Shown here: piece after piece, positions 1-64,000 of the stretch | Numbering within the stretch: the first letter of the stretch is position 1 | Layout of the letters: every line of letters starts with the position of its first letter | NCBI RefSeq assembly: GCF_900100335.1 | Contig: NZ_FNFE01000003.1 | Span: 372,001-436,000 of the forward strand | Origin: Natronorubrum texcoconense | GTDB lineage: Archaea; Halobacteriota; Halobacteria; Halobacteriales; Natrialbaceae | Direction: 5' to 3' | Length of the DNA: 64,000 nt | Notes under the pieces: model-generated | The model's input: the letters and a program-made list of their open reading frames with translations, nothing else | Told to the model about the DNA's origin: nothing | The model's database searches: none | Program-made: the position numbers and the translations under genes

Positions 1-267
1 ACGAAGCCCGCGACGCTCGACCTCGGCGGCCGCTTTCACCGCGACCGCATCGAGATTCGGAGCACTCAGGTGAGCACGCTCGATCCGCGACTCTCCGGTC
101 GCTGGTCCCGCGAGCGACGCCACGACCTCACCTGGGAGTGGCTGGAGCGACTCGAGGTCTCGCCGCTGCTCACACACGAACTGCCGCTCGAGGACGCCGG
201 CGAGGCCTACGAACTGCTCGAGGAGCGTCCCGACGAGGCGATTCAGGTGCTGTTGACGTACGACTAG
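1..267 (+). CDS. Zinc-type alcohol dehydrogenase-like protein, C-terminal part (5' end outside window)
   Basis: The reading frame is open from base 1 to a TAG at 265-267, giving 88 residues. The strand order and the ending (a glycine-rich beta strand, then a helix with EDAGEAYELLEERPDEAIQV) fit the C-terminal lobe of medium-chain dehydrogenases, where the last helix before a short beta strand is typically D/EAxxAyxLL. The catalytic and NAD(P)-binding parts lie outside the window, so substrate cannot be judged. It may belong with the PTPS-like/glycosyltransferase/methyltransferase operon at 1533-3981, although two regulator genes lie between. Confidence 0.6.
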   Translation, partial: TKPATLDLGGRFHRDRIEIRSTQVSTLDPRLSGRWSRERRHDLTWEWLERLEVSPLLTHELPLEDAGEAYELLEERPDEAIQVLLTYD

Positions 268-325
268 CCGCGCGTGCGGGCTAAGTAACCCCTGTCGTTA
301 CTACGCTGGGCCGCCTATTCGTCGT

Positions 326-991
326 ATGGCTATCATCGCCGAGATTTCGATTCAGGGCGACGAATTTCTGCTGGGACAGATCATCGCCGAGTATCCCGGT
401 CTGTCGGTCGAAATCGAGCGCGTCGTCCCAGCCGACAAGCGAGTGATGCCGTACATCTGGGGGTACGGAACCGACCTGAAGGAGTTCGAAGCCGCGATGG
501 ACGAGAGCTCGAACGTCAGATCGATCACCGTACTCGACGAGTACGACGACCGAGCACTGTACAAGATCGAGTGGGAGGATCCGGCCGAGCAGCTGATCGC
601 TGGGATCACGGAGACCGACGCGACGATTCTCGAGGCCCACAGCGACGACGAGTGGCTGTTCCGGATCCGGTTCGAAGATCACTCCGGGCTCGCCCAGTTC
701 AACGAGTACTGCCGAACGCACGACATCAGCTACCAACTCACTCGCGTCTCCTCGATGGCAGACGCGAACGCCACCGAGACGGACTTCGGTCTCACCGACG
801 CGCAGTACGAAGCGCTCTCGCTCGCCGTCGAACGCGGCTACTTCAAAGTCCCTCGAGACGTCGAGTACGACGAACTCGCCGCAGAGCTGGACGTCTCGGT
901 GCAGGCGCTCTCCGAGCGAATCCGCCGCGGCGCGGACAAAGTGCTCCACGATGCGTTGACCCAATCCGGTCCGCGAAACGCGCAAAACTGA
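326..991 (+). CDS. Bacterio-opsin activator-type HTH transcriptional regulator
   Basis: 221 residues. The N-terminal ~140 residues resemble the sensory half of haloarchaeal Bat-like regulators (MAIIAEISIQGDEFLLG...). The last ~60 residues form the HTH_10 domain: LTDAQYEALSLAVERGYF, then PRDVEYDELAAELDVSVQA and a recognition helix LSERIRRGADKVL. This is the classic layout of single-domain HTH_10 regulators, which bind DNA near haloarchaeal promoters. The ligand and targets are unknown. The neighbouring dehydrogenase or the downstream PTPS-like operon are plausible targets by position only. Confidence 0.85.
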   Translation: MAIIAEISIQGDEFLLGQIIAEYPGLSVEIERVVPADKRVMPYIWGYGTDLKEFEAAMDESSNVRSITVLDEYDDRALYKIEWEDPAEQLIAGITETDATILEAHSDDEWLFRIRFEDHSGLAQFNEYCRTHDISYQLTRVSSMADANATETDFGLTDAQYEALSLAVERGYFKVPRDVEYDELAAELDVSVQALSERIRRGADKVLHDALTQSGPRNAQN

Positions 992-1073
992 CAGTCAGGA
1001 ATCCCTGAGTACTACATAAAGGGCATGAGCAGCCATGAGTTCATGCTTTGGTAGTCATACTCTAGTCTCTGAT

Positions 1074-1466
1074 ATGGCCGAACAACTTCGTCTCGAACAG
1101 ATTGAAACGCCCGAATTCCTCGACACGTTCTACTCGGTACTGTCGAACGCGATCAGACGGAACGCCCTCCAGTATCTGCTGACCAACCCGAACCCGGTGT
1201 CGGTAGATCGATTAGCACTCGAGCTCGCCGCGATCGAACACGAGGTGCCCGCCGAAGCCGTGACGAGCGAGCACCAACACGATATCCAGATGCTTCTCAC
1301 GCACGTTCACCTCCCGTCGCTCTCCGATGCGGGCGTCGTCGACTGGGATCGAGAGTGTGAACAGGTCACGCTGACGCCGTTGCTGAACCAGCTTTCAGTG
1401 ACTGGTTCGGCGATGAACGGGCTTCCCGAACTGTCGGTTTCGCCCCGGTCGGAGCCGAGTCACTAG
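1074..1466 (+). CDS. DUF7344-like winged-helix protein
   Basis: 130 residues from ATG 1074 (MAEQLRLEQIETPEF). An in-frame ATG at 1035 would add 13 residues, but a TATA-like ACATAAAG at 1013-1020 predicts transcription starting near 1043, which favours 1074. The core FYSVLSNAIRRNALQYLL followed by VSVDRLALELAAIE and a C-terminal LLTHVHLPSLSDAGVVDWD matches the winged-helix layout of the haloarchaeal DUF7344 family: a helix with RR.AL.YL, a wing, and a 'H.hLP.L.dagvv.yd' motif. Probably a small DNA-binding regulator. Targets are unknown. Confidence 0.65.
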   Translation: MAEQLRLEQIETPEFLDTFYSVLSNAIRRNALQYLLTNPNPVSVDRLALELAAIEHEVPAEAVTSEHQHDIQMLLTHVHLPSLSDAGVVDWDRECEQVTLTPLLNQLSVTGSAMNGLPELSVSPRSEPSH

Positions 1467-1502
1467 AGTCGCTCGTTCACTGGCTGCAATGAACGGCGGG
1501 AC

Positions 1503-1508
1503 ATTTAG
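1503..1508 (+). promoter_or_regulatory. TATA-like element of the PTPS-like operon
   Basis: ATTTAG-type box 25-30 nt before the ATG at 1533, the spacing expected for a leaderless haloarchaeal transcript. Confidence 0.45.
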
Positions 1509-1532
1509 CCCCCTGACGCCGTATCGGCGCCC

Positions 1533-1910
1533 ATGTACTCGGTCTCCGTCTCCCGATCCATTATCGCCCAGCATTACCTGACGGTGCCCGAACCGGGTCC
1601 CGAAGGCGACCGTCACTCCCACCAGTTTACGATCGAGGCGACACTCCGCGGTTCGGAACTGAACGAGTACGAATACCTCGTCGACATCGACGACCTCGTC
1701 GACGCGATGGACGCGCTGGCCGCGTTCTACGGCGACCGCACGCTTAACGATCTCCCCGCGTTCGAAGGGGCGAACCCGAGCGCGGAACGATTCGCCCGCG
1801 TCTTCGGCGATCGGCTGCTCGAGCGACTCGAGACCGACGGCGTCTCCGAACTCCGGATCGAGATCGAAGAAGACGACGTGGCCCGCGTGGCCCACGAGCG
1901 CTCGCTCTGA
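1533..1910 (+). CDS. 6-pyruvoyl-tetrahydropterin synthase/QueD-like protein with altered catalytic residues
   Basis: 125 residues, the usual length for the PTPS/QueD fold. Three zinc histidines are visible: H14 (AQHYL) and H28/H30 (RHSHQF). The family's catalytic Cys, four residues before the HxH, is replaced by Glu24, and the protein has no cysteine at all. The 'DH..LN' motif reads GDRTLND, so the catalytic His is Arg69 while Asp68 is kept. A C-terminal Glu (E110 or E112) probably anchors a pterin-like ring. Canonical QueD or PTPS chemistry is therefore unlikely. PTPS-III enzymes also use Glu in place of Cys, so a lyase role is possible. The gene is 2 nt upstream of a glycosyltransferase, itself overlapping a methyltransferase, which suggests a dedicated pathway. 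Confidence 0.75.
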   Translation: MYSVSVSRSIIAQHYLTVPEPGPEGDRHSHQFTIEATLRGSELNEYEYLVDIDDLVDAMDALAAFYGDRTLNDLPAFEGANPSAERFARVFGDRLLERLETDGVSELRIEIEEDDVARVAHERSL

Positions 1911-1912
1911 CG

Positions 1913-3034
1913 ATGGAGGTCGGACTGGTCGTCGAAGGGGATCTCGAGCAAACGTCGGGCGGCTACCGATACGATCGGAAACTCGTCTCGTTTCTCGAGC
2001 GCCGGGGGGACGAGGTCGACGTCCTCTCGCTCCCGGCGCGGTCGGACGACGATCGGGGACTCGAGACGGTTTCCGCACCCTCCAATCCCTCCAGTACCGA
2101 CCGATCGATTCGCGACCGACTGGACCGCCCGTACGACGTCCTCCTGCAGGACGAACTCTGTCACCCGACGTTAGCCGAGCACAATCCACACCTCGAACGA
2201 CCCGGAGCGATCGTTTCGCTCGTCCACCTCCTCCGGACGCCCGACCCGGTAGTGGACGACTCTCGCGTGCGCGAACGCGAAAAACGGTACCTCGAGTCCG
2301 TCGACGCCGCGGTCTGTACCAGTTCGTACACCCGCGATCGGACGACCGACCTCGCGGACGGCGATCTCCCGACGCTCGTTGCCCCGCCGGCAGGGCGGCA
2401 CGAGGGGGTGGCACTGTCCGCCGACGACGTCCGCGAGCGCGCCCGAACCGATCCGTTTCGAATCGCGTTTGTCGGGAACGTCGTCCCGCGAAAAAACGTG
2501 ACGACGCTGCTCGAGGCGCTGGCACGGATCGACGGAGGAAAACACGACTGGCGAGCGACCGTTGTCGGCTCCCTCGAGACCGATCCAACGTACGCTCGAG
2601 CGGTTCGCGAGCGGGCACGCTCGCTCGGCCTCGACGACCGGGTGACGTTCACCGGGAGGATCGAGACGGCCGTCCTCGAGTCGGTCCTCGAGCGCTCGCA
2701 CGCCCTCGCGGTGCCGGCGAGCTACGAGGGGTTCGGGATGGTCTACCTCGAGGCGATGGAGTACGGCGTCGTCCCGATCGCCAGCAGCGTCGGCGGCGCG
2801 AGCGAGTTCGTCGCGGACGGTCGGAACGGGTTCGTCGTCGATCCGACCGATCCGGAGCGACTCGCGGATCGACTCGGCGCGCTCGCGGCCGACCGCGACC
2901 GACTCGCGGCGCTGGGAACCGGAGCGCTCGAGACGGCGACAGTCCATCCAACCTGGAGCGAAACGCTAGGAGCGGTTCGGACGTTTCTCCAACGATGTTG
3001 CGAGGGCGAGTCGACCGGAGGTGACCCGGCGTGA
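1913..3034 (+). CDS. Glycosyltransferase family 4 (GT-B fold)
   Basis: 373 residues. The C-terminal nucleotide-sugar domain is clear: FRIAFVGNVVPRKNVTTLLEAL at about 181-203, then RVTFTGRI, and the E-x7-E motif in YEGFGMVYLEAMEYG with PIASSVGGASEFV and NGFVVDPTDPE. The N-terminal acceptor domain starts MEVGLVVEGDLEQTSGGYRYD. The donor sugar and acceptor cannot be read from sequence. It begins 2 nt after the PTPS-like gene and its stop overlaps the methyltransferase start by 4 nt (GTGA), so the three are almost certainly cotranscribed. Confidence 0.85.
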   Translation: MEVGLVVEGDLEQTSGGYRYDRKLVSFLERRGDEVDVLSLPARSDDDRGLETVSAPSNPSSTDRSIRDRLDRPYDVLLQDELCHPTLAEHNPHLERPGAIVSLVHLLRTPDPVVDDSRVREREKRYLESVDAAVCTSSYTRDRTTDLADGDLPTLVAPPAGRHEGVALSADDVRERARTDPFRIAFVGNVVPRKNVTTLLEALARIDGGKHDWRATVVGSLETDPTYARAVRERARSLGLDDRVTFTGRIETAVLESVLERSHALAVPASYEGFGMVYLEAMEYGVVPIASSVGGASEFVADGRNGFVVDPTDPERLADRLGALAADRDRLAALGTGALETATVHPTWSETLGAVRTFLQRCCEGESTGGDPA

Positions 3035-3981
3035 CCGACTCGATGCAGGCGTATCTCGAGGCCAAACGCTCCGTCGACGACCGCGCGCTGAACCGGCGCG
3101 TTCTCGAGCGGTTCGCCGCAGAACTCTCCGCGCCACCGGAAACGGAACCGGTTCGGATCGTCGAACTCGGCTGCGGCGTCGGCACCATGATCGCCCGCTT
3201 CGTCGAGTGGAATTGCCTGCCAGCGCGGGTCTCCTACCGGGCCGTCGATCGGGACGCAGCGAGTATTCAACGCGCGCGAGAACTGGTTCCCGCGCGGCTC
3301 GAGGCGGCCGGCTATGCGGTCGACTCCCTCGAGTCGGGGGTCGACGAGACGGTCGAAGGCGGCATCCCGAAATCGACCACGCTCGTCGCTCGGCCCGACG
3401 AGACGAGCGACGACGGTAGCAGCAGGCGACTCGAGATCACCCTCGAAGTCGCCGACGCGTTCGGCCTCGAAGACGACGCGAACGCCGTCGTCGCGGCGGC
3501 GCTGCTCGACATCGTCGACCTCGAGGACGCGATACCCGGGATCGCAGACCTCCTCGCGGATGAGGGGCTGTGTTACGCGCCGATCACGTACGACGGAGGA
3601 ACGACGTTCGCGCCACGGGATCGGGTGGACGACCGAATCGAAGCGCAGTACCACCACCACATGGACGAGGTTCGGGACGACGGGAGCAGTCGGGCCGGGA
3701 GCGAACTCCTCGCGGTGCTCCCCCAACAGGGGTGGAACGTCCTCGCCGGCGGCGGCTCGGACTGGGTCGTCCGACCGACCGATGGCGAGTATCCCGACGA
3801 CGAGGCCGCGGTCGTCGCTCGGGTTCTCGAGACGATGGCCGACTCACTCGAGGCGGTGCCGTCACCCGAACTCGGCGCCGACGCTCGTCGGCGATGGTTC
3901 GCCCGTCGGTGGCGCGAACTCGAGGCCGGCGAACTCGTCTACGTCGCGCACAATCTCGACGTGCTGGCGCGCGTTCCGTAA
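3031..3981 (+). CDS. Class I SAM-dependent methyltransferase
   Basis: 316 residues from GTG 3031, which overlaps the upstream stop by 4 nt. An ATG at 3043 is an alternative start. Motif I is VRIVELGCGVGTMIARF at about 46-62, followed by the acidic strand YRAVDRD. A long acidic insertion follows (about 85-145). Later segments include AAALLDIVDLEDAIPGIADLL and a His-rich YHHHMDEV. The C-terminal region, ending YVAHNLDVLARVP, is not one I recognise. The context (PTPS-like protein plus GT4) suggests it methylates a glycosylated small molecule, which is inference only. Confidence 0.75.
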   Translation: MTDSMQAYLEAKRSVDDRALNRRVLERFAAELSAPPETEPVRIVELGCGVGTMIARFVEWNCLPARVSYRAVDRDAASIQRARELVPARLEAAGYAVDSLESGVDETVEGGIPKSTTLVARPDETSDDGSSRRLEITLEVADAFGLEDDANAVVAAALLDIVDLEDAIPGIADLLADEGLCYAPITYDGGTTFAPRDRVDDRIEAQYHHHMDEVRDDGSSRAGSELLAVLPQQGWNVLAGGGSDWVVRPTDGEYPDDEAAVVARVLETMADSLEAVPSPELGADARRRWFARRWRELEAGELVYVAHNLDVLARVP

Positions 3982-4059
3982 CTGTCTCTCGACGGCCCGG
4001 CGGCTCTCGAGCGCTGGGTTCGAAAAAGGGGTCTCGTCCGGCGTCGACGTTCGAACCGA

Positions 4060-4548
4060 TTATGCGTCGGCTTCTGCAGCAAGCACGTCGTCGTACTCGC
4101 CACCGTCGACCTTCTCTTTGAACTCTCGAGCGTCGTCGCCTTCGATGGTGACGCCCATCGAGGCGCAGGTGCCGACGACTTCCTTCGCGGCGTTGATCGT
4201 GTCGTACGCGAGCAGGTCGGGGTGTTTCTGCTCGGCGATCTTCTTGACCTGTTCGACCGAGAGGTCGGCGACGAAGTCCTTCTGGGGTTCGCCGCTCCCG
4301 GTGTCGAATCCGGCTTCGTCCTTGACGAGCGCCGCCGTCGGTGGGACACCGACGTCGATTTCGAACGAGCCGTCGTCGTCGTAATCGACGGTGACGGGCA
4401 CTTCCGTGCCGTCGAACGCTGCCGTCTGGTCGTTGATCTGCTGTACGACTGCCTGCACGTCGACGGGAGTCGGTCCGAGCTCGGGACCGAGCGGTGGGCC
4501 AGGGTTGGCCTGGCCACCCGGAACGAGCACTTCGATGGTTCCAGCCAT
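4060..4548 (-). CDS. rpl11: Large-subunit ribosomal protein uL11
   Basis: 162 residues from the ATG at 4548 (MAGTIEVLVPGGQANPGPPL). The frame is open further upstream, but the MAGTIEVLV start matches archaeal L11. The N-terminal domain with GGQANPGPPLGPELGPTPVD is the conserved factor-binding region; the C-terminal rRNA-binding domain includes LLAYDTINAAKEVVGTCASMG. It binds the GTPase-centre rRNA together with L10/L12. L1, L10 and L12 are not adjacent here, so L11 stands alone. Confidence 0.97.
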   Translation of the reverse strand: MAGTIEVLVPGGQANPGPPLGPELGPTPVDVQAVVQQINDQTAAFDGTEVPVTVDYDDDGSFEIDVGVPPTAALVKDEAGFDTGSGEPQKDFVADLSVEQVKKIAEQKHPDLLAYDTINAAKEVVGTCASMGVTIEGDDAREFKEKVDGGEYDDVLAAEADA

Positions 4549-4677
4549 ACCCATGGAAACCCGTGCGCGAGTTTTAAGGGTTGCTAATTCGCCCAATCAG
4601 GGCCTGTCACTGACTACCGTGCGTTCATCGGTAGCCGTGACGGTTGCTCTACGCACCGGGGCGTCACCGTCGCTCCG

Positions 4678-4980
4678 CTACTCGACGGCTTCTGCCCGCC
4701 ACGACGCGAACGAGTCGAGGACGTGACTCTCGTCGAAGCGCTCGATACAGGGGACGTCGTAGGGATGGATCTCCTCGAGTCGGTCGACGAGGTCGTCGTA
4801 GGCGTCGTCGGTGGTCTTCGCGAGCAGGACGACCTCGTCGTCGCGGTGAATCTCGTCCTCCCAGCGGTAGGTCGACGTCGTCGACAGTTGGTTGACGCAG
4901 GCCGCGAGTCGCTCTTCGACCAGCCGTTCGGCGATCTCGTCGGCGTCGGACGGCGGCGCGGTGATGTAGACGGTCGGCAT
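4678..4980 (-). CDS. cutA: Divalent-cation tolerance protein CutA
   Basis: 100 residues, the full CutA1 length. Typical signatures are PTVYITAPPSDADEIAERLVEERLAACVNQL, STYRWEDEIHRDDEVVLLAKT and IHPYDVPCI. CutA forms trimers with a PII-like fold; its physiological role in archaea is not settled. A CAAAAAG stretch at 5004-5010 on the plus strand (CTTTTTG as read for the gene), 24-30 nt upstream, is a likely TATA element. Confidence 0.93.
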   Translation of the reverse strand: MPTVYITAPPSDADEIAERLVEERLAACVNQLSTTSTYRWEDEIHRDDEVVLLAKTTDDAYDDLVDRLEEIHPYDVPCIERFDESHVLDSFASWRAEAVE

Positions 4981-5088
4981 GGCTGGAGGTTAGGTAGACA
5001 GCACAAAAAGCGCCGCGCACGTCGCTCGAGCGCGGCACGAGAGCGGATCGTCGCCAATCGAGGCGACGATTGGTACCGAACCGGTTGG

Positions 5089-5280
5089 TTAGCTTCTGTT
5101 CTCGACGACCGGATTGAACGTCCCGTTGATATCCCACTCGTGGAGACAGTGGGGGTTTCCGACTTGCTTTTCGCCGTCCTCGCGGACGAGTTGCCAGGCG
5201 TCGACGTTCGTATCCCAGTGTTCTGCTCGACCGCACCGTTCGCAGACGCGGGCCGTTGGCGTCCGTACGTGTAGGCTCAT
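5089..5280 (-). CDS. Small zinc-finger protein, HEWDINGTFNPV type
   Basis: 63 residues from ATG 5280. It has CERCG (C13, C16) near the N-terminus and a second metal-ligand cluster PHCLHEWDINGTFNPV (H44, C45, H47) near the C-terminus, so one zinc site is likely. Haloarchaea carry many such 50-70 residue zinc-finger proteins, mostly of unknown function. The frame continues upstream, but a GATTATG box about 28-36 nt before this ATG supports the short form. Confidence 0.7.
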   Translation of the reverse strand: MSLHVRTPTARVCERCGRAEHWDTNVDAWQLVREDGEKQVGNPHCLHEWDINGTFNPVVENRS

Positions 5281-5411
5281 TACCGCACTGTGAGAACCAC
5301 ACACACATAATCTTGTTCCCCGCCGGCAAGTGCTGCCGTCCGGCGATTGTGACTGTCTTCTCGTCGGACAGATCGATCTCTCGAGTGAATAGTCGACCAC
5401 GAAATGGCGAG

Positions 5412-5445
5412 AGAAAACGGCGTGACGCAGAAAACGGCGTGACGC
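5412..5445. repeat. Perfect 17-bp tandem duplication downstream of pckA
   Basis: The unit AGAAAACGGCGTGACGC occurs twice back to back (5412-5428 and 5429-5445), just after the pckA stop codon. Probably replication slippage with no assigned role. Confidence 0.8.
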
Positions 5446-5453
5446 GGGGGCGA

Positions 5454-6965
5454 TCAGTAGACGGCGTCTTTGATCTCCTCGCGCAGTTCGTCGAACTGCT
5501 CGAGATAGGCGCGTCGGTCGGCCCGCAGATCGGCGACCGCCTCGTCGTAGTCCTCGACGTGGTCGGGGACGTAGTAGTCCTCGATCTCGAGGCCAGGAAC
5601 GCTGTCGGGGATCGTTAGACCCGTTCGATCGTCGTCGGCCCACTCGATCGTCCCGCGTGCGGTCTCAGTGAGAATCGTCACGGATTCTTCGACGCCGACG
5701 TCCGCGGACTTCGCGCCGAGATAGCCCGTGTTGATCACGTAACACTCGGCCTCGAGTTCGTCGATCAGGTCCCGGAAGATGTTCCCCTCTTCGCCCTCGG
5801 GGCCCATGATGAACGGGTTCGTGCCGACGACGCGGATCGACTCGCCCGCGCGAGAGGGATCGCCCGCGCTGGTTTCGATCGACTCGCCGAGCATGAAGGC
5901 GACGGCGGCCTGCTCGTCGGTGAGCTTCGCGACCGGCGGCATCAGCGGATTCCGAGTGATGAAGAAGACTTGATCCATCCGATCGAGGTCGATGTCTTCG
6001 GCCGCGCTTTCGAGGTGCTCGCGCTGGACGATCGCCCGGGAGTTCGCGGTGTAGCGGTCCTCGTCGAAGTGGACGGTGCCGTCGTCGTCGACGGCGACGT
6101 TCTCGAGGATCGCGTCTTCGTCCGTCGCGGCTTCGTAGAGTTCGGGCTGTTCGTCCTCGTCGAGACCGATGGTCTTGATGAACAGTCCCTCACCCTCGCT
6201 GCCGGGGACGGAGCCGTCGGGGAGGATGCCACAGACGTCGTCCTGGAGCATGGCGGCGTCCTCGTCGTCCTCGAGCCAGCAGCCGTGGGAGGTCAGGGTC
6301 GATTTCCCGGTCGCCGAGAGCCCCATGAACACCTGGCCGACGGTTTGCAGTTCGCCGTCGTCGTCGCGAACGCGGACGCGCTTGCTGCCCGCGTGGAGCC
6401 CGAGTCCGCCCTGCTCTTTGATGCGGTACATGAACAGGCGGAGGAACGACTTCTTGGCTTCGCCGGTGTAGTCGCTGCCGAGGACGACCGTCACGTTCTC
6501 GTCGGGGAGTACGCGGATCGCCGTCTGGTCATAGTCGGGATCCTGTACCGTGTAGAGATCGGGTTCGCGACCGTCGGTCGGCTCGAACAGGTTCGCCCAC
6601 GCGAGGGCGATGCGGGCGTGTTCGACGGGAACGAAGAGGCGACAACAGTACGTCGCTTCGGCGTGGCGACCCATGAGGCGATCGACACAGAGCATCTCGC
6701 GGTCGCCGGCGCGGTCGATCGCGTCGCCGATCAGGTCGTGATCGTCGTCGTCGAACTCGTGGTCGACGGTGTTTTTCGTCCGATCTGAACTTCGCGATCG
6801 ATACTCGCTGACGTACGACGGGGAACCGAATTCGGTCGTCGTCTCGTCGTCGGCCGCGAGTTCACGAAGCTCCGCAAGCGTTGGGTTGTACCGGACGTTC
6901 GACGCTGTCGTCGGGTCGGGAAGCTGTCGGGCCAGCGGACGTGACTCCGCCCCGGTTTCGGACAT
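5454..6965 (-). CDS. pckA: Phosphoenolpyruvate carboxykinase (ATP)
   Basis: 503 residues. It converts oxaloacetate plus ATP to PEP, CO2 and ADP in gluconeogenesis. The P-loop GLSATGKST lies at about 215-223, preceded by LGLHAGSKR, with the ATP-type signature around YVINTGYLGAKSADVGVEES. The N-terminus carries an acidic extension (ADDETTTEF). Start at ATG 6965, with a TTTATA box at 6992-6997 just upstream, fits a leaderless mRNA. Confidence 0.93.
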   Translation of the reverse strand: MSETGAESRPLARQLPDPTTASNVRYNPTLAELRELAADDETTTEFGSPSYVSEYRSRSSDRTKNTVDHEFDDDDHDLIGDAIDRAGDREMLCVDRLMGRHAEATYCCRLFVPVEHARIALAWANLFEPTDGREPDLYTVQDPDYDQTAIRVLPDENVTVVLGSDYTGEAKKSFLRLFMYRIKEQGGLGLHAGSKRVRVRDDDGELQTVGQVFMGLSATGKSTLTSHGCWLEDDEDAAMLQDDVCGILPDGSVPGSEGEGLFIKTIGLDEDEQPELYEAATDEDAILENVAVDDDGTVHFDEDRYTANSRAIVQREHLESAAEDIDLDRMDQVFFITRNPLMPPVAKLTDEQAAVAFMLGESIETSAGDPSRAGESIRVVGTNPFIMGPEGEEGNIFRDLIDELEAECYVINTGYLGAKSADVGVEESVTILTETARGTIEWADDDRTGLTIPDSVPGLEIEDYYVPDHVEDYDEAVADLRADRRAYLEQFDELREEIKDAVY

Positions 6966-7335
6966 ATACGTAACCCACCAACAGCACGATGTATAAACAT
7001 GGAGGATTTTGACCGGTGTGTGTCACATCCTACCCACCGACTACCTGTCGTATGGCTGTTCATACCCGCCAGCGGGCCGTTCGTAACCGGTTCGTTATGC
7101 GGAACAGTATTATTTGGAATCCGATAGATGTGAGAATATACTCGAGTCAGAAATAATTCTAATCGTCCGGCAGCGGTTCGAGAGAATCGGCCCGAACTCG
7201 CGACTGGTAACGCCGAGAACTTCCGACTGATCGCGCGACACTGACGTCCGTTCGATGCCGTCAGTCGATACGCGCAGCGTCACCCGTGATCGGCGACAGA
7301 TACCGATCGTATCGGTCGACGCGAGAAGGTGTGGA
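6966..7335. other. Intergenic region between halocyanin and pckA
   Basis: 370 bp with no convincing gene. It holds the pckA promoter at its left edge and an AT-richer patch near 7100-7160. Both flanking genes are on the minus strand, so the halocyanin terminator should be here, but I see no clear T-tract or hairpin. Confidence 0.6.
6992..6997 (-). promoter_or_regulatory. TATA box of pckA
   Basis: TTTATA on the minus strand, 27-32 nt before the pckA ATG. Confidence 0.6.
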
Positions 7336-7776
7336 TTACTCTGAAACGATGACCGTCCCGATCATGCCGCCGTGTACGTGGGGTTCGCAGATGTAGCCGT
7401 ACTCGCCGGGCACCTCGAAGGTGTGTTCGTACGTCTCTCGAATTTCGATCTTGCCGCCCTCCTCTTCGTGCCAGGCGTCGACCGCGGTCTGTTGGTCCTC
7501 GTAGCCGCCGCTCGCGAAGTACTCGGCGTCCTCCGGGATGCTGTTGTCGAGGGCGGTCACGGTGTGACGGGCGTCGCTGGTGTTCTTCCAGACGACGGTC
7601 TCTCCGACGGTCGCTTCGTACTCCTCCGGAACGAACTCGTTTCTGGTCATTCCGATATCGCAGTCGTCGCCGCCACAGAGTTCGTCGTCGCCGAAGGCGC
7701 TCAGAACCGTCGAACAGCCCGCCAGACTGACGGAGACCGAAGAGCCGACGAGGGCAAGGTACGCGCGCCTGTTCAT
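7336..7776 (-). CDS. Halocyanin-type blue copper lipoprotein
   Basis: 146 residues from ATG 7776 (MNRRAYLALVGSS). A Tat-like signal with lipobox LAGC (Cys21) indicates a membrane-anchored external lipoprotein. The cupredoxin domain has type-1 copper ligands His71 (DARHTV), Cys130, His133 and Met138 (CEPHVHGGM), with plastocyanin spacing (C+3 His, C+8 Met). Likely a one-electron carrier. An unusual extra segment, DNSIPEDAEYFASGGYEDQQ, sits between the first His and the Cys loop. A TTATAT box at 7798-7803, about 25 nt upstream, supports this start over the longer frame. Confidence 0.92.
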   Translation of the reverse strand: MNRRAYLALVGSSVSVSLAGCSTVLSAFGDDELCGGDDCDIGMTRNEFVPEEYEATVGETVVWKNTSDARHTVTALDNSIPEDAEYFASGGYEDQQTAVDAWHEEEGGKIEIRETYEHTFEVPGEYGYICEPHVHGGMIGTVIVSE

Positions 7777-7797
7777 ACGAACGCTTGGGATAGTTGC

Positions 7798-7803
7798 GAT
7801 ATA
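7798..7803 (-). promoter_or_regulatory. TATA box of the halocyanin gene
   Basis: TTATAT on the minus strand, 22-27 nt before the ATG at 7776. Confidence 0.55.
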
Positions 7804-7937
7804 ACGGCCCCGGTTCATTCTTCGAAAGTGGGACTGGTCGAGCAGCCCGCCTCCGTCCTCGGCGTCGAGGACCACCGCTTGATCCGTCCGTGTCGAAACA
7901 AAAACACGTAAGGTGGCTGCCCATCGATTCCGCGAGT

Positions 7938-8663
7938 ATGCTTCCCCGGTTCGTCGGACGGCTCGGCGTCGCCGACGCGGTGACGATCGCCAACGCCGCC
8001 CTGGGGTTCGTCGCCATCGTCATCGCGTTCGTCGACATCGCACTCGCCGCCCGACTCATTCTGCTTGCAGCTATCGCGGACGGACTGGACGGCATCCTCG
8101 CGCGTCGCTACGGCGGCACCGACGCCGGCCCCTATCTGGACTCGCTGGCCGACGTCGCGTCCTTCGCCGTCGCCCCCGCCGTCCTCGCGTTCGTCGTCGT
8201 CACCGACGGCCTCGAGATCGGCTTCGACGCGGTTACGGGCGAACTGCTTCTCGTCACGGCGATCTGTGCGCTGTTCGTCGCGGCAGCCGTCACCCGACTC
8301 GGGATGTACACGGCCTACGACATCTCCGGTAGCTACACCGAAGGCGTCCAAACGACGCTCGCGGCGACGGTCCTCGGCGCCGCCATCCTCGCGGGCGAGA
8401 GCGAGCCGTGGCTCGTCCTCGCAGTCACGGGCGCGTTCTGTTACCTGATGGTCTCGCGGATCCAGTACCCCGACCTGCTCGCCCGCGACGCCGGGATCAT
8501 GGGCATCGTCCACGCGCTCGCCATCCTGATCCCCGACGTCGCCGGCCGCACGTTCCCCTACGCCCTGTTGACACTCGGCATCGCCTACATGCTGCTCAGC
8601 CCGTGGTTCTACTGGGGCGACCGGGAACGCCGCGCGGAGCCCGAACTGCATGGAAACGCTTAG
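7938..8663 (+). CDS. pssA: Archaetidylserine synthase (CDP-alcohol phosphatidyltransferase family)
   Basis: 241 residues from ATG 7938. The longer frame from 7794 would run through the divergent halocyanin promoter. The CDP-alcohol phosphotransferase signature is present as DGILARRYGGTDAGPYLDSLAD, a D-G-x2-A-R...G-x3-D-x3-D pattern at about 49-70. Around it are six or so hydrophobic membrane helices. It would join CDP-archaeol with L-serine. In haloarchaea this enzyme supplies lipid for archaeosortase-linked protein anchoring; I infer the same role from family likeness. Confidence 0.85.
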   Translation: MLPRFVGRLGVADAVTIANAALGFVAIVIAFVDIALAARLILLAAIADGLDGILARRYGGTDAGPYLDSLADVASFAVAPAVLAFVVVTDGLEIGFDAVTGELLLVTAICALFVAAAVTRLGMYTAYDISGSYTEGVQTTLAATVLGAAILAGESEPWLVLAVTGAFCYLMVSRIQYPDLLARDAGIMGIVHALAILIPDVAGRTFPYALLTLGIAYMLLSPWFYWGDRERRAEPELHGNA

Positions 8664-8741
8664 GGCCCTCGTGGGACGACTGTAACGCATGTACACTGCC
8701 GCGCGTCGGCGTTATCTCCCGGTCCAACTCCAGGTGGTACC

Positions 8742-10097
8742 ATGAGCGATGACGAGGCAGCCGAGAACGAGGCGGGCACCGAGGAGGAATCGGTCGACGA
8801 GGAACCGGAACCGATCGATCTCGAGGCCATCCGCGAAGCCCTCGCGGCCTTCGAGGACGACGTCGAATCGCTCGAGGGAGACCTCGAAGCCGCCGAGACG
8901 GAGGACGATCTCGACGTCGTGGAGGCCGATCTCGAGTCGTTCCGGAGCGAGTTCGAGGAGATCGAGATTCCGGATCCGCCCGAAACCGAAGACGACGAGG
9001 ACGACGACGAGGAAGAAGAGATCACGCCCGAAGAGGAACTCCAGGAGCGCTACGACGAGATCGAGGACGACCTCTCGGACCTCGAGGACGATCTCGAGGG
9101 CCAGCGCGGTCCCTACGGAGAGGACGTCGTAAGCGAGATCGACGCCGCCAGCGGGACGATCACGGGCACCCGCTGGACCGAGGAGGGCAACGCCGAACTG
9201 ATCGAGGCCGTCGACGACTTCCTCGACGATCTCAACGACCTGCTCGGCACCTCAGTCACGCTGGTCAATCAGGGCGAGACCGTCCCCGAACAGCTCGATG
9301 CAACGCTCGATAAAGCCGCAGCGGCCGTCGAGCAGACCGCCCTCGACGCGGACGACGACGCCGAGACGATCGCGGGTCTGCTCGAAGCGACCGGCGACCT
9401 CGAGGAAGACGTCGATGACGCGACCGAGTGGACCGACCTCGAGATCCGCGAACAGCTGCGACGGGAGGGGTTCTACGACGTGCTCGACCACGTCAAGGAT
9501 TTCCCGCCGGAGTGGCACGCGATCAAAGTGCACGAGAAGCGGGGCAACGTGGACATGATCCTGCTCGCACTGGAGACCTTCGACTCGGACTTCATGGAGG
9601 AACACTGCATGGAGGCCTTGGAGCGAATGGGCCCCGAGGAGGCCATCGACCCCATGCTCCAGAAGGCCAACCGTCGGGATACGGCCGCGATGCGGATTCT
9701 CGGGAACATCGGCGTCGCGAGCGACGACGTGGTCGAAACCTTGCTCGACTACGTCGACTCCAACCCGAACCTCCAGAAGCCCTCGTTCAGGGCGCTGGGC
9801 GAACTCGGCGCCGAAGAGGCGGTGCAGCCGATCGCCAACCAGCTCGTCGAGGAGAACCCCGACGTCCGGAGCTGGGCCGCACGCGCACTCGGCCTGATCG
9901 GCGACACGCGGGCCATCGACCCCCTCGCCGACGTCCTCGCGGACGACGAGGAAGACCGCGTCCGCGCCAGCGCCGCGTGGGCGCTTAACCGGATCGGCAC
10001 CGCGGAGGCCCTCGAGATCGTCGCCGACTACGGCGACGATCGGGCCTATCTCGTCCAAGCCGAAGCCGAGCGGGCAAGCCTCGAGCCGGCGACCTGA
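8742..10097 (+). CDS. HEAT-repeat protein with acidic coiled-coil N-terminus
   Basis: 451 residues. The first ~120 are extremely acidic with runs of E/D and heptad-like LEDDLE patterns, probably a coiled coil. Residues from about 270 onward hold PBS-lyase-type HEAT repeats, e.g. DPMLQKANRRDTAAMRILGNIG, KPSFRALGELGAEEAVQPIA, DVRSWAARALGLIGDTRAID and RVRASAAWALNRIGTAEALE. Such proteins are usually scaffolds. No signal peptide or membrane segment. Partner unknown. Confidence 0.75.
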   Translation: MSDDEAAENEAGTEEESVDEEPEPIDLEAIREALAAFEDDVESLEGDLEAAETEDDLDVVEADLESFRSEFEEIEIPDPPETEDDEDDDEEEEITPEEELQERYDEIEDDLSDLEDDLEGQRGPYGEDVVSEIDAASGTITGTRWTEEGNAELIEAVDDFLDDLNDLLGTSVTLVNQGETVPEQLDATLDKAAAAVEQTALDADDDAETIAGLLEATGDLEEDVDDATEWTDLEIREQLRREGFYDVLDHVKDFPPEWHAIKVHEKRGNVDMILLALETFDSDFMEEHCMEALERMGPEEAIDPMLQKANRRDTAAMRILGNIGVASDDVVETLLDYVDSNPNLQKPSFRALGELGAEEAVQPIANQLVEENPDVRSWAARALGLIGDTRAIDPLADVLADDEEDRVRASAAWALNRIGTAEALEIVADYGDDRAYLVQAEAERASLEPAT

Positions 10098-10166
10098 GCA
10101 GTCACGGCCGACACCACCCGTTTTTCGTCCGACAGTTTATATACGAACAGGCGGCCAGATCGCCCG

Positions 10167-11963
10167 ATGGATCGTCGTCGAGCGATGGTCGTCGTCCTCG
10201 TCGGAGTCGCTCTCGTTCTAGGGGGATTGAGTGGCGGATTTTCGACCTCCGACGCGTCGACGACCGACGGCTCGGCGACGAACGGTGGCGATTTCGCCCC
10301 ATCCTGCCCCGCTGGCGTCGCCGGTTCGACCGACCCGGCTGACTCGAACGTCACCGCCGCCGAGCCCGACGCCACCGACGGCAGCACGCCCCGAATCGTC
10401 GAACTCTATCCGAACCCGACGACTTACGGGAACGTCGGCGAGTACCTGGTCCTCGAGACGCCGCCCGACACCCGACTCGAGAACTGGACGATCACCGACG
10501 GCCACACGACCGCCGAGTTGCCAAACGAGACCGTTTCGGGACGTGTCACAGTGAGTCTCGACCCTGACGTCACCGCCGAGTTGACCGACACTGACGATCC
10601 GATACTCGAACTCGAGGGCCACCTTCGACTCGCCGCAGACGGCGACGACCTCGAACTGCGAAACGGCTCGACGGCGATCGATTCAGTTTCCTACGACCGA
10701 GCGCCGACGGCCGAACGATGGTATCGAAACGAGGGCGAAGCGGAGGCGGAGGATGCGACCGACTCGCGTCCAGCCGACGGCGACTGGCATCCGCGAGGCG
10801 CGACCTGCTTGCCGGTCTCGCGCGCCGACGTCGACGAGGCGACGGCGTTCGTCCTCCCCGATGAGACGGACCTCCCGCTCGAGACGATCCGGGAAGCCGA
10901 CGACCGACTGCTGCTCGCCGGCTACACCCTCACCTCGCAGAGTATCGCCGACGAACTCGTCGACGCGGCCGACCGCGGAGTCGACGTCGCGGTCCTCCTC
11001 GAGTCCGGCCCCGTCGGCGGAACACCTGAGGCCACCGAACCCGTCCTCGAGACGCTCGAGGATGGTGACGTCGACGTTCGTGCGATCGGTGGGGAAGGAT
11101 CCCGGTACCGCTACCACCACCCGAAGTACGCCGTCGCCGACGACCAGGTACTGGTCACCACCGAGAACTGGAAGCCGTCGGGGATCGGCGGCGACTCGAG
11201 TCGCGGCTGGGGGGTCCGCCTCGAGGACGACACGCTCGCGGCCGATCTCGCGGCGGTGTTCCGAGCCGATCACGAGGGGTGGGACACCGTCACCGGGAGC
11301 GAGTATCGGACGAACGCCTCGTTCGTCGACGACGAGAGCCGCGGGACGCCCTCGCACACGTTTCCGAGCGAGCACGAACCGGAGACGGTCCCGGTCGACG
11401 GCGCCGAAATGCTGCTCGCACCGGACAACGCCGAGGGCCGACTGCTCGAGTTGCTGGGCGCGGCCAACGACGAAATCCTCGTTAAGCAGGCCGCGATTGC
11501 GGACGACGTCGCCGTCCTCGAGGAGACGCTCGAGGCGGCCCGTCGCGGCGTCGCCGTCGAGATTCTGCTCGACTCGAGCTGGTACCACGAAGACGAGAAC
11601 GAGGCATTGGCACGGGGGCTGGAGGCGACGGCCGCGGAGGAGTCGCTGTCGCTCGAGGTTCGGCTGCTCGAGGAGACGGATCGGTTCGAGAAGATCCACG
11701 CCAAAGGCGTCGTGATCGACCGGGAGACCGCTATCGTCGGGAGCGCCAACTGGAACGAGAATGCGTTCGAGAACAACCGTGAGGTCCTGCTCGCGCTGTA
11801 CGGCGAGGAAATCGCGGGGTACTACGCGGACGTGTTCGTGGACGACTGGGAGGGAGACGGCGGGCTGTGGGCGCTGCCGTTCGGACTCAGCGTGACTGTC
11901 GTCGTGGCGCTCGCCCTCGCGGCGCTGGTCGGGCATCGGTACGTTCGGTTCGGGAACGAGTAG
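10167..11963 (+). CDS. Exported phospholipase D-like protein with lamin-tail domain and C-terminal membrane anchor
   Basis: 598 residues. N-terminal hydrophobic segment (VVVLVGVALVLGGLSGG) looks like a signal. Residues about 70-175 (IVELYPNPTTYGNVGEYLVLE) match the beta-sandwich lamin-tail domain. Two HxKx4D motifs follow: H318/K320/D325 (HPKYAVAD) and H511/K513/D518 (HAKGVVID with GSANWNENAF), as in the phospholipase D/nuclease superfamily. The C-terminus has one membrane helix (LPFGLSVTVVVALALAALVG) and a short basic tail. The catalytic domain therefore probably faces outward. Substrate (lipid, DNA or phosphodiester polymer) unknown. Confidence 0.8.
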   Translation: MDRRRAMVVVLVGVALVLGGLSGGFSTSDASTTDGSATNGGDFAPSCPAGVAGSTDPADSNVTAAEPDATDGSTPRIVELYPNPTTYGNVGEYLVLETPPDTRLENWTITDGHTTAELPNETVSGRVTVSLDPDVTAELTDTDDPILELEGHLRLAADGDDLELRNGSTAIDSVSYDRAPTAERWYRNEGEAEAEDATDSRPADGDWHPRGATCLPVSRADVDEATAFVLPDETDLPLETIREADDRLLLAGYTLTSQSIADELVDAADRGVDVAVLLESGPVGGTPEATEPVLETLEDGDVDVRAIGGEGSRYRYHHPKYAVADDQVLVTTENWKPSGIGGDSSRGWGVRLEDDTLAADLAAVFRADHEGWDTVTGSEYRTNASFVDDESRGTPSHTFPSEHEPETVPVDGAEMLLAPDNAEGRLLELLGAANDEILVKQAAIADDVAVLEETLEAARRGVAVEILLDSSWYHEDENEALARGLEATAAEESLSLEVRLLEETDRFEKIHAKGVVIDRETAIVGSANWNENAFENNREVLLALYGEEIAGYYADVFVDDWEGDGGLWALPFGLSVTVVVALALAALVGHRYVRFGNE

Positions 11964-12037
11964 CCGGTTATCGGATGCGTTTGGCTCTTCTGATCCCGGC
12001 CGTCAAAAACGCACGAAATACCGACTACGGCAGAGAG

Positions 12038-12472
12038 TTAGTCCGCACAGCCGTCGGGGCCGACTTCGAGGTGCTCACAGAAATCCCGCTCGGGGTCGAA
12101 GCAGTCCGGGCACTCGCTGGGTCGGTCGATGATCGTGTCGAGGCGCTCGGCGACGGTGTCGTCGATGACGCTCTCTAAGGCGCGGGCCTCGTCGCGGAAC
12201 TCCTCGACCTCGAGGACGTTCGCGAGGAATCGCTCGATGATACAGTAGGTCTGAAGCGAGTCGTGGGCGCGTTCGATACCCTCGCTGGTCAGGCTCGCGC
12301 CCTTGTACTTCTCGTGTTCGACGAGCCCTCGCTCCTCGAGTTTACCGATCATCTCGTTGACGCTGGCCGGACTGATTTCGAGCATGTCCGCCAGCGTGCC
12401 GGTCGATGCGGGGCCGTCCTCGATCCGTTGGGCGAGATAGATCGCCTTGAGGTATTGGTCTGCCGTGTTCAT
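12038..12472 (-). CDS. DtxR/MntR/SirR-family metal-dependent transcriptional regulator
   Basis: 144 residues. The N-terminal winged helix is typical: NTADQYLKAIYLAQRI, then STGTLADMLEISPASVNEMIGKLEERGLVEHEKYKG. The dimerisation/metal-binding region follows (ERFLANVLEVEEFRDEARALESVIDD), and the end is Cys-rich (ECPDCFDPERDFCEHLEVG). No SH3 domain is present, so it is the short MntR-like form. A purine-rich GGAGG lies about 8 nt before the ATG, and the gene sits 64 nt after a ferritin-like gene on the same strand, so an iron/manganese-responsive operon is likely. Confidence 0.88.
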   Translation of the reverse strand: MNTADQYLKAIYLAQRIEDGPASTGTLADMLEISPASVNEMIGKLEERGLVEHEKYKGASLTSEGIERAHDSLQTYCIIERFLANVLEVEEFRDEARALESVIDDTVAERLDTIIDRPSECPDCFDPERDFCEHLEVGPDGCAD

Positions 12473-12536
12473 CGGATTCCTCCGTCAGTGCTGTCCGCGT
12501 GGTCGGTGACGCTCGCGGCGGGCCGGAGCGTCCCGA

Positions 12537-13031
12537 TCATGCTCTGTGCTCCATAATCTCGGCCACTTCTTCGACTCCCTCCTTTTCCTCCTCCCGGATC
12601 TCGTACAGCGTTTCGAGCAATCGGTCGCGATCGATGGCGAACTCGGCGTCGGAGGCTTCGACCGCGTCGATCAGATCGTCGTAGAACTTGTAGGCGGTTT
12701 CCTCGTTCGCGAGCTGATCGTAGAGCACCCCGTCGGTGTCCTCCGGCGGCCCGTACTGGGCGTCGACTAACGCGTTTATTTCCTCGTACGCCACGGTTTC
12801 GGCCTCGAGATCCTCGATTAACGCCTCGAGTCGCTCGCGGTGATCGGCCGATTCCTCGGCGGCCTCCGTGAGCAACTCGCGGATCTCCTCGTCGATCGCC
12901 GTCCGTTCGGCTGGCGGGAGCGAGTCGAGGTGGTGGGCGGCGCGCGACTCGACGACCTCCTCTAAGACGACCCCGATCTGTAGCAGTCGGGTGAGCTGGT
13001 GGTCGCTCGAGACACGCTGTCCCAGACTCAT
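12537..13031 (-). CDS. Ferritin-like/rubrerythrin-type protein
   Basis: 164 residues from ATG 13031 (MSLGQRVSSDHQLTRLL). Predicted all-helical, with E/H-rich helices: LEEVVESRAAHHLDSL, ESADHRERLEALI, NEETAYKFYDDLIDAVE, EIREEEKEGVEEVAEIMEH. These resemble the ExxH carboxylate ligands of ferritin-like diiron proteins. A TATA-like ACTTAA near 13055-13060 supports the chosen start over the upstream-extended frame. The adjacent DtxR-type regulator and the nearby suf operon point to iron storage or redox protection. Confidence 0.7.
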   Translation of the reverse strand: MSLGQRVSSDHQLTRLLQIGVVLEEVVESRAAHHLDSLPPAERTAIDEEIRELLTEAAEESADHRERLEALIEDLEAETVAYEEINALVDAQYGPPEDTDGVLYDQLANEETAYKFYDDLIDAVEASDAEFAIDRDRLLETLYEIREEEKEGVEEVAEIMEHRA

Positions 13032-13216
13032 ATCACGTTGTCCGGGCCGCTGATACTTAACCGTCCCTACTCGTGGGCTGTTCGTCCGCCGGTGAAGTAC
13101 GGATCGCTGTCGACGACCATCGGACTCGCCCGTCTCGTCGCGTTCGGATACACGATCGTTCGGTGGTATCGGAGCGGCGACGATCACCGCAACAGCGAGT
13201 GGTTCGGATAGCCGGT

Positions 13217-14308
13217 TCAGCCGCGATACCGCCAGACACGTGTCCCCTCGCCGCCCTCAACCGCTTCGACCTGTTTGAGCCCCTCCTTGATACAACCCCA
13301 CCAGCTATCGGCCGTCTCGTAGCCGGCCGGACACTCCGCGTAGAGCGCGTCGACGAAATCCGAACGCCGCGCTCGGTCCTCGTCTCGGAGGAATGCGAGT
13401 GCACGACCGACGGCGTGGCGTCGTTTCTCGACCGTCTTGGCGGACCGACCCGGAATCGACAGCGCGTCGAGATCGGTGAGATCCTCGCCGGGACGGACGC
13501 CCGCGCCAGCCAGTCGGGTTGAGGAGGTGTACTCGAGGCCGGTCTGGACGTCCCGATTCAGCCGCTTTCGCGTGGTCGCGACCGCGCGACGGGAGAGTTC
13601 GTCGAGCCGTTCGGATTCGACGTTACCGAGCATTCCGGCGTCCTCGTGGACCGGGTCCTCCCGAATCCGTGCGATTCGCTCGGGCGACAACCCGCCGGAT
13701 TTCTCGGTCGTTGACGCGGTCGTCGGCTCCGACTCCGCGGTCGAACCCGAACTCGAGACTCCATGGTCCGTCGACCGAGGCTGCTGTCCCTCTCGTTCGG
13801 GATTCGAGCGTTCGTCGTCGTCCGATCGGACCGTGGAGTCGGGACCTTGCCGAACCGTGCGCGGTGAGCCGCGAACCTCGATCGGCGACTCGTGCTCCGG
13901 TGTGTCGCGACGAGGGCGCCGGCCGGGCGCTTCCGCTCTGTCGGTGGTATCGCCGGTTACGTCGCCATCGTGAGGCGATCCGCCTCCGGTCCTGCTCGAC
14001 GTTTCGTTCGGTTCTGCCGTGTTATCTACCGACGTTGGGTCGTCGGCCGATTGGGCGCCATCCCCGTCGCGGTCGATCTGACAAGCGATGGTCGCGACTT
14101 GCTCCTCGAGTTTCGCCAGTCGTTGGCCGTGATCGGCCAGCAATCGATCCCGCGTGGTATCGAGATCGTATCCGTCGGCGTCGATCGAGCCGCGGTGTTC
14201 GATGATCCACCGAACGTACGCCTGGCGACTCTCGAAGCCGAACAGTTCCCGTTCGGCCTCGAGGGCGGCGACAGTGTCGTCCTCGAGTTCGACGGAGAGG
14301 GCCTGCAT
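13217..14308 (-). CDS. Ribbon-helix-helix N-terminus plus uncharacterised C-terminal domain
   Basis: 363 residues. Residues 1-45 (MQALSVELEDDTVAALEAE...SRQAYVRWIIEHR) fit a ribbon-helix-helix DNA-binding fold, followed by a short coiled coil (QRLAKLEEQVATI). Residues about 85-215 are a low-complexity Ser/Thr/Asp/Glu/Pro/Arg linker, presumably disordered. Residues about 215-363 (LSPERIARIREDP...ADSWWGCIKEGLKQVEAVEGG) form a conserved-looking helical domain I do not recognise. A strong TATAAAAA box lies 24-31 nt upstream. It sits 150 nt downstream of sufD on the same strand. Function unknown; a DNA-binding role is likely. Confidence 0.65.
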   Translation of the reverse strand: MQALSVELEDDTVAALEAERELFGFESRQAYVRWIIEHRGSIDADGYDLDTTRDRLLADHGQRLAKLEEQVATIACQIDRDGDGAQSADDPTSVDNTAEPNETSSRTGGGSPHDGDVTGDTTDRAEAPGRRPRRDTPEHESPIEVRGSPRTVRQGPDSTVRSDDDERSNPEREGQQPRSTDHGVSSSGSTAESEPTTASTTEKSGGLSPERIARIREDPVHEDAGMLGNVESERLDELSRRAVATTRKRLNRDVQTGLEYTSSTRLAGAGVRPGEDLTDLDALSIPGRSAKTVEKRRHAVGRALAFLRDEDRARRSDFVDALYAECPAGYETADSWWGCIKEGLKQVEAVEGGEGTRVWRYRG

Positions 14309-14331
14309 CGAGCGGGTGTTTTTCGCTCGAG

Positions 14332-14339
14332 TATAAAAA
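14332..14339 (-). promoter_or_regulatory. TATA box of the ribbon-helix-helix gene
   Basis: TATAAAAA on the plus strand (TTTTTATA as read for the gene), 24-31 nt before ATG 14308. It shows the gene has its own promoter despite following sufD. Confidence 0.65.
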
Positions 14340-14458
14340 GGATCGTCAGACGTGGTGACGGGCTCGCGGTTGTCTCGACCGGGGAGCAGTACCGACTCGA
14401 GCGACGGCTCTCGGCCGGAGAAAGAACGGCGAAAATCGAAGCCGAAAGACGAGTCCCG

Positions 14459-15679
14459 TTAGTCGCGCTGACGCAATCGCGCGCCGATCAGCTCCACCAG
14501 ATCGTCGCGCAGTTCGTCGACGTCGACTTCCTCGAGGACGGGCACGAAGAACCCTTCCACGAGCATGTTGCGTGCGGCACGCGGGTCGACACCGCGGGAG
14601 GTCATGTAGAACAGATCCTCCGCGTCGATCTGGCCGACCGTCGCCGAGTGGCTGGCCTCGGTGTCGTGGTTGTTGATGATCAGCTTCGGCGAGGCGTCGG
14701 CCTCGCTCTCGTCACTGAGCATCAGCGTGTTCTCGCGCTGGTAGGAGCTGGTGTCCCAGGCGTCGCGGCCGACGTCTTGGACGCCCTCGTACACCGAGCG
14801 GGCGACGTCGTCGGTGACGCCGCGGGTGACGAGGTCGGCCGTCGTGTGCTCGGCGCGGTGCCAGACTTTGACGTCGAGGTCGAAGTGCTGGTCGTTGTGG
14901 CCGTAGAAGGCGCCGACGATCTGCGTCTCGGAGCTATCGCCCTCGAGCAGCGTCGAGACCTCCGTCTTGGTGAGTTGCGTCCCGATGTTGCCCTCGATCC
15001 AGTCGATCGTCGAGTAGGTGTCCGTGACGCCGCGCTTGAGCGTGAAGTTGTAGGCCTCCTCCGAGAGGTTCTGGAGGCTGCCGTACTGGACGTAGCTGTT
15101 CTCGCCGGCGGCAATCTCGACGATGCCGCTGTAGTACTGCTCGTCCTGTTCCTCGCCCGTGGACTGCCGCTCGAGGATCGTGACCGAGGACGATTCCTCG
15201 GTGGCGACGAGCGTGTAGTTGAACAGCGAGCGGGAGTTTTGCTCGGTCCGGATGGTGACGTCCTCGGCGTCGACACCTTCCGGGACGTAGACGACCGTCC
15301 CGGTGCTGAACAGCGCCGTCGAGAGCGCGGTCAGGTAGTTCTCCTGTGGGTCGACGACGGAGCCGAAGTGTTCCTTCAGGAGCTCCTCGTGTTCCTGGAC
15401 CGCGTCGGCCCACGAGAGTACGTCGACCTCGTCGGGGCCGACCTGGTCCTTGTTCTCCGCCGCGTTCAGCGGATCGACGAGCGACTCGAAGTCGAGTTCG
15501 TGGAGGTTCGTCCAGTCCCGACCCGGCGTCCGGATGACGTCCGGCATGTCGAGTTCCTCGAGGGCCTCGAGGGCCTCGAGACGGGTCTCGAGCAGCCAGT
15601 CGGGCTCGTCGAGATCCTCGCTGATCTGGCGTACCTGTTCGTCGGTCAGATTGGCGTGTACCTGCGTTCCTGCGCTCAT
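14459..15679 (-). CDS. sufD: Fe-S cluster assembly protein SufD
   Basis: 406 residues. SufB/SufD family beta-helix core with the family motif SHSATVGQIDAEDLFYMTSRG followed by ARNMLVEGFF. It lacks most SufB-specific cysteines, as expected for SufD. Start ATG 15679 follows the sufB stop after a single base (TAATATG). With SufB and SufC it forms the SufBC2D scaffold for building Fe-S clusters. Confidence 0.93.
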   Translation of the reverse strand: MSAGTQVHANLTDEQVRQISEDLDEPDWLLETRLEALEALEELDMPDVIRTPGRDWTNLHELDFESLVDPLNAAENKDQVGPDEVDVLSWADAVQEHEELLKEHFGSVVDPQENYLTALSTALFSTGTVVYVPEGVDAEDVTIRTEQNSRSLFNYTLVATEESSSVTILERQSTGEEQDEQYYSGIVEIAAGENSYVQYGSLQNLSEEAYNFTLKRGVTDTYSTIDWIEGNIGTQLTKTEVSTLLEGDSSETQIVGAFYGHNDQHFDLDVKVWHRAEHTTADLVTRGVTDDVARSVYEGVQDVGRDAWDTSSYQRENTLMLSDESEADASPKLIINNHDTEASHSATVGQIDAEDLFYMTSRGVDPRAARNMLVEGFFVPVLEEVDVDELRDDLVELIGARLRQRD

Positions 15680-15680
15680 A

Positions 15681-17111
15681 TTATCCGAGGCTTCCCTCCA
15701 TCTCGAGTTCGATGAGACGGTTGAGTTCGACCGCGTACTCGATCGGCAGTTCCTCCGTGATCGGCTCGATGAAGCCGGCGACGATCATCTTCTTGGCGTC
15801 GTCGTCGTCCAGTCCGCGGGACTGGAGGTAGAAGATGTCCTCGTCACCGATCTTGCCGACGGTCGCTTCGTGAGCGACGTCGACCTTCGACTCCTCGATC
15901 TCCATGTACGGCATGGTGTCCGAGGTGGACTCGTTGTCGAACATCAGCGCGTCACACTCGACGGCGGTGGAGGAGTTCTCCGCGCCGTCGGCGATGTGGA
16001 CGAGGCCGCGGTAGTTGGTGCGGCCGCCGTCCTTGGAGATCGATTTCGACTCGATGGTCGAGCTCGTGTCGGGCGCGTTGTGGTAGACCTTCGCGCCGGT
16101 GTCGATGTCCTGGCCCTCGCCCGCGAAGGCGATGGTGATGTGGGTGTCCGTCGAGCCGCGACCCTTGAGGATCGTACACGGGTAGAGCATGGTTGCTTTC
16201 GAACCCATGCTGCCCGAGACCCACTCCATCGTGCCGTTTTCCTCACAGATGGCGCGCTTGGTGTTCAGGTTGAACGTGTTCTTCGACCAGTTCTGGACGG
16301 TCGAGTACTGGACGTGAGCGTCCTCGCCGACGAAGACCTCGACGCCGCCGGAGTGGAGGTTGTGGGTGCCGTACTTCGGCGCGGAACAGCCTTCGATGTA
16401 GTGGACCTCGGAGCCTTCCTCGGCGATGATGAGCGTGTGCTCGAACTGCCCCATCCCTTCCGAGTTCATCCGGAAGTAAGCCTGAACCGGCATCTCGACC
16501 GTCACGCCCTCGGGGACGTAGACGAACGAGCCGCCGGACCAGACGGCGCCGTGGAGCGCCGCGAACTTGTTGTCGCTCGGCGGAACGCAGGTCGTCATGA
16601 AGTGCTCTTTGACGAGCTCGGGATGCTCCTTGACGGCCTTGTCCATGTTGCAGAAGATGACGCCCTTCTCCTCCCACTGCTCCTGCATGTTCTGGTAGAC
16701 GACCTCGGACTCGTACTGGGCGCCGACGCCCGAGAGGGCGTTCTTCTCGGCTTCCGGGATGCCCAGCTTGTCGAACGTGTCCTTGATCTCCTCGGGCAGC
16801 TCCGTCCAGTCGTCGACGCCCTCGCGCTTGTCGACGTCCGGGCGGATGTACGGAACGATCTCTTCGATATCGAGTTCGGAGAGATCCGGCATGCCGGGCC
16901 AGTCGGTCGGCATCGGCATGTTTTGGTACTGCTTGAGCGCGCGCAGGCGTCGCTCGAGCATCCAGTCCGGCTCGTCCTTGTCGTCGGAGATCATGCGGAT
17001 GACCTCTTCGGTCAGGCCTTTGCCGGATCTGACTGCGGAGCTCTCCTCTTTTTTGAACTCGAACCGGGCTTCAGTGTCTGTCTCTTTTAGGTGGTCTTGA
17101 TCGGAACTCAT
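15681..17111 (-). CDS. sufB: Fe-S cluster assembly protein SufB
   Basis: 476 residues. Characteristic SufB segments include GVGAQYESEVVYQNMQEQ, VPEGVTVEMPVQAYFRMN, EGCSAPKYGTHNLHSGGVEVFVG and VAHEATVGKIGDEDIFYLQSRG. The conserved Cys of EGCSAP and the C-terminal active-site region are intact. The gene lies 60 nt downstream of sufC and 1 nt upstream of sufD in one operon. Acts in cytosolic Fe-S assembly. Confidence 0.96.
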   Translation of the reverse strand: MSSDQDHLKETDTEARFEFKKEESSAVRSGKGLTEEVIRMISDDKDEPDWMLERRLRALKQYQNMPMPTDWPGMPDLSELDIEEIVPYIRPDVDKREGVDDWTELPEEIKDTFDKLGIPEAEKNALSGVGAQYESEVVYQNMQEQWEEKGVIFCNMDKAVKEHPELVKEHFMTTCVPPSDNKFAALHGAVWSGGSFVYVPEGVTVEMPVQAYFRMNSEGMGQFEHTLIIAEEGSEVHYIEGCSAPKYGTHNLHSGGVEVFVGEDAHVQYSTVQNWSKNTFNLNTKRAICEENGTMEWVSGSMGSKATMLYPCTILKGRGSTDTHITIAFAGEGQDIDTGAKVYHNAPDTSSTIESKSISKDGGRTNYRGLVHIADGAENSSTAVECDALMFDNESTSDTMPYMEIEESKVDVAHEATVGKIGDEDIFYLQSRGLDDDDAKKMIVAGFIEPITEELPIEYAVELNRLIELEMEGSLG

Positions 17112-17171
17112 GATGTGTTGTGTATATGGTTACGGCTGTAGCGTTATTACCGTTGTTCTAGCCGAATTCGG

Positions 17172-18080
17172 TTACGCCGTGCCGTAGACCTCGTCGCGGA
17201 CCCAGTCGTACCCCTTGTCCTCGAGCTGCTCGGCGAGCTCCGGACCGCCGCTTTTGGCGATTCGACCGTCGATCATCACGTGGACGTGATCGGGCTCGAC
17301 GTAGTCGAGGATGCGCTGGTAGTGGGTGATCTGAAGGACACCGGTGCCCTCCTCGTCGCGTAGCGCGTTGATGCCGTTCGAAACGTCCTGCAGCCGGTCG
17401 ATGTCGAGCCCGGAGTCGATCTCGTCGAGGACGGCGATCGACGGCTCGAGGATGGCTGCCTGCAAAACCTCGTTCTGCTTCTTCTCCCCGCCGGAGAAGC
17501 CGGCGTTGAGGTAGCGCTGGGCGAACTTCTCGTCCATGTCCAGTGCTTCCATCTTCTCCTGGAGGATCTGCTGGAACTCGGCGACGCCGACGTCACCTTC
17601 GTCGACGTTGCCCTCCATCGGCGAGGTCTCGAATCCTGCCTCCTCCTCTTCTTCTTCCTCGGCGTCGTCGTCCTCGAAGAGCTCTTCTCGCTCTTCGATC
17701 TTGGCGTTGAGCGCCGTGCGCAGGAAGTTCGTCATCGTGACGCCGTCGATCTCGGCCGGATACTGGAAGCCGAGGAAGACGCCGAGTGCGGCCCGCTCGT
17801 TTGGCTCGAGGTCGAGCAGGTTCCAGGTTCGCTGGTCCTCGTCGATCTCGATTTCGTCGCCGAACTCGCCCTCCTCGAGATGGAGGAGGACCTCGCCTTC
17901 GGTGACCTCGTACTCCGGGTGGCCGGCGATGACCTTCGCGGTCGTCGACTTCCCGGAGCCGTTCGGCCCCATCAGGGCGTGAATCTCGCCCGACTTGACC
18001 TCGAGGTCGACGCCCTCGAGAATCTTCTCGTCGCCCTCAGCCACTTCCGCGTGCAGGTTGCGTAGTTCGAGACGTGCCAT
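17172..18080 (-). CDS. sufC: Fe-S assembly ATPase SufC
   Basis: 302 residues. ABC ATPase with Walker A GPNGSGKSTT, signature FSGGEKKQNEV and Walker B IAVLDEIDSGLDIDRL. It is longer than the ~250-residue bacterial SufC because of a strongly acidic insertion at about 130-160 (DDDAEEEEEEEAGF and following), a common haloarchaeal adaptation. First gene of sufCBD. An 18-bp perfect palindrome lies 47-64 nt upstream. Confidence 0.96.
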   Translation of the reverse strand: MARLELRNLHAEVAEGDEKILEGVDLEVKSGEIHALMGPNGSGKSTTAKVIAGHPEYEVTEGEVLLHLEEGEFGDEIEIDEDQRTWNLLDLEPNERAALGVFLGFQYPAEIDGVTMTNFLRTALNAKIEEREELFEDDDAEEEEEEEAGFETSPMEGNVDEGDVGVAEFQQILQEKMEALDMDEKFAQRYLNAGFSGGEKKQNEVLQAAILEPSIAVLDEIDSGLDIDRLQDVSNGINALRDEEGTGVLQITHYQRILDYVEPDHVHVMIDGRIAKSGGPELAEQLEDKGYDWVRDEVYGTA

Positions 18081-18126
18081 AGTACTCTGTCGTCTGAAGG
18101 GTGGGTCGTCTGACTGATAACGGTTT

Positions 18127-18144
18127 CGTATCCAATTGGATACG
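18127..18144. promoter_or_regulatory. Perfect 18-bp palindrome upstream of sufC: candidate operator
   Basis: CGTATCCAATTGGATACG is its own reverse complement. It lies 47-64 nt before the sufC ATG, just upstream of a weak TATA-like TTATCA (about 18116-18121, minus strand), where a dimeric regulator could control BRE/TATA access. Size and symmetry suit a DtxR-type or other metal-sensing regulator. Identity of the binder is inferred. Confidence 0.55.
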
Positions 18145-18208
18145 GTTTCGCATCGCCAAAATAAGTTCCCACATTAGGAACAGAGATGCGTACCAGTGGA
18201 AAGTCGAA

Positions 18209-19006
18209 TCAACTCATTTCGAGAACTTGCCTACCGATATCGCCTCCGATTATCGGACCGTGACCCTCCAAAAGGGCTCTCTGCTGACCTTCCGGCAAAT
18301 GTTCCATGAGCGTATGGCAAAGACGACAGAGTTGGACCAGATTATCCATCGTATGTGCATCTGCTGGATCGGAGAACGCACGGATTGGACGAATGTGATG
18401 TACATCTAGATTTCGACCGATATCGTTCGAGTCGGCTTCACATAATTTACACGTGTTTCCGTCCCGCTCTCTCACACGTCGACGAACGTTCTTCCACTTG
18501 CCAGTGTAAAACTGAGTCTGGGAGTCAGGATCCCACTGATGGTGTTTCTCACCACGCCGATGTTGGGATTGCCACTCGGCGTAACAACTGAGATCACAGA
18601 AATGGTTCGATTTCGTTCGTAGACGACTTGGATACACTTTTTTCGAGTCCCCACAATTCGAGCACTCGACTGACTCCTTTCCCTTCCACCACGGGCTACT
18701 TTCTCCGTTGAGATGTCCCGTCTCTTTTAAAAGCTTACCTTGACATTGGTTATCACAGAAGAAGCGTTCAGACTGGTCGTACTCACACGGTGGTATCTCT
18801 TTTTGAGTTCCACAGTACTCGCAATGGACTTCGTGTGCTTCCACATCTTGGTTCGCCGTTCGGCGGTCGATTCCATGCTCTTCCATCCGATTATAGACGG
18901 TCGTCATCGAACAATCAACCTTGTCCGCGATTTCCGATAGTGTCATCTCCTCCTCATGGTACCAGTAGTGGAGTTTTTTAGCCGAGATAGTGATCTTCTT
19001 AGGCAT
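18209..19006 (-). CDS. HNH endonuclease with N-terminal HTH and zinc ribbons
   Basis: 265 residues from ATG 19006 (MPKKITISAKKLHYWYHEE); starts at ATG 19021 or GTG 19051 are also open. The N-terminus is an HTH (MTLSEIADKVDCSMTTVYNRMEEHGI). Cys-pair zinc ribbons follow (CEYCG, FFCDNQCQG, CSNCG, FCDLSC). The C-terminal HNH domain has CKLCEAD, LDVHHIRPIRAF, DNLVQLCRLCH. This layout is seen in free-standing HNH nucleases of halophilic archaea and their viruses. The gene is visibly AT-richer than its neighbours, which suggests lateral transfer. It separates sufC from polB. Confidence 0.85.
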   Translation of the reverse strand: MPKKITISAKKLHYWYHEEEMTLSEIADKVDCSMTTVYNRMEEHGIDRRTANQDVEAHEVHCEYCGTQKEIPPCEYDQSERFFCDNQCQGKLLKETGHLNGESSPWWKGKESVECSNCGDSKKVYPSRLRTKSNHFCDLSCYAEWQSQHRRGEKHHQWDPDSQTQFYTGKWKNVRRRVRERDGNTCKLCEADSNDIGRNLDVHHIRPIRAFSDPADAHTMDNLVQLCRLCHTLMEHLPEGQQRALLEGHGPIIGGDIGRQVLEMS

Positions 19007-19158
19007 TAGTTCCACCGTCATCTGCACCGATTGATTGTTCCATATGGCCACTTACTGGTGTGACATAATAGTTAGATCGATGTCACCTCATCTCTTTTAC
19101 GGCATTCACTGAGTCAAAATCGATCTTCTGAATTGGAATTGACTCCCCTCGTACGGGA

Positions 19159-21888
19159 CTACCAGTATTGATCGAGGCCTTGCTGTTCCTGTCCGCTTTT
19201 AACTTCAGCCCACGAGACGCCGAGGGCTTCGAGAATCCGTTCGATCGGGCCCTGCAACGTTTTCTCGAGCATCTTGTCGTAGTCGACCTCGAACTCGTCG
19301 GGGATCTGGTCGTCGTACTCGAAGCAGATCACGTCGGGGTCGCGCTTGAACGCGCCGTAGAGGGGGTCCGTCTGGGGGTTGAACCCTTCCTCGCTCTCCA
19401 TGCGTCGGAAGAACGCGGGGTCGACTCGGTCGAGGTAGAGCCGCTTGGGTTTGCTGCCGCGCTGGAAGTTGGTTCCCAACAGGAGGTTGGCGTACTTCGC
19501 GCCTCTGACCTGGGCCGTGTCGGTGTCGTAGTTGTCCAGACGCTTGCCGATACCACCGGGGATGGCGATCTGCTCGAGTGAGATATTCCCCGTCTGTACG
19601 TCTTCGATGATGCCGTTGACGTAGTCCTTCGTGCCCTCGATGTCGCCGTCCCTGACGATCATCTCGATGACCTTGTGCTGAACTTCCTTCGTAATCGGGG
19701 CGATGTCCGAGCGCTGGTACTCGAAGCCGACGATGTCGATGGTGTCGACGTCCTTGCCTTCCTTCCAGGTGATGTGTCCGGCGTAGCGTTTCTTCTTGCC
19801 CGCCTGGAAGAACCGGCGGTAGAGTTTCTCGAACTCGATCTGGAAGCGGTGTTCCTCCGCGTTCAGATCCTCGCGCGCGAAGTCGTCGTAGCGGTCGTTG
19901 ATGTACTCTTCAATTTCGAACGATTGCTCGAGGGCGTCTTCCTTCGGGACGCCGGGACCGAGCTCGAGCATGACGGAGTCCGTGTCACCGTACGCGACGG
20001 TGTAGTCGAGTTCCGTGGCGGCGGTCTCCGTGAACTCGATCACTTCGCGCCCGGTGGCCGTAATCGCGGACGCCGCCTCCTTGTCGTAGAGCCGGAACTG
20101 CTCCCAGCCCGAGACGCCGTAGAGCGAGTTCATGATGACCTTCACCGCGCCCTGCTGGCGATCGTACTGCTCGTACTCGAGGCTTCCCGGCTCGTACTCG
20201 TTGCGCAGGGACTTCTTCTCCTCGCGCTCTGCGAGCAGTTCGGTGATCATCTCGCGCATGACGCCGTCGGGCTCCTTCCGAAAGTGGATCGGCTCGGGCT
20301 TCGTGGGCGCGACGTAGGTCTCCCCGTCGTACGTCTCGGGGTCGACCTTCGTCTCCGGCGACGCGTTGACCGTCGTCATACACATCGGGTACAGCGACTT
20401 CAGGTCGAGCACGGTGACGTTCTCCTTGACGCCCGTGATCGGATCGAAGACGGCCCCGCCCTCGTACTCCTCGCCGGCCTCCTGTTGGCCCTTCGAGGGC
20501 AGCGAGAACCGACCGTACGCTTCGTGGAGGACGTACATGTCCACCGCGTCGCCCGGCGTCGGCGCGTCCTCTAACTTACAGCCGACGAACGAGCGCACCT
20601 CGTCCCAGAAGGTGATGATCTCCTGCTGGCGGTCGAGTTCGACGCAGAGTTCGACGTCACGGAGGTTGTACTCGAGCAGTTTCGTCGGGTCGACCTCCCA
20701 GAGGTCGCCGATATCGCCGGTATAGCGCTCCTTTCCGACCCCTAACTCGGACTCGCCGACCGCATCCAGGCGGTAGGAATCGAGTTCGGAGAAGACCATC
20801 CGCTGGTAGCCGTAGAGCAGGTCGAAGACGACCCGGCCTTTGATGTCCGGGCCACCCCAGTTGCTGCGCCAGACCTCGTCGACCCGCGAGAGTCGATCGA
20901 TCGAGAGGTCGTAGTCGTGGTGGGAGCCCGCGAGTTCCTCGAGACGGTCCAAGAAGTACGGCGCGTCGAAGTCCTCGAAGTTCCAGCCCGTGAGGACGTC
21001 GGGATCCGTGTCTCGGATGTAGTCGACGAACGCCTCGAGCATCGCCTCCTCCTCCTCGAATGCCCGTACTTCGTGGTCGATCTCGCCCTCGATCGGTTCG
21101 TACGCCTCGATCTCGGTGGGGATCTCCCCGTCGCCGACCGGGGCCTCGTAGAGCCACATGATGTACTCGTCGCGGTAGGAGTCGTGGCTGGTGAGACAGA
21201 CGATCGGTTCCTCGCCGTCTTCGGGAAAGCCCGCCCGGTCGTTGACCTCGATGTCGAAGGTGTTGACGCGCGGGTCGGCGTCGACGTCGACCGCCTCGAG
21301 TTCGTCGTGGGGGACGATCAGCGAGTCGTCGTCGGCGCGCCGTTCCGGCACCCGAACGCCGCTGCGGATGTCCTTGTCGATCAGGAGCCGATTCGGAAAG
21401 AGGATGTCGGCCTCGAAGTGCTGAAACTCGTCGCGGACCTGTCCGACGTCGCGGGGCGTCTGGCCGAAGATTTTCGTCAGTTTCTCGCCGCGGATACTCT
21501 CGTAGGGCTCGCCGTTCTCGCCGACCTCGCGGCTGCCGGTCAGCCGGTCGTACTGTTCTTCGGGCGGCCGCTCGAGGCTGTCCGTCGGCGCGTAAAAGTA
21601 CGGCCGGAAGCCGACGACCTGCACGTGCTCGAGTTCGCCGTCGGCCGTTCGGCCGAAGACGTGCACGATCGGTCGCTCCTCGTCGCCGTAGCCGGCGATG
21701 GTGTAGTCCACCTGCATCACGGCGAGTTCGAGTTCGCCGTCGGCCTCGGGAACCGCCTCCTCGACGACGTCGATCACGTCGGTACCGTCCGAGCCGCCGT
21801 TGCCGGCGATGGCTTTCGCTTCCTCCGCCGGTCGCTCGGCGGACTCGTCGGAAAATGCCTCGAGTCCAGTTTGGCCCGCCTCAGTCAT
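19159..21888 (-). CDS. polB: Family B DNA polymerase (PolB)
   Basis: 909 residues from ATG 21888 (MTEAGQTGLEAFSDES). The frame continues to 22608 but that part is unlike PolB, and a TATA box at 21912-21919 sits correctly for this start. Exonuclease motifs: FDIEV, NFEDFDAPYFLDRL, YNLRDVELC. Polymerase motifs: DLKSLYPMCM, KVIMNSLYGVSG, YGDTDSVM. All three usual intein insertion points are uninterrupted. Replicative/repair polymerase with proofreading. The N-terminus carries an acidic haloarchaeal extension. Confidence 0.96.
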   Translation of the reverse strand: MTEAGQTGLEAFSDESAERPAEEAKAIAGNGGSDGTDVIDVVEEAVPEADGELELAVMQVDYTIAGYGDEERPIVHVFGRTADGELEHVQVVGFRPYFYAPTDSLERPPEEQYDRLTGSREVGENGEPYESIRGEKLTKIFGQTPRDVGQVRDEFQHFEADILFPNRLLIDKDIRSGVRVPERRADDDSLIVPHDELEAVDVDADPRVNTFDIEVNDRAGFPEDGEEPIVCLTSHDSYRDEYIMWLYEAPVGDGEIPTEIEAYEPIEGEIDHEVRAFEEEEAMLEAFVDYIRDTDPDVLTGWNFEDFDAPYFLDRLEELAGSHHDYDLSIDRLSRVDEVWRSNWGGPDIKGRVVFDLLYGYQRMVFSELDSYRLDAVGESELGVGKERYTGDIGDLWEVDPTKLLEYNLRDVELCVELDRQQEIITFWDEVRSFVGCKLEDAPTPGDAVDMYVLHEAYGRFSLPSKGQQEAGEEYEGGAVFDPITGVKENVTVLDLKSLYPMCMTTVNASPETKVDPETYDGETYVAPTKPEPIHFRKEPDGVMREMITELLAEREEKKSLRNEYEPGSLEYEQYDRQQGAVKVIMNSLYGVSGWEQFRLYDKEAASAITATGREVIEFTETAATELDYTVAYGDTDSVMLELGPGVPKEDALEQSFEIEEYINDRYDDFAREDLNAEEHRFQIEFEKLYRRFFQAGKKKRYAGHITWKEGKDVDTIDIVGFEYQRSDIAPITKEVQHKVIEMIVRDGDIEGTKDYVNGIIEDVQTGNISLEQIAIPGGIGKRLDNYDTDTAQVRGAKYANLLLGTNFQRGSKPKRLYLDRVDPAFFRRMESEEGFNPQTDPLYGAFKRDPDVICFEYDDQIPDEFEVDYDKMLEKTLQGPIERILEALGVSWAEVKSGQEQQGLDQYW

Positions 21889-21911
21889 GGTATCGGGGTT
21901 GGAAGCGATCG

Positions 21912-21919
21912 AATAAAAA
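21912..21919 (-). promoter_or_regulatory. TATA box of polB
   Basis: AATAAAAA on the plus strand (TTTTTATT for the gene), 24-31 nt before ATG 21888. Confidence 0.6.
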
Positions 21920-21993
21920 CCCCCATACTTCGGCTGGTCGTCCCGCTCGCACGACCCGGCGGGTTCCCTCCGAGTTTTGCAGGGGCAACAAGA

Positions 21994-22001
21994 CATATAA
22001 T
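21994..22001 (+). promoter_or_regulatory. TATA box of the DUF7331-like gene, divergent to polB
   Basis: CATATAAT-type box 29-36 nt before ATG 22030. Its own start region and the polB promoter share a 140-bp divergent intergenic region. Confidence 0.5.
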
Positions 22002-22029
22002 GTGGTAACACATACCATAGCATCAGGTG

Positions 22030-22212
22030 ATGGAAGTGTCCACCGAAGTGAACGACGATACGACGGATCGAAGCGAGCCGCGTAGTGAACCCGAGGGCAC
22101 CGCGACAGTCGAGTCCTACGAGACGGAGGACGGTGTCGTGTTCTACGATGCCGAGAACCCGCTCGCGTGGGTAGAGACCTCCCAGACGCTCACGCTCACG
22201 GAACTCGCCTGA
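22030..22212 (+). CDS. Small DUF7331-like protein
   Basis: 60 residues from ATG 22030; a GTG at 22027 is also in frame. The C-terminal half, VESYETEDGVVFYDAENPLA, matches a small haloarchaeal family that I recall as DUF7331 (ending with ...NPLAWVE and a final leucine-rich segment). Acidic, soluble, no cysteines. Function unknown. Expressed divergently from polB. Confidence 0.7.
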   Translation: MEVSTEVNDDTTDRSEPRSEPEGTATVESYETEDGVVFYDAENPLAWVETSQTLTLTELA

Positions 22213-22303
22213 TCGATCTATCGACTGTACTGAACGCCGCCGAACGCGAACCGCCCCACCCCGAACGCGAACGTTTTTTGGGTTACTCGCCGACGATTCG
22301 ACT

Positions 22304-22846
22304 GTGGGACTCGACCGGAGCGAACACGAACCCGACGAGTACGACCCCGAGGAGGAGTTCAGGGACCCGGAGAGCGACTCCCTGACGATTCCACAGGTCC
22401 CGACCGAGAACGCGGGGTCGGATCTGCGCTCCGATCTGAAATCGGAGTTCGAGGAGGATGCGATCCCGGAGCCCGAGTTTTCGGCGGCGGAAACCGACGT
22501 CGACGGAGAGACGCTCAAGAACTTCTGGGCGCTGGTGCTCGTCATCAACGCCGCCGTACTGGCGTACGCGCTCGCAGCGCTGTTTCTGGTCTTCGAAGGG
22601 GCGACCACGTACGCCGGTTACCTGTTCGCCGCCGGACTCGTCCTCACCGGGTTCGGTATTCAGCGATATCGAACCGTTCGGCGCGACATCGAGTCCGACT
22701 CGAGCACGACCGATCCAGCGGGCGACTCGGCTGAGGGATCGTCGAGGGACGACAGGACCGACGAGGCGACGGCGAGCGGTAGAGAAACGGACACTACGGG
22801 AGCTTCCGACGATGATCAGACGGGCAAAGCGGTGGACGACGATTAG
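22304..22846 (+). CDS. Two-helix membrane protein, DUF7322-like
   Basis: 180 residues from GTG 22304. The N-terminal ~65 residues are acidic and proline-rich. Then come two membrane helices, FWALVLVINAAVLAYALAAL and AGYLFAAGLVLTGFGIQRY, ending in basic RYRTVRRD. The last ~55 residues are low-complexity acidic. It resembles a haloarchaeal family recorded, I believe, as DUF7322. No enzymatic motif. It lies between polB and rad50 genes. Confidence 0.6.
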   Translation: MGLDRSEHEPDEYDPEEEFRDPESDSLTIPQVPTENAGSDLRSDLKSEFEEDAIPEPEFSAAETDVDGETLKNFWALVLVINAAVLAYALAALFLVFEGATTYAGYLFAAGLVLTGFGIQRYRTVRRDIESDSSTTDPAGDSAEGSSRDDRTDEATASGRETDTTGASDDDQTGKAVDDD

Positions 22847-22953
22847 ACGAACGGGACGACGAAGGACAACGCCGATCGGAAATAGTTGATCGCAGGCGAA
22901 ACTACTTCAGGAGGAGTCACCCAACAACAATCATCGGCCGATCACGACCGATC

Positions 22954-23424
22954 ATGAAAACCGTCCAAGACGACACCGGCAAACGATATCTGCTTCTCAA
23001 ACGGTCCGAACACGCGAGCCTCGTCCGCGACCCGCAGAACGGCAACGAGTGTTACGTCCAGAACGACCGTCTCGAGGATCTCGAGAGCGAATCCGCACTC
23101 GAGACGGCCACGGGTTGCGTGAGCGATCCGGTGAAGACGCTCCTGACGAACGTCCACGACGAGGCGACGCTCGGACTGCTCGTCGAACTCGAGGAGCGCG
23201 GCCCGCTCGGCGTCCGCACCCTTCTCAACGCCTACGACTTCTGCGAGAGCGATCTCCACGGGCGACTCACAGTGTTGACGGCGGCCGGGCTCATCGAGGA
23301 GGCCGAGGTCGGCGGCGAGCGCGGCTATCGGGTTACGGAGACGTGCGGTCGCGCACTCGAGGTGATCCGCGTCGACGCGGGCGAGGAACCGTCCGCTACA
23401 GCGGAGACGTCCGACGTCTCGTAG
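22954..23424 (+). CDS. Winged-helix domain protein next to rad50
   Basis: 156 residues. N-terminal beta-rich part (KRYLLLKRSEHASLVRDPQNGNECYV), then a winged-helix-like region: ATLGLLVELEERGPLGVRTLLNAYDFCESDLHGRLTVLTAAGLIEEAEVGGERGYRVTETCGRALE (residues about 68-140). Probably a regulator or DNA-associated factor; I believe this is the family listed as DUF7346. It is convergent with rad50, with 82 bp between stops. Confidence 0.6.
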   Translation: MKTVQDDTGKRYLLLKRSEHASLVRDPQNGNECYVQNDRLEDLESESALETATGCVSDPVKTLLTNVHDEATLGLLVELEERGPLGVRTLLNAYDFCESDLHGRLTVLTAAGLIEEAEVGGERGYRVTETCGRALEVIRVDAGEEPSATAETSDVS

Positions 23425-23506
23425 AGTGAACTGAACGAAAGTCAGTCTTGACGCGCCTGCCACCCACTCCTCGCTTAGAGAAGGCCAACCCTCGAGCGGC
23501 TCACTC

Positions 23507-26200
23507 TCAGTCGGAGGCGAGCAGTTCGATCTCCGGCGGCTCACCGCGCTCGAGTCGCGAGCGGTTCGACGTCGCGTCCTTTTCGACGCTGACCAGCGAG
23601 TCCGCCGCGCCGACGAGTTCCTCGTCGTGGCTGACGACCACGATCTGTTCGACGCCCAGATCGCGCATGGATTCCACCAGCGAGACGAGCTGCGTGACGT
23701 GACCCGAGTCGAGGAAGACGGTCGGCTCGTCCAGAATCAGCGGCGGCATCGGCGCCGCTCCCTCGACGCCCTCGGCGAGCAGGCGATAGATCGCACAGCG
23801 GAGGCTGAGGTTGAACAGCGCGCGTTCGCCGCCCGAGAGCTGTTCGGGCTCGAGCGCTTCGCCGTCTTTCTGGTAGACGGTCAGCCGGTACTCGCCGTCC
23901 AGATCGATCGCCGCGTAGGAGTCGTTCTGGTAGACCAGATCGAACGTCTCGTTGAGCAACCGCTCGAGGGTCTCGACGTTGCGCTGGCGCAGTTCCGACC
24001 GCAGGTCGGCGTAGGTCGCCTGCAGCGTCTCGGCCTCGTCGTACAGCGACTCGAGGCGCTCGCAGCGCTCTTCGAGTCCCGCCAGTTCCTCGCGTCGTTC
24101 CTCGAGTTCCTCGAGTTCGCGCTCGACGGCGCCGATCGCGTTCTGGAGGTTCGTCCGCTTTTCCTCGAGTTTCTCGAGTTTCGTGTCGACCTTCTCGATG
24201 TAGTTTTCCGCGTTCTGCTTGTCCTCGCGGGCGGTCGCGACCCGGTCCTCGTCGAACTCGGACTCGAGGTCGCGCTTGCGCTCGCGTTTGCTCGAGAGCG
24301 TCTCGCGGCGCTCGTCGTTCATCGTCTGCCAGTCCTGCCGACGCTCCCGGCGGTTCTCGACGTCGGTCGCGAGCTCTGCGCGCTCGGCGTCGATATCGGC
24401 GACGCGGCGCAGCGACTCGAGCGTCTCCTTGATCTCGCCGCGTTCGGTGTTGATCGCACCGAGTTCGGATCGAGTGTCGTCGACCTCGCCCTCGAGTTCG
24501 TCGGCTTTCGCGCGGTTCTCCTCCGCGTCGGTCTCGTACTCCTCGGCGTCCTCGCGCAGTCGGTCGCGCTGCTCGCGTCGATCCGCGAGCGTCTCGCGCT
24601 TTTCGGCGACCAGCGTCTCGATATTGTCGCGGTTCTCCTCGAGTCGGTCGACTTGCCGTTCGGCCTCCCGAAGCTCCTCGGCGCGCTCGATCCGCTCGTC
24701 GAGGTCGTCGCGCTCGGCCTCGAGATCCTCGAGTCGCCCCTCGCGGTCGGCGAGTTCCTCGCGTTTCTCGTCGAGCACGTCGACGTGCGGCGAGTCTTCG
24801 ACGGGTTGACCGCACTCCGGACACTTCCCTTCCTCGAGCAGCCGTTCGCCCTCCTCGATCGCGTTCTCGACGGTTCGGATGTCGGCCGTGACGTCGCCGA
24901 TTTCGTTCGTCAGCTCCTGACGGTCGGTCTCGAGGGAGTCGATCCGGTCGGCTGCCTCGCCGAACTCGATCGGTGCGTCAGTGAAGCGATCCCGTGCGGT
25001 CTCGATCTGCTCCTCGAGATCCTCGAGGTCCGATTCGCGGTCCTCGATTGCGCTCTCGTCACTCTCGAGCGTCGCTTCGAGTTCGTCGGCCTCCTCGCGT
25101 GCGGCCTCGGCTTGTGACTCGAGGTCGTCGGCTTCATCGCGAAGGCGTTCGATTTCGCCGGTGGTCTCCGTGATCGAGACGCGAACGTCCTCGAGGTCGT
25201 CCCGCAGTTCCTCGTCGCGAGCCTCGAGATCTGCGATTCGTTCGTCGACCGCGTCCGCTCGATCGCCGCCGTCGGATCCGGCGTCGAGGTCGACCTCTGC
25301 CAGCAGTCCTTCGCGCTCGGCAGCGAGTTCCTCGCGTCGCTCCTCGAGGTCGCGGATCTCGTCTTTCGCGTCCTCGCGCTCGCGTTCGGTCTCCTCGATC
25401 TTCGATCGGAGGTCGTCGATATCGGCCTCGAGCGTCTCGATCTCCTCGCGCGTCTCCTCGTGGCGCTCGAGGACGTCCTCGGCGGTCTCCAGCGTTTTTC
25501 GTGCCTGCTCGCGCTGGTCTTCGAAGCGGTCGATATCCTCTGTCACGTCGGCCTGGTTGGACTCGAGGTTGTTGAGGCGCTCGTGGAGTCCCTTCTCCTC
25601 CTTTTGTTCGACCTGCTGGCGGACGTTCTCGAGGACCTCCCGCTGGCCGTCGAGCACCGACTTGACCCCGAGGCGGGCGTCGCTGGCCCGTTCGCGGTAG
25701 TCCTCGAGCGCCCCCAGCTGGAGGAGGTCGTCGATCATGTCCTGACGGTCGCTCGGCGAGGCGTGGATCAGTTTGTTGACCTCGCCCTGGCGGACGTACG
25801 CGCAGTTGACGAACGCCTCGGCGTCCATGCGCAGGAGTTCGGTGATCTCCCGGCGAACGTCGCGGGCGCCCTCGATCGTCTCGCTGGGCGTCTCGAGGAC
25901 ACACTTCGTCGTCGTCGCCCGATCGCCTCGGAGCTTGAGGTGGCGCTCGATGTGGTACTCGCGGCCGTCGTGGGTGAAGTGGAGTTCGACCTCCGCTTCC
26001 TCCTCGCCGGTCGTGATCACGTCGTCTAAGGTTCGGTCGTCCAGCGCCTTCGACCCGTAGAGCGCGAAGAACACGGCCTCGAGCAGCGTCGACTTCCCGC
26101 TGCCGTTGACGCCGTGGACGACGGTGACGCCGTGCTCGAGACCGAGGTCGGCCTCCCCGTAACACTTGAAGTTCAGCAGGCGGACGCGGTCGACTTTCAC
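23507..26200 (-). CDS. rad50: DNA double-strand break repair ATPase Rad50
   Basis: 897 residues. Walker [22 protein letters not shown], signature [17 protein letters not shown] and Walker [15 protein letters not shown] flank two long coiled coils rich in E/R/L. The zinc hook CPECGQPV is at about residue 460, midway. With Mre11 it tethers and processes broken DNA ends. Its ATG overlaps the mre11 stop by 4 nt (ATGA), so the two are translationally coupled. Confidence 0.97.
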
Positions 26201-27702
26201 GCGAAATCACCCAGCGAGGCGTCGGCATCGGCTGGACTATCGGCCTCGGAGTCGGCGTCCGACTCCGGGTTCTCGGTGGACGGTTCGTCAGTGTCTGTCT
26301 CCGGGTTTTCCACAGACGATTCGTCAGTATTTGTCTCCGAGGCGTTCGATGGCGGTTCGTGCTCGTCGGGATTCGCCTCGGTCGCATCCGAAGTCGGCTC
26401 GCCGCCGTCGGTGTCGGCGGTCGCCGCGTCGATCACCGCTTCGACCGCGCTCTCCTCGAGGCCATCACTCTCGTCGACGGTATCGATCTCCGTCGCGGCC
26501 GATTCTTCGGCCTCGGCACCGCCCTCGAGTTGGTCCGCGACCGTCGTCACGTCCGCGTCGTCGGGACTGCGTTCGGGTGCGGGGTCGAACGCCGAGGTGT
26601 CGTCCTCGAGTAAGTCCCGAACGCGTCGTTCGACGGTTTCGCGAACGTTCGCGTCTACGAGGTCGTCGTCTCGGACGGTCTCGTCGATGTTCCGGGCCGC
26701 ATCGCTCAGGCCGAGTTCGCGGACGCGTTCGCGGACGGCTGCGTCCGGATCGGCGAAACTCACCGAGACCTCCTCGTCCTCGTCGGGCAGATCTCGGCGG
26801 TCGTTCACGCGAGCGACGAGCGCGCCGCGGTCGATGGCGGCTCCCTCGACCGTCGCCGGCGTGATCGGTTTGCCCTCGCCCTCGACCGTGACGACGACCA
26901 CCGCGTCCTCGAGGTCGTACTCCCGAACCCGTTCCTGAATCCGGTCGACGCCCTCGCCGGGCTCGAGGTCGACGTCGACGAAGACGAACTCGCGGGTGTC
27001 GGTGAGGCCGCGACGACTGATTCCTACGGTATTGTCCTCGAAATCGACGAGGTTGTACCCCCGGTTCTCGCGCTCGCTGGCGCTCGCGCGTTCCGTCGAG
27101 CCGCAGTAGGTGACCCAGGTGTCGAGCACCTCTGCTGTGTCCGGTTTGTGGTTGTCTCCGAGGAGGACGGCGTCGAAGTCGACGGTCGACTCGGAGAGCA
27201 GTCGTTCCGTGTCCCAGTCGGCGTGGGCGAACGGCTCGAACAGCCCGTGGCTCACGAGGGTCGCGTGCTCGGCCTCGTCGGGCGTCGGAGCGAAGTCGTA
27301 CTCGAGGTCGTCGCGTCTCGAGCGCGGAACGAAATCCAGGCCGTAGACGGCCACGTCGTCGATCAGTTCGGGTTCGGCTCCGAGTCGCGTCGCGAGGCCG
27401 AGATCGGCAAAGAGGTCGAGCCACTGCGCGTCCCGTTTGGACTCGTGGTTGCCGACGACGGCGAGAAAGGGGATGTCGGCGTCGGCGAGCGTGCGGAGGA
27501 TTTCGACGGTACCCTGCAGATCGATTAGTCCCGGCCGCCGGTCGTGAAAGAGGTCGCCGGCGTGGATCACGGCGTCGACGTCGTCCGCGACCGCGTCGTC
27601 GACGACGGAGCGAAAGGCCTCGAGAAAGTCCTGTCGTCGCTCGGGCGCGTTGTACTGCTGGTAGCCGATGTGGGTGTCGCCCGTGTGGATAACCCGCGTC
27701 AT
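26197..27702 (-). CDS. mre11: DNA double-strand break repair nuclease Mre11
   Basis: 501 residues. Metallophosphoesterase motifs: [50 protein letters not shown] and LLGDNHKPD. Residues about 400-501 are a low-complexity acidic tail with repeated TDE...ENPE(T/S)D units. A CTAAAGG element on the plus strand at 27727-27733 lies 25-31 nt upstream. Forms the MR complex with Rad50. Confidence 0.96.
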
Positions 27703-27925
27703 TGTCGCCTCGTTGGCAGGCCCGCCCTAAAGGGGTTCCGCGACCGTAGTGAAAGTGAAACGAAGTGTGTGTAGCAGCGGGTGTATCGTGACAGGGAGAA
27801 ATGCCCCCCGAAACAGCCGATTGACAGTACTTCGCGCAGTGGCGCGCGCTGTCGTCCGACCGAACGATAGTGAGGGCGGTCGATACACCGTGCGAGGGAT
27901 GAGTGAGGGAGCGTAGCGACTGAAC

Positions 27926-28034
27926 GAATCGGCTGGGGAGGACGTGGAAATCCTCGTGTCCACGTTTGCAGAACGCTTGCCTACGAGTTGCCCACCCTGG
28001 CGGCTAGGGATTCCACGTCCTCCCCAGCCGATTC
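27926..28034. repeat. Perfect 24-bp inverted repeat with 61-nt spacer
   Basis: The left arm (27926-27949) begins GAATCGGCTGGGGAGGACGT and the right arm (28011-28034) is its exact reverse complement. Inside the spacer CTCGT and ACGAG can form a further short stem. The outer flanks share GGGAGCG in inverted orientation, so pairing may extend imperfectly. Confidence 0.85.
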
Positions 28035-28065
28035 ACTCGCTCCCGAAAGTCGCTCGTTCATCCAA

Positions 28066-28088
28066 TGGAAGACGCTTCGCGTCTTCCA
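28066..28088. repeat. 10-bp perfect hairpin, 3-nt loop
   Basis: TGGAAGACGC, loop TTC, GCGTCTTCCA. No T-tract follows on either strand, so a simple terminator is not obvious. Confidence 0.75.
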
Positions 28089-28321
28089 AGCCGTCACTCG
28101 CTACCGCTCGCGACGACCTCGCACGGTACCGAGTCGCGTCTCGTTACTCACTCGCCGCGACTCAGCGCGCGCCACCGCACACCCAAGACCGGCACCCGGA
28201 ACCCAAGCTAGTCCGGAGTCCGGAATAGAACGTCGGGAGGCCGTACCGCCTGATCGAACCAAAAGAGAAGAATCCGAGGAGGAAAACGAACCGTCGACGC
28301 GTCGATCGCTCGACCGTCTAG

Positions 28322-28591
28322 TCAGGCTTCGATATCGAGACTGTACAGTCGCTTGCGCGCGTCCGAAAAGGAAAAGCGCGAGTCGATCACGTGCTCGTCG
28401 TCGAGGCGGTTCAGCGCGTACCGAACCGTCCGCGAGGGGAGCAGCGTCTCGTCGGCGATCTGCTGTTGGGTCATCGTTTCGTTGTACTCGAGCACCTTCG
28501 CGACGAGTTTGGCGCTCGGTGGAAGTTCTTTGACGTCGTCCCACGTTCCCCGCGTTTCGGTCTCGTGTCGCAGCGACTCTGAAGCACTCAT
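28322..28591 (-). CDS. Small winged-helix transcriptional regulator divergent to pan1
   Basis: 89 residues. ELPPSAKLVAKVLEYNETMTQQQIADETLLPSRTVRYALNRLDDEHVIDSRFSFSDARKRLYSL is a compact MarR/TrmB-type winged helix. It has a predicted leaderless promoter: ATAATATTT at 28618-28626, 27-35 nt upstream. It is divergent to the proteasomal ATPase gene 124 bp away, a common arrangement for a local regulator. Confidence 0.8.
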   Translation of the reverse strand: MSASESLRHETETRGTWDDVKELPPSAKLVAKVLEYNETMTQQQIADETLLPSRTVRYALNRLDDEHVIDSRFSFSDARKRLYSLDIEA

Positions 28592-28615
28592 CAGTACACC
28601 GTAGCCGATACAGCG

Positions 28616-28694
28616 TGATAATATTTTCTGTTTCGAAAAATGCCCTCTAGTAATACGTCTGGCGGGGGTGCACCGACCCGAAGTCTCTTATGAA
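28616..28694. promoter_or_regulatory. Divergent promoters of the winged-helix gene and pan1
   Basis: Minus-strand AT-rich box at 28618-28626 for the regulator, and plus-strand CTTATGAA at 28687-28694 for pan1 (22-29 nt before ATG 28716). Confidence 0.5.
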
Positions 28695-28715
28695 CCAACA
28701 CCCAAAGGACGGGTG

Positions 28716-29933
28716 ATGAGCGACACCGTGGACGACGTCGACCTCCCATACGACGAGGACGAGGCGTCCCAACAGGAGAAGATCCAGGCACTCGAGGACC
28801 GACTCGAGATCCTCGAGGCGCAAAACGAGGAGATGCGGGACAAGCTCCTCGACGCCAACGCCGAGAACAACAAGTACCAGCAGAAACTCGAGCGGCTGAC
28901 CCACGAGAACAAGAAGCTCAAGCAGTCCCCGCTGTTCGTCGCCACCGTCCAGGAGATCACGGACGAAGGCGTCATCATCAAACAGCACGGGAACAACCAG
29001 GAGGCCCTCACCGAGGTCACCGACGAGATGCGCGACGACATCGACCCCGACGCCCGCGTCGCGGTCAACAACTCCCTTTCTATCGTCAAGACGCTCTCCA
29101 ACGAAACTGACGTGCGCGCTCGCGTGATGGAAGTCACCGAGAGCCCCGAAGTCAGCTACGAGGATATCGGCGGACTCGAAGAACAGATGCAGGAGGTTCG
29201 CGAAACCGTCGAGATGCCGCTCGAGAAGCCCGACGCGTTCAAAGACGTCGGGATCGACCCGCCGAGCGGCGTTCTACTCTACGGGCCGCCGGGCACGGGC
29301 AAGACGATGCTCGCGAAAGCGGTCGCCAACCAGACCGACGCCACCTTCATCAAGATGGCCGGTTCGGAACTGGTCCACAAGTTCATCGGCGAAGGTGCCA
29401 AACTCGTCCGCGACCTGTTCAAGGTCGCCCGCGAGCACGAACCCGCCGTCATCTTCATCGACGAGATCGACGCCATCGCGGCCAAGCGAACCGAATCCAA
29501 GACCTCCGGCGACGCCGAGGTCCAGCGGACGATGATGCAGCTCCTCTCGGAGATGGACGGCTTCGAGGACCGCGGCGAAATCCGCATTATCGCCGCCACG
29601 AACCGGTTCGACATGCTCGACCGCGCCATCCTCCGGCCCGGCCGATTCGACCGCCTCATCGAGGTGCCGAAGCCGAACGAGGAGGGACGCGAGATCATCT
29701 TCCAGATCCACACCCGCGGCATGAACGTCGCCGACGATGTCGACTTCGCCGAGTTAGCCCTCGAAGCCGAGGAGGCCTCCGGCGCCGACGTCAAGGCGAT
29801 CTGTACGGAAGCCGGGATGTTCGCCATCCGCGACGACCGCACGGAGATTCGGATGGAGGACTTCCGCAACGCCTGGGACAAGGTGCAGGCGGACTCCGAG
29901 ACCAACGACGAAGTCTCGAAGACTTTCGCCTGA
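28716..29933 (+). CDS. pan1: Proteasome-activating nucleotidase PAN (AAA+ ATPase)
   Basis: 405 residues from ATG 28716 (MSDTVDDVDLPYDED). The N-terminal coiled coil (about 15-65) and OB domain precede the AAA domain: Walker A GPPGTGKT, Walker B AVIFIDEIDAIAAKR, second region of homology IIAATNRFDMLDRAILRPGRFDR. It unfolds proteins for the 20S proteasome. The extreme C-terminus ends SKTFA instead of a clear hydrophobic-Tyr-X motif. The frame extends upstream to 28668, but the TATA position favours this start. Confidence 0.96.
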   Translation: MSDTVDDVDLPYDEDEASQQEKIQALEDRLEILEAQNEEMRDKLLDANAENNKYQQKLERLTHENKKLKQSPLFVATVQEITDEGVIIKQHGNNQEALTEVTDEMRDDIDPDARVAVNNSLSIVKTLSNETDVRARVMEVTESPEVSYEDIGGLEEQMQEVRETVEMPLEKPDAFKDVGIDPPSGVLLYGPPGTGKTMLAKAVANQTDATFIKMAGSELVHKFIGEGAKLVRDLFKVAREHEPAVIFIDEIDAIAAKRTESKTSGDAEVQRTMMQLLSEMDGFEDRGEIRIIAATNRFDMLDRAILRPGRFDRLIEVPKPNEEGREIIFQIHTRGMNVADDVDFAELALEAEEASGADVKAICTEAGMFAIRDDRTEIRMEDFRNAWDKVQADSETNDEVSKTFA

Positions 29934-30136
29934 ATCCGCAGTTTCCTCCTGTTTCGCACAGCAGATCGCACCAGCGTCGGCTCAGCAGCAGCCCAGCATC
30001 AGCGCTCGACGCTCAAGACTACGACGAAAAATACCGGGAGTACCAACTCGGTCTGTCGACGCTGTCGGACCGTGCAACGAGAGGCACGAGACGAGCGCGT
30101 TCGAAGCCGATCGACGTCAGTGGCGACTCTGGCCCG

Positions 30137-30274
30137 CTACAGGGCCGCGAAGAGCAGCCACGGGACGATGAACAGGGCGACGGTCAACACCGCGAGGATC
30201 AGTAGATAACCGATACCGGTTCCGACCGCGGTGAGCCACGCCGGATGCTCGAACTCGTTGAGATCGACTGCCAT
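30137..30274 (-). CDS. 45-residue single-span membrane protein
   Basis: MAVDLNEFEHPAWLTAVGTG followed by a long hydrophobic segment GYLLILAVLTVALFIVPWLL. A good TATA box (TATAAA on the plus strand at 30299-30304) lies 25-30 nt before ATG 30274, exactly where a leaderless gene needs it, which supports it being real despite its size. Function unknown. Confidence 0.6.
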   Translation of the reverse strand: MAVDLNEFEHPAWLTAVGTGIGYLLILAVLTVALFIVPWLLFAAL

Positions 30275-30298
30275 ACTGCTACCGTCCGGTGAGACGAG

Positions 30299-30304
30299 TA
30301 TAAA
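30299..30304 (-). promoter_or_regulatory. TATA box of the 45-residue membrane protein gene
   Basis: TTTATA on the minus strand, 25-30 nt upstream of ATG 30274. Confidence 0.55.
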
Positions 30305-30388
30305 CGTACCGAAAATTGGGATCGACCGGCGACGCCAACGCGACGGCGCCACTGACGACAGGTACCGCCATGGCCGGCACGGCGACGG

Positions 30389-30562
30389 CTACCGCCACGC
30401 CTCGAGCGAAGCGGCGTCTCGCTCGACCATCGAGAGCCACGTCTCGTCCCGCGCGATGTCAGCGATGACGAGGTGTGACTGCCCATCGATCTCGTCGACT
30501 GCAGCGACGACGTCGCCGTCGTCTTCCAGCTGACTCCCGACTGCTTCGGCCTCGAGTGTCAT
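30389..30562 (-). CDS. Small DUF7556-like protein
   Basis: 57 residues from ATG 30562; ATG 30589 would add nine. The sequence DDGDVVAAVDEIDGQSHLVI and ARDETWLSMVERDAASLEAW matches a small haloarchaeal family that I recall as DUF7556. Acidic, no membrane segment. Function unknown. Confidence 0.6.
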   Translation of the reverse strand: MTLEAEAVGSQLEDDGDVVAAVDEIDGQSHLVIADIARDETWLSMVERDAASLEAWR

Positions 30563-30773
30563 AGTTGTTGATTGATCTTGGTTATGCATGAATGTTTCGG
30601 CATGGTCCTGATCGGCGGTTAAAGATTTTAGAAATAGCGGATAAACACCGGACAAATGAGTCTATTAGCGGGATTAATTTGAGGTAAGGAACCTACGCTG
30701 TCGCACACTCTCTCGCGACGACTGGACCGACTCTCGCTCGAGTCGCGTCGACTCGAAAACGTGTTCCGGACCG

Positions 30774-30779
30774 TTTTTA
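30774..30779 (+). promoter_or_regulatory. TATA-like box of guaA1
   Basis: TTTTTA 26-31 nt before ATG 30805. Confidence 0.5.
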
Positions 30780-30804
30780 CCGGGTGACTGGCTAGGAGCA
30801 GTCA

Positions 30805-31356
30805 ATGACGACGATCGTCGTGGTGGACAATCACGGACAGTTCACCCACCTCGAGCGCCGGGCGCTTCGCGACCTCGGCGTCGACACGGACCTGATCGAC
30901 AACGAAACACCCCCCGAGGAGGTCGACGCCGACGGCGTCGTCCTCTCCGGCGGTCCCGATATGGACCGAATCGGCCGCTCCGCCGACTACCTCGAGGGCG
31001 ACGTCCCCGTCCTCGGCATCTGTCTCGGCATGCAGCTGATCGCCGAGGAACTCGGCGGCCGCGTCGGCAGCGGCGAGTACGGCGGCTACGCCGACGTCAC
31101 CGTCGATATCGTCGACGAGGAGGATCCGCTGACCGGTTCGCTCCACCCTGAAACCCGCGTCTGGGCGAGCCACGCCGACGAGGTCAAGGAACTCCCGGAG
31201 GGGTTCGAACTCACCGCGAAAAGCGACGTCTGCGGCGTCGAAGCCATGAGCGACACCGACCGCGACCTCTACGGCGTCCAGTGGCACCCCGAGGTCGCCC
31301 ACACCGAGGAGGGCGACGAGATCTTCGAGAACTTCCTCGAGATCTGCGAACGGTAG
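30805..31356 (+). CDS. guaA1: GMP synthase glutamine amidotransferase subunit
   Basis: 183 residues, the usual size of the archaeal stand-alone GATase subunit. Class I triad: Cys73 in GICLGMQ, His161 and Glu163 in QWHPEV. It provides ammonia from glutamine to the separate GuaAb synthetase, which is not in this window. ADGVVLSGGPDMDRIG and AMSDTDRDLYGVQWHPE are typical of the archaeal GuaAa branch. Confidence 0.93.
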   Translation: MTTIVVVDNHGQFTHLERRALRDLGVDTDLIDNETPPEEVDADGVVLSGGPDMDRIGRSADYLEGDVPVLGICLGMQLIAEELGGRVGSGEYGGYADVTVDIVDEEDPLTGSLHPETRVWASHADEVKELPEGFELTAKSDVCGVEAMSDTDRDLYGVQWHPEVAHTEEGDEIFENFLEICER

Positions 31357-31469
31357 GGGAGCTCGAGTCGAGCGACGGCAGCTGCCGAATCGGCCGGAAC
31401 GCCTCCTACGCAGTCGCGTCCGTCCAACACACCTAGGAGTTTCTGATTCACGGGTTTCTCAGCTCTCGT

Positions 31470-31679
31470 CGTCGGGCCCGCGGAGCAGGACGCCGACGGC
31501 CGCTCACGGGCTCGTACTACTTCCTGTGGAACCCGATCGTTATCCCGAGCGGCGCGCTCGGCGGCCTCCTCTGGCAGTTCGCCAGCCCCGAACTCTCCCT
31601 CGTGGTCGCCTCGGCGATCAGGATGGTCGGCGTGGGCTACTTCGCCCTGTTCGGCCAGGAGTTCGACGCCTACGCCTGA
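31470..31679 (+). pseudogene. MFS-transporter C-terminal remnant, frameshifted
   Basis: One frame ending at TGA 31677-31679 reads SYYFLWNPIVIPSGALGGLL, continuing WQFASPELSLVVASAIRMVG and VGYFALFGQEFDAYA, which looks like the last helices of a major-facilitator transporter. A second frame just before 31505 gives GPAEQDADGRSR, the expected preceding loop, so a frameshift separates them. No start codon or N-terminal part remains. Boundaries are approximate. Confidence 0.5.
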
Positions 31680-31839
31680 GGTTAGCGTGAAGGTCGAATT
31701 CGTCTGTCCGGTGAGCCGCTGTTCGACGGTTCGTACACCACGAACTCGATCCGTGTCGACACGAGACCGACGAGGACTGGCGTCACTCAGGACAACGTTC
31801 GTCATCGCTATCACCATCACGACTGACGGAGACGGAGAA

Positions 31840-32058
31840 CTATTGCTCCTCGCGACTCCGTTCGACGGTCTCTTCTAATTCGTCGACGCGCTGCTCGAGT
31901 TCCGCGATCCGTCGAGACCGATTCGCTATCCGGCCTCCGAAGGAGGCTCCAGCAATCAGTCCGAGAATCAGTCCGAAAAACGCGCCGCCGGGTCCGAACA
32001 CCGATCCGATCGCTAGACCGAGTATCGAACCGAGGATGCCGCCGTACGCGAAGTTCAT
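31840..32058 (-). CDS. Small glycine-zipper membrane protein with coiled-coil tail
   Basis: 72 residues. Two glycine-rich membrane helices (GGILGSILGLAIGSVFGPGG and FFGLILGLIAGASFGGRIAN) are followed by a charged coiled coil (RIAELEQRVDELEETVERS). A purine-rich GGAGATGGAG sits just before the ATG, so this gene probably has a Shine-Dalgarno-led leader. Function unknown. Confidence 0.55.
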   Translation of the reverse strand: MNFAYGGILGSILGLAIGSVFGPGGAFFGLILGLIAGASFGGRIANRSRRIAELEQRVDELEETVERSREEQ

Positions 32059-32385
32059 ATCTCCATCTCCAAACCTATCCAGTTCAATTTACCGTTCGAA
32101 CGGAGGCACATAATGCCTTTGTCTCACTGTTACGGATCAGCGATTACCGAGGATCGTCGTCCGAGATCCCGGCTCGGAAACGAATCTCGCCCTCTCGTTC
32201 TCGAGACGGATCTCCTGGACCAGGTATCGGTAACATCGGTGTAAGCTGGTATCGCTCGTGTCGCCAAGCGTATATGTAGTTCGCGAGCGAATCAGGTAAC
32301 GTGATGAAACCAGTCTCGAACGGCGTTTCGAACGCGACTGTACCGACGACAACCGCCACCGATCTCACCGGAGAGGTGAACTGAG
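32059..32385. other. Intergenic region before the NmrA-like gene
   Basis: 327 bp. A 74-codon frame on the minus strand (32144-32368) shows no recognisable domain or promoter and I do not call it. Nothing else convincing is seen. Confidence 0.5.
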
Positions 32386-33291
32386 ATGACCACCAGCGTC
32401 CTCGTCACCGGCGCGACCGGCAATCAGGGCGGGAGCGTCGTCGAACACCTGCTCGCATCCGACACCGAGTTCGACGTCTACGGACTCACGCGCGACGCGT
32501 CGGGCGACCGCGCACAAGAACTGTCCGAGCAGGGCGTCTCGATGGTCGAAGGAGACCTGAACGACAAAGACTCCCTCGCGCCCCACGTCGCCGAGGTCGA
32601 CGCGGTCTTCGCCGTCACCAACTTCTGGACGGAGGGCTACGACCAGCAGGTCCAGCAGGGCAAGAACGTAGCGGAGGTCGCGAGCGAGGAAGGAGTCGAC
32701 CAGTTCGTCTTCAGCGGCGTCGGCAGCCACGAGAAGGACACCGGCGTGCCCCACTTCGACTCGGCCGAGGATATCGATCAGTACGCACAGGAACTCGACC
32801 TCCCGCTGACCGTCCTCCAGCCCGTGTTCTTCTTCCAGAACTTCGAGGCCTTCGCCGAAGACGTCGTCGAGGAGGGTCAGATCGCGTTGCCGCTCGAGGA
32901 GGGCGTCTCCCTCCAGATGATCGACGTGGACGACGTGGGTCACGCTGCGGCAGTCGCGTTCGAGAACCCCGACGAGTTCGTCGGCGAGCACGTCGAACTC
33001 GCGGGCGACGAGTTGACGCTCGCCGAGACGGCCGACGTGCTGAGCGAGGTCACCGGTCAGGACGTCGAACCGGTCCACGTCCCCATCGAGGACGCCTACG
33101 AGAGCTTCGGCGAGGAGTTCACCGTCATGTGCGAGTGGTTCAACGAGGTCGGCTACAGCGCCGACCTCGAAGCACTCGAGGACCAGTTCGGTTTCGAGTT
33201 TACGGATCTCGAGTCCTACCTCCGCGAGAACGGCTGGGAGGACAAGGAGGGAATGGCGTCGGTCCCCGGCTGGGTCAAAGCCATGCAGTAG
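32386..33291 (+). CDS. NmrA-like NAD(P)-binding protein (HSCARG family)
   Basis: 301 residues. Rossmann motif VLVTGATGNQGGSVVEHLL at the N-terminus, then SEQGVSMVEGDLNDKDSL, VFAVTNFW, FSGVGSHEKDTGVPHFDSA and LQPVFFFQNF, typical of NmrA/HSCARG redox-sensor proteins. These bind NADP(H) and often lack dehydrogenase activity. The 3' end has a degenerate partial copy near 33884-34033. Confidence 0.85.
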   Translation: MTTSVLVTGATGNQGGSVVEHLLASDTEFDVYGLTRDASGDRAQELSEQGVSMVEGDLNDKDSLAPHVAEVDAVFAVTNFWTEGYDQQVQQGKNVAEVASEEGVDQFVFSGVGSHEKDTGVPHFDSAEDIDQYAQELDLPLTVLQPVFFFQNFEAFAEDVVEEGQIALPLEEGVSLQMIDVDDVGHAAAVAFENPDEFVGEHVELAGDELTLAETADVLSEVTGQDVEPVHVPIEDAYESFGEEFTVMCEWFNEVGYSADLEALEDQFGFEFTDLESYLRENGWEDKEGMASVPGWVKAMQ

Positions 33292-33342
33292 TCATTTCCG
33301 AAGAGGGACAACAGCCGGGCGGCACGTTCCGCCGATAACCGT

Positions 33343-33846
33343 TCAGTAGTGGTGCTGTAGCTGCCCGTCTGTCGGCACTTCTCCCTCGAGTTCGACGAGG
33401 AGGCCGATGGACATCGTCGTTACCACATCGTTTGGCGGAGACTCTGGCCGTTCAGGTGTGCAGACGTGCAGTTCGATCGTCCGCTCGGTTTGCTGATCGA
33501 CGCCGATCACGTGATGAGAACCCCAATTCCCGTGCAGTGAGCGCTCCGCAATCACACCGTACTGCGTTTCGAAGTCTACTGTCTCCAGTGCCTCCGAGAT
33601 ATCCGTTTCGTCAATGAACTGGGCTACGTCTCGACGACTCGTGAAGATTTTCACCACCTCCTCTTGGTCCGTCTCCAGAATTCCCCCTTCGAAGTCGAAC
33701 ACATCGTACGCCAGCGGCGTCTCTAGATCCAGATCGGGACACTCGCTCGGAGCGTCTTCCTCGGAGAGCGGGAGGCTCCCAAGGCACCCGGCGAGGGCAA
33801 TCGAACCGGCAGCACCCACGGAAGCGAGGAATGCGCTTCGTTTCAT
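33343..33846 (-). CDS. Haloarchaeal lipoprotein of unknown function
   Basis: 167 residues from ATG 33846. Signal with lipobox: MKRSAFLASVGAAGSIALAGC (Cys21). The mature part (DLETPLAYDVFDFEGG, IFTSRRDVAQFIDETDISEAL, GVIAERSLHGNWGSHHVIG) is acidic with no family I recognise. A TATA-like ATAAATA at 33869-33875 on the plus strand lies 23-29 nt upstream. It is convergent with the NmrA-like gene and divergent to that gene's remnant. Confidence 0.7.
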   Translation of the reverse strand: MKRSAFLASVGAAGSIALAGCLGSLPLSEEDAPSECPDLDLETPLAYDVFDFEGGILETDQEEVVKIFTSRRDVAQFIDETDISEALETVDFETQYGVIAERSLHGNWGSHHVIGVDQQTERTIELHVCTPERPESPPNDVVTTMSIGLLVELEGEVPTDGQLQHHY

Positions 33847-33883
33847 ATCACTTCCACCATGTAGCGAAATAAATAGCTTTTCC

Positions 33884-34033
33884 GAACAGGTCACAACTGA
33901 CGTAGAGAAGTGGTTCGGCGGGGCCGGCGGCAGCATTGATATCGACGCTCTCGAGGACCACCTCCGATTCGAGTTCACAGATCTCGAGTCCAATCTCCGC
34001 GAGAACGGCTGAGATGACAAGGAAGGAGTAGCC
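33884..34033 (+). pseudogene. Degenerate copy of the NmrA-like gene 3' end
   Basis: Translated in frame, IDALEDHLRFEFTDLESNLR and ENG line up with LEALEDQFGFEFTDLESYLR and ENGW of the protein at 32386-33291. The Trp codon TGG has become TGA, and the following GACAAGGA still matches. Only the last ~50 codons are recognisable. It is separated from the parent by the lipoprotein gene, so it is a decayed duplicate or a recombination scar. Confidence 0.75.
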
Positions 34034-34185
34034 TTGATTCTCGATCGGGACGAGGTAATACGGTACTCGTTGACCAGGGGGTTCTTTCTGGCCGCCTCGG
34101 TTCCAGTAACGCACACCATGCCAACGATTTCACCCGCCGGAACCGACCGTCACGCTATTGATCGTCGCCCCAAATGCGATAGACG

Positions 34186-34689
34186 ATGACAACCGACACA
34201 GTCGGCCGGTTCGAACGCGAACTCGAGGACCTCGAGGTCGGCCTCGAGCGCGTCCCAGCCGCCGACGCGAGCGAGCGGATCGCATCGGCGATCGAGGCAC
34301 CCGCGGTCGGAACGCCGCTCCCGTTCGAGGGCGTCTCGCAGCCGGATTCGGTGATGACGGAGCCGACCAACGGCGACGTCGCGAGTGCACGGACTGGTGT
34401 CACTCCCGCGACGTTCGCCATCGCCGAGTACGGGAGCCTCGCCATCGAGTCGCGGCCTGCGGGCGACGAACCGATCAGCGTCTACCCGGACCGACACGTC
34501 GCCGTCGTCGCCGCGAGCGACGTCCTCCCGGATATCGAGGCGGGGTTCGATCGGCTCGAGGCACAGTTCGCTGAACGCAACAGCGTCGTCTTCGCGACCG
34601 GCCGAAGCGCGACGGCGGACATGGGCGACCTCGTCCACGGCGTCCACGGTCCCGGCGAGGTCCGCGTGATCGTCCTGGAGGATCGGTGA
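34186..34689 (+). CDS. LUD-domain protein LutC/YkgG-like
   Basis: 167 residues. LUD-domain segments: TPLPFEGVSQPDSVMTEPTN, ATFAIAEYGSLAIESRPAGD, DRHVAVVAASDVLPDIEAGF, FATGRSATADMGDLVHGVHG and PGEVRVIVLEDR. This is the small subunit of the LutABC-type L-lactate oxidation complex. It is 3 nt upstream of the large fused LutB/LutA-like gene. Confidence 0.85.
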   Translation: MTTDTVGRFERELEDLEVGLERVPAADASERIASAIEAPAVGTPLPFEGVSQPDSVMTEPTNGDVASARTGVTPATFAIAEYGSLAIESRPAGDEPISVYPDRHVAVVAASDVLPDIEAGFDRLEAQFAERNSVVFATGRSATADMGDLVHGVHGPGEVRVIVLEDR

Positions 34690-34692
34690 GCG

Positions 34693-37032
34693 ATGGCAGA
34701 GCGCACCAAGCCACCCGAGACGCGGACCGAGACCGCCGCGCGGCTTCGACACCTCCTCGAGACCGAAGGCGAGGCAGTTCACGCACACGTCAGCGTCTCG
34801 AACCTCCGTCGCGAACAGGCCTACGAGGCGACTGACGACATCGAGGCCCTGCGATCGGAAGCGCGGTCGATCAAGGAAGACGCCATCGACCGGCTCCCGG
34901 AGTTGATCGAAACGGTCCGCGGCGCGGTCGAAGAAAACGGCGGGACCGTCTACGTCGCTGACGACGCTGCGGACGCGAATCGGTACATCTCTGAAGTGGT
35001 CGACGGAAAGGCACTGCCGGACGCCGATCCCTCGGTCGTCAAATCCAAGTCGATGACCACCGAGGAAATCGATCTCAACGACGCACTCGAGGACGAGGGA
35101 GTCGACGTCTACGAGACCGACCTCGGCGAGTGGGTGCTACAGGTGGCCGACGACACGCCCTCCCACATCGTCGGGCCGGCGATGCATCTCACTCGAGAGG
35201 AGATCGCCGACCTGTTCAACGAGCGCTTCGAGCCCGACGAGCCGTTCGAGACGGCCGAGGAGCTCACCCGGTTCGCTCGGGACCACCTCGGCGAGCGCAT
35301 CCGCGAGGCCGACGTGGGGATTACGGGCGCGAACTTCGTTGTCGCCGAGAGCGGGACGATGACGCTCATCACGAACGAGGGCAACGCCCGGAAGTGCGCC
35401 GTCACGCCGGACACGCACGTCGCCGTCGCCGGCGTGGAGAAGCTGATCCCGTCGACTCGCGACCTCGAGCCGTTCGTGGACATCATCGCCAAGAGCGCGA
35501 CCGGCCAGCCCATCTCCCAGTACGTGACGATGCTGACGCCGCCGACCGACTCGCCCACGCTGAACTTCGACGAGCCCGACGCGCCGCTTGTGAGCGCCGG
35601 AGCCGACGGCGAGTCGGCCGATTCGAGCGACGCTCCCGAAAGCGACCGCGAGTTCCACCTCGTCCTGCTCGACAACGGCCGCCTGGACATGCGCGAGGAC
35701 GAACAGCTTCGGGAGACGCTGTACTGCATTCGGTGCGGAGCCTGTTCGAACTCGTGTGCGAACTTCCAGGCCGTCGGCGGGCACGGCTTCGGCGGCGAGA
35801 CCTACTCCGGCGGGATCGCGACCGGCTGGGAGGCCGGCGTCCACGGCCAGGACTCCGCGGCCGAGTTCAACGACCTCTGTACCGGCTGTACGCGCTGCGT
35901 CGACGCCTGCCCGGTGAAGATCGACATCCCGTGGATCAACACCGTCGTCAGAGACCGGGTCAACCGCGACGCCGAGCCCGAGGCCTACGACTTCCTCGTC
36001 GATGGGTTGACTCCGGACGCTGAAGGGGGCGGGCTCGATCTCGGGAAGCGATTCTTCGGCAACGTCGGGACGGCCGCGAAACTCGGCTCCGCGACGGCTC
36101 CCGTCTCGAACTGGCTCGCCGAAACGAGCCCGGTCCGCGCGCTGCTCGAGCGAACCCTCGGAATCGACCGGCGTCGCGACCTGCCGACCTTCCAGCGGGA
36201 GTCCCTCGTCGACTGGTTCGAGATGCGAGGCGGCGCGGAAGCTTCGAGGCAGCGAGCGGAACGGGCCACAGCCCGCACCAGCGGAGCCGATATCGACCGC
36301 GAGGTCGTTCTTTATCCCGACGTCTACACGAACTACGTCGACACCGACCGCGGAAAGGCCGCCGTCAGGACGCTCGAGACCCTCGGTATCCCAGTCAGCG
36401 TCCCAGACCTTCCAGAGAGCGGGCGCGCGCCGCTGTCACAGGGGATGGTCGCGACGGCGGACCGACAGGCCAGCCGCCTCTACGGCGCCGTCGCCGAAGA
36501 CCTCGACGCCGGCCGCGATATCGTCGTCGTCGAACCCTCCGATCTGGCGGCGTTCCAGCGAGAGTACGAGCGACTTCTGCCCGAGCGGTCGTTCGAGCGG
36601 CTTCGGGACAACAGCTACGAGATCTGCGAGTACATCTACGGGTTGGTCGAGAACGGCGCCGACGCGGAGCTCCTGTCGACCGGGAGCGACGCAGGAGACG
36701 GTCACGCAGACGACGACCGCGGCGAACCGATCGCCTACCACTCCCACTGCCAGCAGCGCACCCTCGGCCTCGAGGCACCCACGACGGCCCTGCTCGAGCG
36801 CTGTGGCTACGCGCCCCAGACCTCGACCGTCGAGTGCTGCGGCATGGCGGGCTCCTTCGGCTACAAGCAGGAGTACTACGAGGTGAGTATGAACGTCGGT
36901 GACCGTCTGGCTCGGGAGTTCGAGCGGGCGGAGACGGTCGTCGCTTCGGGGACGTCCTGTGGCGACCAACTCGAGACCGTACTCGAGCGGTCGGTCCCGC
37001 ATCCGATCGAGATTCTGGCACCCGATCGCTGA
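34693..37032 (+). CDS. Fused LutB-LutA-like iron-sulfur protein (lactate utilisation)
   Basis: 779 residues. Residues ~60-290 are a LUD domain (ADVGITGANFVVAESGTMTL; NEGNARKCAVTPDTHVAVAG). Two [4Fe-4S] motifs follow: CIRCGACSNSCANF at ~344-357 and CTGCTRCVDACPV at ~396-408. The C-terminal third resembles LutA/GlpC. Its second Cys-rich repeat is intact (SHCQQRTLGLE, CCGMAGSFGY, SGTSCGDQL), while the first has lost its cysteines (LPESGRAPLSQG and VEPSDL where CCG and PxC are expected). Probably oxidises L-lactate to pyruvate with electrons passed to the quinone pool; the substrate is inferred from family. Confidence 0.85.
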   Translation: MAERTKPPETRTETAARLRHLLETEGEAVHAHVSVSNLRREQAYEATDDIEALRSEARSIKEDAIDRLPELIETVRGAVEENGGTVYVADDAADANRYISEVVDGKALPDADPSVVKSKSMTTEEIDLNDALEDEGVDVYETDLGEWVLQVADDTPSHIVGPAMHLTREEIADLFNERFEPDEPFETAEELTRFARDHLGERIREADVGITGANFVVAESGTMTLITNEGNARKCAVTPDTHVAVAGVEKLIPSTRDLEPFVDIIAKSATGQPISQYVTMLTPPTDSPTLNFDEPDAPLVSAGADGESADSSDAPESDREFHLVLLDNGRLDMREDEQLRETLYCIRCGACSNSCANFQAVGGHGFGGETYSGGIATGWEAGVHGQDSAAEFNDLCTGCTRCVDACPVKIDIPWINTVVRDRVNRDAEPEAYDFLVDGLTPDAEGGGLDLGKRFFGNVGTAAKLGSATAPVSNWLAETSPVRALLERTLGIDRRRDLPTFQRESLVDWFEMRGGAEASRQRAERATARTSGADIDREVVLYPDVYTNYVDTDRGKAAVRTLETLGIPVSVPDLPESGRAPLSQGMVATADRQASRLYGAVAEDLDAGRDIVVVEPSDLAAFQREYERLLPERSFERLRDNSYEICEYIYGLVENGADAELLSTGSDAGDGHADDDRGEPIAYHSHCQQRTLGLEAPTTALLERCGYAPQTSTVECCGMAGSFGYKQEYYEVSMNVGDRLAREFERAETVVASGTSCGDQLETVLERSVPHPIEILAPDR

Positions 37033-37101
37033 GCCGACAGCCGCTGAAAACGGTGTTTTTCGCCGACGTTCGCGCTCACTCCGCGTAGCGAGTGTCAGTC
37101 G

Positions 37102-38430
37102 CTACGCTCGCCCCCTCTCGAGTGTCTCGGCCCGACGTCGGAACCGCTCGAGCACCGACGGTCGACCGCGACACTCGAGTCGCACCTCGTCCCCGTCGTA
37201 GTCGACCGTCTCCACGGACGTCCGATCGTACGCCGACGAGACGAGCGTCATCGCCTCGTCGCAGTTGGGCATTCGTATCGTCGCGGATTCCGTCGGGAGC
37301 CGATCACGAATCGCCGCCAGCAGCGTCTCGAGGTTCGTCCCCTCGAGCACGCTCACCGGAATCGGCTCCGCAGTCGATTGGGCCAGCGATTCCGAGGCGA
37401 TCTCGAGCCGGCAGGTTCGCTCGCTCCTCGAGAGTTGATCGACCTTGTTCAAGGCAGGGACGATTCGCTCGTCCTCGACGTCCTGTGCGGCGAGTACGTC
37501 GAGCGATGCCTCGAGCCGTCGGCGAAACCGTGCGGGCGGGTCGCTCGCGTCGGCGACGAGCACGACGACGTCCGCCGCCGCGGCCTCCGAAAGCGTCGAA
37601 CTGAACGACTCGACGAGGTCGTGGGGGAGGTCGTCGACGAAGCCGATCGTATCTGTCGCGAGCACGGGCCGGCCGTCGATCGTCGCCCGTCGGGTCGTCG
37701 TCTCGAGCGTCTTGAACAGCCGATCTTCGACCGCTGCGGTGGCGTTCTTCTCCGAGCCGTCCGGGTTCGAATCGTCGTCGATCCGCGCTTCCTCGAGCGA
37801 GAGGTCGTCCGCGAGACGGTGCAACAGTGTCGACTTCCCGGCGTTCGTGTAGCCGGCGACCGTGAGGAGATCGAACCCCTCCTCTCGGCGGCGTTCGCGG
37901 AACTGTTCGGCCGGGTTCGGGAGGTCGGCGAGTTTACCTTCGAGGCGGTCGATCCGGTCGCGAACGTCGTAGACGGGCGATCCTTTCTCGGTCTGTTTGT
38001 TCAGTGCGCCCTCGTCGGCGGACTCGATGATCCGTGGCAGGTCGTATCTGAGCCGTGCCAGTTCGACCTGCAGTTGGGCCCGTCGCGTGCCGGCCTGGGC
38101 TTCGAATATCTCGAGAACGAGCCGGTATCTGTCGATGACGACCGTCTCGTCGGGCAACAGCGACTCGAGGGCGTGGTGCTGACTCGGCGTGAGTTCGCCG
38201 TCGACGACGACGCGTCGGGCGTCGTGGTCGGCGACGATTTCGGCGAGTTCGTCGACTTTGCCGCGCCCGAGGTACGTTCCGGAATCCGCCGGGCCGATCT
38301 GGGTTAGTTCGGCGACGACCGCGTCGCCGGCGGCGCGGACGAGTGCTCGTATCTCGCGGGTCTCGACGGGGGTGGTTGTCGATCGGTTCGCGACGACTGT
38401 ACGACGGCCTGTACTGTGAGTTCGTGACAT
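37102..38430 (-). CDS. hflX: Ribosome-associated GTPase HflX
   Basis: 442 residues. The HflX N-terminal domain is clear: GTYLGRGKVDELAEIV, RRVVVDGELTPSQHHALES and RTRRAQLQ-type GTRRAQLQVELARLRYDLPR. The GTPase domain has G1 GYTNAGKST (193-201), G3 DTIGFV and G4 NKVD. HflX-type proteins split stalled or heat-damaged ribosomes. The C-terminus continues for about 90 residues as in archaeal members. Confidence 0.93.
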   Translation of the reverse strand: MSRTHSTGRRTVVANRSTTTPVETREIRALVRAAGDAVVAELTQIGPADSGTYLGRGKVDELAEIVADHDARRVVVDGELTPSQHHALESLLPDETVVIDRYRLVLEIFEAQAGTRRAQLQVELARLRYDLPRIIESADEGALNKQTEKGSPVYDVRDRIDRLEGKLADLPNPAEQFRERRREEGFDLLTVAGYTNAGKSTLLHRLADDLSLEEARIDDDSNPDGSEKNATAAVEDRLFKTLETTTRRATIDGRPVLATDTIGFVDDLPHDLVESFSSTLSEAAAADVVVLVADASDPPARFRRRLEASLDVLAAQDVEDERIVPALNKVDQLSRSERTCRLEIASESLAQSTAEPIPVSVLEGTNLETLLAAIRDRLPTESATIRMPNCDEAMTLVSSAYDRTSVETVDYDGDEVRLECRGRPSVLERFRRRAETLERGRA

Positions 38431-38754
38431 CGTGGTTGCGTTGGGTTCATGAGTGGTTGCGGTCGGTGCCGAGCCCCGGCGCTACGGAGTGTAGGCGGGG
38501 CTGTCGGAGCGAATACGAACCGGCTGCTCACGCGCGTGGTGACTCGTCGACTCCGTCGACGGCACGTCGGTTGAGCGAACACCGGCTCAGTGGGAAGAAC
38601 GGGTCTCCATCGGCCTACCCCGAACGTCCAGCTTCGACTACAAATCAGTTGTGGGTGATGTCCCAGGGAGCGTAATCCGTCCGGCCGACGGCCTCACGCT
38701 CGGCGTTATCACTCTCACTCGGTGGCGACTCCGCAAAAACTGCAGCCGCGAGCG
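38431..38754. other. Intergenic region upstream of hflX
   Basis: 324 bp between the hflX start and the DUF3194 stop, both on the minus strand. No credible gene, RNA or repeat seen, and no strong TATA box for hflX. Confidence 0.5.
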
Positions 38755-39009
38755 TTACTCGCCGAACAGTTCGTCGACCGCGTTGCGAGCGGTGAGCGCC
38801 GCGTCGTCCGCGACCTGCTCGGCGTCGGGTCCGTCCTCGGTCTCGGGTGCGTTCAGATAGACGTCGACCTCGAGGACGCCTTCCTCGAAGGTGACGGTGA
38901 CGTCGAGATCGCGCACCGCGGACTGCTTGTACTGCGAGAAGACGTAGCCTTCCGCAGCGTCGGAGGCCGTCTGAACGACCTCGTCGTCAGTCGGCTCGCC
39001 GGTCGACAT
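38755..39009 (-). CDS. DUF3194 family protein
   Basis: 84 residues, acidic. QTASDAAEGYVFSQYKQSAV, RDLDVTVTFEEGVLEVDVYL and ADDAALTARNAVDELF match the DUF3194 family, which typically follows prefoldin beta in archaea. The ATG abuts the prefoldin stop (TAAATG), so the two are translated from one mRNA. Function unknown; linkage suggests chaperone-related work. Confidence 0.85.
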   Translation of the reverse strand: MSTGEPTDDEVVQTASDAAEGYVFSQYKQSAVRDLDVTVTFEEGVLEVDVYLNAPETEDGPDAEQVADDAALTARNAVDELFGE

Positions 39010-39411
39010 TTATGCGCCGCCTGCGCCCGGACCGCCTGGGCCTGCTGGACCGCCCATGCCGCCGCCCGCGCCGCCGAGGAGTTCCTCGAGTTCGTCCTGA
39101 AGGCTCTCGAACTGCTCCTGAACTCGGTCTTCCTGCTTCTCGAGGGTCTCGAGGCGGATCTCGAGGGAGTCGACCTTGTCCTGCAGGTCTTCCTCGGCCG
39201 CGTCGTACTCGGTCTCGACGAGCAGCTCGCCGACCTTTCGGTACATGCCGGTCTCCTCGTCGATGTTCTCGAGTTCGTCGAGTGCGTTCTCGGCCTCGGA
39301 GAGGCTCGATTCGGCCTCCTGTTTCTGCATGGCGACGGTCTGGGCCGTCTCCTGAAGATCCTGCAGTTGTTCGATTTTCTCCTGTGCTTCCGGTGGGAGA
39401 TTGCCTTGCAT
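39010..39411 (-). CDS. pfdB: Prefoldin subunit beta
   Basis: 133 residues. Two coiled-coil helices with the beta-hairpin linker (about 1-110): [60 protein letters not shown]. The Gly/Ala/Pro-rich tail ([20 protein letters not shown]) is disordered. Prefoldin hands unfolded proteins to the thermosome. A GATAAAG box at 39436-39442 (plus strand) lies 25-31 nt upstream. Confidence 0.93.
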
Positions 39412-39435
39412 ATCTCGACCGTCGCCCTCCGCACT

Positions 39436-39442
39436 GATAAAG
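39436..39442 (-). promoter_or_regulatory. TATA box of the prefoldin-DUF3194 operon
   Basis: CTTTATC on the minus strand, 25-31 nt before ATG 39411. Confidence 0.5.
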
Positions 39443-39541
39443 CCAAGCTTTGACGTCGGCGAGGGGGCCCGGCGGCGAGACGCCTCGATCCCGTCGACGG
39501 CAGCCCGTACGCCTATCCGAGCGGCCGGTGTGGAGTGGACG

Positions 39542-40687
39542 ATGCGACGACGCGACGTCCTCGCTTCCGGCGGCTGTCTGCTCGCCGCGGGGTCGGCCGG
39601 CTGTCTCGAGACCCTCCGCCGGGAGGACGCCTGGCGGGAACTCGTGGTCGACCCGCCGGAAGGCGTCTACGTCCCCCCGCACGCGGACGGGATGGTGACC
39701 TACGGGACGACGTCGGCGGATGGCCGAGAAATATCGCTGCTGGCCAGCCGGCCGCACTCGTTCTGGACGGTCGCCGGCGCCGAGCGAAGCCGGGCCGACG
39801 TCCGGTCGCGACACGACCTCCACCTCATGGTCGACGTCAGAGACGTCGAGACGGGGGCTATCGTCCCCGCGCCTGTAACGACGAAAGTTCGACGGGCCGA
39901 GTCGAACGGCAGGGAGGACGACCGAATCGACGAGCGAAGCCTCTGGCCGATGCTCTCCCAGCGGATGAGTCCGCATTACGGCGACAACGTCCCGCTCGAG
40001 GGCGATGGAACCTACGTGGCGACGATCGAGGTCGGGCCGACGAGCGCCAACGCGATCGGGTCCCGTCTCGACGCACTCGAGGAGCCGACGGCCGTCGACG
40101 TCGAATTCGAGTTCGACGCGGCCGAAATCGACGGCCTCGAGCGCCGACTGATCGACGAGGACGAGGGACGTGGCGAGCCGGGTGCGCTCGAACCGATGGT
40201 GGCTCACACTGGCCACGACCACGACGCGGCCCACGCTGGCCACGACCACGACGTCGGCAGCGACCACGAACGGGCCCGCGACGCGCCCCTCGAAGCCGCG
40301 TTCGACAGCGAGGACGCGACACGACTCGGGTCGGAAGCGAGCGAGGATATCGATTACACCGCCGCGCTCGTCGCGGCGGACAAGCGGGACGGAGGCGGGC
40401 CGGCGCTCGCCGTGACGGCGCGGACGGCATACAACCGGTACCCGCTCCCGTTTGCTTCCCTCGCCGCGACAATCCTGTCTGACGACGAGCGACTCGCCGG
40501 CGGGTCGCTTCGGGAGACGGTCGGATCGCGGATCGGCCACCAGTACCGAACGCCGGTCGATCCATCCGTTCTCGAGAAGGGCGACGAACTCTCGATAGGA
40601 CTCGAGACGCCGCCGCAGATGGCGCGCCACGAGGGGTACGAAACCGCGTTCCTCGAGACCGAGACGGTGACGATAGCACTGAAATAA
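39542..40687 (+). CDS. Metal-related lipoprotein: iron-transport (P19-like) domain plus C-terminal domain (DUF7350-like)
   Basis: 381 residues from ATG 39542. Signal and lipobox: [19 protein letters not shown] (Cys20). The middle ([70 protein letters not shown]) resembles the P19/Tp34 periplasmic iron/copper-binding fold. A His/Asp-rich linker ([20 protein letters not shown]) suggests metal capture. The C-terminal ~120 residues ([20 protein letters not shown]) are like the haloarchaeal DUF7350 domain. The next gene, convergent, is a DUF2243 membrane protein. Confidence 0.7.
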
Positions 40688-40698
40688 CGACGGCGCAA

Positions 40699-41172
40699 TC
40701 AGGTTTCCGCGGGGCTGTCGGCGACGCGCAGTATCACCACTCCGAGCGCGAGCATGAGCACGCTCACGACGAGCCAGTGCGGGTTCCACGCTTCGGTGCC
40801 GTGGACGACGTTGTGCAGGTCGAGCACGTAGTGGCTGACGACGCCGTCGATGACGTTGAAGACGCCCATCCCGACGACGATCGAACCGACGAGGGACAGC
40901 GTCGAAAATCGGCGATCGGCTCCGTTGACGACTCGCCAGAGCAGCCCGAACCCGACGGCCATGATCGAGAGCATGGCGAGCAGGAACAGGCCGTCGAACA
41001 TCACGTTCGTTCGCAGCCCGTCGAGGCTGTAGGGGTCGTAGAATCCCGAAAAGAGGTGATGCGTCTGGAGCGTCAGGTGAAAGATAACGACGTCGACGAC
41101 GGCGCCGAATCCGAACCCGATCGTGCCGCCCGAGAGCAGGAGTCGACGTCGCGTTCGATCAGCCGTCGCCAT
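40699..41172 (-). CDS. DUF2243 membrane protein
   Basis: 157 residues with four membrane helices. Family motif GFGAVVDVVIFHLTLQTHH near the N-terminus, then GLFLLAMLSIMAVGFGLLW, GSIVVGMGVFNVIDGVVSHY and a final helix. Conserved His residues (IFHL, TLQTHH, VSHYVLDLHNVVHG) could bind metal or heme. Function unsettled in the literature. Convergent with the P19-like lipoprotein gene, with only 11 bp between stops. Confidence 0.85.
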   Translation of the reverse strand: MATADRTRRRLLLSGGTIGFGFGAVVDVVIFHLTLQTHHLFSGFYDPYSLDGLRTNVMFDGLFLLAMLSIMAVGFGLLWRVVNGADRRFSTLSLVGSIVVGMGVFNVIDGVVSHYVLDLHNVVHGTEAWNPHWLVVSVLMLALGVVILRVADSPAET

Positions 41173-41218
41173 ATCCGCAGGACCACCTCCAAGAGCAAAA
41201 GTCGAAAGCCGGCGACTG

Positions 41219-41482
41219 CTACGACTCGAGCGCCGCGTCGCCGAGTTCGGCCGTCCGTTCGGCCACGTCGATCAGCGAGAACCAGGTGTTGAGCGCGGCT
41301 CGGAGGGCGATCACGTCCGCGGCCACGACGTCGACTCGAACGGTCGCGCCGTCGCAGTCGATCGTCGTCCGCGAGCGATCGTCGTCGATTTCGCCGATTT
41401 CGCGGGCGACGCTCTCGGCGACGAGCGTCGCTCGAGTCGACGACTCGTAGTCGAACTCGAGAGTCGCATCGTGAGAAGACAC
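41219..41482 (-). CDS. pcc1: KEOPS complex subunit Pcc1
   Basis: 87 residues, the usual Pcc1 size. DATLEFDYESSTRATLVAES, TTIDCDGATVRVDVVAADVI and ALRAALNTWFSLIDVAE fit the Pcc1 dimerisation fold. KEOPS makes t6A37 in tRNA. Last gene of the L37Ae-Rpo12-Pcc1 operon, 9 nt after the rpo12 stop. Confidence 0.88.
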   Translation of the reverse strand: MSSHDATLEFDYESSTRATLVAESVAREIGEIDDDRSRTTIDCDGATVRVDVVAADVIALRAALNTWFSLIDVAERTAELGDAALES

Positions 41483-41491
41483 GCGCGGTCG

Positions 41492-41626
41492 TTAGTTGAC
41501 GCCGACTTCCTTGACGTCGCGGCTGCGCTCTTTCAGGAGCACGCGGTGGCCGCAGTACGGGCAGCGGACGCCACCGTACTCGTCGATCTGGACGTCGCGT
41601 TTACAGCGGGAGCACTTGTAACTCAT
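41492..41626 (-). CDS. rpo12: RNA polymerase subunit Rpo12 (RpoP)
   Basis: 44 residues from ATG 41626. Zinc-binding CSRCKRD and CPYCGHR with [20 protein letters not shown], as in all archaeal Rpo12/Rpb12. Located 13 nt downstream of the L37Ae stop, in the conserved L37Ae-rpoP-pcc1 order. Confidence 0.95.
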
Positions 41627-41639
41627 ACAGGGTAGGAGG

Positions 41640-41903
41640 TTATTCGCTGTCTTCGGCGAGTGCGGCGCGGATCGAACGCTTGACGGTTCGGCCGGCAGGG
41701 GTCTCGGGGCGGTAGGCACCGCCGGTGAAAACCTCGCCGGTCTCCTCGTTCTTCCAGATACCGGTGCCGACGCGCGTGACGTCGTCGCCGTCGACTTCAG
41801 CATTGTTCATGTCGTCTTCGATCTCGCTGACGCGACGTCGGGCGACGCGACCGTAGCGTGCACCGAAGCGGCCCGCACTCCCGACTTTTCCTTTATCGGC
41901 CAT
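41640..41903 (-). CDS. rpl37ae: Ribosomal protein eL43 (L37Ae), no zinc cysteines
   Basis: 87 residues. The core matches L37Ae: [57 protein letters not shown]. The family's four zinc-binding cysteines (CPxCG...WxCxxCG) are missing; the corresponding stretches read [12 protein letters not shown] and WKNEETGE, and the protein contains no cysteine. The zinc finger has therefore been replaced by an acidic metal-free version. Leads the operon; a TTAAAC element (41932-41937, plus strand) lies 29-34 nt upstream. Confidence 0.92.
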
Positions 41904-41945
41904 AGTAGGGCTAACTATCGTCAGCGGATTCTTAAACCTGTTGAG

Positions 41946-42158
41946 TTACGCCGATCCGTTCTCCGCCCGTTCGGCGACCGGACCGGTGAGCAGTTCCCGA
42001 AAGACCAGCGCGAGCGCGGCGAGGTAGCCGACGGGAGCTAACGGTGCGGCGAGCAGCCCCGTTCCGACACCCGTCACCGCGATGGCCGTGCGAAGGGCGA
42101 GTCCACTCATGGCGAGCAGCGGAATCGCAGCCAGGACGGCGTCGGGTCGTTCGAACAT
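41946..42158 (-). CDS. Small two-helix membrane protein
   Basis: 70 residues. AVLAAIPLLAMSGLALRTAIAV and GLLAAPLAPVGYLAALALVF are hydrophobic and likely membrane-spanning; the C-terminus is charged (GPVAERAENGSA). A TATAAT-like box lies only ~10-16 nt upstream of the ATG, closer than expected, so the start could be downstream. Function unknown. Confidence 0.5.
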   Translation of the reverse strand: MFERPDAVLAAIPLLAMSGLALRTAIAVTGVGTGLLAAPLAPVGYLAALALVFRELLTGPVAERAENGSA

Positions 42159-42268
42159 GGCTAATTATATCTCATTACTCCCGGTCGGAAAAGGGCCTGA
42201 CAACCAGCAGCCAGTGTCACTTCCACGAGACCGTGACAGTTCTTGCGCGATTAGGGTCGGCGGGACGG

Positions 42269-43024
42269 CTACTGGAACTCCGCGCTGGACAGCACGTCGT
42301 TTAGATCATCCCGAATGCGCTCGCCCATCTCCCGGTCTGGAGCGGTCGTCACGACTCGGTTTTCCTGCACGCTCGAGCCGTCGCGCAGGAGCATGCGAAC
42401 GTTACCGCCGTCGTCAGCGCGGGTCACTTTCGCCCGCAATCCAGACTGGGACCCCTTCCCGCCGGCGTCGATGGGTCCCGGAATGACCTTCTTGACGTGG
42501 GGGTGGTCCGCGACGGTGTGGATCGCCCGCATGCCCGTGCGTCCGCCGATGAGCGTGGTATGGCTCCCCCCGATCTTGTCGGCCGGCGGCGTCTCGACGA
42601 CGTCGAGTGCGGGTTCGCCGCGGCGCTCGAGGACCGCCCGGACGGGATCGTCGTCCGCGACGCGGTAGAACGGGTGGTGGATATCCTCGCGGACGGCCTG
42701 AATCACCGCCCGTTCGCCGCCGGCGTAGACCTCCTCGGGACGCTTGCGGCGGATTTCGTCGCCGATCAGTCCCGCGAAGTTTCGTAGCTCGACGACCTCG
42801 TTCTCGCCCTCCTCGGGCGTCGTCGTAATCGTCGTCTCACCCAGTACCGGATCGGCAGGTTCGCTCGCCGAGGCCGTGTCTTCGTCGCCGTCGTCTGCAA
42901 GCATCGTCAGCGTCGTCCGCTCTCGCCCCGCCTCGAGAACGATCGCCGCGGTGTTTCGCTCCCGGCAGACCAGACAGAAATCGCCGGGTTTCTCGAGCGG
43001 CGAGGCGCAGTGACGACACTCCAT
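42269..43024 (-). CDS. DUF2103 family protein with N-terminal zinc ribbon
   Basis: 251 residues. N-terminal zinc ribbon CRHC (C3, C6) and CLVC. The rest includes LRNFAGLIGDEIRRKRPEEV, ADKIGGSHTTLIGGRTGMRA and GGKGSQSGLRAKVTRADDGG, the DUF2103 hallmark (archaeal predicted metal-binding). Possible RNA or nucleotide-linked role, but no established function. Located between the L37Ae operon and surE, all minus strand. Confidence 0.75.
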   Translation of the reverse strand: MECRHCASPLEKPGDFCLVCRERNTAAIVLEAGRERTTLTMLADDGDEDTASASEPADPVLGETTITTTPEEGENEVVELRNFAGLIGDEIRRKRPEEVYAGGERAVIQAVREDIHHPFYRVADDDPVRAVLERRGEPALDVVETPPADKIGGSHTTLIGGRTGMRAIHTVADHPHVKKVIPGPIDAGGKGSQSGLRAKVTRADDGGNVRMLLRDGSSVQENRVVTTAPDREMGERIRDDLNDVLSSAEFQ

Positions 43025-43092
43025 AGCCGTGGTTCGAGAGACGCGTGTAAAATGGCCGTGTTTTCGATCGCGTCGCCCGGGACCGTCGGGCG

Positions 43093-43935
43093 CTACAGCA
43101 GCCGTTCGAGGATCGTCCGAACCTCCGGCGTCTCCACGACGTCGAAGGGGACCCGCATCGGGGAGACGGAGACCCTCCCCTCGAGTAAGGCGTGACGGTC
43201 CGTGTCGTCGGGATCGGGGATGTCCCGATTGGCCATCTGCTGCCAGAGCCGGTTGGTCAACTGGAAGCCGCCGTCCTCGACGGTGGCATCCATCTCGTAG
43301 ACCTCGGTCGGTCGGGTGAGCGCGAAGCCGTCGGACGCCACGTCGGGCCGCGGGACGTTGACGTTCAGGTAGTCCACGCGGTCGAACAGCCCCGTGCCGA
43401 GCGCGCCGCTCGCGAGTTTCGCGGCGATCTCACCCGCGCGCTCGAAGTCCGCGGGCTCGAGGTCGCGTTCGATGCCCAACGTGTCCATCGAGAGGGCGAT
43501 CGAGGGCGTCTCGAGGAAGGCGGCCTCCATCGCGGCGCTGACGGTTCCCGAGCGCGAGAAGACGTAGGCCCCGAGGTTCGCTCCCTCGTTGCAGCCCGAG
43601 ACGACGATATCGGGTTCGGGATCGAGCGCGTTGACGCCGACGATGGCGCAGTCACAGGGCGTCCCGCGGACGGCGTAGCCGAGTTCGTGGTCGGCGTGGG
43701 GAACCGGCGAGGTGAACAATCCGTCGGCCATGCTCGTCGTCAGCTCCGGATCGTCGGCGTCGGTCGCCGTCCGGCCGTACGACAGCGACCGACCGACGGC
43801 GCTCTGGTTGCGGTCGGGCGCGATGACGGTGACCGAGCCGACCGCCGAGAGCGCGTCGTACAGCGCTCGAATGCCCGGCGCGTCGATCCCGTCGTCGTTC
43901 GTCAGGAGAATTTCCGGTTGGTCGTCCTCGTCCAT
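43093..43935 (-). CDS. surE: 5'/3'-nucleotidase SurE
   Basis: 280 residues from ATG 43935; an in-frame GTG at 43941 would add two. Motifs: LLTNDDGIDAPGIRALYDAL with the DD metal site, VIAPDRNQSAVGRSLSY, and DIVVSGCNEGANLGAYVFSR. SurE is a Mg/Mn-dependent phosphatase acting on nucleoside monophosphates. The C-terminal dimerisation region (HALLEGRVSVSPMRVPFDVV) is present, so it looks complete. Confidence 0.93.
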   Translation of the reverse strand: MDEDDQPEILLTNDDGIDAPGIRALYDALSAVGSVTVIAPDRNQSAVGRSLSYGRTATDADDPELTTSMADGLFTSPVPHADHELGYAVRGTPCDCAIVGVNALDPEPDIVVSGCNEGANLGAYVFSRSGTVSAAMEAAFLETPSIALSMDTLGIERDLEPADFERAGEIAAKLASGALGTGLFDRVDYLNVNVPRPDVASDGFALTRPTEVYEMDATVEDGGFQLTNRLWQQMANRDIPDPDDTDRHALLEGRVSVSPMRVPFDVVETPEVRTILERLL

Positions 43936-43998
43936 ATCCACAACTTCGGATTCGGGCTGGATACGAGTACCTATTCGGCGCGCTCCGCCGCAGTGGCG

Positions 43999-44442
43999 TC
44001 AGTTCGAGGTCCCCATCGCGTCCGCCAGCTTCGTCCCGCAGGACCGGCAGTATCGAGAGCCTTCGGCGACGACCGCGTCACACTCCGGACAGGGCATCTT
44101 GTCTCCATCACCCGCTTCCCGATCCACTCGAGTCTCGAGATCCTCGCCGCAGGAACGGCAGTACGCCGCGTCGACCGAGACGTCCGCCCCGCAGGCCGGA
44201 CAGCCGGTCGTCTCCTCCCAGAGCACCTGTCGCCTCGAGTTCGAGACGTAGTTGTACGCCCCCCAGAGGATGTTCCCGATCCCCATCGTCCACCAGACGG
44301 TCAGTATCGCGACGAGGATGTGTGAGCCGACCGAGCCGAACTCCCGATCGACCATCACGACGCGATCACGGTCCTCGTCCTCGATCTTCCAGCCTTGGGC
44401 CACGAGATCGTCTATCTGGCGCTGTAACCGACTGCTTCTCAT
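43999..44442 (-). CDS. Membrane protein with two C-terminal zinc ribbons
   Basis: 147 residues from ATG 44442. N-terminal SHOCT-like helix (LQRQIDDLVAQGWKIEDEDR), then two closely spaced hydrophobic stretches (ILVAILTVWWTMGIGNILWG) and a double zinc ribbon: CPACG/CRSCG and CPECD/CRSCG. Membrane-tethered zinc-ribbon proteins of this kind are common in haloarchaea. Function unknown. Confidence 0.7.
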   Translation of the reverse strand: MRSSRLQRQIDDLVAQGWKIEDEDRDRVVMVDREFGSVGSHILVAILTVWWTMGIGNILWGAYNYVSNSRRQVLWEETTGCPACGADVSVDAAYCRSCGEDLETRVDREAGDGDKMPCPECDAVVAEGSRYCRSCGTKLADAMGTSN

Positions 44443-44580
44443 GGTAGACAAGAAGTCTCGAACGAACAAAAGCCTATCAGCGCGGGCGGGACAGCACAAA
44501 AGCGGTGTGCCGTTACTCGTCCGGGACCGACAGACGATCAATAGGTCCGTTTATTTGGTTACAGCGGATCGTCAGTATCC

Positions 44581-45102
44581 ATGATAGACACGATACAACC
44601 CGTCTTAGCCAGGCTACTGGTCGCACAGACGGATCCGGGAATCGGCATCGAAATCGGGGCGACCGACGGCCTCCTCGGCGGCGCCGTCAGCGCCTTCCTG
44701 ACGACGCTGATCGTCGGTGCGATCATGATCGCGGTCGCGCCCGCGTTCACCGAACGCATGATGGCCGACGCGCTCGAGAATCCCGTCGGCTCGTTCGTCT
44801 ACGGCATCCTCTCCATCGTGGGAATCGTCATACTGGCGTTTCTCCTGTTCATCACGCTCGTCGGAATCCTCGTTGCCATCCCGTTATTGCTCGTCGCATA
44901 CCTGCTGTGGGCGATCGGAACCGTCGTCGGCTACCTCGCCATCGCCGACCGACTGGTCGGACGCGAGGACGGCTGGCTGAAGCCGTTACTCGTCGCGGCC
45001 GGATTCAACGGCGCGCTCGCGCTCACCGGGATCGGCGGTCTCGTCTCGCTCTGCGTCGGCGCCGTCGGCTTCGGCGCGGTGCTCCGCGACGTTCTCGACT
45101 GA
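44581..45102 (+). CDS. Polytopic membrane protein
   Basis: 173 residues with about four to five hydrophobic helices, e.g. AFLTTLIVGAIMIAVAPAF, GILSIVGIVILAFLLFITLV, GILVAIPLLLVAYLLWAIG and GGLVSLCVGAVGFGAVL. It resembles the membrane part of bactofilin-type (polymer-forming) proteins but lacks their beta-helix. No catalytic motif visible. Confidence 0.6.
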   Translation: MIDTIQPVLARLLVAQTDPGIGIEIGATDGLLGGAVSAFLTTLIVGAIMIAVAPAFTERMMADALENPVGSFVYGILSIVGIVILAFLLFITLVGILVAIPLLLVAYLLWAIGTVVGYLAIADRLVGREDGWLKPLLVAAGFNGALALTGIGGLVSLCVGAVGFGAVLRDVLD

Positions 45103-45131
45103 GTCACCATCTCCGCAACTCAGCGCCCGAC

Positions 45132-45443
45132 TCAGGCTCGAGTCCACCACGGCAGGTACTCCAGGCATCGATCCAGCAACGACGGCGACTCGTGACGGAC
45201 CCGGAGCGTTGTTCCCTCGGTTTCGTAGGTCAGTTCGGTCGCGGGGAACCGTTCGCCGTCGGGTAACTCGACGTACTGGTCGCCCGCCGGAACCGTCCCG
45301 CCGCTGCTCGCGCCGAACAGCGTCCGCGGCCGACCCGTCGGTGCCGAGACCGGACCGTCGTACTCCAGGATGTACACCGGAACCCCGTCGTCGGTCGTCT
45401 TCTCCCAGTCGATCAACTCGGTGTGCTCGTCCGTTCCGATCAT
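45132..45443 (-). CDS. Small uncharacterised protein
   Basis: 103 residues, acidic, with alternating beta-strand pattern (GVPVYILEYDGPVSAPTGRP; DQYVELPDGERFPATELTYE; TTLRVRHESPSLLDRCLEYL). No recognised family. Convergent with the preceding membrane gene. Function unknown. Confidence 0.45.
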   Translation of the reverse strand: MIGTDEHTELIDWEKTTDDGVPVYILEYDGPVSAPTGRPRTLFGASSGGTVPAGDQYVELPDGERFPATELTYETEGTTLRVRHESPSLLDRCLEYLPWWTRA

Positions 45444-45584
45444 GTGTCTCTCGTACTCTCTCGGCGATCCGCGTTCGGGCCGCGGCGGTTCGTAGCGCGA
45501 TTCTGCACTCCCGAGAAACGAGTTTCGGTATCGACATGAATCTACTGCTCGGTGCGAGCCGAACCGCTCCGACAGCAGCAGACC

Positions 45585-46934
45585 TCAGCCGAGATCAACG
45601 GGATCGACCTTCAGATACTCCCGAAGGACGACCGTTGCGTACGACCCCTTCGGCAGCGCAAAGGAGAGCGTGAGCGGGTCGGTATCGACCTCGAGATCCG
45701 TTCGAACCAGCATCGCTCGCCGGGTGCCGGTCGAGTGGAACTCGCCGGGGAGGTCGAAGTCGTCGGGCGCGAGGTCGAGGTCGTCGAGCACCGCTCGTTC
45801 GATCTCGCCCTGCTCGCCGTCGGCGAGTTCGGTTTCCGTGCCCACCAGCGGCGCGGTGACGAACGCCCGGCCGCGTTCGCAGTGGCGCGTCACGGACCGA
45901 ACGCGGCGCTCGTCGACCCGCTGGAGACGGTCAGTGTCGGGCAACTCGAGTCCCGCGGGCGCGTCGGTGTCTGCGAAGCAGACCACGTCGCCCTCGACGG
46001 GTTCATCGAACGGGAGGCCGCGCTCGAGGCGCTCGGAGAGCATCAGGTTGAACGCGTACGACTGAGCGGCGTGGACGAACAGCCGCTGGAGGTTCGAGGG
46101 GACGCGCTCGAGAGCCGCCCGAAAGTCCTCGGGACCCGGCTCGCCGTCGCAGTCGACGACCCCGTGGAGCATCGAGCGCTCGTAGCGCAGGCGGTTGGGA
46201 AATCGCTCGAGGGCCTCCTGCCAGTCGCGGGTCTCCTGGACGAACGCGCGAGCGTCCTGTGTCCCCTCCGGCTCCTCGTCCGTCGGATTTCCGAGGTAGG
46301 CCATCACGGCCCCCTCCCAGCTTCCGCGGGCGATCTCGAGGCCCACTTTGTGCGTCACCGGTCGTCGGCTGCCGAAGCGCTGCTGGCCGAAGAAGTTGGG
46401 GATCCCAATCGACACGCCCGCAGCGTCGGGGGACTCGAGCCCGCCGAACGCGTGCAGTTCGTCCGTAATCTCGCTCGCGTTCTCGGGTCGGTCGGGCTCG
46501 CTGACGACGAGTTCGAACGCGTTGCCCGCGAGGTCGCCGAACTCGAGGGACCGGCCCGCCCGTCCGACTACCTCCACCTCCGCACCGTCGACGTCCGGCA
46601 GGTCTTCGGGATCGGCGCCGTAGACCGAAAACAGCTGCGTCGTCACCGCGTACTTGTCCTTCGTGCCGGCCCAGTTGACCCGCTCTCGAGACATCTCGAG
46701 CGCGTTGGAGAGCCGCGAGGCGAAGTCGTTCGTGTCCCAGCCCGACAGCGTCACCCGAAAGACGAGGTGGGGGTAGGCGTCCGTGGGCGCGTCGACCGGC
46801 TCGGTCGCGAATCGCTCGAGTTCCCGAACCCGAAAGTGGTCGTCGTCCTCGCGGAGGTGGCCGCCGACGCCGTCGGCGTCGCTGACGTAGTGGTCCATTC
46901 CGACGGCCTGCTCTGTGGGGTGTGCCGGACGCAT
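45585..46934 (-). CDS. truD: tRNA pseudouridine(13) synthase TruD
   Basis: 449 residues from ATG 46934; the frame stays open upstream but [20 protein letters not shown] is the natural N-terminus. Catalytic Asp93 in [14 protein letters not shown]. Further TruD motifs: [28 protein letters not shown] and [18 protein letters not shown] near the end. The archaeal TruD has a larger insertion (about 200-300) than the bacterial one. It is about 1.4 kb from pth2, on the same strand. Confidence 0.93.
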
Positions 46935-47085
46935 GCTGATTGGCGACGTTTCGGCGGCCGGAGGTAAATCGGTTCGTTCTCGAGGTGACGCCGATGCGAA
47001 GGAGGCGGACAACGAATTCCCGGCAGGCACTCGCATGTATAGGACTGATTGTGATTCCGGCTGTCTGTTCAATCGGTCGAGAACA

Positions 47086-47325
47086 ATGTGTGCGACATTC
47101 ACGAGCGACGACGAAGGCAAGCGCGTCGTCAACGAAAACGGCGACGCGATCGGAATCGTCGAACACGTCGAAGCGGGGGACGTCTACGTCGATCCCGATC
47201 CGGGCATCACGGACAGCATCAAATCGAAGCTCGGCTGGGGGCGCGCGGACGAGGAGACCTACGCACTCGACGAAAGCAACGTCGAGGCGGTCACGGACGA
47301 CGAGATCCGGATACGCCGGCTCTAA
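47086..47325 (+). CDS. PRC-barrel-like small protein
   Basis: 79 residues from ATG 47086 ([11 protein letters not shown]). [20 protein letters not shown] followed by [20 protein letters not shown] and [20 protein letters not shown] is PRC-barrel-like (KxVVxxxGxxIGxV...), a fold used for anchoring or RNA processing. It is divergent from truD. Function unknown. Confidence 0.7.
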
Positions 47326-47480
47326 TCACCGGAATCGTCCCGTTCGCCTTGCTGCCTATCTAATCGTCCACTACGACGAATCATCGCAGCCATTCTCCAC
47401 GACGGCGGCCATGAATCGACCCCGGCCGGTGAGCGTATGCAGGCTGTTTCGGTTTGTCCGCCGAGTCTGAACAGTAAACC

Positions 47481-47642
47481 ATGACATTCCAGCTGCCGAC
47501 CACGTGTCCGATCTGCCAGGAGACGCTGGCTCCCGACCGCAGTCTCGACGATCATCTCGTCGGGAATCACACGCACCGCGAGGTCGTGAGCCACTTCGTT
47601 TCGGAGTACGACCTCACCGGCGAGCGGTCCGTCGCTGACTGA
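47481..47642 (+). CDS. 53-residue zinc-finger-like protein
   Basis: MTFQLPTTCPICQETLAPDR continues SLDDHLVGNHTHREVV. C9 and C12 followed by H25 and H30 (or H32) give a C2H2-like zinc-binding pattern. The short frame ends at TGA 47640-47642 and codon use matches the region. No clear TATA box was seen upstream. Function unknown. Confidence 0.55.
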   Translation: MTFQLPTTCPICQETLAPDRSLDDHLVGNHTHREVVSHFVSEYDLTGERSVAD

Positions 47643-47757
47643 CCAGTCTCTCGCGAGAGACGACGCCCGTTCGCGACGTCTCGGCCGCCGCGTCCGTTCG
47701 CTCGACTGTCACTCCCGAAACCGAACTCGTTTTCGACAGGTCGATCGAACGATACGT

Positions 47758-48000
47758 ATGGACGTAAAAGACGTCCGACAGGCGCTCGCGCTGACGGTCG
47801 GACTCGCCGTCGGCATCGGTCTCGTTTCGCTCGTGTCGGGTGGCGGTCTCAGACCGGGGTTCGTAGTCGCCACGCTGCTCGTTTTCCCCGTCGTGCTCGC
47901 GCTGTCGACTCTCGACGGCCCGCTCGAGGCGCGGACAGCCCGCGTGGGTGCCGTCGTCCTGTCGGTAGGACTGCTCGGGGCAGCGCGGTGGCTGTACTGA
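47758..48000 (+). CDS. Small three-helix membrane protein
   Basis: 80 residues, mostly hydrophobic: LALTVGLAVGIGLVSLVSG, GFVVATLLVFPVVLALSTL and VGAVVLSVGLLGAARWLY. Starts at ATG 47758. No domain recognised. Confidence 0.55.
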   Translation: MDVKDVRQALALTVGLAVGIGLVSLVSGGGLRPGFVVATLLVFPVVLALSTLDGPLEARTARVGAVVLSVGLLGAARWLY

Positions 48001-48024
48001 TCGCCATGGCCTCGGCGTACGCGA

Positions 48025-48290
48025 TCAGGCGTCGCTGCTGAGATCCGCGTCGACGCGGACCGCCGAGTCGGTGACCGTCTCGCTGTTGTCAGTCGAAATC
48101 GAGGACCATCCTTGGGTTCGACGGTTCGGCTGTCCCCCCTCCTCGACGGTGCCGTCGTCGTCCCACACCACCGGGTCGGCCCGAGCAGGCTGAACGTGCA
48201 GTTGAACGTCGTCGCCGCCGAATTCGTCGCCGCCCTCGTGGGTGACGGTCAGGCTCCGTCCGAGCCATCCGCTTCGTCGAGACAGTCCTC
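48025..48290 (-). pseudogene. Possible type IV pilin-like C-terminal remnant
   Basis: Read on the minus strand up to a TGA at 48025-48027, one frame gives SLTVTHEGGDEFGGDDVQLH and then TQGWSSISTDNSETVTDSAV. Phrases such as LTHxGGD are typical of the C-terminal part of haloarchaeal type IV pilin-like (DUF1628) proteins. No pilin signal or hydrophobic N-terminal helix is present upstream. It may be a decayed pilin gene; the 5' boundary is approximate. Confidence 0.4.
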
Positions 48291-48323
48291 GTGAGGAGAG
48301 CGAGTCGATTCGACGGTCGTCGC

Positions 48324-48662
48324 TCAGAACAGCGACAGCTCGCCGGTCACGGCATCGACCCGGTCGTCCGCCGCCGGGCCGACGGCCAGCGTGGTGACGG
48401 TGCCGGGCTCGAGTTGGGTGTGGCCCGCATCCCGAACGACCGCGTTCGGAATCCCCTCGCTGTCAGCGATGGCCGAGAGTTCGTGCAGTTGGCGTTCGCT
48501 CTCGCCTTTGAGGACGACCTTCTTCTGGCCACCCTGTTTCCACTGACTCCGGAGCTGGTCGTCCGCTTTCTCGTAGGCCGACAGGGACGCGTGAGCGACC
48601 TGTGCGGCGAGCTTTCCCTGTCCCATGCCGATATCCGTGCGGGCGACGATGGCTTGTTTCAT
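48324..48662 (-). CDS. pth2: Peptidyl-tRNA hydrolase (Pth2)
   Basis: 112 residues. [33 protein letters not shown] and [20 protein letters not shown] match archaeal Pth2, with C-terminal [20 protein letters not shown] and [18 protein letters not shown]. It releases peptides stuck on tRNA. A CTATAGG element at 48688-48694 lies 26-32 nt upstream. Confidence 0.95.
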
Positions 48663-48753
48663 GGCTCTACTGAGTGTGTCAACCCCTATAGCCGCAGCGA
48701 AACCAGCAGCGCGGATCCGAACGATTTTGGTGAACTAGTTTGTGAGCTGAAAT

Positions 48754-49320
48754 ATGGCGACGACACCGCTCGTCGATCCCGACGGGTACTTCACTCGCGT
48801 GGACGCCGGCTCCCTTCCGCGTGCGATCGGCCTCGTGCTCGTCTACTGGGTCGGCTCGCTCGCCGTCGGACTCCTCTGGCGAGCCACGGCTGAGATCGAA
48901 GTCGAGCCCGTGACGCTACTGTATCTGCTCCAGACGCTCGAGGCGACGCTCCTCTACTGGGTTATCCCGACGGTGCTGCTGTACGGAGTCGGCTACGCAC
49001 TCGGTGCCGGACTCGAGCCGGCCGACACCTTGGCGCTCGCGGCGTGGGGGCTCGTCCCCATGCTGGTCGGAGAGGCGGTTTCGAACCTGCTCCTCTATGC
49101 GCTTTCGGCGCTCGAGATCGATCCGACTATCGTTCCGCTCGAACCCGATACCTTGGTGTTCGTCCCGCTCACGCTACTCGCCTGCGGCTGGGCCGCCGTC
49201 ATCTGGCGAGGCGGACTCCAGTCCGGGTTCGGCCTCGAGCGTTCGACCGCGACGTCGACGGCGCTGCTCACGGCCGGGATCTGTGCGGGGCTGTTGCTGC
49301 TTCCAGTGGCGCTCACGTAA
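48754..49320 (+). CDS. Yip1-like membrane protein
   Basis: 188 residues. After MATTPLVDPDGYFTRVD, a phrase shared by haloarchaeal Yip1-domain proteins, come five membrane helices (RAIGLVLVYWVGSLAVGLLW; YWVIPTVLLYGVGYALGAGL; WGLVPMLVGEAVSNLLLYAL; LVFVPLTLLACGWAAVIWRG; LLTAGICAGLLLLPVALT). Function unknown. Confidence 0.65.
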   Translation: MATTPLVDPDGYFTRVDAGSLPRAIGLVLVYWVGSLAVGLLWRATAEIEVEPVTLLYLLQTLEATLLYWVIPTVLLYGVGYALGAGLEPADTLALAAWGLVPMLVGEAVSNLLLYALSALEIDPTIVPLEPDTLVFVPLTLLACGWAAVIWRGGLQSGFGLERSTATSTALLTAGICAGLLLLPVALT

Positions 49321-49378
49321 CGCCGATTAGCACCGGAGTACCGTCTCTTCGACGACAGACTGCTGTGTTCGTCGACCG

Positions 49379-50194
49379 TCAGTGAACGATCTCGTCGTCG
49401 AGACCGAGCGCTCGTTCGGTTCGCCTCGCCTCCGGCCCCGCTTCGACGAGCGCCGGCTCGGTGGCCGGCTCCGAAAACCGGTCTGGATCGGGCTCGACGC
49501 GTTCGACCACCGTCGAGAAGACCGACCCGCGTCGACCCTCGGCCGAGACGATTCCGCCGTACTTCCGTTCTTCGAAGCGTGTCTCGTCCGGATCGGGGAA
49601 CTCCTCGCGAAACATCGTTGCGGCCTCTCTGACGTAGTCCGCCGCCTGTCGCTGTGAGTACTGGCTCTCCTCGTGATACGTCTCGACGTAGTCGTCGGCT
49701 AGCTCTTCCGAAGCGTGTTCCGGCGACTCGTAGTAGATCGCTTCCGGATTACTGGTGCCGCTGGCGAAGCGAATGTTCACCGTAAAGCAGTCGGGATAGC
49801 GCACGAGCAGCGGGGCGTACACCATGTCGGTCACGGTGGTTCGCTGTTGAATTCGCCAGGCACCTTCGAAGAAGTACGCGACGATCTCGGCGATTCGGTC
49901 GTCGCGTTCGCCCCGGTAGTACGCCATCGCGACCTCCTCGTAGTCGTCGCCCGCGATCCGCCGCAGTCGGCGCTCGAAGCTCTCGGCGGCGTGATCGAGC
50001 TCCGCCTCGTAGGCGGCGAGCAGCGGCACGTCCGGATCCGCGAGCAGGTCCGCCTTCCGCTCTTTAGCCGCTGCGATCGTCATCACGTTCTCGTGAAACA
50101 CTCGCTCGGCGTCCGCGTCGGGAAGCGGTATCCTCACCGCTCGTTGGTGCAACAGCCCTGTATCGCCGTTGAACCGCTCTTGTTGCCCCGCCAT
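49379..50194 (-). CDS. Uncharacterised haloarchaeal protein
   Basis: 271 residues, soluble, acidic. No family I recognise. Notable stretches: VFHENVMTIAAAKERKADLL, LDHAAESFERRLRRIAGDDY, EVAMAYYRGERDDRIAEIVA and ADYVREAATMFREEFPDPDE. Alpha-helical at the start and mixed later (VYAPLLVRYPDCFTVNIRFA). No signal peptide or cysteine cluster. Function not inferable. Confidence 0.6.
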   Translation of the reverse strand: MAGQQERFNGDTGLLHQRAVRIPLPDADAERVFHENVMTIAAAKERKADLLADPDVPLLAAYEAELDHAAESFERRLRRIAGDDYEEVAMAYYRGERDDRIAEIVAYFFEGAWRIQQRTTVTDMVYAPLLVRYPDCFTVNIRFASGTSNPEAIYYESPEHASEELADDYVETYHEESQYSQRQAADYVREAATMFREEFPDPDETRFEERKYGGIVSAEGRRGSVFSTVVERVEPDPDRFSEPATEPALVEAGPEARRTERALGLDDEIVH

Positions 50195-50398
50195 AGAACG
50201 AGTGTTCGGGATCCGTCCTCCTAACCGATTCGGCCCGAACGCAAGAAAATCAGGATATCCATCACGTTTCGCCGTCGTCGGATCGGGTGCGTTGTCTCCG
50301 GACGGAACGATTCGAAGGCGATCGTTCGCCCGTTCGAGACCGCTGCTCGCCGACTCCGCTCCGACAGTATTAGGACCCCGTGTTCGCTCCTACTCGAT

Positions 50399-50998
50399 AT
50401 GATCCTCTCCGACGCGGACATCCTGCAGCGCCTCGAGGACGGCGACCTCGTCGTCGATCCCATAGACGACCTCGACCTCCAGATTCAGCCGGCGAGCGTC
50501 GACCTCCGGCTGGGCAAGGAGTTCCTCGAATTCCAGCGGACGAACATCCCTTGCATCCACCCGAACTCCGAGCAGGAGGTCGACGAGTACGTCACCGAGA
50601 CCGTCGTCGAGGACGGCGACGACTTCATCTTACATCCCGGGGACTTCGTACTGGGGACCACTTACGAGCGCGTCGAGATCCCCGCGGACCTCATCGCCCA
50701 CGTCGAGGGCCGCTCGTCGCTGGGTCGGCTCGCCGTCGTGGTGCACGCGACGGCGGGGCTATGTGATCCCGGCTATCGCGGCCAGATCACGCTCGAGCTA
50801 TCGAATCTCGGCACGGCCCCTGTTGCACTGACACCCGGCATGCGAATCTCGCAGTTGACCTTCACGGAACTGAAGACCGAAGCCGAACGGCCCTACGGCA
50901 GCGACCGCGGCTCGAAGTATCAGGATCAGGACGGCCCGCAGGCCTCCCGGATTCAGAGCGACGACGAGTTCGGCGGAGATCAACTCGAGCGTAAGTAA
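50399..50998 (+). CDS. dcd: dCTP deaminase
   Basis: 199 residues. [20 protein letters not shown], then [55 protein letters not shown] and [18 protein letters not shown] match dCTP deaminases, with the catalytic Glu in ITLEL. It produces dUTP (and possibly dUMP if bifunctional) for thymidylate synthesis. A TATTAGG element lies about 25-32 nt upstream. Confidence 0.92.
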
Positions 50999-51043
50999 GT
51001 CACGCTATTTCACGCTGGTCGATGGGGTATGAGCCCTGCCAAC

Positions 51044-51787
51044 CTACGTTGAGGGGACAGCCTCAATTTCGTACGCATCACCGAAGAATCGGTAAGTGCC
51101 GTTGAATTCGACACGTTCTGTCTCTCCGCGATCGAAAACGACTTCCTTTCGCTCGAGGATCGCGTTTAAGTGGCCGGTATCACGTAGTCGAACTTCGATC
51201 GCGCCTGGTCCACCGTCGTTTCTGACATCGGCTGCGTACGTCGCCGCGGACAGATCGAACAAGTAGCCCTCGAAATCGACAGGAATTGACGCCCGAAATG
51301 ACACGTCTCGCCGTTCTTCTGCATCGAAATACGACCTCCTGCTGGCCGCTTTCTCCGAGTTGTAGGATCCATCGACGACGACGTTGTCGTAGTCTACGGG
51401 CCCGTCTAGGTCTCTGAGCCAGACCAGAGTTACCTCAATGTCACCCGCGATTCCGGTATTCTGTACGGTGGCTGTATACTCGTCTACTCCATTTCGAAGC
51501 GTCTCGTCGAGATCAACGAGTCGCGGCTGACTCGAGTACACCTCAAGAACGGTCGGATCGACGCCTGAGATCGTATCCGTATCCGCCTCCACTTCCTGCT
51601 CGCTGCTATCGTCCCCGTCGAAACCGGTCGCAAAATCGTCGGCTACGGTCGGCATCTCGCGCTCATCAGGCTCGGCTTCGGACGGCGGCTCGTTGGCTTC
51701 AGACGGCTCTTTTTCTGTCCCAATACAGCCCGAGAGAAGCGTTGCCGATCCAATTGTCGCCAGCAACCACCGTCGGTCACACGTCAT
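51044..51787 (-). CDS. Uncharacterised lipoprotein
   Basis: 247 residues. Signal/lipobox RRWLLATIGSATLLSGC (Cys21). An acidic linker follows (SEANEPPSEAEPDEREM). The mature domain has beta-strand patterns similar to immunoglobulin-like (CARDB-type) folds: VDEYTATVQNTGIAGDIEVT, RDVSFRASIPVDFEGYLFDL, IEVRLRDTGHLNAILERKEV. Probably a cell-surface protein. Function unknown. Confidence 0.65.
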   Translation of the reverse strand: MTCDRRWLLATIGSATLLSGCIGTEKEPSEANEPPSEAEPDEREMPTVADDFATGFDGDDSSEQEVEADTDTISGVDPTVLEVYSSQPRLVDLDETLRNGVDEYTATVQNTGIAGDIEVTLVWLRDLDGPVDYDNVVVDGSYNSEKAASRRSYFDAEERRDVSFRASIPVDFEGYLFDLSAATYAADVRNDGGPGAIEVRLRDTGHLNAILERKEVVFDRGETERVEFNGTYRFFGDAYEIEAVPST

Positions 51788-51924
51788 GTCAATTCGAGTA
51801 TGTGCAAGTGAGATAACTCCGTCGATTATCTGTACTCTCTGGCAGAACTACACTACTCGGCTAGACGACGAACTATTTCTCCAATATCGCTAGCCGTTTC
51901 GGCGGACGCCGCGCTCGAGACCCA

Positions 51925-51955
51925 CAAGTTATTTCGACGGCGGCCGTAGCCGCCG
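51925..51955 (+). promoter_or_regulatory. thiR promoter with GC-rich hairpin
   Basis: AGTTATTT-like TATA at about 51927-51934 (25-32 nt before ATG 51959). A perfect 7-bp stem CGGCGGC / GCCGCCG (51938-51944 and 51949-51955, loop CGTA) falls between TATA and start. It could bind a regulator (possibly ThiR itself) or affect translation. Confidence 0.4.
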
Positions 51956-51958
51956 GTA

Positions 51959-52858
51959 ATGCAATTCGTCGAAGAAATCGTCGTCGATGAGTTTCTCCCG
52001 ACGGTTCGGTCGCTCCTGGCCGGGGCACTCCGGGACCGCGGGCTCACTCAGAGCGAGGTCGCCGACGTCCTCGGGATCAGCCAGAGCGCCGTCTCGAAGT
52101 ACGCCCACGGCGACGTCGCGACCAACGACCGAATCGCCGACGACGAGCGCGTCGAGGCCCTCGTCGACGAACTCGCCGACGGATTGGCAGCGGGTGACAC
52201 CACCCCGGTACAGGCCTTGATCGAGATCGAAGTCCTCGTCCGAGAGCTAGAGACCGGCGGCGACCTGCTGGCACAACTCCACGAGGACACCGTCCCCGAA
52301 CTCGCCGACCACGGCTCGAGTTTCCGCGTCCACGACCCCGAGAGCGATCTGCGAACGAGCGAGCGCGTGCTCTCCTCGCTCCGGCGCGGGCTGCGCATCC
52401 TCGAGAACGCCAGCGGCTTCGCGACGTTGATCCCCGCGGTCGGCTCGAACCTGGTCGCCTGCATTCCCGACGCCGAAGACGTCGACGACGTCGCGGGCGT
52501 CCCGGGCCGCATCTTCGACGTCAAAGGGAAGGCGACGGTACCGTCCGATCCCGAGTTCGGCGTCTCCGAACACGTCGCGTCGGTGTTGCTCGCCGCGCGC
52601 GATCACGGCGCGGACGTTTCGGCGGCGATCAATATCAGATACGACCCGAAGCTGCTCGCCGAACTGACCGAGCGCGGCCACGTGACCGCCGAGTTCGAAG
52701 AGGGAAGCGACATCGTCTCGAGCGTCGGGGCGGCCATCGAGGACGAACCCGAGGCGACGGTGCTCTACCAGACCGGCGCGATGGGGATCGAGCCGCTGAT
52801 CTACGTCCTGGGATCGGACGCGGAATCGGTCGCCGACACGGCCCGGTCACTGATCTGA
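51959..52858 (+). CDS. thiR: Thiamine-responsive regulator ThiR (HTH plus ThiN domain)
   Basis: 299 residues. HTH LTQSEVADVLGISQSAVSKY at about 30-49. The C-terminal half is a ThiN-type domain (thiamine-phosphate synthase fold): LEDASGF-like LENASGFATLIPAVGSNLVA, VPGRIFDVKGKATVPSDPEF, ISA/AAINIRYDPKLLAELTER and LYQTGAMGIEPLIYVLGSD. HTH-ThiN fusions act as archaeal regulators of thiamine genes, sensing thiamine phosphates. Thi4, a likely target, lies at 59063-59992. The methyltransferase gene starts 1 nt after its stop. Confidence 0.88.
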   Translation: MQFVEEIVVDEFLPTVRSLLAGALRDRGLTQSEVADVLGISQSAVSKYAHGDVATNDRIADDERVEALVDELADGLAAGDTTPVQALIEIEVLVRELETGGDLLAQLHEDTVPELADHGSSFRVHDPESDLRTSERVLSSLRRGLRILENASGFATLIPAVGSNLVACIPDAEDVDDVAGVPGRIFDVKGKATVPSDPEFGVSEHVASVLLAARDHGADVSAAINIRYDPKLLAELTERGHVTAEFEEGSDIVSSVGAAIEDEPEATVLYQTGAMGIEPLIYVLGSDAESVADTARSLI

Positions 52859-52859
52859 G

Positions 52860-53555
52860 ATGGCGGACCTCAGATCGAAACTCCCGCGGATGGAGCCGGA
52901 GACCGCACAGGAGTTCTACGGCCGCTGGGCGCGCCTCTACGACGTCATCGCGCGGCGAACGCCCGGCATCCCGGCGCTGCGTCGGCGGGCGGCCGCCGCC
53001 TGTCGACTCGAGCCCGGCGACACCGTCGTCGAAATGGGCTGTGGAACGGGCGCGAACCTGCCGTACCTGCGCGACCGGGTCGGTCCCGAGGGAACCGTCG
53101 TCGGGATCGATTTTACGGGGCCGGTGCTCGAGCGCGCTCGAGACCTGACTGCCGAGTACGACAACGTCCACGTCGTTCGGGCCGACGCGACACAGCCACC
53201 GCTCGACGTCGAAGACGTCGACGCGCTCCTCGCGACGTTCGTCGTCGGGATGCTCGAGGATCCCGCGGGCGCAGTCGACGACTGGTGTGATCTCGTCGGT
53301 CCCGACGGACACGTCGTCCTCGCGAACGCGGCCCGAAGCGACGAGTGGTACGCGCCGCCGGTCAACGCGGTGTTCAAGGCGATCGTCGTCCTCTCGACGC
53401 CGCCGACGACGAAACTACGGTACGAGAACGAGCCGGATCTCCGACTCGACGCGAAGATCGATGCCGCACACAGACGATTGCGGGAGCGATCGGCCGCCAT
53501 CGCCGACGAGACGCACGTCTTCGGCGTCGTGCGGTTGACCGGCGGCCATCTGTGA
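52860..53555 (+). CDS. Class I SAM-dependent methyltransferase
   Basis: 231 residues. Motif I GDTVVEMGCGTGANLPYLRD at about 51-70, then GTVVGIDFTGPVLERARDLT and NVHVVRADATQPPLDVEDVD and the post-II motif LLATFVVGMLEDP. UbiE/phospholipid-methyltransferase-like. It starts 1 nt after the thiR stop, so it is cotranscribed. Substrate unknown; a link to thiamine metabolism is only positional. Confidence 0.85.
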   Translation: MADLRSKLPRMEPETAQEFYGRWARLYDVIARRTPGIPALRRRAAAACRLEPGDTVVEMGCGTGANLPYLRDRVGPEGTVVGIDFTGPVLERARDLTAEYDNVHVVRADATQPPLDVEDVDALLATFVVGMLEDPAGAVDDWCDLVGPDGHVVLANAARSDEWYAPPVNAVFKAIVVLSTPPTTKLRYENEPDLRLDAKIDAAHRRLRERSAAIADETHVFGVVRLTGGHL

Positions 53556-53619
53556 TGGCTGAACGAACGACGGACGACTTGAGTGACAGCTTATCCCACC
53601 AATCAGTGACCGCTGGATA
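53554..53619 (+). other. Short frame cut by the AT-rich islet
   Basis: ATG 53554 overlaps the methyltransferase stop (TGATG) and reads 21 codons (MAERTTDDLSDSLSHQSVTA plus G) to a TAA. Joining the two copies of the flanking direct repeat would instead give an 18-codon frame ending in SDRPLRSLE. Probably not a gene, but it marks the pre-insertion sequence. Confidence 0.3.
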
Positions 53620-53727
53620 ACCATTTACGCTCTCTATGTCTTGTAGTTTCCTTCGTAACTCAAGGATTATGTATACGTTCGCAGTATTCTTGCGGGGCCT
53701 CGTCATTTTTGATCAGGTATGAATAAC

Positions 53728-53735
53728 ATTTTTAG
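53728..53735 (+). promoter_or_regulatory. TATA box of the islet gene
   Basis: ATTTTTAG 25-32 nt before ATG 53760, so the foreign gene carries a host-compatible leaderless promoter. Confidence 0.5.
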
Positions 53736-53759
53736 GACTTCTATACCTGTTCTGACTTA

Positions 53760-54575
53760 ATGTCACTGATACAGTCATTGCCTAGTGGTTTTTTCAATAT
53801 TGATTTAGGGGATGTAATATACCTCCTCCTAACCCTGGCACTAGTCGTCCTTTATTGGAAAATGTACAAATTTCAAGAGATAATGGCCTCTATACAGCAC
53901 AAACAAACAGATATAATGGAGAAACAGGCAAATTTTATGGAAGCTAACCACCAGCCGATCTTAGATGTAGAGGATATTACTGGTGATGAAGATACGCTAA
54001 ACATTTCCCTCAAAAACCGAGGCAATGGTCCTGCTCGAAACCTTCTAGTCCAATGTGTTGTTTATAAACAGTCCGACAAAACAACAGAAGCAGAGGTTGA
54101 ACTTAGAAGTGGATATCGAGGAGAGGGTTCTATTCTCGCACCACAGTGGAACCGGCTTTGGAGAAAGTCTGCTCCAGAAATTCGAGCCGATGGCGGAAGT
54201 CAGGATAAGGGACCCTACGACGGGATCGAAATAGATGATCCTCTAACTCGGTTTGAGTCTGATCTGACTTTCAAGTACATGGCACTTGGATCTGGAAATT
54301 ATGAAGTGACATTTTCCGATGCTTTAGATAGAGTAAGTCGAGAGTGGGATTGTGAATATATTGCTCTTGACTTTCACATTGCTATCACGGATATCACAAG
54401 ACAAGTCTATGCTCAATCAATTGGTTCCCTTGGAAACGTCCCAATAGATGCAGAAGGAACATTTGAGGATGCTATAGAAGGTGCACAGATTGGTGCACCT
54501 ATTGGTGAGCCAGTGTCAGAAGATGAAGTTGCCTCAATGTTGCCAATTGACGCTGACAAGATCAATTTCGGCTGA
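53760..54575 (+). CDS. AT-rich foreign gene: single-span membrane protein with beta-rich domain
   Basis: 271 residues. Residues ~15-35 (GDVIYLLLTLALVVLYWKMY) form one membrane helix, followed by a polar helix with many Gln/Met (IMASIQHKQTDIMEKQANFM). The rest appears beta-rich: ISLKNRGNGPARNLLVQCVV, ALGSGNYEVTFSDALDRVSR and YIALDFHIAITDITRQVYAQ. Codon use favours A/T endings (aaa, ata, tta), unlike all neighbours, so recent transfer is likely. No enzymatic motif and no recognised family. Confidence 0.75.
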   Translation: MSLIQSLPSGFFNIDLGDVIYLLLTLALVVLYWKMYKFQEIMASIQHKQTDIMEKQANFMEANHQPILDVEDITGDEDTLNISLKNRGNGPARNLLVQCVVYKQSDKTTEAEVELRSGYRGEGSILAPQWNRLWRKSAPEIRADGGSQDKGPYDGIEIDDPLTRFESDLTFKYMALGSGNYEVTFSDALDRVSREWDCEYIALDFHIAITDITRQVYAQSIGSLGNVPIDAEGTFEDAIEGAQIGAPIGEPVSEDEVASMLPIDADKINFG

Positions 54576-54819
54576 TTTTCTCAAGCGATTCCTTCCGACG
54601 TTCCACCTAGTCACCCTTATTTTGTGTGCAATATTGTTCACTAGCCATATTGTTGATAGGTAAGACATCATGTAAAATGGATTCTAACAAGCCTATAAGT
54701 TCACCGCTAGTTCAAGCGTAGTACGACTTGAGCGATCGTCCCTTACGGTCTCTCGAATAGCAATTCCCTGGCAGCCTCGGGCATAACGACTTCCCTCCGG
54801 CGACCGAACGTCTACTCGA

Positions 54820-55491
54820 ATGCCGCCGAAACTCGAGACGGAGTCGCTCACGCGGGTCGTCGACGGCGAACGAATCGTCGATTCGGTCTCCGTTCGGATC
54901 CCGGCCGCGGAGGTCGCAGCCGTCATCGGCCCCTCCGGGGCCGGCAAGTCGTCGTTTCTTCGGTTGTTGAATCGGCTCGACGAGCCGACCGAGGGAACCG
55001 TCTACCTCGACGGCCGCGACTACCGGGAGATCGACCCGCTGACGCTCCGACGCCGCGTCGGGTTCGTTCCGCAGGCGCCCGCGTTACAGTCGGGCACGGT
55101 CGTCGAAAACGTCACGATCGGCGACCGACTGTGCGACGAACCAGTCGACGACGAGCGAGTCGCTCGTCTCCTCGAGCGCGTCGGGCTGGGCGGCTACCGA
55201 GACGAGCCCATCGACGACCTCTCCGGGGGTGAGCAACAGCGCGTGGCGATCACGCGAACGCTGTACGTCGATCCGGAGGTCGTCCTGCTCGACGAGCCGA
55301 GCGCGCACCTCGACTCCGCGACCGAATCGCAGATCGAGGGGTTGCTCGAGGAGCTGATCCGCGAGGACGAGTTGACCTGCGTCGTCGTCACGCACGATAC
55401 CGACCAGGCGCGGCGTCTGGGGGACCGAATCGTCCGGTTCGAAGACGGACGGGTGACGCAGGTCGGCGCGCCGCGGGAGGTGATTCCGTGA
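54820..55491 (+). CDS. ABC transporter ATP-binding protein, FetA/YbbL-like
   Basis: 223 residues. Walker A GPSGAGKSSFLRLLNRLDEP, Q-loop FVPQAPAL, signature LSGGEQQRVAITRTL, Walker B VVLLDEPSAHLDSA and H-loop VVTHDTDQA. Its stop overlaps the start of the UPF0014 permease by 4 nt. Such pairs (FetAB in E. coli) have been linked to iron export and oxidative-stress resistance. Confidence 0.88.
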   Translation: MPPKLETESLTRVVDGERIVDSVSVRIPAAEVAAVIGPSGAGKSSFLRLLNRLDEPTEGTVYLDGRDYREIDPLTLRRRVGFVPQAPALQSGTVVENVTIGDRLCDEPVDDERVARLLERVGLGGYRDEPIDDLSGGEQQRVAITRTLYVDPEVVLLDEPSAHLDSATESQIEGLLEELIREDELTCVVVTHDTDQARRLGDRIVRFEDGRVTQVGAPREVIP

Positions 55492-56312
55492 TCGAAGACG
55501 CGATCGCGACGCTGCTCGAACACGCGAGCGACCCCGAGATACGCACGGGGTTCGCACAGATCGGTATCGCGGTCGTGCTCACCGTGGTCGTCCTCGGGGT
55601 CACCTACGTGCAGGAGCTCGGATTCGAGCGCGAACTCCTCACAACGAGCGCCAGAGGGTTCGTCCAGATCCTCGCGACCGGTGCGGTGATCGGGATGCTG
55701 CTCGCGGCTCACATCGCGTGGGCGAGCGTCGTCCTCGCGTTCATGATCGTCGCCGCGGCCTGGATCTCACACGAGCGCGGCGCCGACCTGCCGGGTTCCT
55801 TTCGCGCGTCGCTCGTGGCGATCGCCCTCGGTTCGGCCGTCGTCATCGCCTCGATGGCGTTCGCCGGCGCGATCGAGCGGACGATGCGGGACCTGATCGT
55901 CGTCGGCAGCATGGTCATCGCGATGGCGATGAAGACCAACTCGCTCGCGCTCGAGCGCTTTACGAACGAGATCTCGAGTAATCGGGCCGAAATCGAGGCG
56001 GTGTTGAGCGTCGGCGCCCCGCCGGAGCGCGTCGTGAGCGAGTACGTTTCGACGAGCATCTACGCGTCGCTCATCCCGATACTCGACCGGATCAAGAGCC
56101 TGGGAATCGTCTCGATTCCGGGGCTGATGGCCGGGATGATCATCGCCGGGGCGAACCCGATCTACGCCGCCCAGTACCAGTTCGTCATCATGCTCATGCT
56201 GTTCGCGGCCAGCGCGGTGACGTGTATGGCGAGTACGCTGCTGGTCAGTCGGTACGTGTTCACCGACGCGAAACAGCTCGACGGTGACGTCCTCGAGGCC
56301 ATCGACGGCTGA
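55488..56312 (+). CDS. UPF0014 (FetB/YbbM-like) ABC permease
   Basis: 274 residues with about seven membrane helices. Family signatures: TYVQELGFERELLTTSARGF, VQILATGAVIGMLLAAH, RADIEAVLSVGAPPERV-like RAEIEAVLSVGAPPERVVSE and SLGIVSIPGLMAGMIIAGAN. Partner of the ATPase just upstream; together they make a FetAB-type exporter, probably for iron or another metal. Start GTG 55488 overlaps the preceding stop. Confidence 0.88.
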   Translation: MIEDAIATLLEHASDPEIRTGFAQIGIAVVLTVVVLGVTYVQELGFERELLTTSARGFVQILATGAVIGMLLAAHIAWASVVLAFMIVAAAWISHERGADLPGSFRASLVAIALGSAVVIASMAFAGAIERTMRDLIVVGSMVIAMAMKTNSLALERFTNEISSNRAEIEAVLSVGAPPERVVSEYVSTSIYASLIPILDRIKSLGIVSIPGLMAGMIIAGANPIYAAQYQFVIMLMLFAASAVTCMASTLLVSRYVFTDAKQLDGDVLEAIDG

Positions 56313-56345
56313 AGGCCGGAGGAGCCGGGAAAATCGATTCGGAGA

Positions 56346-56756
56346 CTACGCCGGCGCCTCGAGCCCCTCGTACGCCTCGATCGGCTCACGAATCTCGTCG
56401 GGGAGCGGGGACGGCCGCTTCGAGTCGGGATCGATGTGGACCAACGTCGTCTCGGCCGTCGCGGCCACGTCGTCGTCGACGCGAATCTCGTACTCCATAG
56501 TACAACTCGAGTCGCCCAGTCGGGCGACCCGAAGCGAGACGGTGGGATCGTCGCCCATGACGACCGGCCGTCGGTAGTCGATCTCGAGGTTCGCGATGAC
56601 GAAGGAGATGTTTTCAGCGGCGATGCCGACGACCTCCTCGAGATAGTCGGTGCGTGCGATCTCCAGATAGCTCGCGTAGACGGCGTGGTTGACGTGATTC
56701 AGCGGATCGAGATCGCGGTACCGGACGGGGACCGAAACGGTAAACGGGTTGTTCAT
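56346..56756 (-). CDS. Acyl-CoA thioesterase (hotdog fold)
   Basis: 136 residues from ATG 56756. The 4-hydroxybenzoyl-CoA thioesterase-type motif RYRDLDPLNHVNHAVYASYL has the catalytic Asp. Downstream IANLEIDYRRPVVMGDDPTV and TAETTLVHIDPDSKRPSPLP complete the hotdog fold. It hydrolyses acyl-CoA thioesters; the substrate is unknown. Confidence 0.88.
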   Translation of the reverse strand: MNNPFTVSVPVRYRDLDPLNHVNHAVYASYLEIARTDYLEEVVGIAAENISFVIANLEIDYRRPVVMGDDPTVSLRVARLGDSSCTMEYEIRVDDDVAATAETTLVHIDPDSKRPSPLPDEIREPIEAYEGLEAPA

Positions 56757-56854
56757 TGCGTGTTCGTAGCCGACTGAGACAAAAGAGGGCTGTGGTTCTG
56801 GCAACCGGTCCGCAGTCGTGCGGAATGGGAGTGACTGTCGGCCGGTACTGCTCC

Positions 56855-57616
56855 CTACTCGTACAGTCTCGCGTGGGCCGTACAAAACTGCGGATCACGC
56901 AACTGGGCGTCGATCAGTTCCTCGTGGTAGTGGGCGTTGTAGAGTCGACACGTCTCCCGCTCGCAGAACGATTCGCCCGTCTCGAGGTAGTGGTACGCCT
57001 GCAGAACGTAGCCACAGAGCGCGTCGGTCGTCCGCGGGTCGTCCTCGATCAGGAACTCGCCTTCGACCTGATTCTCGAGCACCTCTCGCGGCGGGGTATC
57101 CCCTGACAGGAGGGCGTGACGTTGCTGTTCCTTGTAGTACGCGTCGGGCTTCGCGGGGGCCTCGTAGAGTCCGGGCACCGAGACCAGCGCGGGTTGCCCG
57201 AGGACGTTCACGCGCTTGTGCCAGCGGCCGTCGTGGTCGCCCCAGGTGCCGATCGCCCGATCCAGAATCGGCACGTGGAGCGTCTCGAGGCCTCGTTCGG
57301 CGGCCAGTAACGCGCTGTTCAGCGCCCGCTGAACCTGCAGGCCGTCGTAAAGCACGCCGCCCTCGCGTTCGGGGTTCTCGAGGGCGCGTTCCTCGTACCG
57401 GACGATCCCCAGCATCGTGTTGCCGGTGTCGCGCTCGTAGGGTGAACTGACCCGCGCCTCGGCGAATCGTTCGGCGAGGGTTTCGGTTCGATGGACGTCG
57501 AGAAATCGGTCGCGAACCGTCACGGCGGCGTCGATTCGAGCCTCGAGCCAGTCCCCGACCTCGTCCACGTCGGCGACCGTCGAAGGGGCGCGATAGAGGA
57601 TGACGTTGTCGACCAT
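56855..57616 (-). CDS. Uncharacterised archaeal protein with C-terminal Cys/His cluster
   Basis: 253 residues from ATG 57616. Starts MVDNVILYRAPSTVADVDEV. Well-defined segments are NTMLGIVRYEERALENPERE, ILDRAIGTWGDHDGRWHKRV and LVSVPGLYEAPAKPDAYYKE. The C-terminus has SFCERETCRLYNAHYHEELI followed by DPQFCTAHARLYE, a Cys/His cluster suggesting a metal site. It may belong to the group annotated as putative metallopeptidases (DUF6775), which I recall with moderate certainty. Confidence 0.6.
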   Translation of the reverse strand: MVDNVILYRAPSTVADVDEVGDWLEARIDAAVTVRDRFLDVHRTETLAERFAEARVSSPYERDTGNTMLGIVRYEERALENPEREGGVLYDGLQVQRALNSALLAAERGLETLHVPILDRAIGTWGDHDGRWHKRVNVLGQPALVSVPGLYEAPAKPDAYYKEQQRHALLSGDTPPREVLENQVEGEFLIEDDPRTTDALCGYVLQAYHYLETGESFCERETCRLYNAHYHEELIDAQLRDPQFCTAHARLYE

Positions 57617-57693
57617 ATATGACTTAGTTGTACCACTGCGTGAAACGCTTGCGGTCGCGGATCGGTCGTTCGTGTGTCCGCCTCGAGAGAGGT

Positions 57694-58584
57694 CTAGGGG
57701 TCCAGAAACGCAGGTCCGTCAACCGTCTCGTTTCGGGCCTCGCGCCAGGAGTGTGCCGGCTTCCAGCCCAGTTCCCGACGTGCTTTCGCCGTCGAGAACG
57801 CCGACTGCTCGCTCTCGAGATCGCAGTCCTCGGGCAGACCGTCGAAGACAGTCTCGATGGCGTCCGCGGTCGGCCGGCCGAGGCCGTTGTCGGGCGCAGC
57901 AGCCAGATACGGCTCGTGGCCGTCGATCTCGGCCTCGAGCGCGGCGTCGACGATCGAGACCACGTCGCGGACGTCGACGTACGACCAGAAACAGCCGCTC
58001 CGGTCGGCCGTCTCGGGATCGAACGGCGTCCACTCGTCGATCGCTCGGTACTCGCCGGGGTACTGGATCCACGTCGGCCGGATCGAAGCGACCGAAATAC
58101 CGTACTTGCGAACCGTCTTCGCCGCGAGTTCCTCGCCGACGAGTTTCGACGCGCCGTAGCCGTCTTCCGGCCGCTGTGGGTGGGTCTCGTCGATCGGCAG
58201 ATAGTCCGGCAGGAACGGCTGCTGGGCGAAGGGCATTCCGTAGAGGCTCTCGCTCGAGGCCCAGATCACGTCTGCACCGGCCCGCCCCGCGGCCTCGAAG
58301 ACGTGGTAGGCGCTCGAGACGTTCGTCAGGAACGTCTCGGTGCCGGTCGTGATTCCCATGCGCGGAATTCCCGCAAAGTGGATCACCGCGTCCGGTTCGG
58401 GGTCGAGGATCGCCTCAAGCGCCTGTCCCTGTTCGGTGAGGTCCGCCTCGAGGAAGGTTGCGTTTTCGCGCTCGCGCGACGGGCGCTCGAGGTCGATCCC
58501 GGTCACCTCGTGGCCGGCGTCCGCGAAGTGATCGACGATCCAGCTCCCCGCAGCGCCGGTCGCGCCGGTGACGACGAGTTTCAT
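57694..58584 (-). CDS. NAD-dependent epimerase/dehydratase (extended SDR)
   Basis: 296 residues. Rossmann motif LVVTGATGAAGSWIVDHFAD, then ADLTEQGQALEAIL, AVIHFAGIPRMG, IWASSESLYGMP and the YGASK active site (Tyr and Lys) in DGYGASKLVGEELA. The C-terminal substrate region has RPTWIQYPGEYRA. It resembles sugar-nucleotide epimerases and uronate dehydrogenases. Substrate unresolved. Confidence 0.85.
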   Translation of the reverse strand: MKLVVTGATGAAGSWIVDHFADAGHEVTGIDLERPSRERENATFLEADLTEQGQALEAILDPEPDAVIHFAGIPRMGITTGTETFLTNVSSAYHVFEAAGRAGADVIWASSESLYGMPFAQQPFLPDYLPIDETHPQRPEDGYGASKLVGEELAAKTVRKYGISVASIRPTWIQYPGEYRAIDEWTPFDPETADRSGCFWSYVDVRDVVSIVDAALEAEIDGHEPYLAAAPDNGLGRPTADAIETVFDGLPEDCDLESEQSAFSTAKARRELGWKPAHSWREARNETVDGPAFLDP

Positions 58585-58726
58585 GCGGAACTGGTGCTCG
58601 CGAGTTGCGAAAACGGTGTGGATTTCGGTGTGCCGACGCCAACGCCGGGAACGATCGATCGACCGTCTCGAGCGATCACTGGATCCGAAGAGTTACGAGA
58701 CAGTTCGACAAATAGACAGGACACAC

Positions 58727-59023
58727 GTGACAATCTCGACGCACGAAACCGTGCTTCTCGTCACCTCCAGCACCGCCGAATCCCTGGTGACGGCCGCGGT
58801 ACTAGCCGCGGTTGGCGTGCTGTTCTTGCTCCGTATTCACGTCGAGTTCGAACTGCTGCACGCGGTCGCGAGTTCCGAGACGTCGTCCTCCCAGCCGTCC
58901 AAAACAAACTGTCCGTCGTGTGGCGCTCGCACGACGGTCGACGGCGTCTGTGACTACTGTGAGGAGCCGTTAGCCGACGATTCTACGGCTACCGACCGGA
59001 CGGACGAGACTGGCCGGTTCTGA
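58727..59023 (+). CDS. Small membrane protein with C-terminal zinc ribbon
   Basis: 98 residues from GTG 58727. One membrane helix (LVTAAVLAAVGVLFLLRIHV) then a linker and a zinc ribbon CPSCG (2 Cys) and CDYCEEP (2 Cys), ending acidic (DDSTATDRTDETGRF). The start is the nearest GTG after the epimerase promoter region; earlier starts are possible. Function unknown. Confidence 0.55.
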   Translation: MTISTHETVLLVTSSTAESLVTAAVLAAVGVLFLLRIHVEFELLHAVASSETSSSQPSKTNCPSCGARTTVDGVCDYCEEPLADDSTATDRTDETGRF

Positions 59024-59062
59024 GTCGAGCGCAAAAAATGCGGGAACGGCGTCGAGGGCCGA

Positions 59063-59992
59063 TCAGTCGTCGGCGGGCGCAGCGCGGCTGGTGAGTTGGA
59101 CGGGTTCGGCGTCGACCTCGAGTTCGTCGAGTGCCACCTGGGCGGCACGCTTGCCGGAGACGAGCATGGCACCGAAGGTCGGGCCCATGCGCGGGAGGCC
59201 GTAGGTCGTCGCGGTGGCCATCCCGGTGGCGATGAGCCCTTCGTGGACGAGCCCGGTGTGTTCGACGACGGCGTCCTCGGACTTGCCGACCCACATCGAG
59301 TCGTGGCCGGGCGAGTCGTGGCCGGGTGCGCCGTAGCTGTCGTCGCCGGTCTGGTCCATTCCCGTCGCGTTGGCCTCGGCGTCGGCGATGCCGGGGGCGT
59401 CCAAGACGCCGCGCTCGTCGAGTTTCTTGATCGCCATCGCGTCGTGGCCCGTCGCGTCGATGACGAGGTCCGCTTCGACCGCGATGGGGTCGACGCAGGT
59501 GATCTCGCGGGGCAGCGCGTGGACCGGCGTCCAGTTCATGACGATACCGGACACCTTGTGATCCTCGCGGATGACGATGTCCGTGAACTCGGTCATGTTC
59601 TGCATCTTCGCGCCGGCGTCGCAGGCGGCCTTGATGAGCCCGGAACAGGCCTCGGGCCCGTTGGCGACGTAGAGTCCCTCGCTGTCCTGTGACTGCTTGT
59701 AGGAGACGTCGAGTTCGTCGAGCACCTGCTGGGCGGGGTCCCGAACGGTGACCTTGTTCATCAGGAAGCCGCCGAGCCAGAAGCCGCCGCCGAGGTAGTT
59801 GTTCTTCTCGACGACCATCACCTTCACGCCGCGTTCTGCGAGTTCCTTCGCGGCCGTCAGCCCCGACGGGCCGCCGCCGACGATAATCACGTCCGAATCC
59901 GAGAAGTCCATGAACTCCTCGGTCCACTCCTGACCGATTGCACGCGTTACGTCCGCTTCGCCGACTTGACTGAACTGTTCGAATTCGCTCAT
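59063..59992 (-). CDS. thi4: Thiazole synthase Thi4
   Basis: 309 residues from ATG 59992 ([20 protein letters not shown]). NAD/FAD-type fold [20 protein letters not shown], then [20 protein letters not shown]. Cys166 in [21 protein letters not shown] corresponds to the sulfur-donor cysteine of suicide Thi4 enzymes, shown essential in the Haloferax homologue. It makes the thiazole moiety of thiamine from NAD, glycine and sulfur. The C-terminal [20 protein letters not shown] fits the family. Likely under ThiR control. Confidence 0.95.
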
Positions 59993-60323
59993 ACAACTAG
60001 GTGGTAACAGTTGGTGGTGAAAAGTCTGTCGGGACTGCCCGGTCGAGAACGAAACTCTCAGCGGTTGAACCGTTCGGATCACGATCTTTCGTGAGGCACG
60101 GAATCTGTACGGAAAGACGAAACGATACCAGCGGTACGGCCGAAATACCCGGGTCGATCGGCGACGGTACGCTCGACACCGACGACACGTTCGACACTAC
60201 TGTCAGCTCGAAAGCTGACCCCGAACGACGGTGGCACTCGAGAACGATCACCGACTGCGACCCGAGTCACCCGATATCGGGGCTCCAGAACGCTGAAGCC
60301 CCGCCACCACATACGCAGTAGCG
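59993..60323. other. Intergenic region upstream of thi4
   Basis: 331 bp with no credible gene. Just before the thi4 ATG are two GGTGGT hexamers (60000-60005 and 60013-60018) separated by AACAGTT. These could be a regulator site, for example ThiR, but no proven consensus is available to me. Confidence 0.4.
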
Positions 60324-60713
60324 ATGGACCGTCGTGCGTTTCTCGCGTGTGCCGCTCTCGTGCCGCTGTCGGGCTGTCTCGAGTTTCTCGAGGACAGTGG
60401 CGAGGATATTACCGAGCCCGGCGACGTCGAGATCGTCTGGCACGACCTCGTTCGCGACGATCCGGGGACCGACGACGAGCGGGTAGTCGTCTGGGGAGCG
60501 GTCAGGAACGTCGGCGACCGAACGCTCTCGTACCTCGAGGTCCGGGCGACGTTCTTCGACGAGGAGGGAGAAGAACTCGAGACCGTCATCGAGAACGTCG
60601 ATGCCGACGTCTCCTCGGGGGAGGAGTGGCCGTTCGAGATCGAGTTTCCCAGATTCGGCGAGGACGCAGCGGCGGTCACGACGTACGAACTCGAGCCGGC
60701 AACGGGGGTCTGA
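60324..60713 (+). CDS. FxLYD-like lipoprotein
   Basis: 129 residues. Signal/lipobox RRAFLACAALVPLSGC (Cys18). The mature part VVVWGAVRNVGDRTLSYLEV and RATFFDEEGEELETVIENVD is the FxLYD pattern (a beta-sandwich common in haloarchaeal surface lipoproteins). Function unknown. Confidence 0.8.
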   Translation: MDRRAFLACAALVPLSGCLEFLEDSGEDITEPGDVEIVWHDLVRDDPGTDDERVVVWGAVRNVGDRTLSYLEVRATFFDEEGEELETVIENVDADVSSGEEWPFEIEFPRFGEDAAAVTTYELEPATGV

Positions 60714-60819
60714 TGGTACCGCGCATGGAGTGGCTGCATCGAACGCACTCGCTTGAGAAGCGGTCGAGTGAACCGTCGGTAGCCGAGGCCGCGACGACCG
60801 GACGGAGGGGAGCCGTGCT

Positions 60820-62460
60820 ATGACCGACGGTGACTCGGGTTCCGACCGCGATTCCGATCCCGGCCGCGACGACGGTGTCGATCCCGATGAGGGCTCGGAC
60901 GGTGGACTCGGTCTCGGCCCGGACGCCGACACCGAGTCGGAGAGCGACCCGAACTCGGACCGCGACGAGGGGATCTCGACGCTCGCGAAACAGGGGAGCA
61001 TCACGTTCGTCGGCAACCTCATCAACGGCGCGCTTGGCTTCGCGATCGTTATGCTGATGACCCGGTTCGTCAGCCCCTCCGTCTACGGACTGTTCGTGCT
61101 GGCGACGTCGGTCATCCTGTTCATGCAGGTGTTCGCGAACCTCGGTCTCCCGCTGGCGATCGACTACTTCGTGCCGCAGTATTTGGACGACGACGAGCAC
61201 GGGAAGGCCAAAGGCGTGATCGTTCAGGTGACCGCGACCGTGCTGATCACGTCCTCGCTGGTCGCCTTCGCTCTCGCCCTCAGCGCCACGTACATCGCCG
61301 ACCTCTTCCAGGAGCCGGCGATGGGGATCGGGCTCCTCCTGCTCTCGGTGACGATCCCGATGCTCGCGATCTACAACGTGCTGTTGACCTCCTACTACAG
61401 CATCAAGAAGCTCCAGTACCGCGTCATCATGCGCGATATCGTGCGGCCGATCGTCCGCTTCGTCGTCACCGCGGGGCTCTTGCTCGTCGGCTACGGGCTG
61501 CTCGGCCTCATCGCCGGCTACGTCGTCGGCCTGTTCGTCGCGATCACGATCGGCGCGGCCGTCTTCGTCTACAAGGCCTGGGGGCTCCTGACGGCCGAGA
61601 TCGAACTCGTCGCGCCGGCGCCGCTCGTCAAGTACTCCGTCCCGCTGGCGATGACCAGCGTCGTCTTCGTCCTGATGGGCCACGTCGACTACTTCGTCCT
61701 CGGCTTCTTCCTCGATTCCGACGACGTCGGCATCTACCGCGTCGGCTACATGCTCGGCTCGGGACTGATGATCATCTTCAACTCGCTGTCGCCCGTGTTC
61801 AAGCCGCTGATCGCCGAGACGCGGGACGACATCGATCTGGTCGAGGAGCGGTTTCGGATCATGGCCCGCTGGATCGCTGCAATTACGCTCCCCGTCGCTA
61901 TCTTCCTCTCGCTCGGTGCGAGTTCGTACCTCGCCGTGCTGTACACGCCCCAGTACGCCGAAGCGAACACCATCGTCGCGCTGCTCGCCGCTGCGTTCCT
62001 CTTCAACGTCACCTTCGGCGGTCCCGACGGCTCGCTGCTGCAGGGTCTGGGCTACTCGCGGGTCGTCTTCGGTAACACCCTCGTGCTCTTCGGCACGAAC
62101 TTCCTCGTCTCGTTCACGCTCGTGCCCTTCATCGGGATCGAAGGGGCGGCGATCGGGTCGGCGGCCGCGCTCTTTCTCGTGGGCTGTCTGACCCTCGTCG
62201 AAATCTACTACTTCGACGGCATCCACCCCTTTACCCGGGACTTCGCCAAAGTCGTCGGCGCCGGCGTTCCCGCGGCTATCGCCGGCGCGCCGATCGTTTA
62301 CTTCCTCGAGTCGGACGCGATCATCGTCGCCCTGCTCCCCATCGTGGTCGTCGGCACCTACCTACTCACGCTGATCGCGACGGACGCCTTCACCGACGCG
62401 GACGCCCAGATGGCCGCCGAGTTCAGCCCGACGCTCAGAAAGTGGATTCCGAGTCGATAG
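60820..62460 (+). CDS. Oligosaccharide flippase (Wzx-like)
   Basis: 546 residues. A ~45-residue acidic cytoplasmic start (DGDSGSDRDSDPGRDDGVD...) precedes about 14 membrane helices. Typical segments: GSITFVGNLINGALGFAIVM, LMTRFVSPSVYGLFVLATSV, VRPIVRFVVTAGLLLVGYGL, DYFVLGFFLDSDDVGIYRVG and NVTFGGPDGSLLQGLGYSRV. It would move lipid-linked sugars across the membrane for S-layer glycosylation or surface polysaccharide. Confidence 0.85.
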   Translation: MTDGDSGSDRDSDPGRDDGVDPDEGSDGGLGLGPDADTESESDPNSDRDEGISTLAKQGSITFVGNLINGALGFAIVMLMTRFVSPSVYGLFVLATSVILFMQVFANLGLPLAIDYFVPQYLDDDEHGKAKGVIVQVTATVLITSSLVAFALALSATYIADLFQEPAMGIGLLLLSVTIPMLAIYNVLLTSYYSIKKLQYRVIMRDIVRPIVRFVVTAGLLLVGYGLLGLIAGYVVGLFVAITIGAAVFVYKAWGLLTAEIELVAPAPLVKYSVPLAMTSVVFVLMGHVDYFVLGFFLDSDDVGIYRVGYMLGSGLMIIFNSLSPVFKPLIAETRDDIDLVEERFRIMARWIAAITLPVAIFLSLGASSYLAVLYTPQYAEANTIVALLAAAFLFNVTFGGPDGSLLQGLGYSRVVFGNTLVLFGTNFLVSFTLVPFIGIEGAAIGSAAALFLVGCLTLVEIYYFDGIHPFTRDFAKVVGAGVPAAIAGAPIVYFLESDAIIVALLPIVVVGTYLLTLIATDAFTDADAQMAAEFSPTLRKWIPSR

Positions 62461-62488
62461 TCGGCCCTCGAGCGGCGAAACACCCGTC

Positions 62489-63658
62489 TCAGGGAGTCAA
62501 CATCACCTTGATGCAGTCGTCCTCCTTGTCGTTGAACGTCTCGTAGAGCTCCGGCCCGTCCTCGAGCGACGCCTGGTGGGTCACGACGAAGGAAGGATCG
62601 ATCTCGCCCTCCTCGATCTTCTCCATAAGCGGATCGAGGTAGCGCTGGACGTGCGTCTGACCGGTCTTCACCGTCAGCGCCTTGTTCATCAGCGAGCCGA
62701 ACGGGATCCCGTCGACGTCCCCGGTGTAGACGCCGGGGATCGAGAGCGTGCCCCCCTTTCGGCAGGCCTTGATCGCCTCTCGGAGGACGTACGGACGGTC
62801 GTCCTCGAGTCCGACGCCCTGTTTCAACCGGTCCGAAACGCTGCCGACACCAGTGCCGTGAGCCTCCGTTCCGACGGCGTCGATACACCGGTCCGGACCG
62901 CGGCCCCCGGTCATCTCCATCAATCGGTCGTAGACGTCCTCGTGCTCGAAATTTATGGTCTCCGCGTCGCCGTGGCTGCTCGCCATGTCCAGCCGTTCGG
63001 ACACGCGGTCGATCGCGACCACCTGGTTCGCGCCGAACATCCACGCGCTCTGGATGGCGAACTGGCCGACCGGGCCACAACCCCAGACGGCGACGGTGTC
63101 ACCGTCCTCGATCTCCGCGTTCTCGGCGGCCATGTACCCCGTCGGGAAGATGTCCGAGAGAAAGAGCACTTGCTCGTCGGGGAGGTCGGAATCGACCGTG
63201 ATCGGCCCGACGTCGGCGTGAGGGACTCGCAGGTACTCCGCCTGTCCGCCGGCGTAGCCGCCGAGCATGTGCGAGAAGCCGAACAGGCCGGCCGGCGAGT
63301 GGCCCATCTCCTTGCGGATGAGTTCGGCGTTCGGGTTCGTATTGTCGCACAGCGAGTACATGTCCTCCCCGCAGAACCAACAGGAGCCGCAGCTGATCGT
63401 GAAGGGGACCACGACCCGGTCGCCGACCTCGAGCGTCTCGACCGCCTCGCCGACCTCGACGACCTTCCCCATCGGCTCGTGGCCGAGCACGTCGCCCTCT
63501 CGCATGCCGGGCATGATCCCGTTGTAGAGGTGAAGGTCGGAGCCACAGATGGCGGTCGCCGTAATCTCGATGATCGCGTCCGTCGGGTTGGCGATCTCGG
63601 GTCGAGGAACCTCGTCGACGCGGACGTCCTGCTCGCCGTGCCAGGTGAGGGCTCTCAT
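62489..63658 (-). CDS. Zinc-dependent alcohol dehydrogenase (formaldehyde dehydrogenase-like branch)
   Basis: 389 residues. Catalytic zinc ligands in [12 protein letters not shown] and [13 protein letters not shown]; structural zinc site [15 protein letters not shown] (four Cys). NAD-binding glycine motif [20 protein letters not shown]. Long, as in the glutathione-independent formaldehyde dehydrogenase branch ([10 protein letters not shown], loop with [17 protein letters not shown]). Oxidises an alcohol or aldehyde; substrate inferred only by family. Confidence 0.9.
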
Positions 63659-63877
63659 CGGTTCCGCCTCCGTTCTACGATTCGGTTCCCCGTCGGCTGG
63701 TTTCGAACGGTCCCCCTTCGCGGAGCGGTGTTGCTGCTCCGGCGTACGGAGTGCGGCGACGATCGTACTGCGAGCGTGTCCATCATGTGTAACCGTTGCA
63801 ACGGACAGTCAAACGCCGAGTAAAGCTGTCACCTGCCTCTGCAACGAGCGAGACCGACCCACGACGGGTCCGGTTGC

Positions 63878-64000
63878 CTACGAGGCATCCCCGCTCGAGG
63901 ACCGATCCCGAGGCCCGTCCATCCCGTCGGCCGTCTCCTGTTCATCACCGATGACCCCCTCCGTCCACGTTCCCAGCCGGAACCAGCCGACGGCGACGAC
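63878..64000 (-). CDS. MATE-family-like transporter, C-terminal end (5' end outside window)
   Basis: Open from the window edge to a TAG at 63878-63880, 40 residues: VVAVGWFRLGTWTEGVIGDE followed by an acidic tail. GWFRLGTWT-type endings are common at the last helix of MATE efflux proteins. Too little remains for certainty. Confidence 0.4.
   Translation of the reverse strand, partial: VVAVGWFRLGTWTEGVIGDEQETADGMDGPRDRSSSGDAS

Follow-up and report, generated by a model that had tools for sequence, protein, structure and literature searches.

The active site of known PTPS enzymes sits between subunits. In PTPS-I and QueD (6-carboxytetrahydropterin synthase), the T-fold, the zinc histidines, a PTxE-like motif and an anchoring Glu are accompanied by a CxxxHGH motif and an Asp-His pair, and PTPS-II carries CxxxxxHGH. 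The PTPS-IV subfamily, represented by SCO6650 from Streptomyces coelicolor (PDB 3d7j), bears the signature FGPAQ in the motif FGPAQxxHGA, where Ala stands in the Cys/Glu position and two zinc histidines are left, and the paper describing the SCO6650 structure is said to report neither zinc nor PTPS activity. The motif of PTPS-III is ExxHGH, which places the Glu one residue nearer to the HxH than the Cys of QueD; the same work leaves the role of PTPS-V unclear and gives that of PTPS-IV only as unpublished (PMC5041015). With respect to genomic context, PF00925 and PF01872 have been reported around PTPS-IV (PMC5445326); both PTPS-IV and its GCH-II/RibD_C neighbourhood are already known.

The gene considered here (1533..1910, + strand) lies in a window of 64,000 nucleotides, the whole stretch of Natronorubrum texcoconense DNA that was analysed. 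Its open reading frame is a real gene, the translation of which gives a 125-residue protein that contains no Cys, as the preliminary description had stated. Membership of the PTPS superfamily is evident from the match to Pfam PTPS PF01242/COG0720 (74.5 bits against a cut-off of 22.4, E 9e-21), and the match to the QueD equivalog TIGR03367 falls below threshold (38.6 bits versus 89.25). An AlphaFold2 model with 37 homologues in its input is a T-fold with a pLDDT of 97; as the model is a monomer, a meeting of E24 and D68 across subunits lies outside its reach. When this model was compared with the PDB, 35 chains matched the predicted fold at E ≤ 0.001, with PTPS-family proteins in all the leading places: SCO6650 ranks first (TM 0.91), followed by QueD (TM about 0.80) and then by Plasmodium PTPS structures and other PTPS. 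SCO6650 was also the top match by sequence profile (E 8e-19). The protein is a PTPS-superfamily member with a predicted T-fold and belongs to an E24-type subfamily adjoining PTPS-IV.

Alignment with a canonical QueD (L030) puts the zinc-His places at H14 (codon 1572..1574, +), H28 and H30 (H28-S29-H30, or HSH, 1614..1622, +) and the Cys place at E24 (1602..1604, +), which bears out the earlier claims that the three histidines are retained as predicted zinc ligands and that a Glu occupies the Cys position. In a sample of 116 distinct close homologues, H14 and H30 are each found in 116/116 and H28 in 113, with Asn in the other three, and E24 is kept in 115, the remaining one having Asp; all are far above chance. 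Asn replaces the predicted ligand H28 (giving NSH) in the haloarchaeal members L091, L095 and L112. As to the Asp-His pair, both the L030 alignment and a profile alignment with E. coli QueD, in which ryrdetlnd of the present protein stands opposite RLDHHYLND, pair D68 (1734..1736, +) with the catalytic His of QueD and residue 67 with its catalytic Asp. D68 is conserved in 113/116 homologues, and both residue 67 (R/A/S/G) and residue 69 (E/A/R/T) vary, such that the earlier equation of the DH motif with D68-R69 was off by one. The PTxE-like motif of the pterin pocket corresponds to N81-P-S-A-E85 (1773..1787, +), and the counterpart of the pterin-anchoring Glu is E113 (1869..1871, +); E85 and E113 are each present in 116/116. 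A set of 29 bacterial members retains E24, H14, H28, H30, E85 and E113 in 29/29, with Asp at position 68 in 24 and Glu in 4. At least one Cys occurs in 51 of the 116 homologues, and its absence from the whole protein is consequently no rule of the clade; at the active-site column, none was seen among the 116.

Judged from these alignments, the protein is a fixed active-site variant in which Cys is replaced by Glu, Asp by a variable residue and His by Asp, with the predicted zinc site and ring pocket retained. The original view that the catalytic Cys and His had been lost is accurate insofar as both are replaced, but it fails as a description of simple loss, since the variant defines a stable, conserved subfamily adjoining PTPS-IV. 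A pseudogene or chance residue loss was considered and rejected on the strength of conservation across the 116 homologues.

The haloarchaeal and bacterial members form one clade with a support of 100/99 in a midpoint-rooted tree of 81 proteins and 125 columns. The PTPS-IV proteins with FGPAQ (SCO6650, L125 and L136) form a clade of their own (100/99), and the two clades are together set apart from the QueD-like rows (98/91 under the midpoint root); the tree program cautions that PTPS-IV is joined across long branches. Members of the E24 clade come from haloarchaea, Methylococcales and Rhodothermota: the PTPS was found in 88 of 146 haloarchaea, in 28 of the 121 Methylomicrobium-order genomes covered by an order-level search, and in 4 of 248 genomes of the phylum of the Rhodothermaceae MAG, and a wide search of Pseudomonadota returned it in the starting genome only. 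The haloarchaeal proteins make up a single group (99/94) adjoining the Rhodothermota proteins, a placement in the tree that suggests gene transfer from bacteria to haloarchaea.

The neighbours of the PTPS gene, passed over in the preliminary description, form a recurrent cluster. The window opens with the C-terminal end of a BchC-like MDR ('zinc-binding') dehydrogenase (1..267, +; full gene G000:C4:371260-372264, the rest lying upstream of the window), a homologue of which (L005) shows ADH_zinc_N (PF00107) and a TIGR01202-like match. A GT4 glycosyltransferase gene (1913..3034, +) starts 2 nt past the PTPS stop and shares a 4-nt overlap with the gene for a class I SAM methyltransferase-like protein (3031..3981, +; weak Pfam match). 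In 88 haloarchaeal loci, same-strand adjacency to PTPS was observed for the MDR in 76, GT4 in 62 and the methyltransferase in 66, and 49 of the 88 neighbourhoods have a CDP-alcohol phosphatidyltransferase within reach. Genome-wide, the MDR never occurs without the PTPS in haloarchaea (86/86), and it accompanies the PTPS in 86/88 (p 7e-39, a statistic that ignores kinship). Most relatives have the MDR directly before the PTPS; here the two are separated by a pair of regulator-like genes at 326-1466, encoding a BAT/HTH_10 protein and a DUF7344 protein. A protein of unknown family with no Pfam match (L100 4492-5568 and relatives) is encoded directly ahead of the MDR in about a dozen loci.

A GTP cyclohydrolase is often part of this neighbourhood. 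GCH-III, the identity of which is supported by Pfam and NCBIfam, lies within 8 kb of the PTPS in 31 of 88 haloarchaea, where about 0.4 would be expected, and in 14 of these 31 genomes it is a second copy, another being located elsewhere. Genomes with two GCH-III copies number 17/88 with the PTPS versus 2/58 without (p 0.005). In the remaining 57/88 GCH-III is away from the PTPS, the distance in the window's own genome being 75 kb. Two copies are also present in two haloarchaeal genomes that lack a PTPS of the E24 clade (G087 and G111). In Haloferax volcanii, arfA (GCH-III, HVO_1284) is required for riboflavin (PMC8305020).

The bacterial loci show a related arrangement with a different cyclohydrolase. 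GCH-II/RibD_C (fused or adjacent), the MDR and the PTPS occur together in 29/29 bacterial loci examined, joined by the methyltransferase in 21, GT4 in 15 and CDP-alcohol phosphatidyltransferase-like proteins in 12. By pattern, 27/29 show both the zinc cysteines of GCH-II and its RQEGRG motif, and the only domains matched by the fusion protein of L028 are GCH-II and RibD_C, a deaminase domain being absent. GCH-II with RibD_C is absent from beside the PTPS in haloarchaeal loci, that of the window's genome included, and the 88 haloarchaeal neighbourhoods yielded no RibD_C gene. The ArfA/GCH-III and GCH-II/RibD_C steps resemble those of the riboflavin type and would supply the first step or steps of the presumed pathway; they differ from them in that the cluster GCH-III is often a second, separate copy and that the bacterial fusion unites GCH-II with RibD_C and has no deaminase.

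PTPS-IV is the closest parallel. Besides being the nearest PDB entry in sequence and fold and keeping the ring-binding Glu, it has the same neighbours: the PTPS-IV locus L221 contains MDR, PTPS-IV, GT4, methyltransferase, CDP-alcohol phosphatidyltransferase, RibD_C and GCH-II, the last two of which agree with the published context (PMC5445326). It is unlike the E24 clade at the active site, where FGPAQxxHGA with Ala and two zinc histidines contrasts with GPEGxxHSH, Glu and all three histidines; FGPAQ is absent from the present protein, which has GPEG, as do most E24-clade members.

Building from these observations, we favour, with somewhat better than even confidence, a role in a dedicated pathway that starts from GTP: a Zn/Glu/Asp T-fold enzyme would carry out one of its steps, on a 2-aminopyrimidine or pterin which is afterwards glycosylated and methylated. 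A GTP cyclohydrolase, GCH-III in the haloarchaea and GCH-II in the bacteria, would open GTP in the direction of a 2,5-diamino-6-ribosylaminopyrimidinone phosphate with the 2-amino group kept, and in bacteria the deaminase-less RibD_C reductase, fused or adjacent, would turn the ribosyl into a ribityl group. Ring closure of the GCH-I type would be impossible once the chain is ribityl, and the T-fold enzyme may therefore meet a pyrimidine rather than dihydroneopterin triphosphate; the latter, put forward earlier as assay substrate, may be the wrong one. Within the active site, the 2-aminopyrimidine or pterin would be anchored by its ring to E113 and the NPSxE loop, zinc on H14/H28/H30 would bind side-chain hydroxyls, and E24 and D68 may serve as acid/base in place of Cys and His, the side chain being cleaved or isomerised. 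The BchC-like MDR could then provide a redox step, GT4 could add a sugar and the methyltransferase could methylate the product. What the analysis demonstrates is the family, predicted fold, conserved residues, clade, operon and co-occurrence; the zinc binding, hexamer, chemistry, substrate, step order and product of this scheme are inferred. The earlier suggestion that a pterin-like substrate undergoes a different reaction gains support from conserved E24 and D68, the invariant pterin-anchor Glu and PSxE, and the GTP-derived neighbourhood.

Against the proposed pathway stand the 57/88 haloarchaea with GCH-III away from the PTPS and the lack of RibD_C in the haloarchaeal cluster. A further challenge, to the side-chain chemistry, comes from PTPS-IV itself. 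Its proteins occupy equivalent clusters without the Glu and one zinc His, and the shared function may therefore need neither zinc nor E24. For this reason a protein that performs no side-chain catalysis is a serious rival: it would instead bind a pterin or pyrimidine, or tautomerise the ring, as a partner of the MDR or GT4, and its zinc site would be a relic. The ring-binding Glu and S/TxE kept in these PTPS-IV relatives, and the reported absence of zinc and PTPS activity in SCO6650, lend weight to it. We nonetheless regard it as unlikely, as the retention of E24 in 115/116 homologues, of H14 and H30 in 116/116, and of H28 and D68 in 113/116 hints that selection maintains a functional metal/acid site. 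Coenzyme F420 also begins from a GTP-derived ribitylaminopyrimidine, and a step of its synthesis would accord with PTPS-IV being the nearest described subfamily. An F420 role has been suggested for PTPS-IV as unpublished (PMC5041015). This proposal is improbable, since CofH-like genes (all below the family cut-off, with CofG cross-matches possible) occur in 145/146 haloarchaea regardless of the PTPS, and GT4, the methyltransferase and the MDR do not fit the known F420 steps.

Roles drawn from the better-known subfamilies fare worse. The preliminary description drew a parallel with PTPS-III, known from Plasmodium and Pyrococcus, on account of the Glu in the Cys position. A PTPS-III-like retro-aldol enzyme that bypasses dihydroneopterin aldolase in the folate pathway has in its favour that Glu replaces Cys as the candidate catalytic residue and that the fold is matched by Plasmodium PTPS structures, in the PDB titles of which E37 is given as catalytic. 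The parallel is weak in other respects: E24 is four residues, not three, before the first His, the motif is ExxxHSH instead of ExxHGH, the DH pair is replaced, no folate genes are among the neighbours, and MptD (PF04038), which covers the folate role, is present in 146/146 haloarchaea versus 88/146 for the E24-clade PTPS. A folate function is accordingly highly improbable. That the protein is a QueD, as RefSeq names its plasmid relatives and as the weak TIGR03367 match might imply, is scarcely credible given a score so far below the equivalog cut-off. The CxxxHGH motif and the Asp-His pair are missing, being replaced by ExxxHSH, a variable residue 67 and D68 for His, and queuosine/archaeosine genes are absent around 1533-1910. 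The same genome also has a second PTPS-family gene with CxxxHGH (GKCSRPHGH) beside ORFs that by inspection resemble queC and queE; this canonical queD and the presence of MptD in every sampled haloarchaeon make archaeosine and folate roles unlikely. PTPS-II was rejected too, its CxxxxxHGH motif being absent from a protein without Cys.

We raise tentatively the possibility that haloarchaea, Methylococcales and Rhodothermota have in common a pathway to an undescribed GTP-derived cofactor, pigment or signal molecule, with the PTPS acting on a 2-amino-ribosyl- or ribitylaminopyrimidine and the product glycosylated, methylated and perhaps lipid-linked. Pterins named from haloarchaea include sulfohalopterin and phosphohalopterin. 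Literature searches on the cluster, haloarchaeal pterins and SCO6650 found no open paper on the pathway of this gene cluster, nor did the literature covered yield the Glu/Asp/HSH subfamily, its near-absolute tie to the MDR, the haloarchaeal GCH-III link or the Methylococcales distribution; the subfamily might be the group called PTPS-V. Several COG0720 subfamilies await a function, and here a precisely altered active site goes with one fixed set of genes in both archaea and bacteria, which opens the substrate and product to direct test in a haloarchaeon amenable to genetics. Such work would correct the RefSeq name '6-carboxytetrahydropterin synthase' on E24-clade proteins.

Plasmid matches (H1-H10, L126-L129) place the cluster on haloarchaeal megaplasmids of Haloarcula, Halobellus, Natronorubrum and Halomicrococcus, where the RefSeq name of the relatives and its queuosine GO term are probably over-annotation. 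On the plasmid of Haloarcula marismortui ATCC 43049 (H9, H10), the PTPS match is in two pieces and no PTPS gene is listed, which looks like a frameshifted copy.
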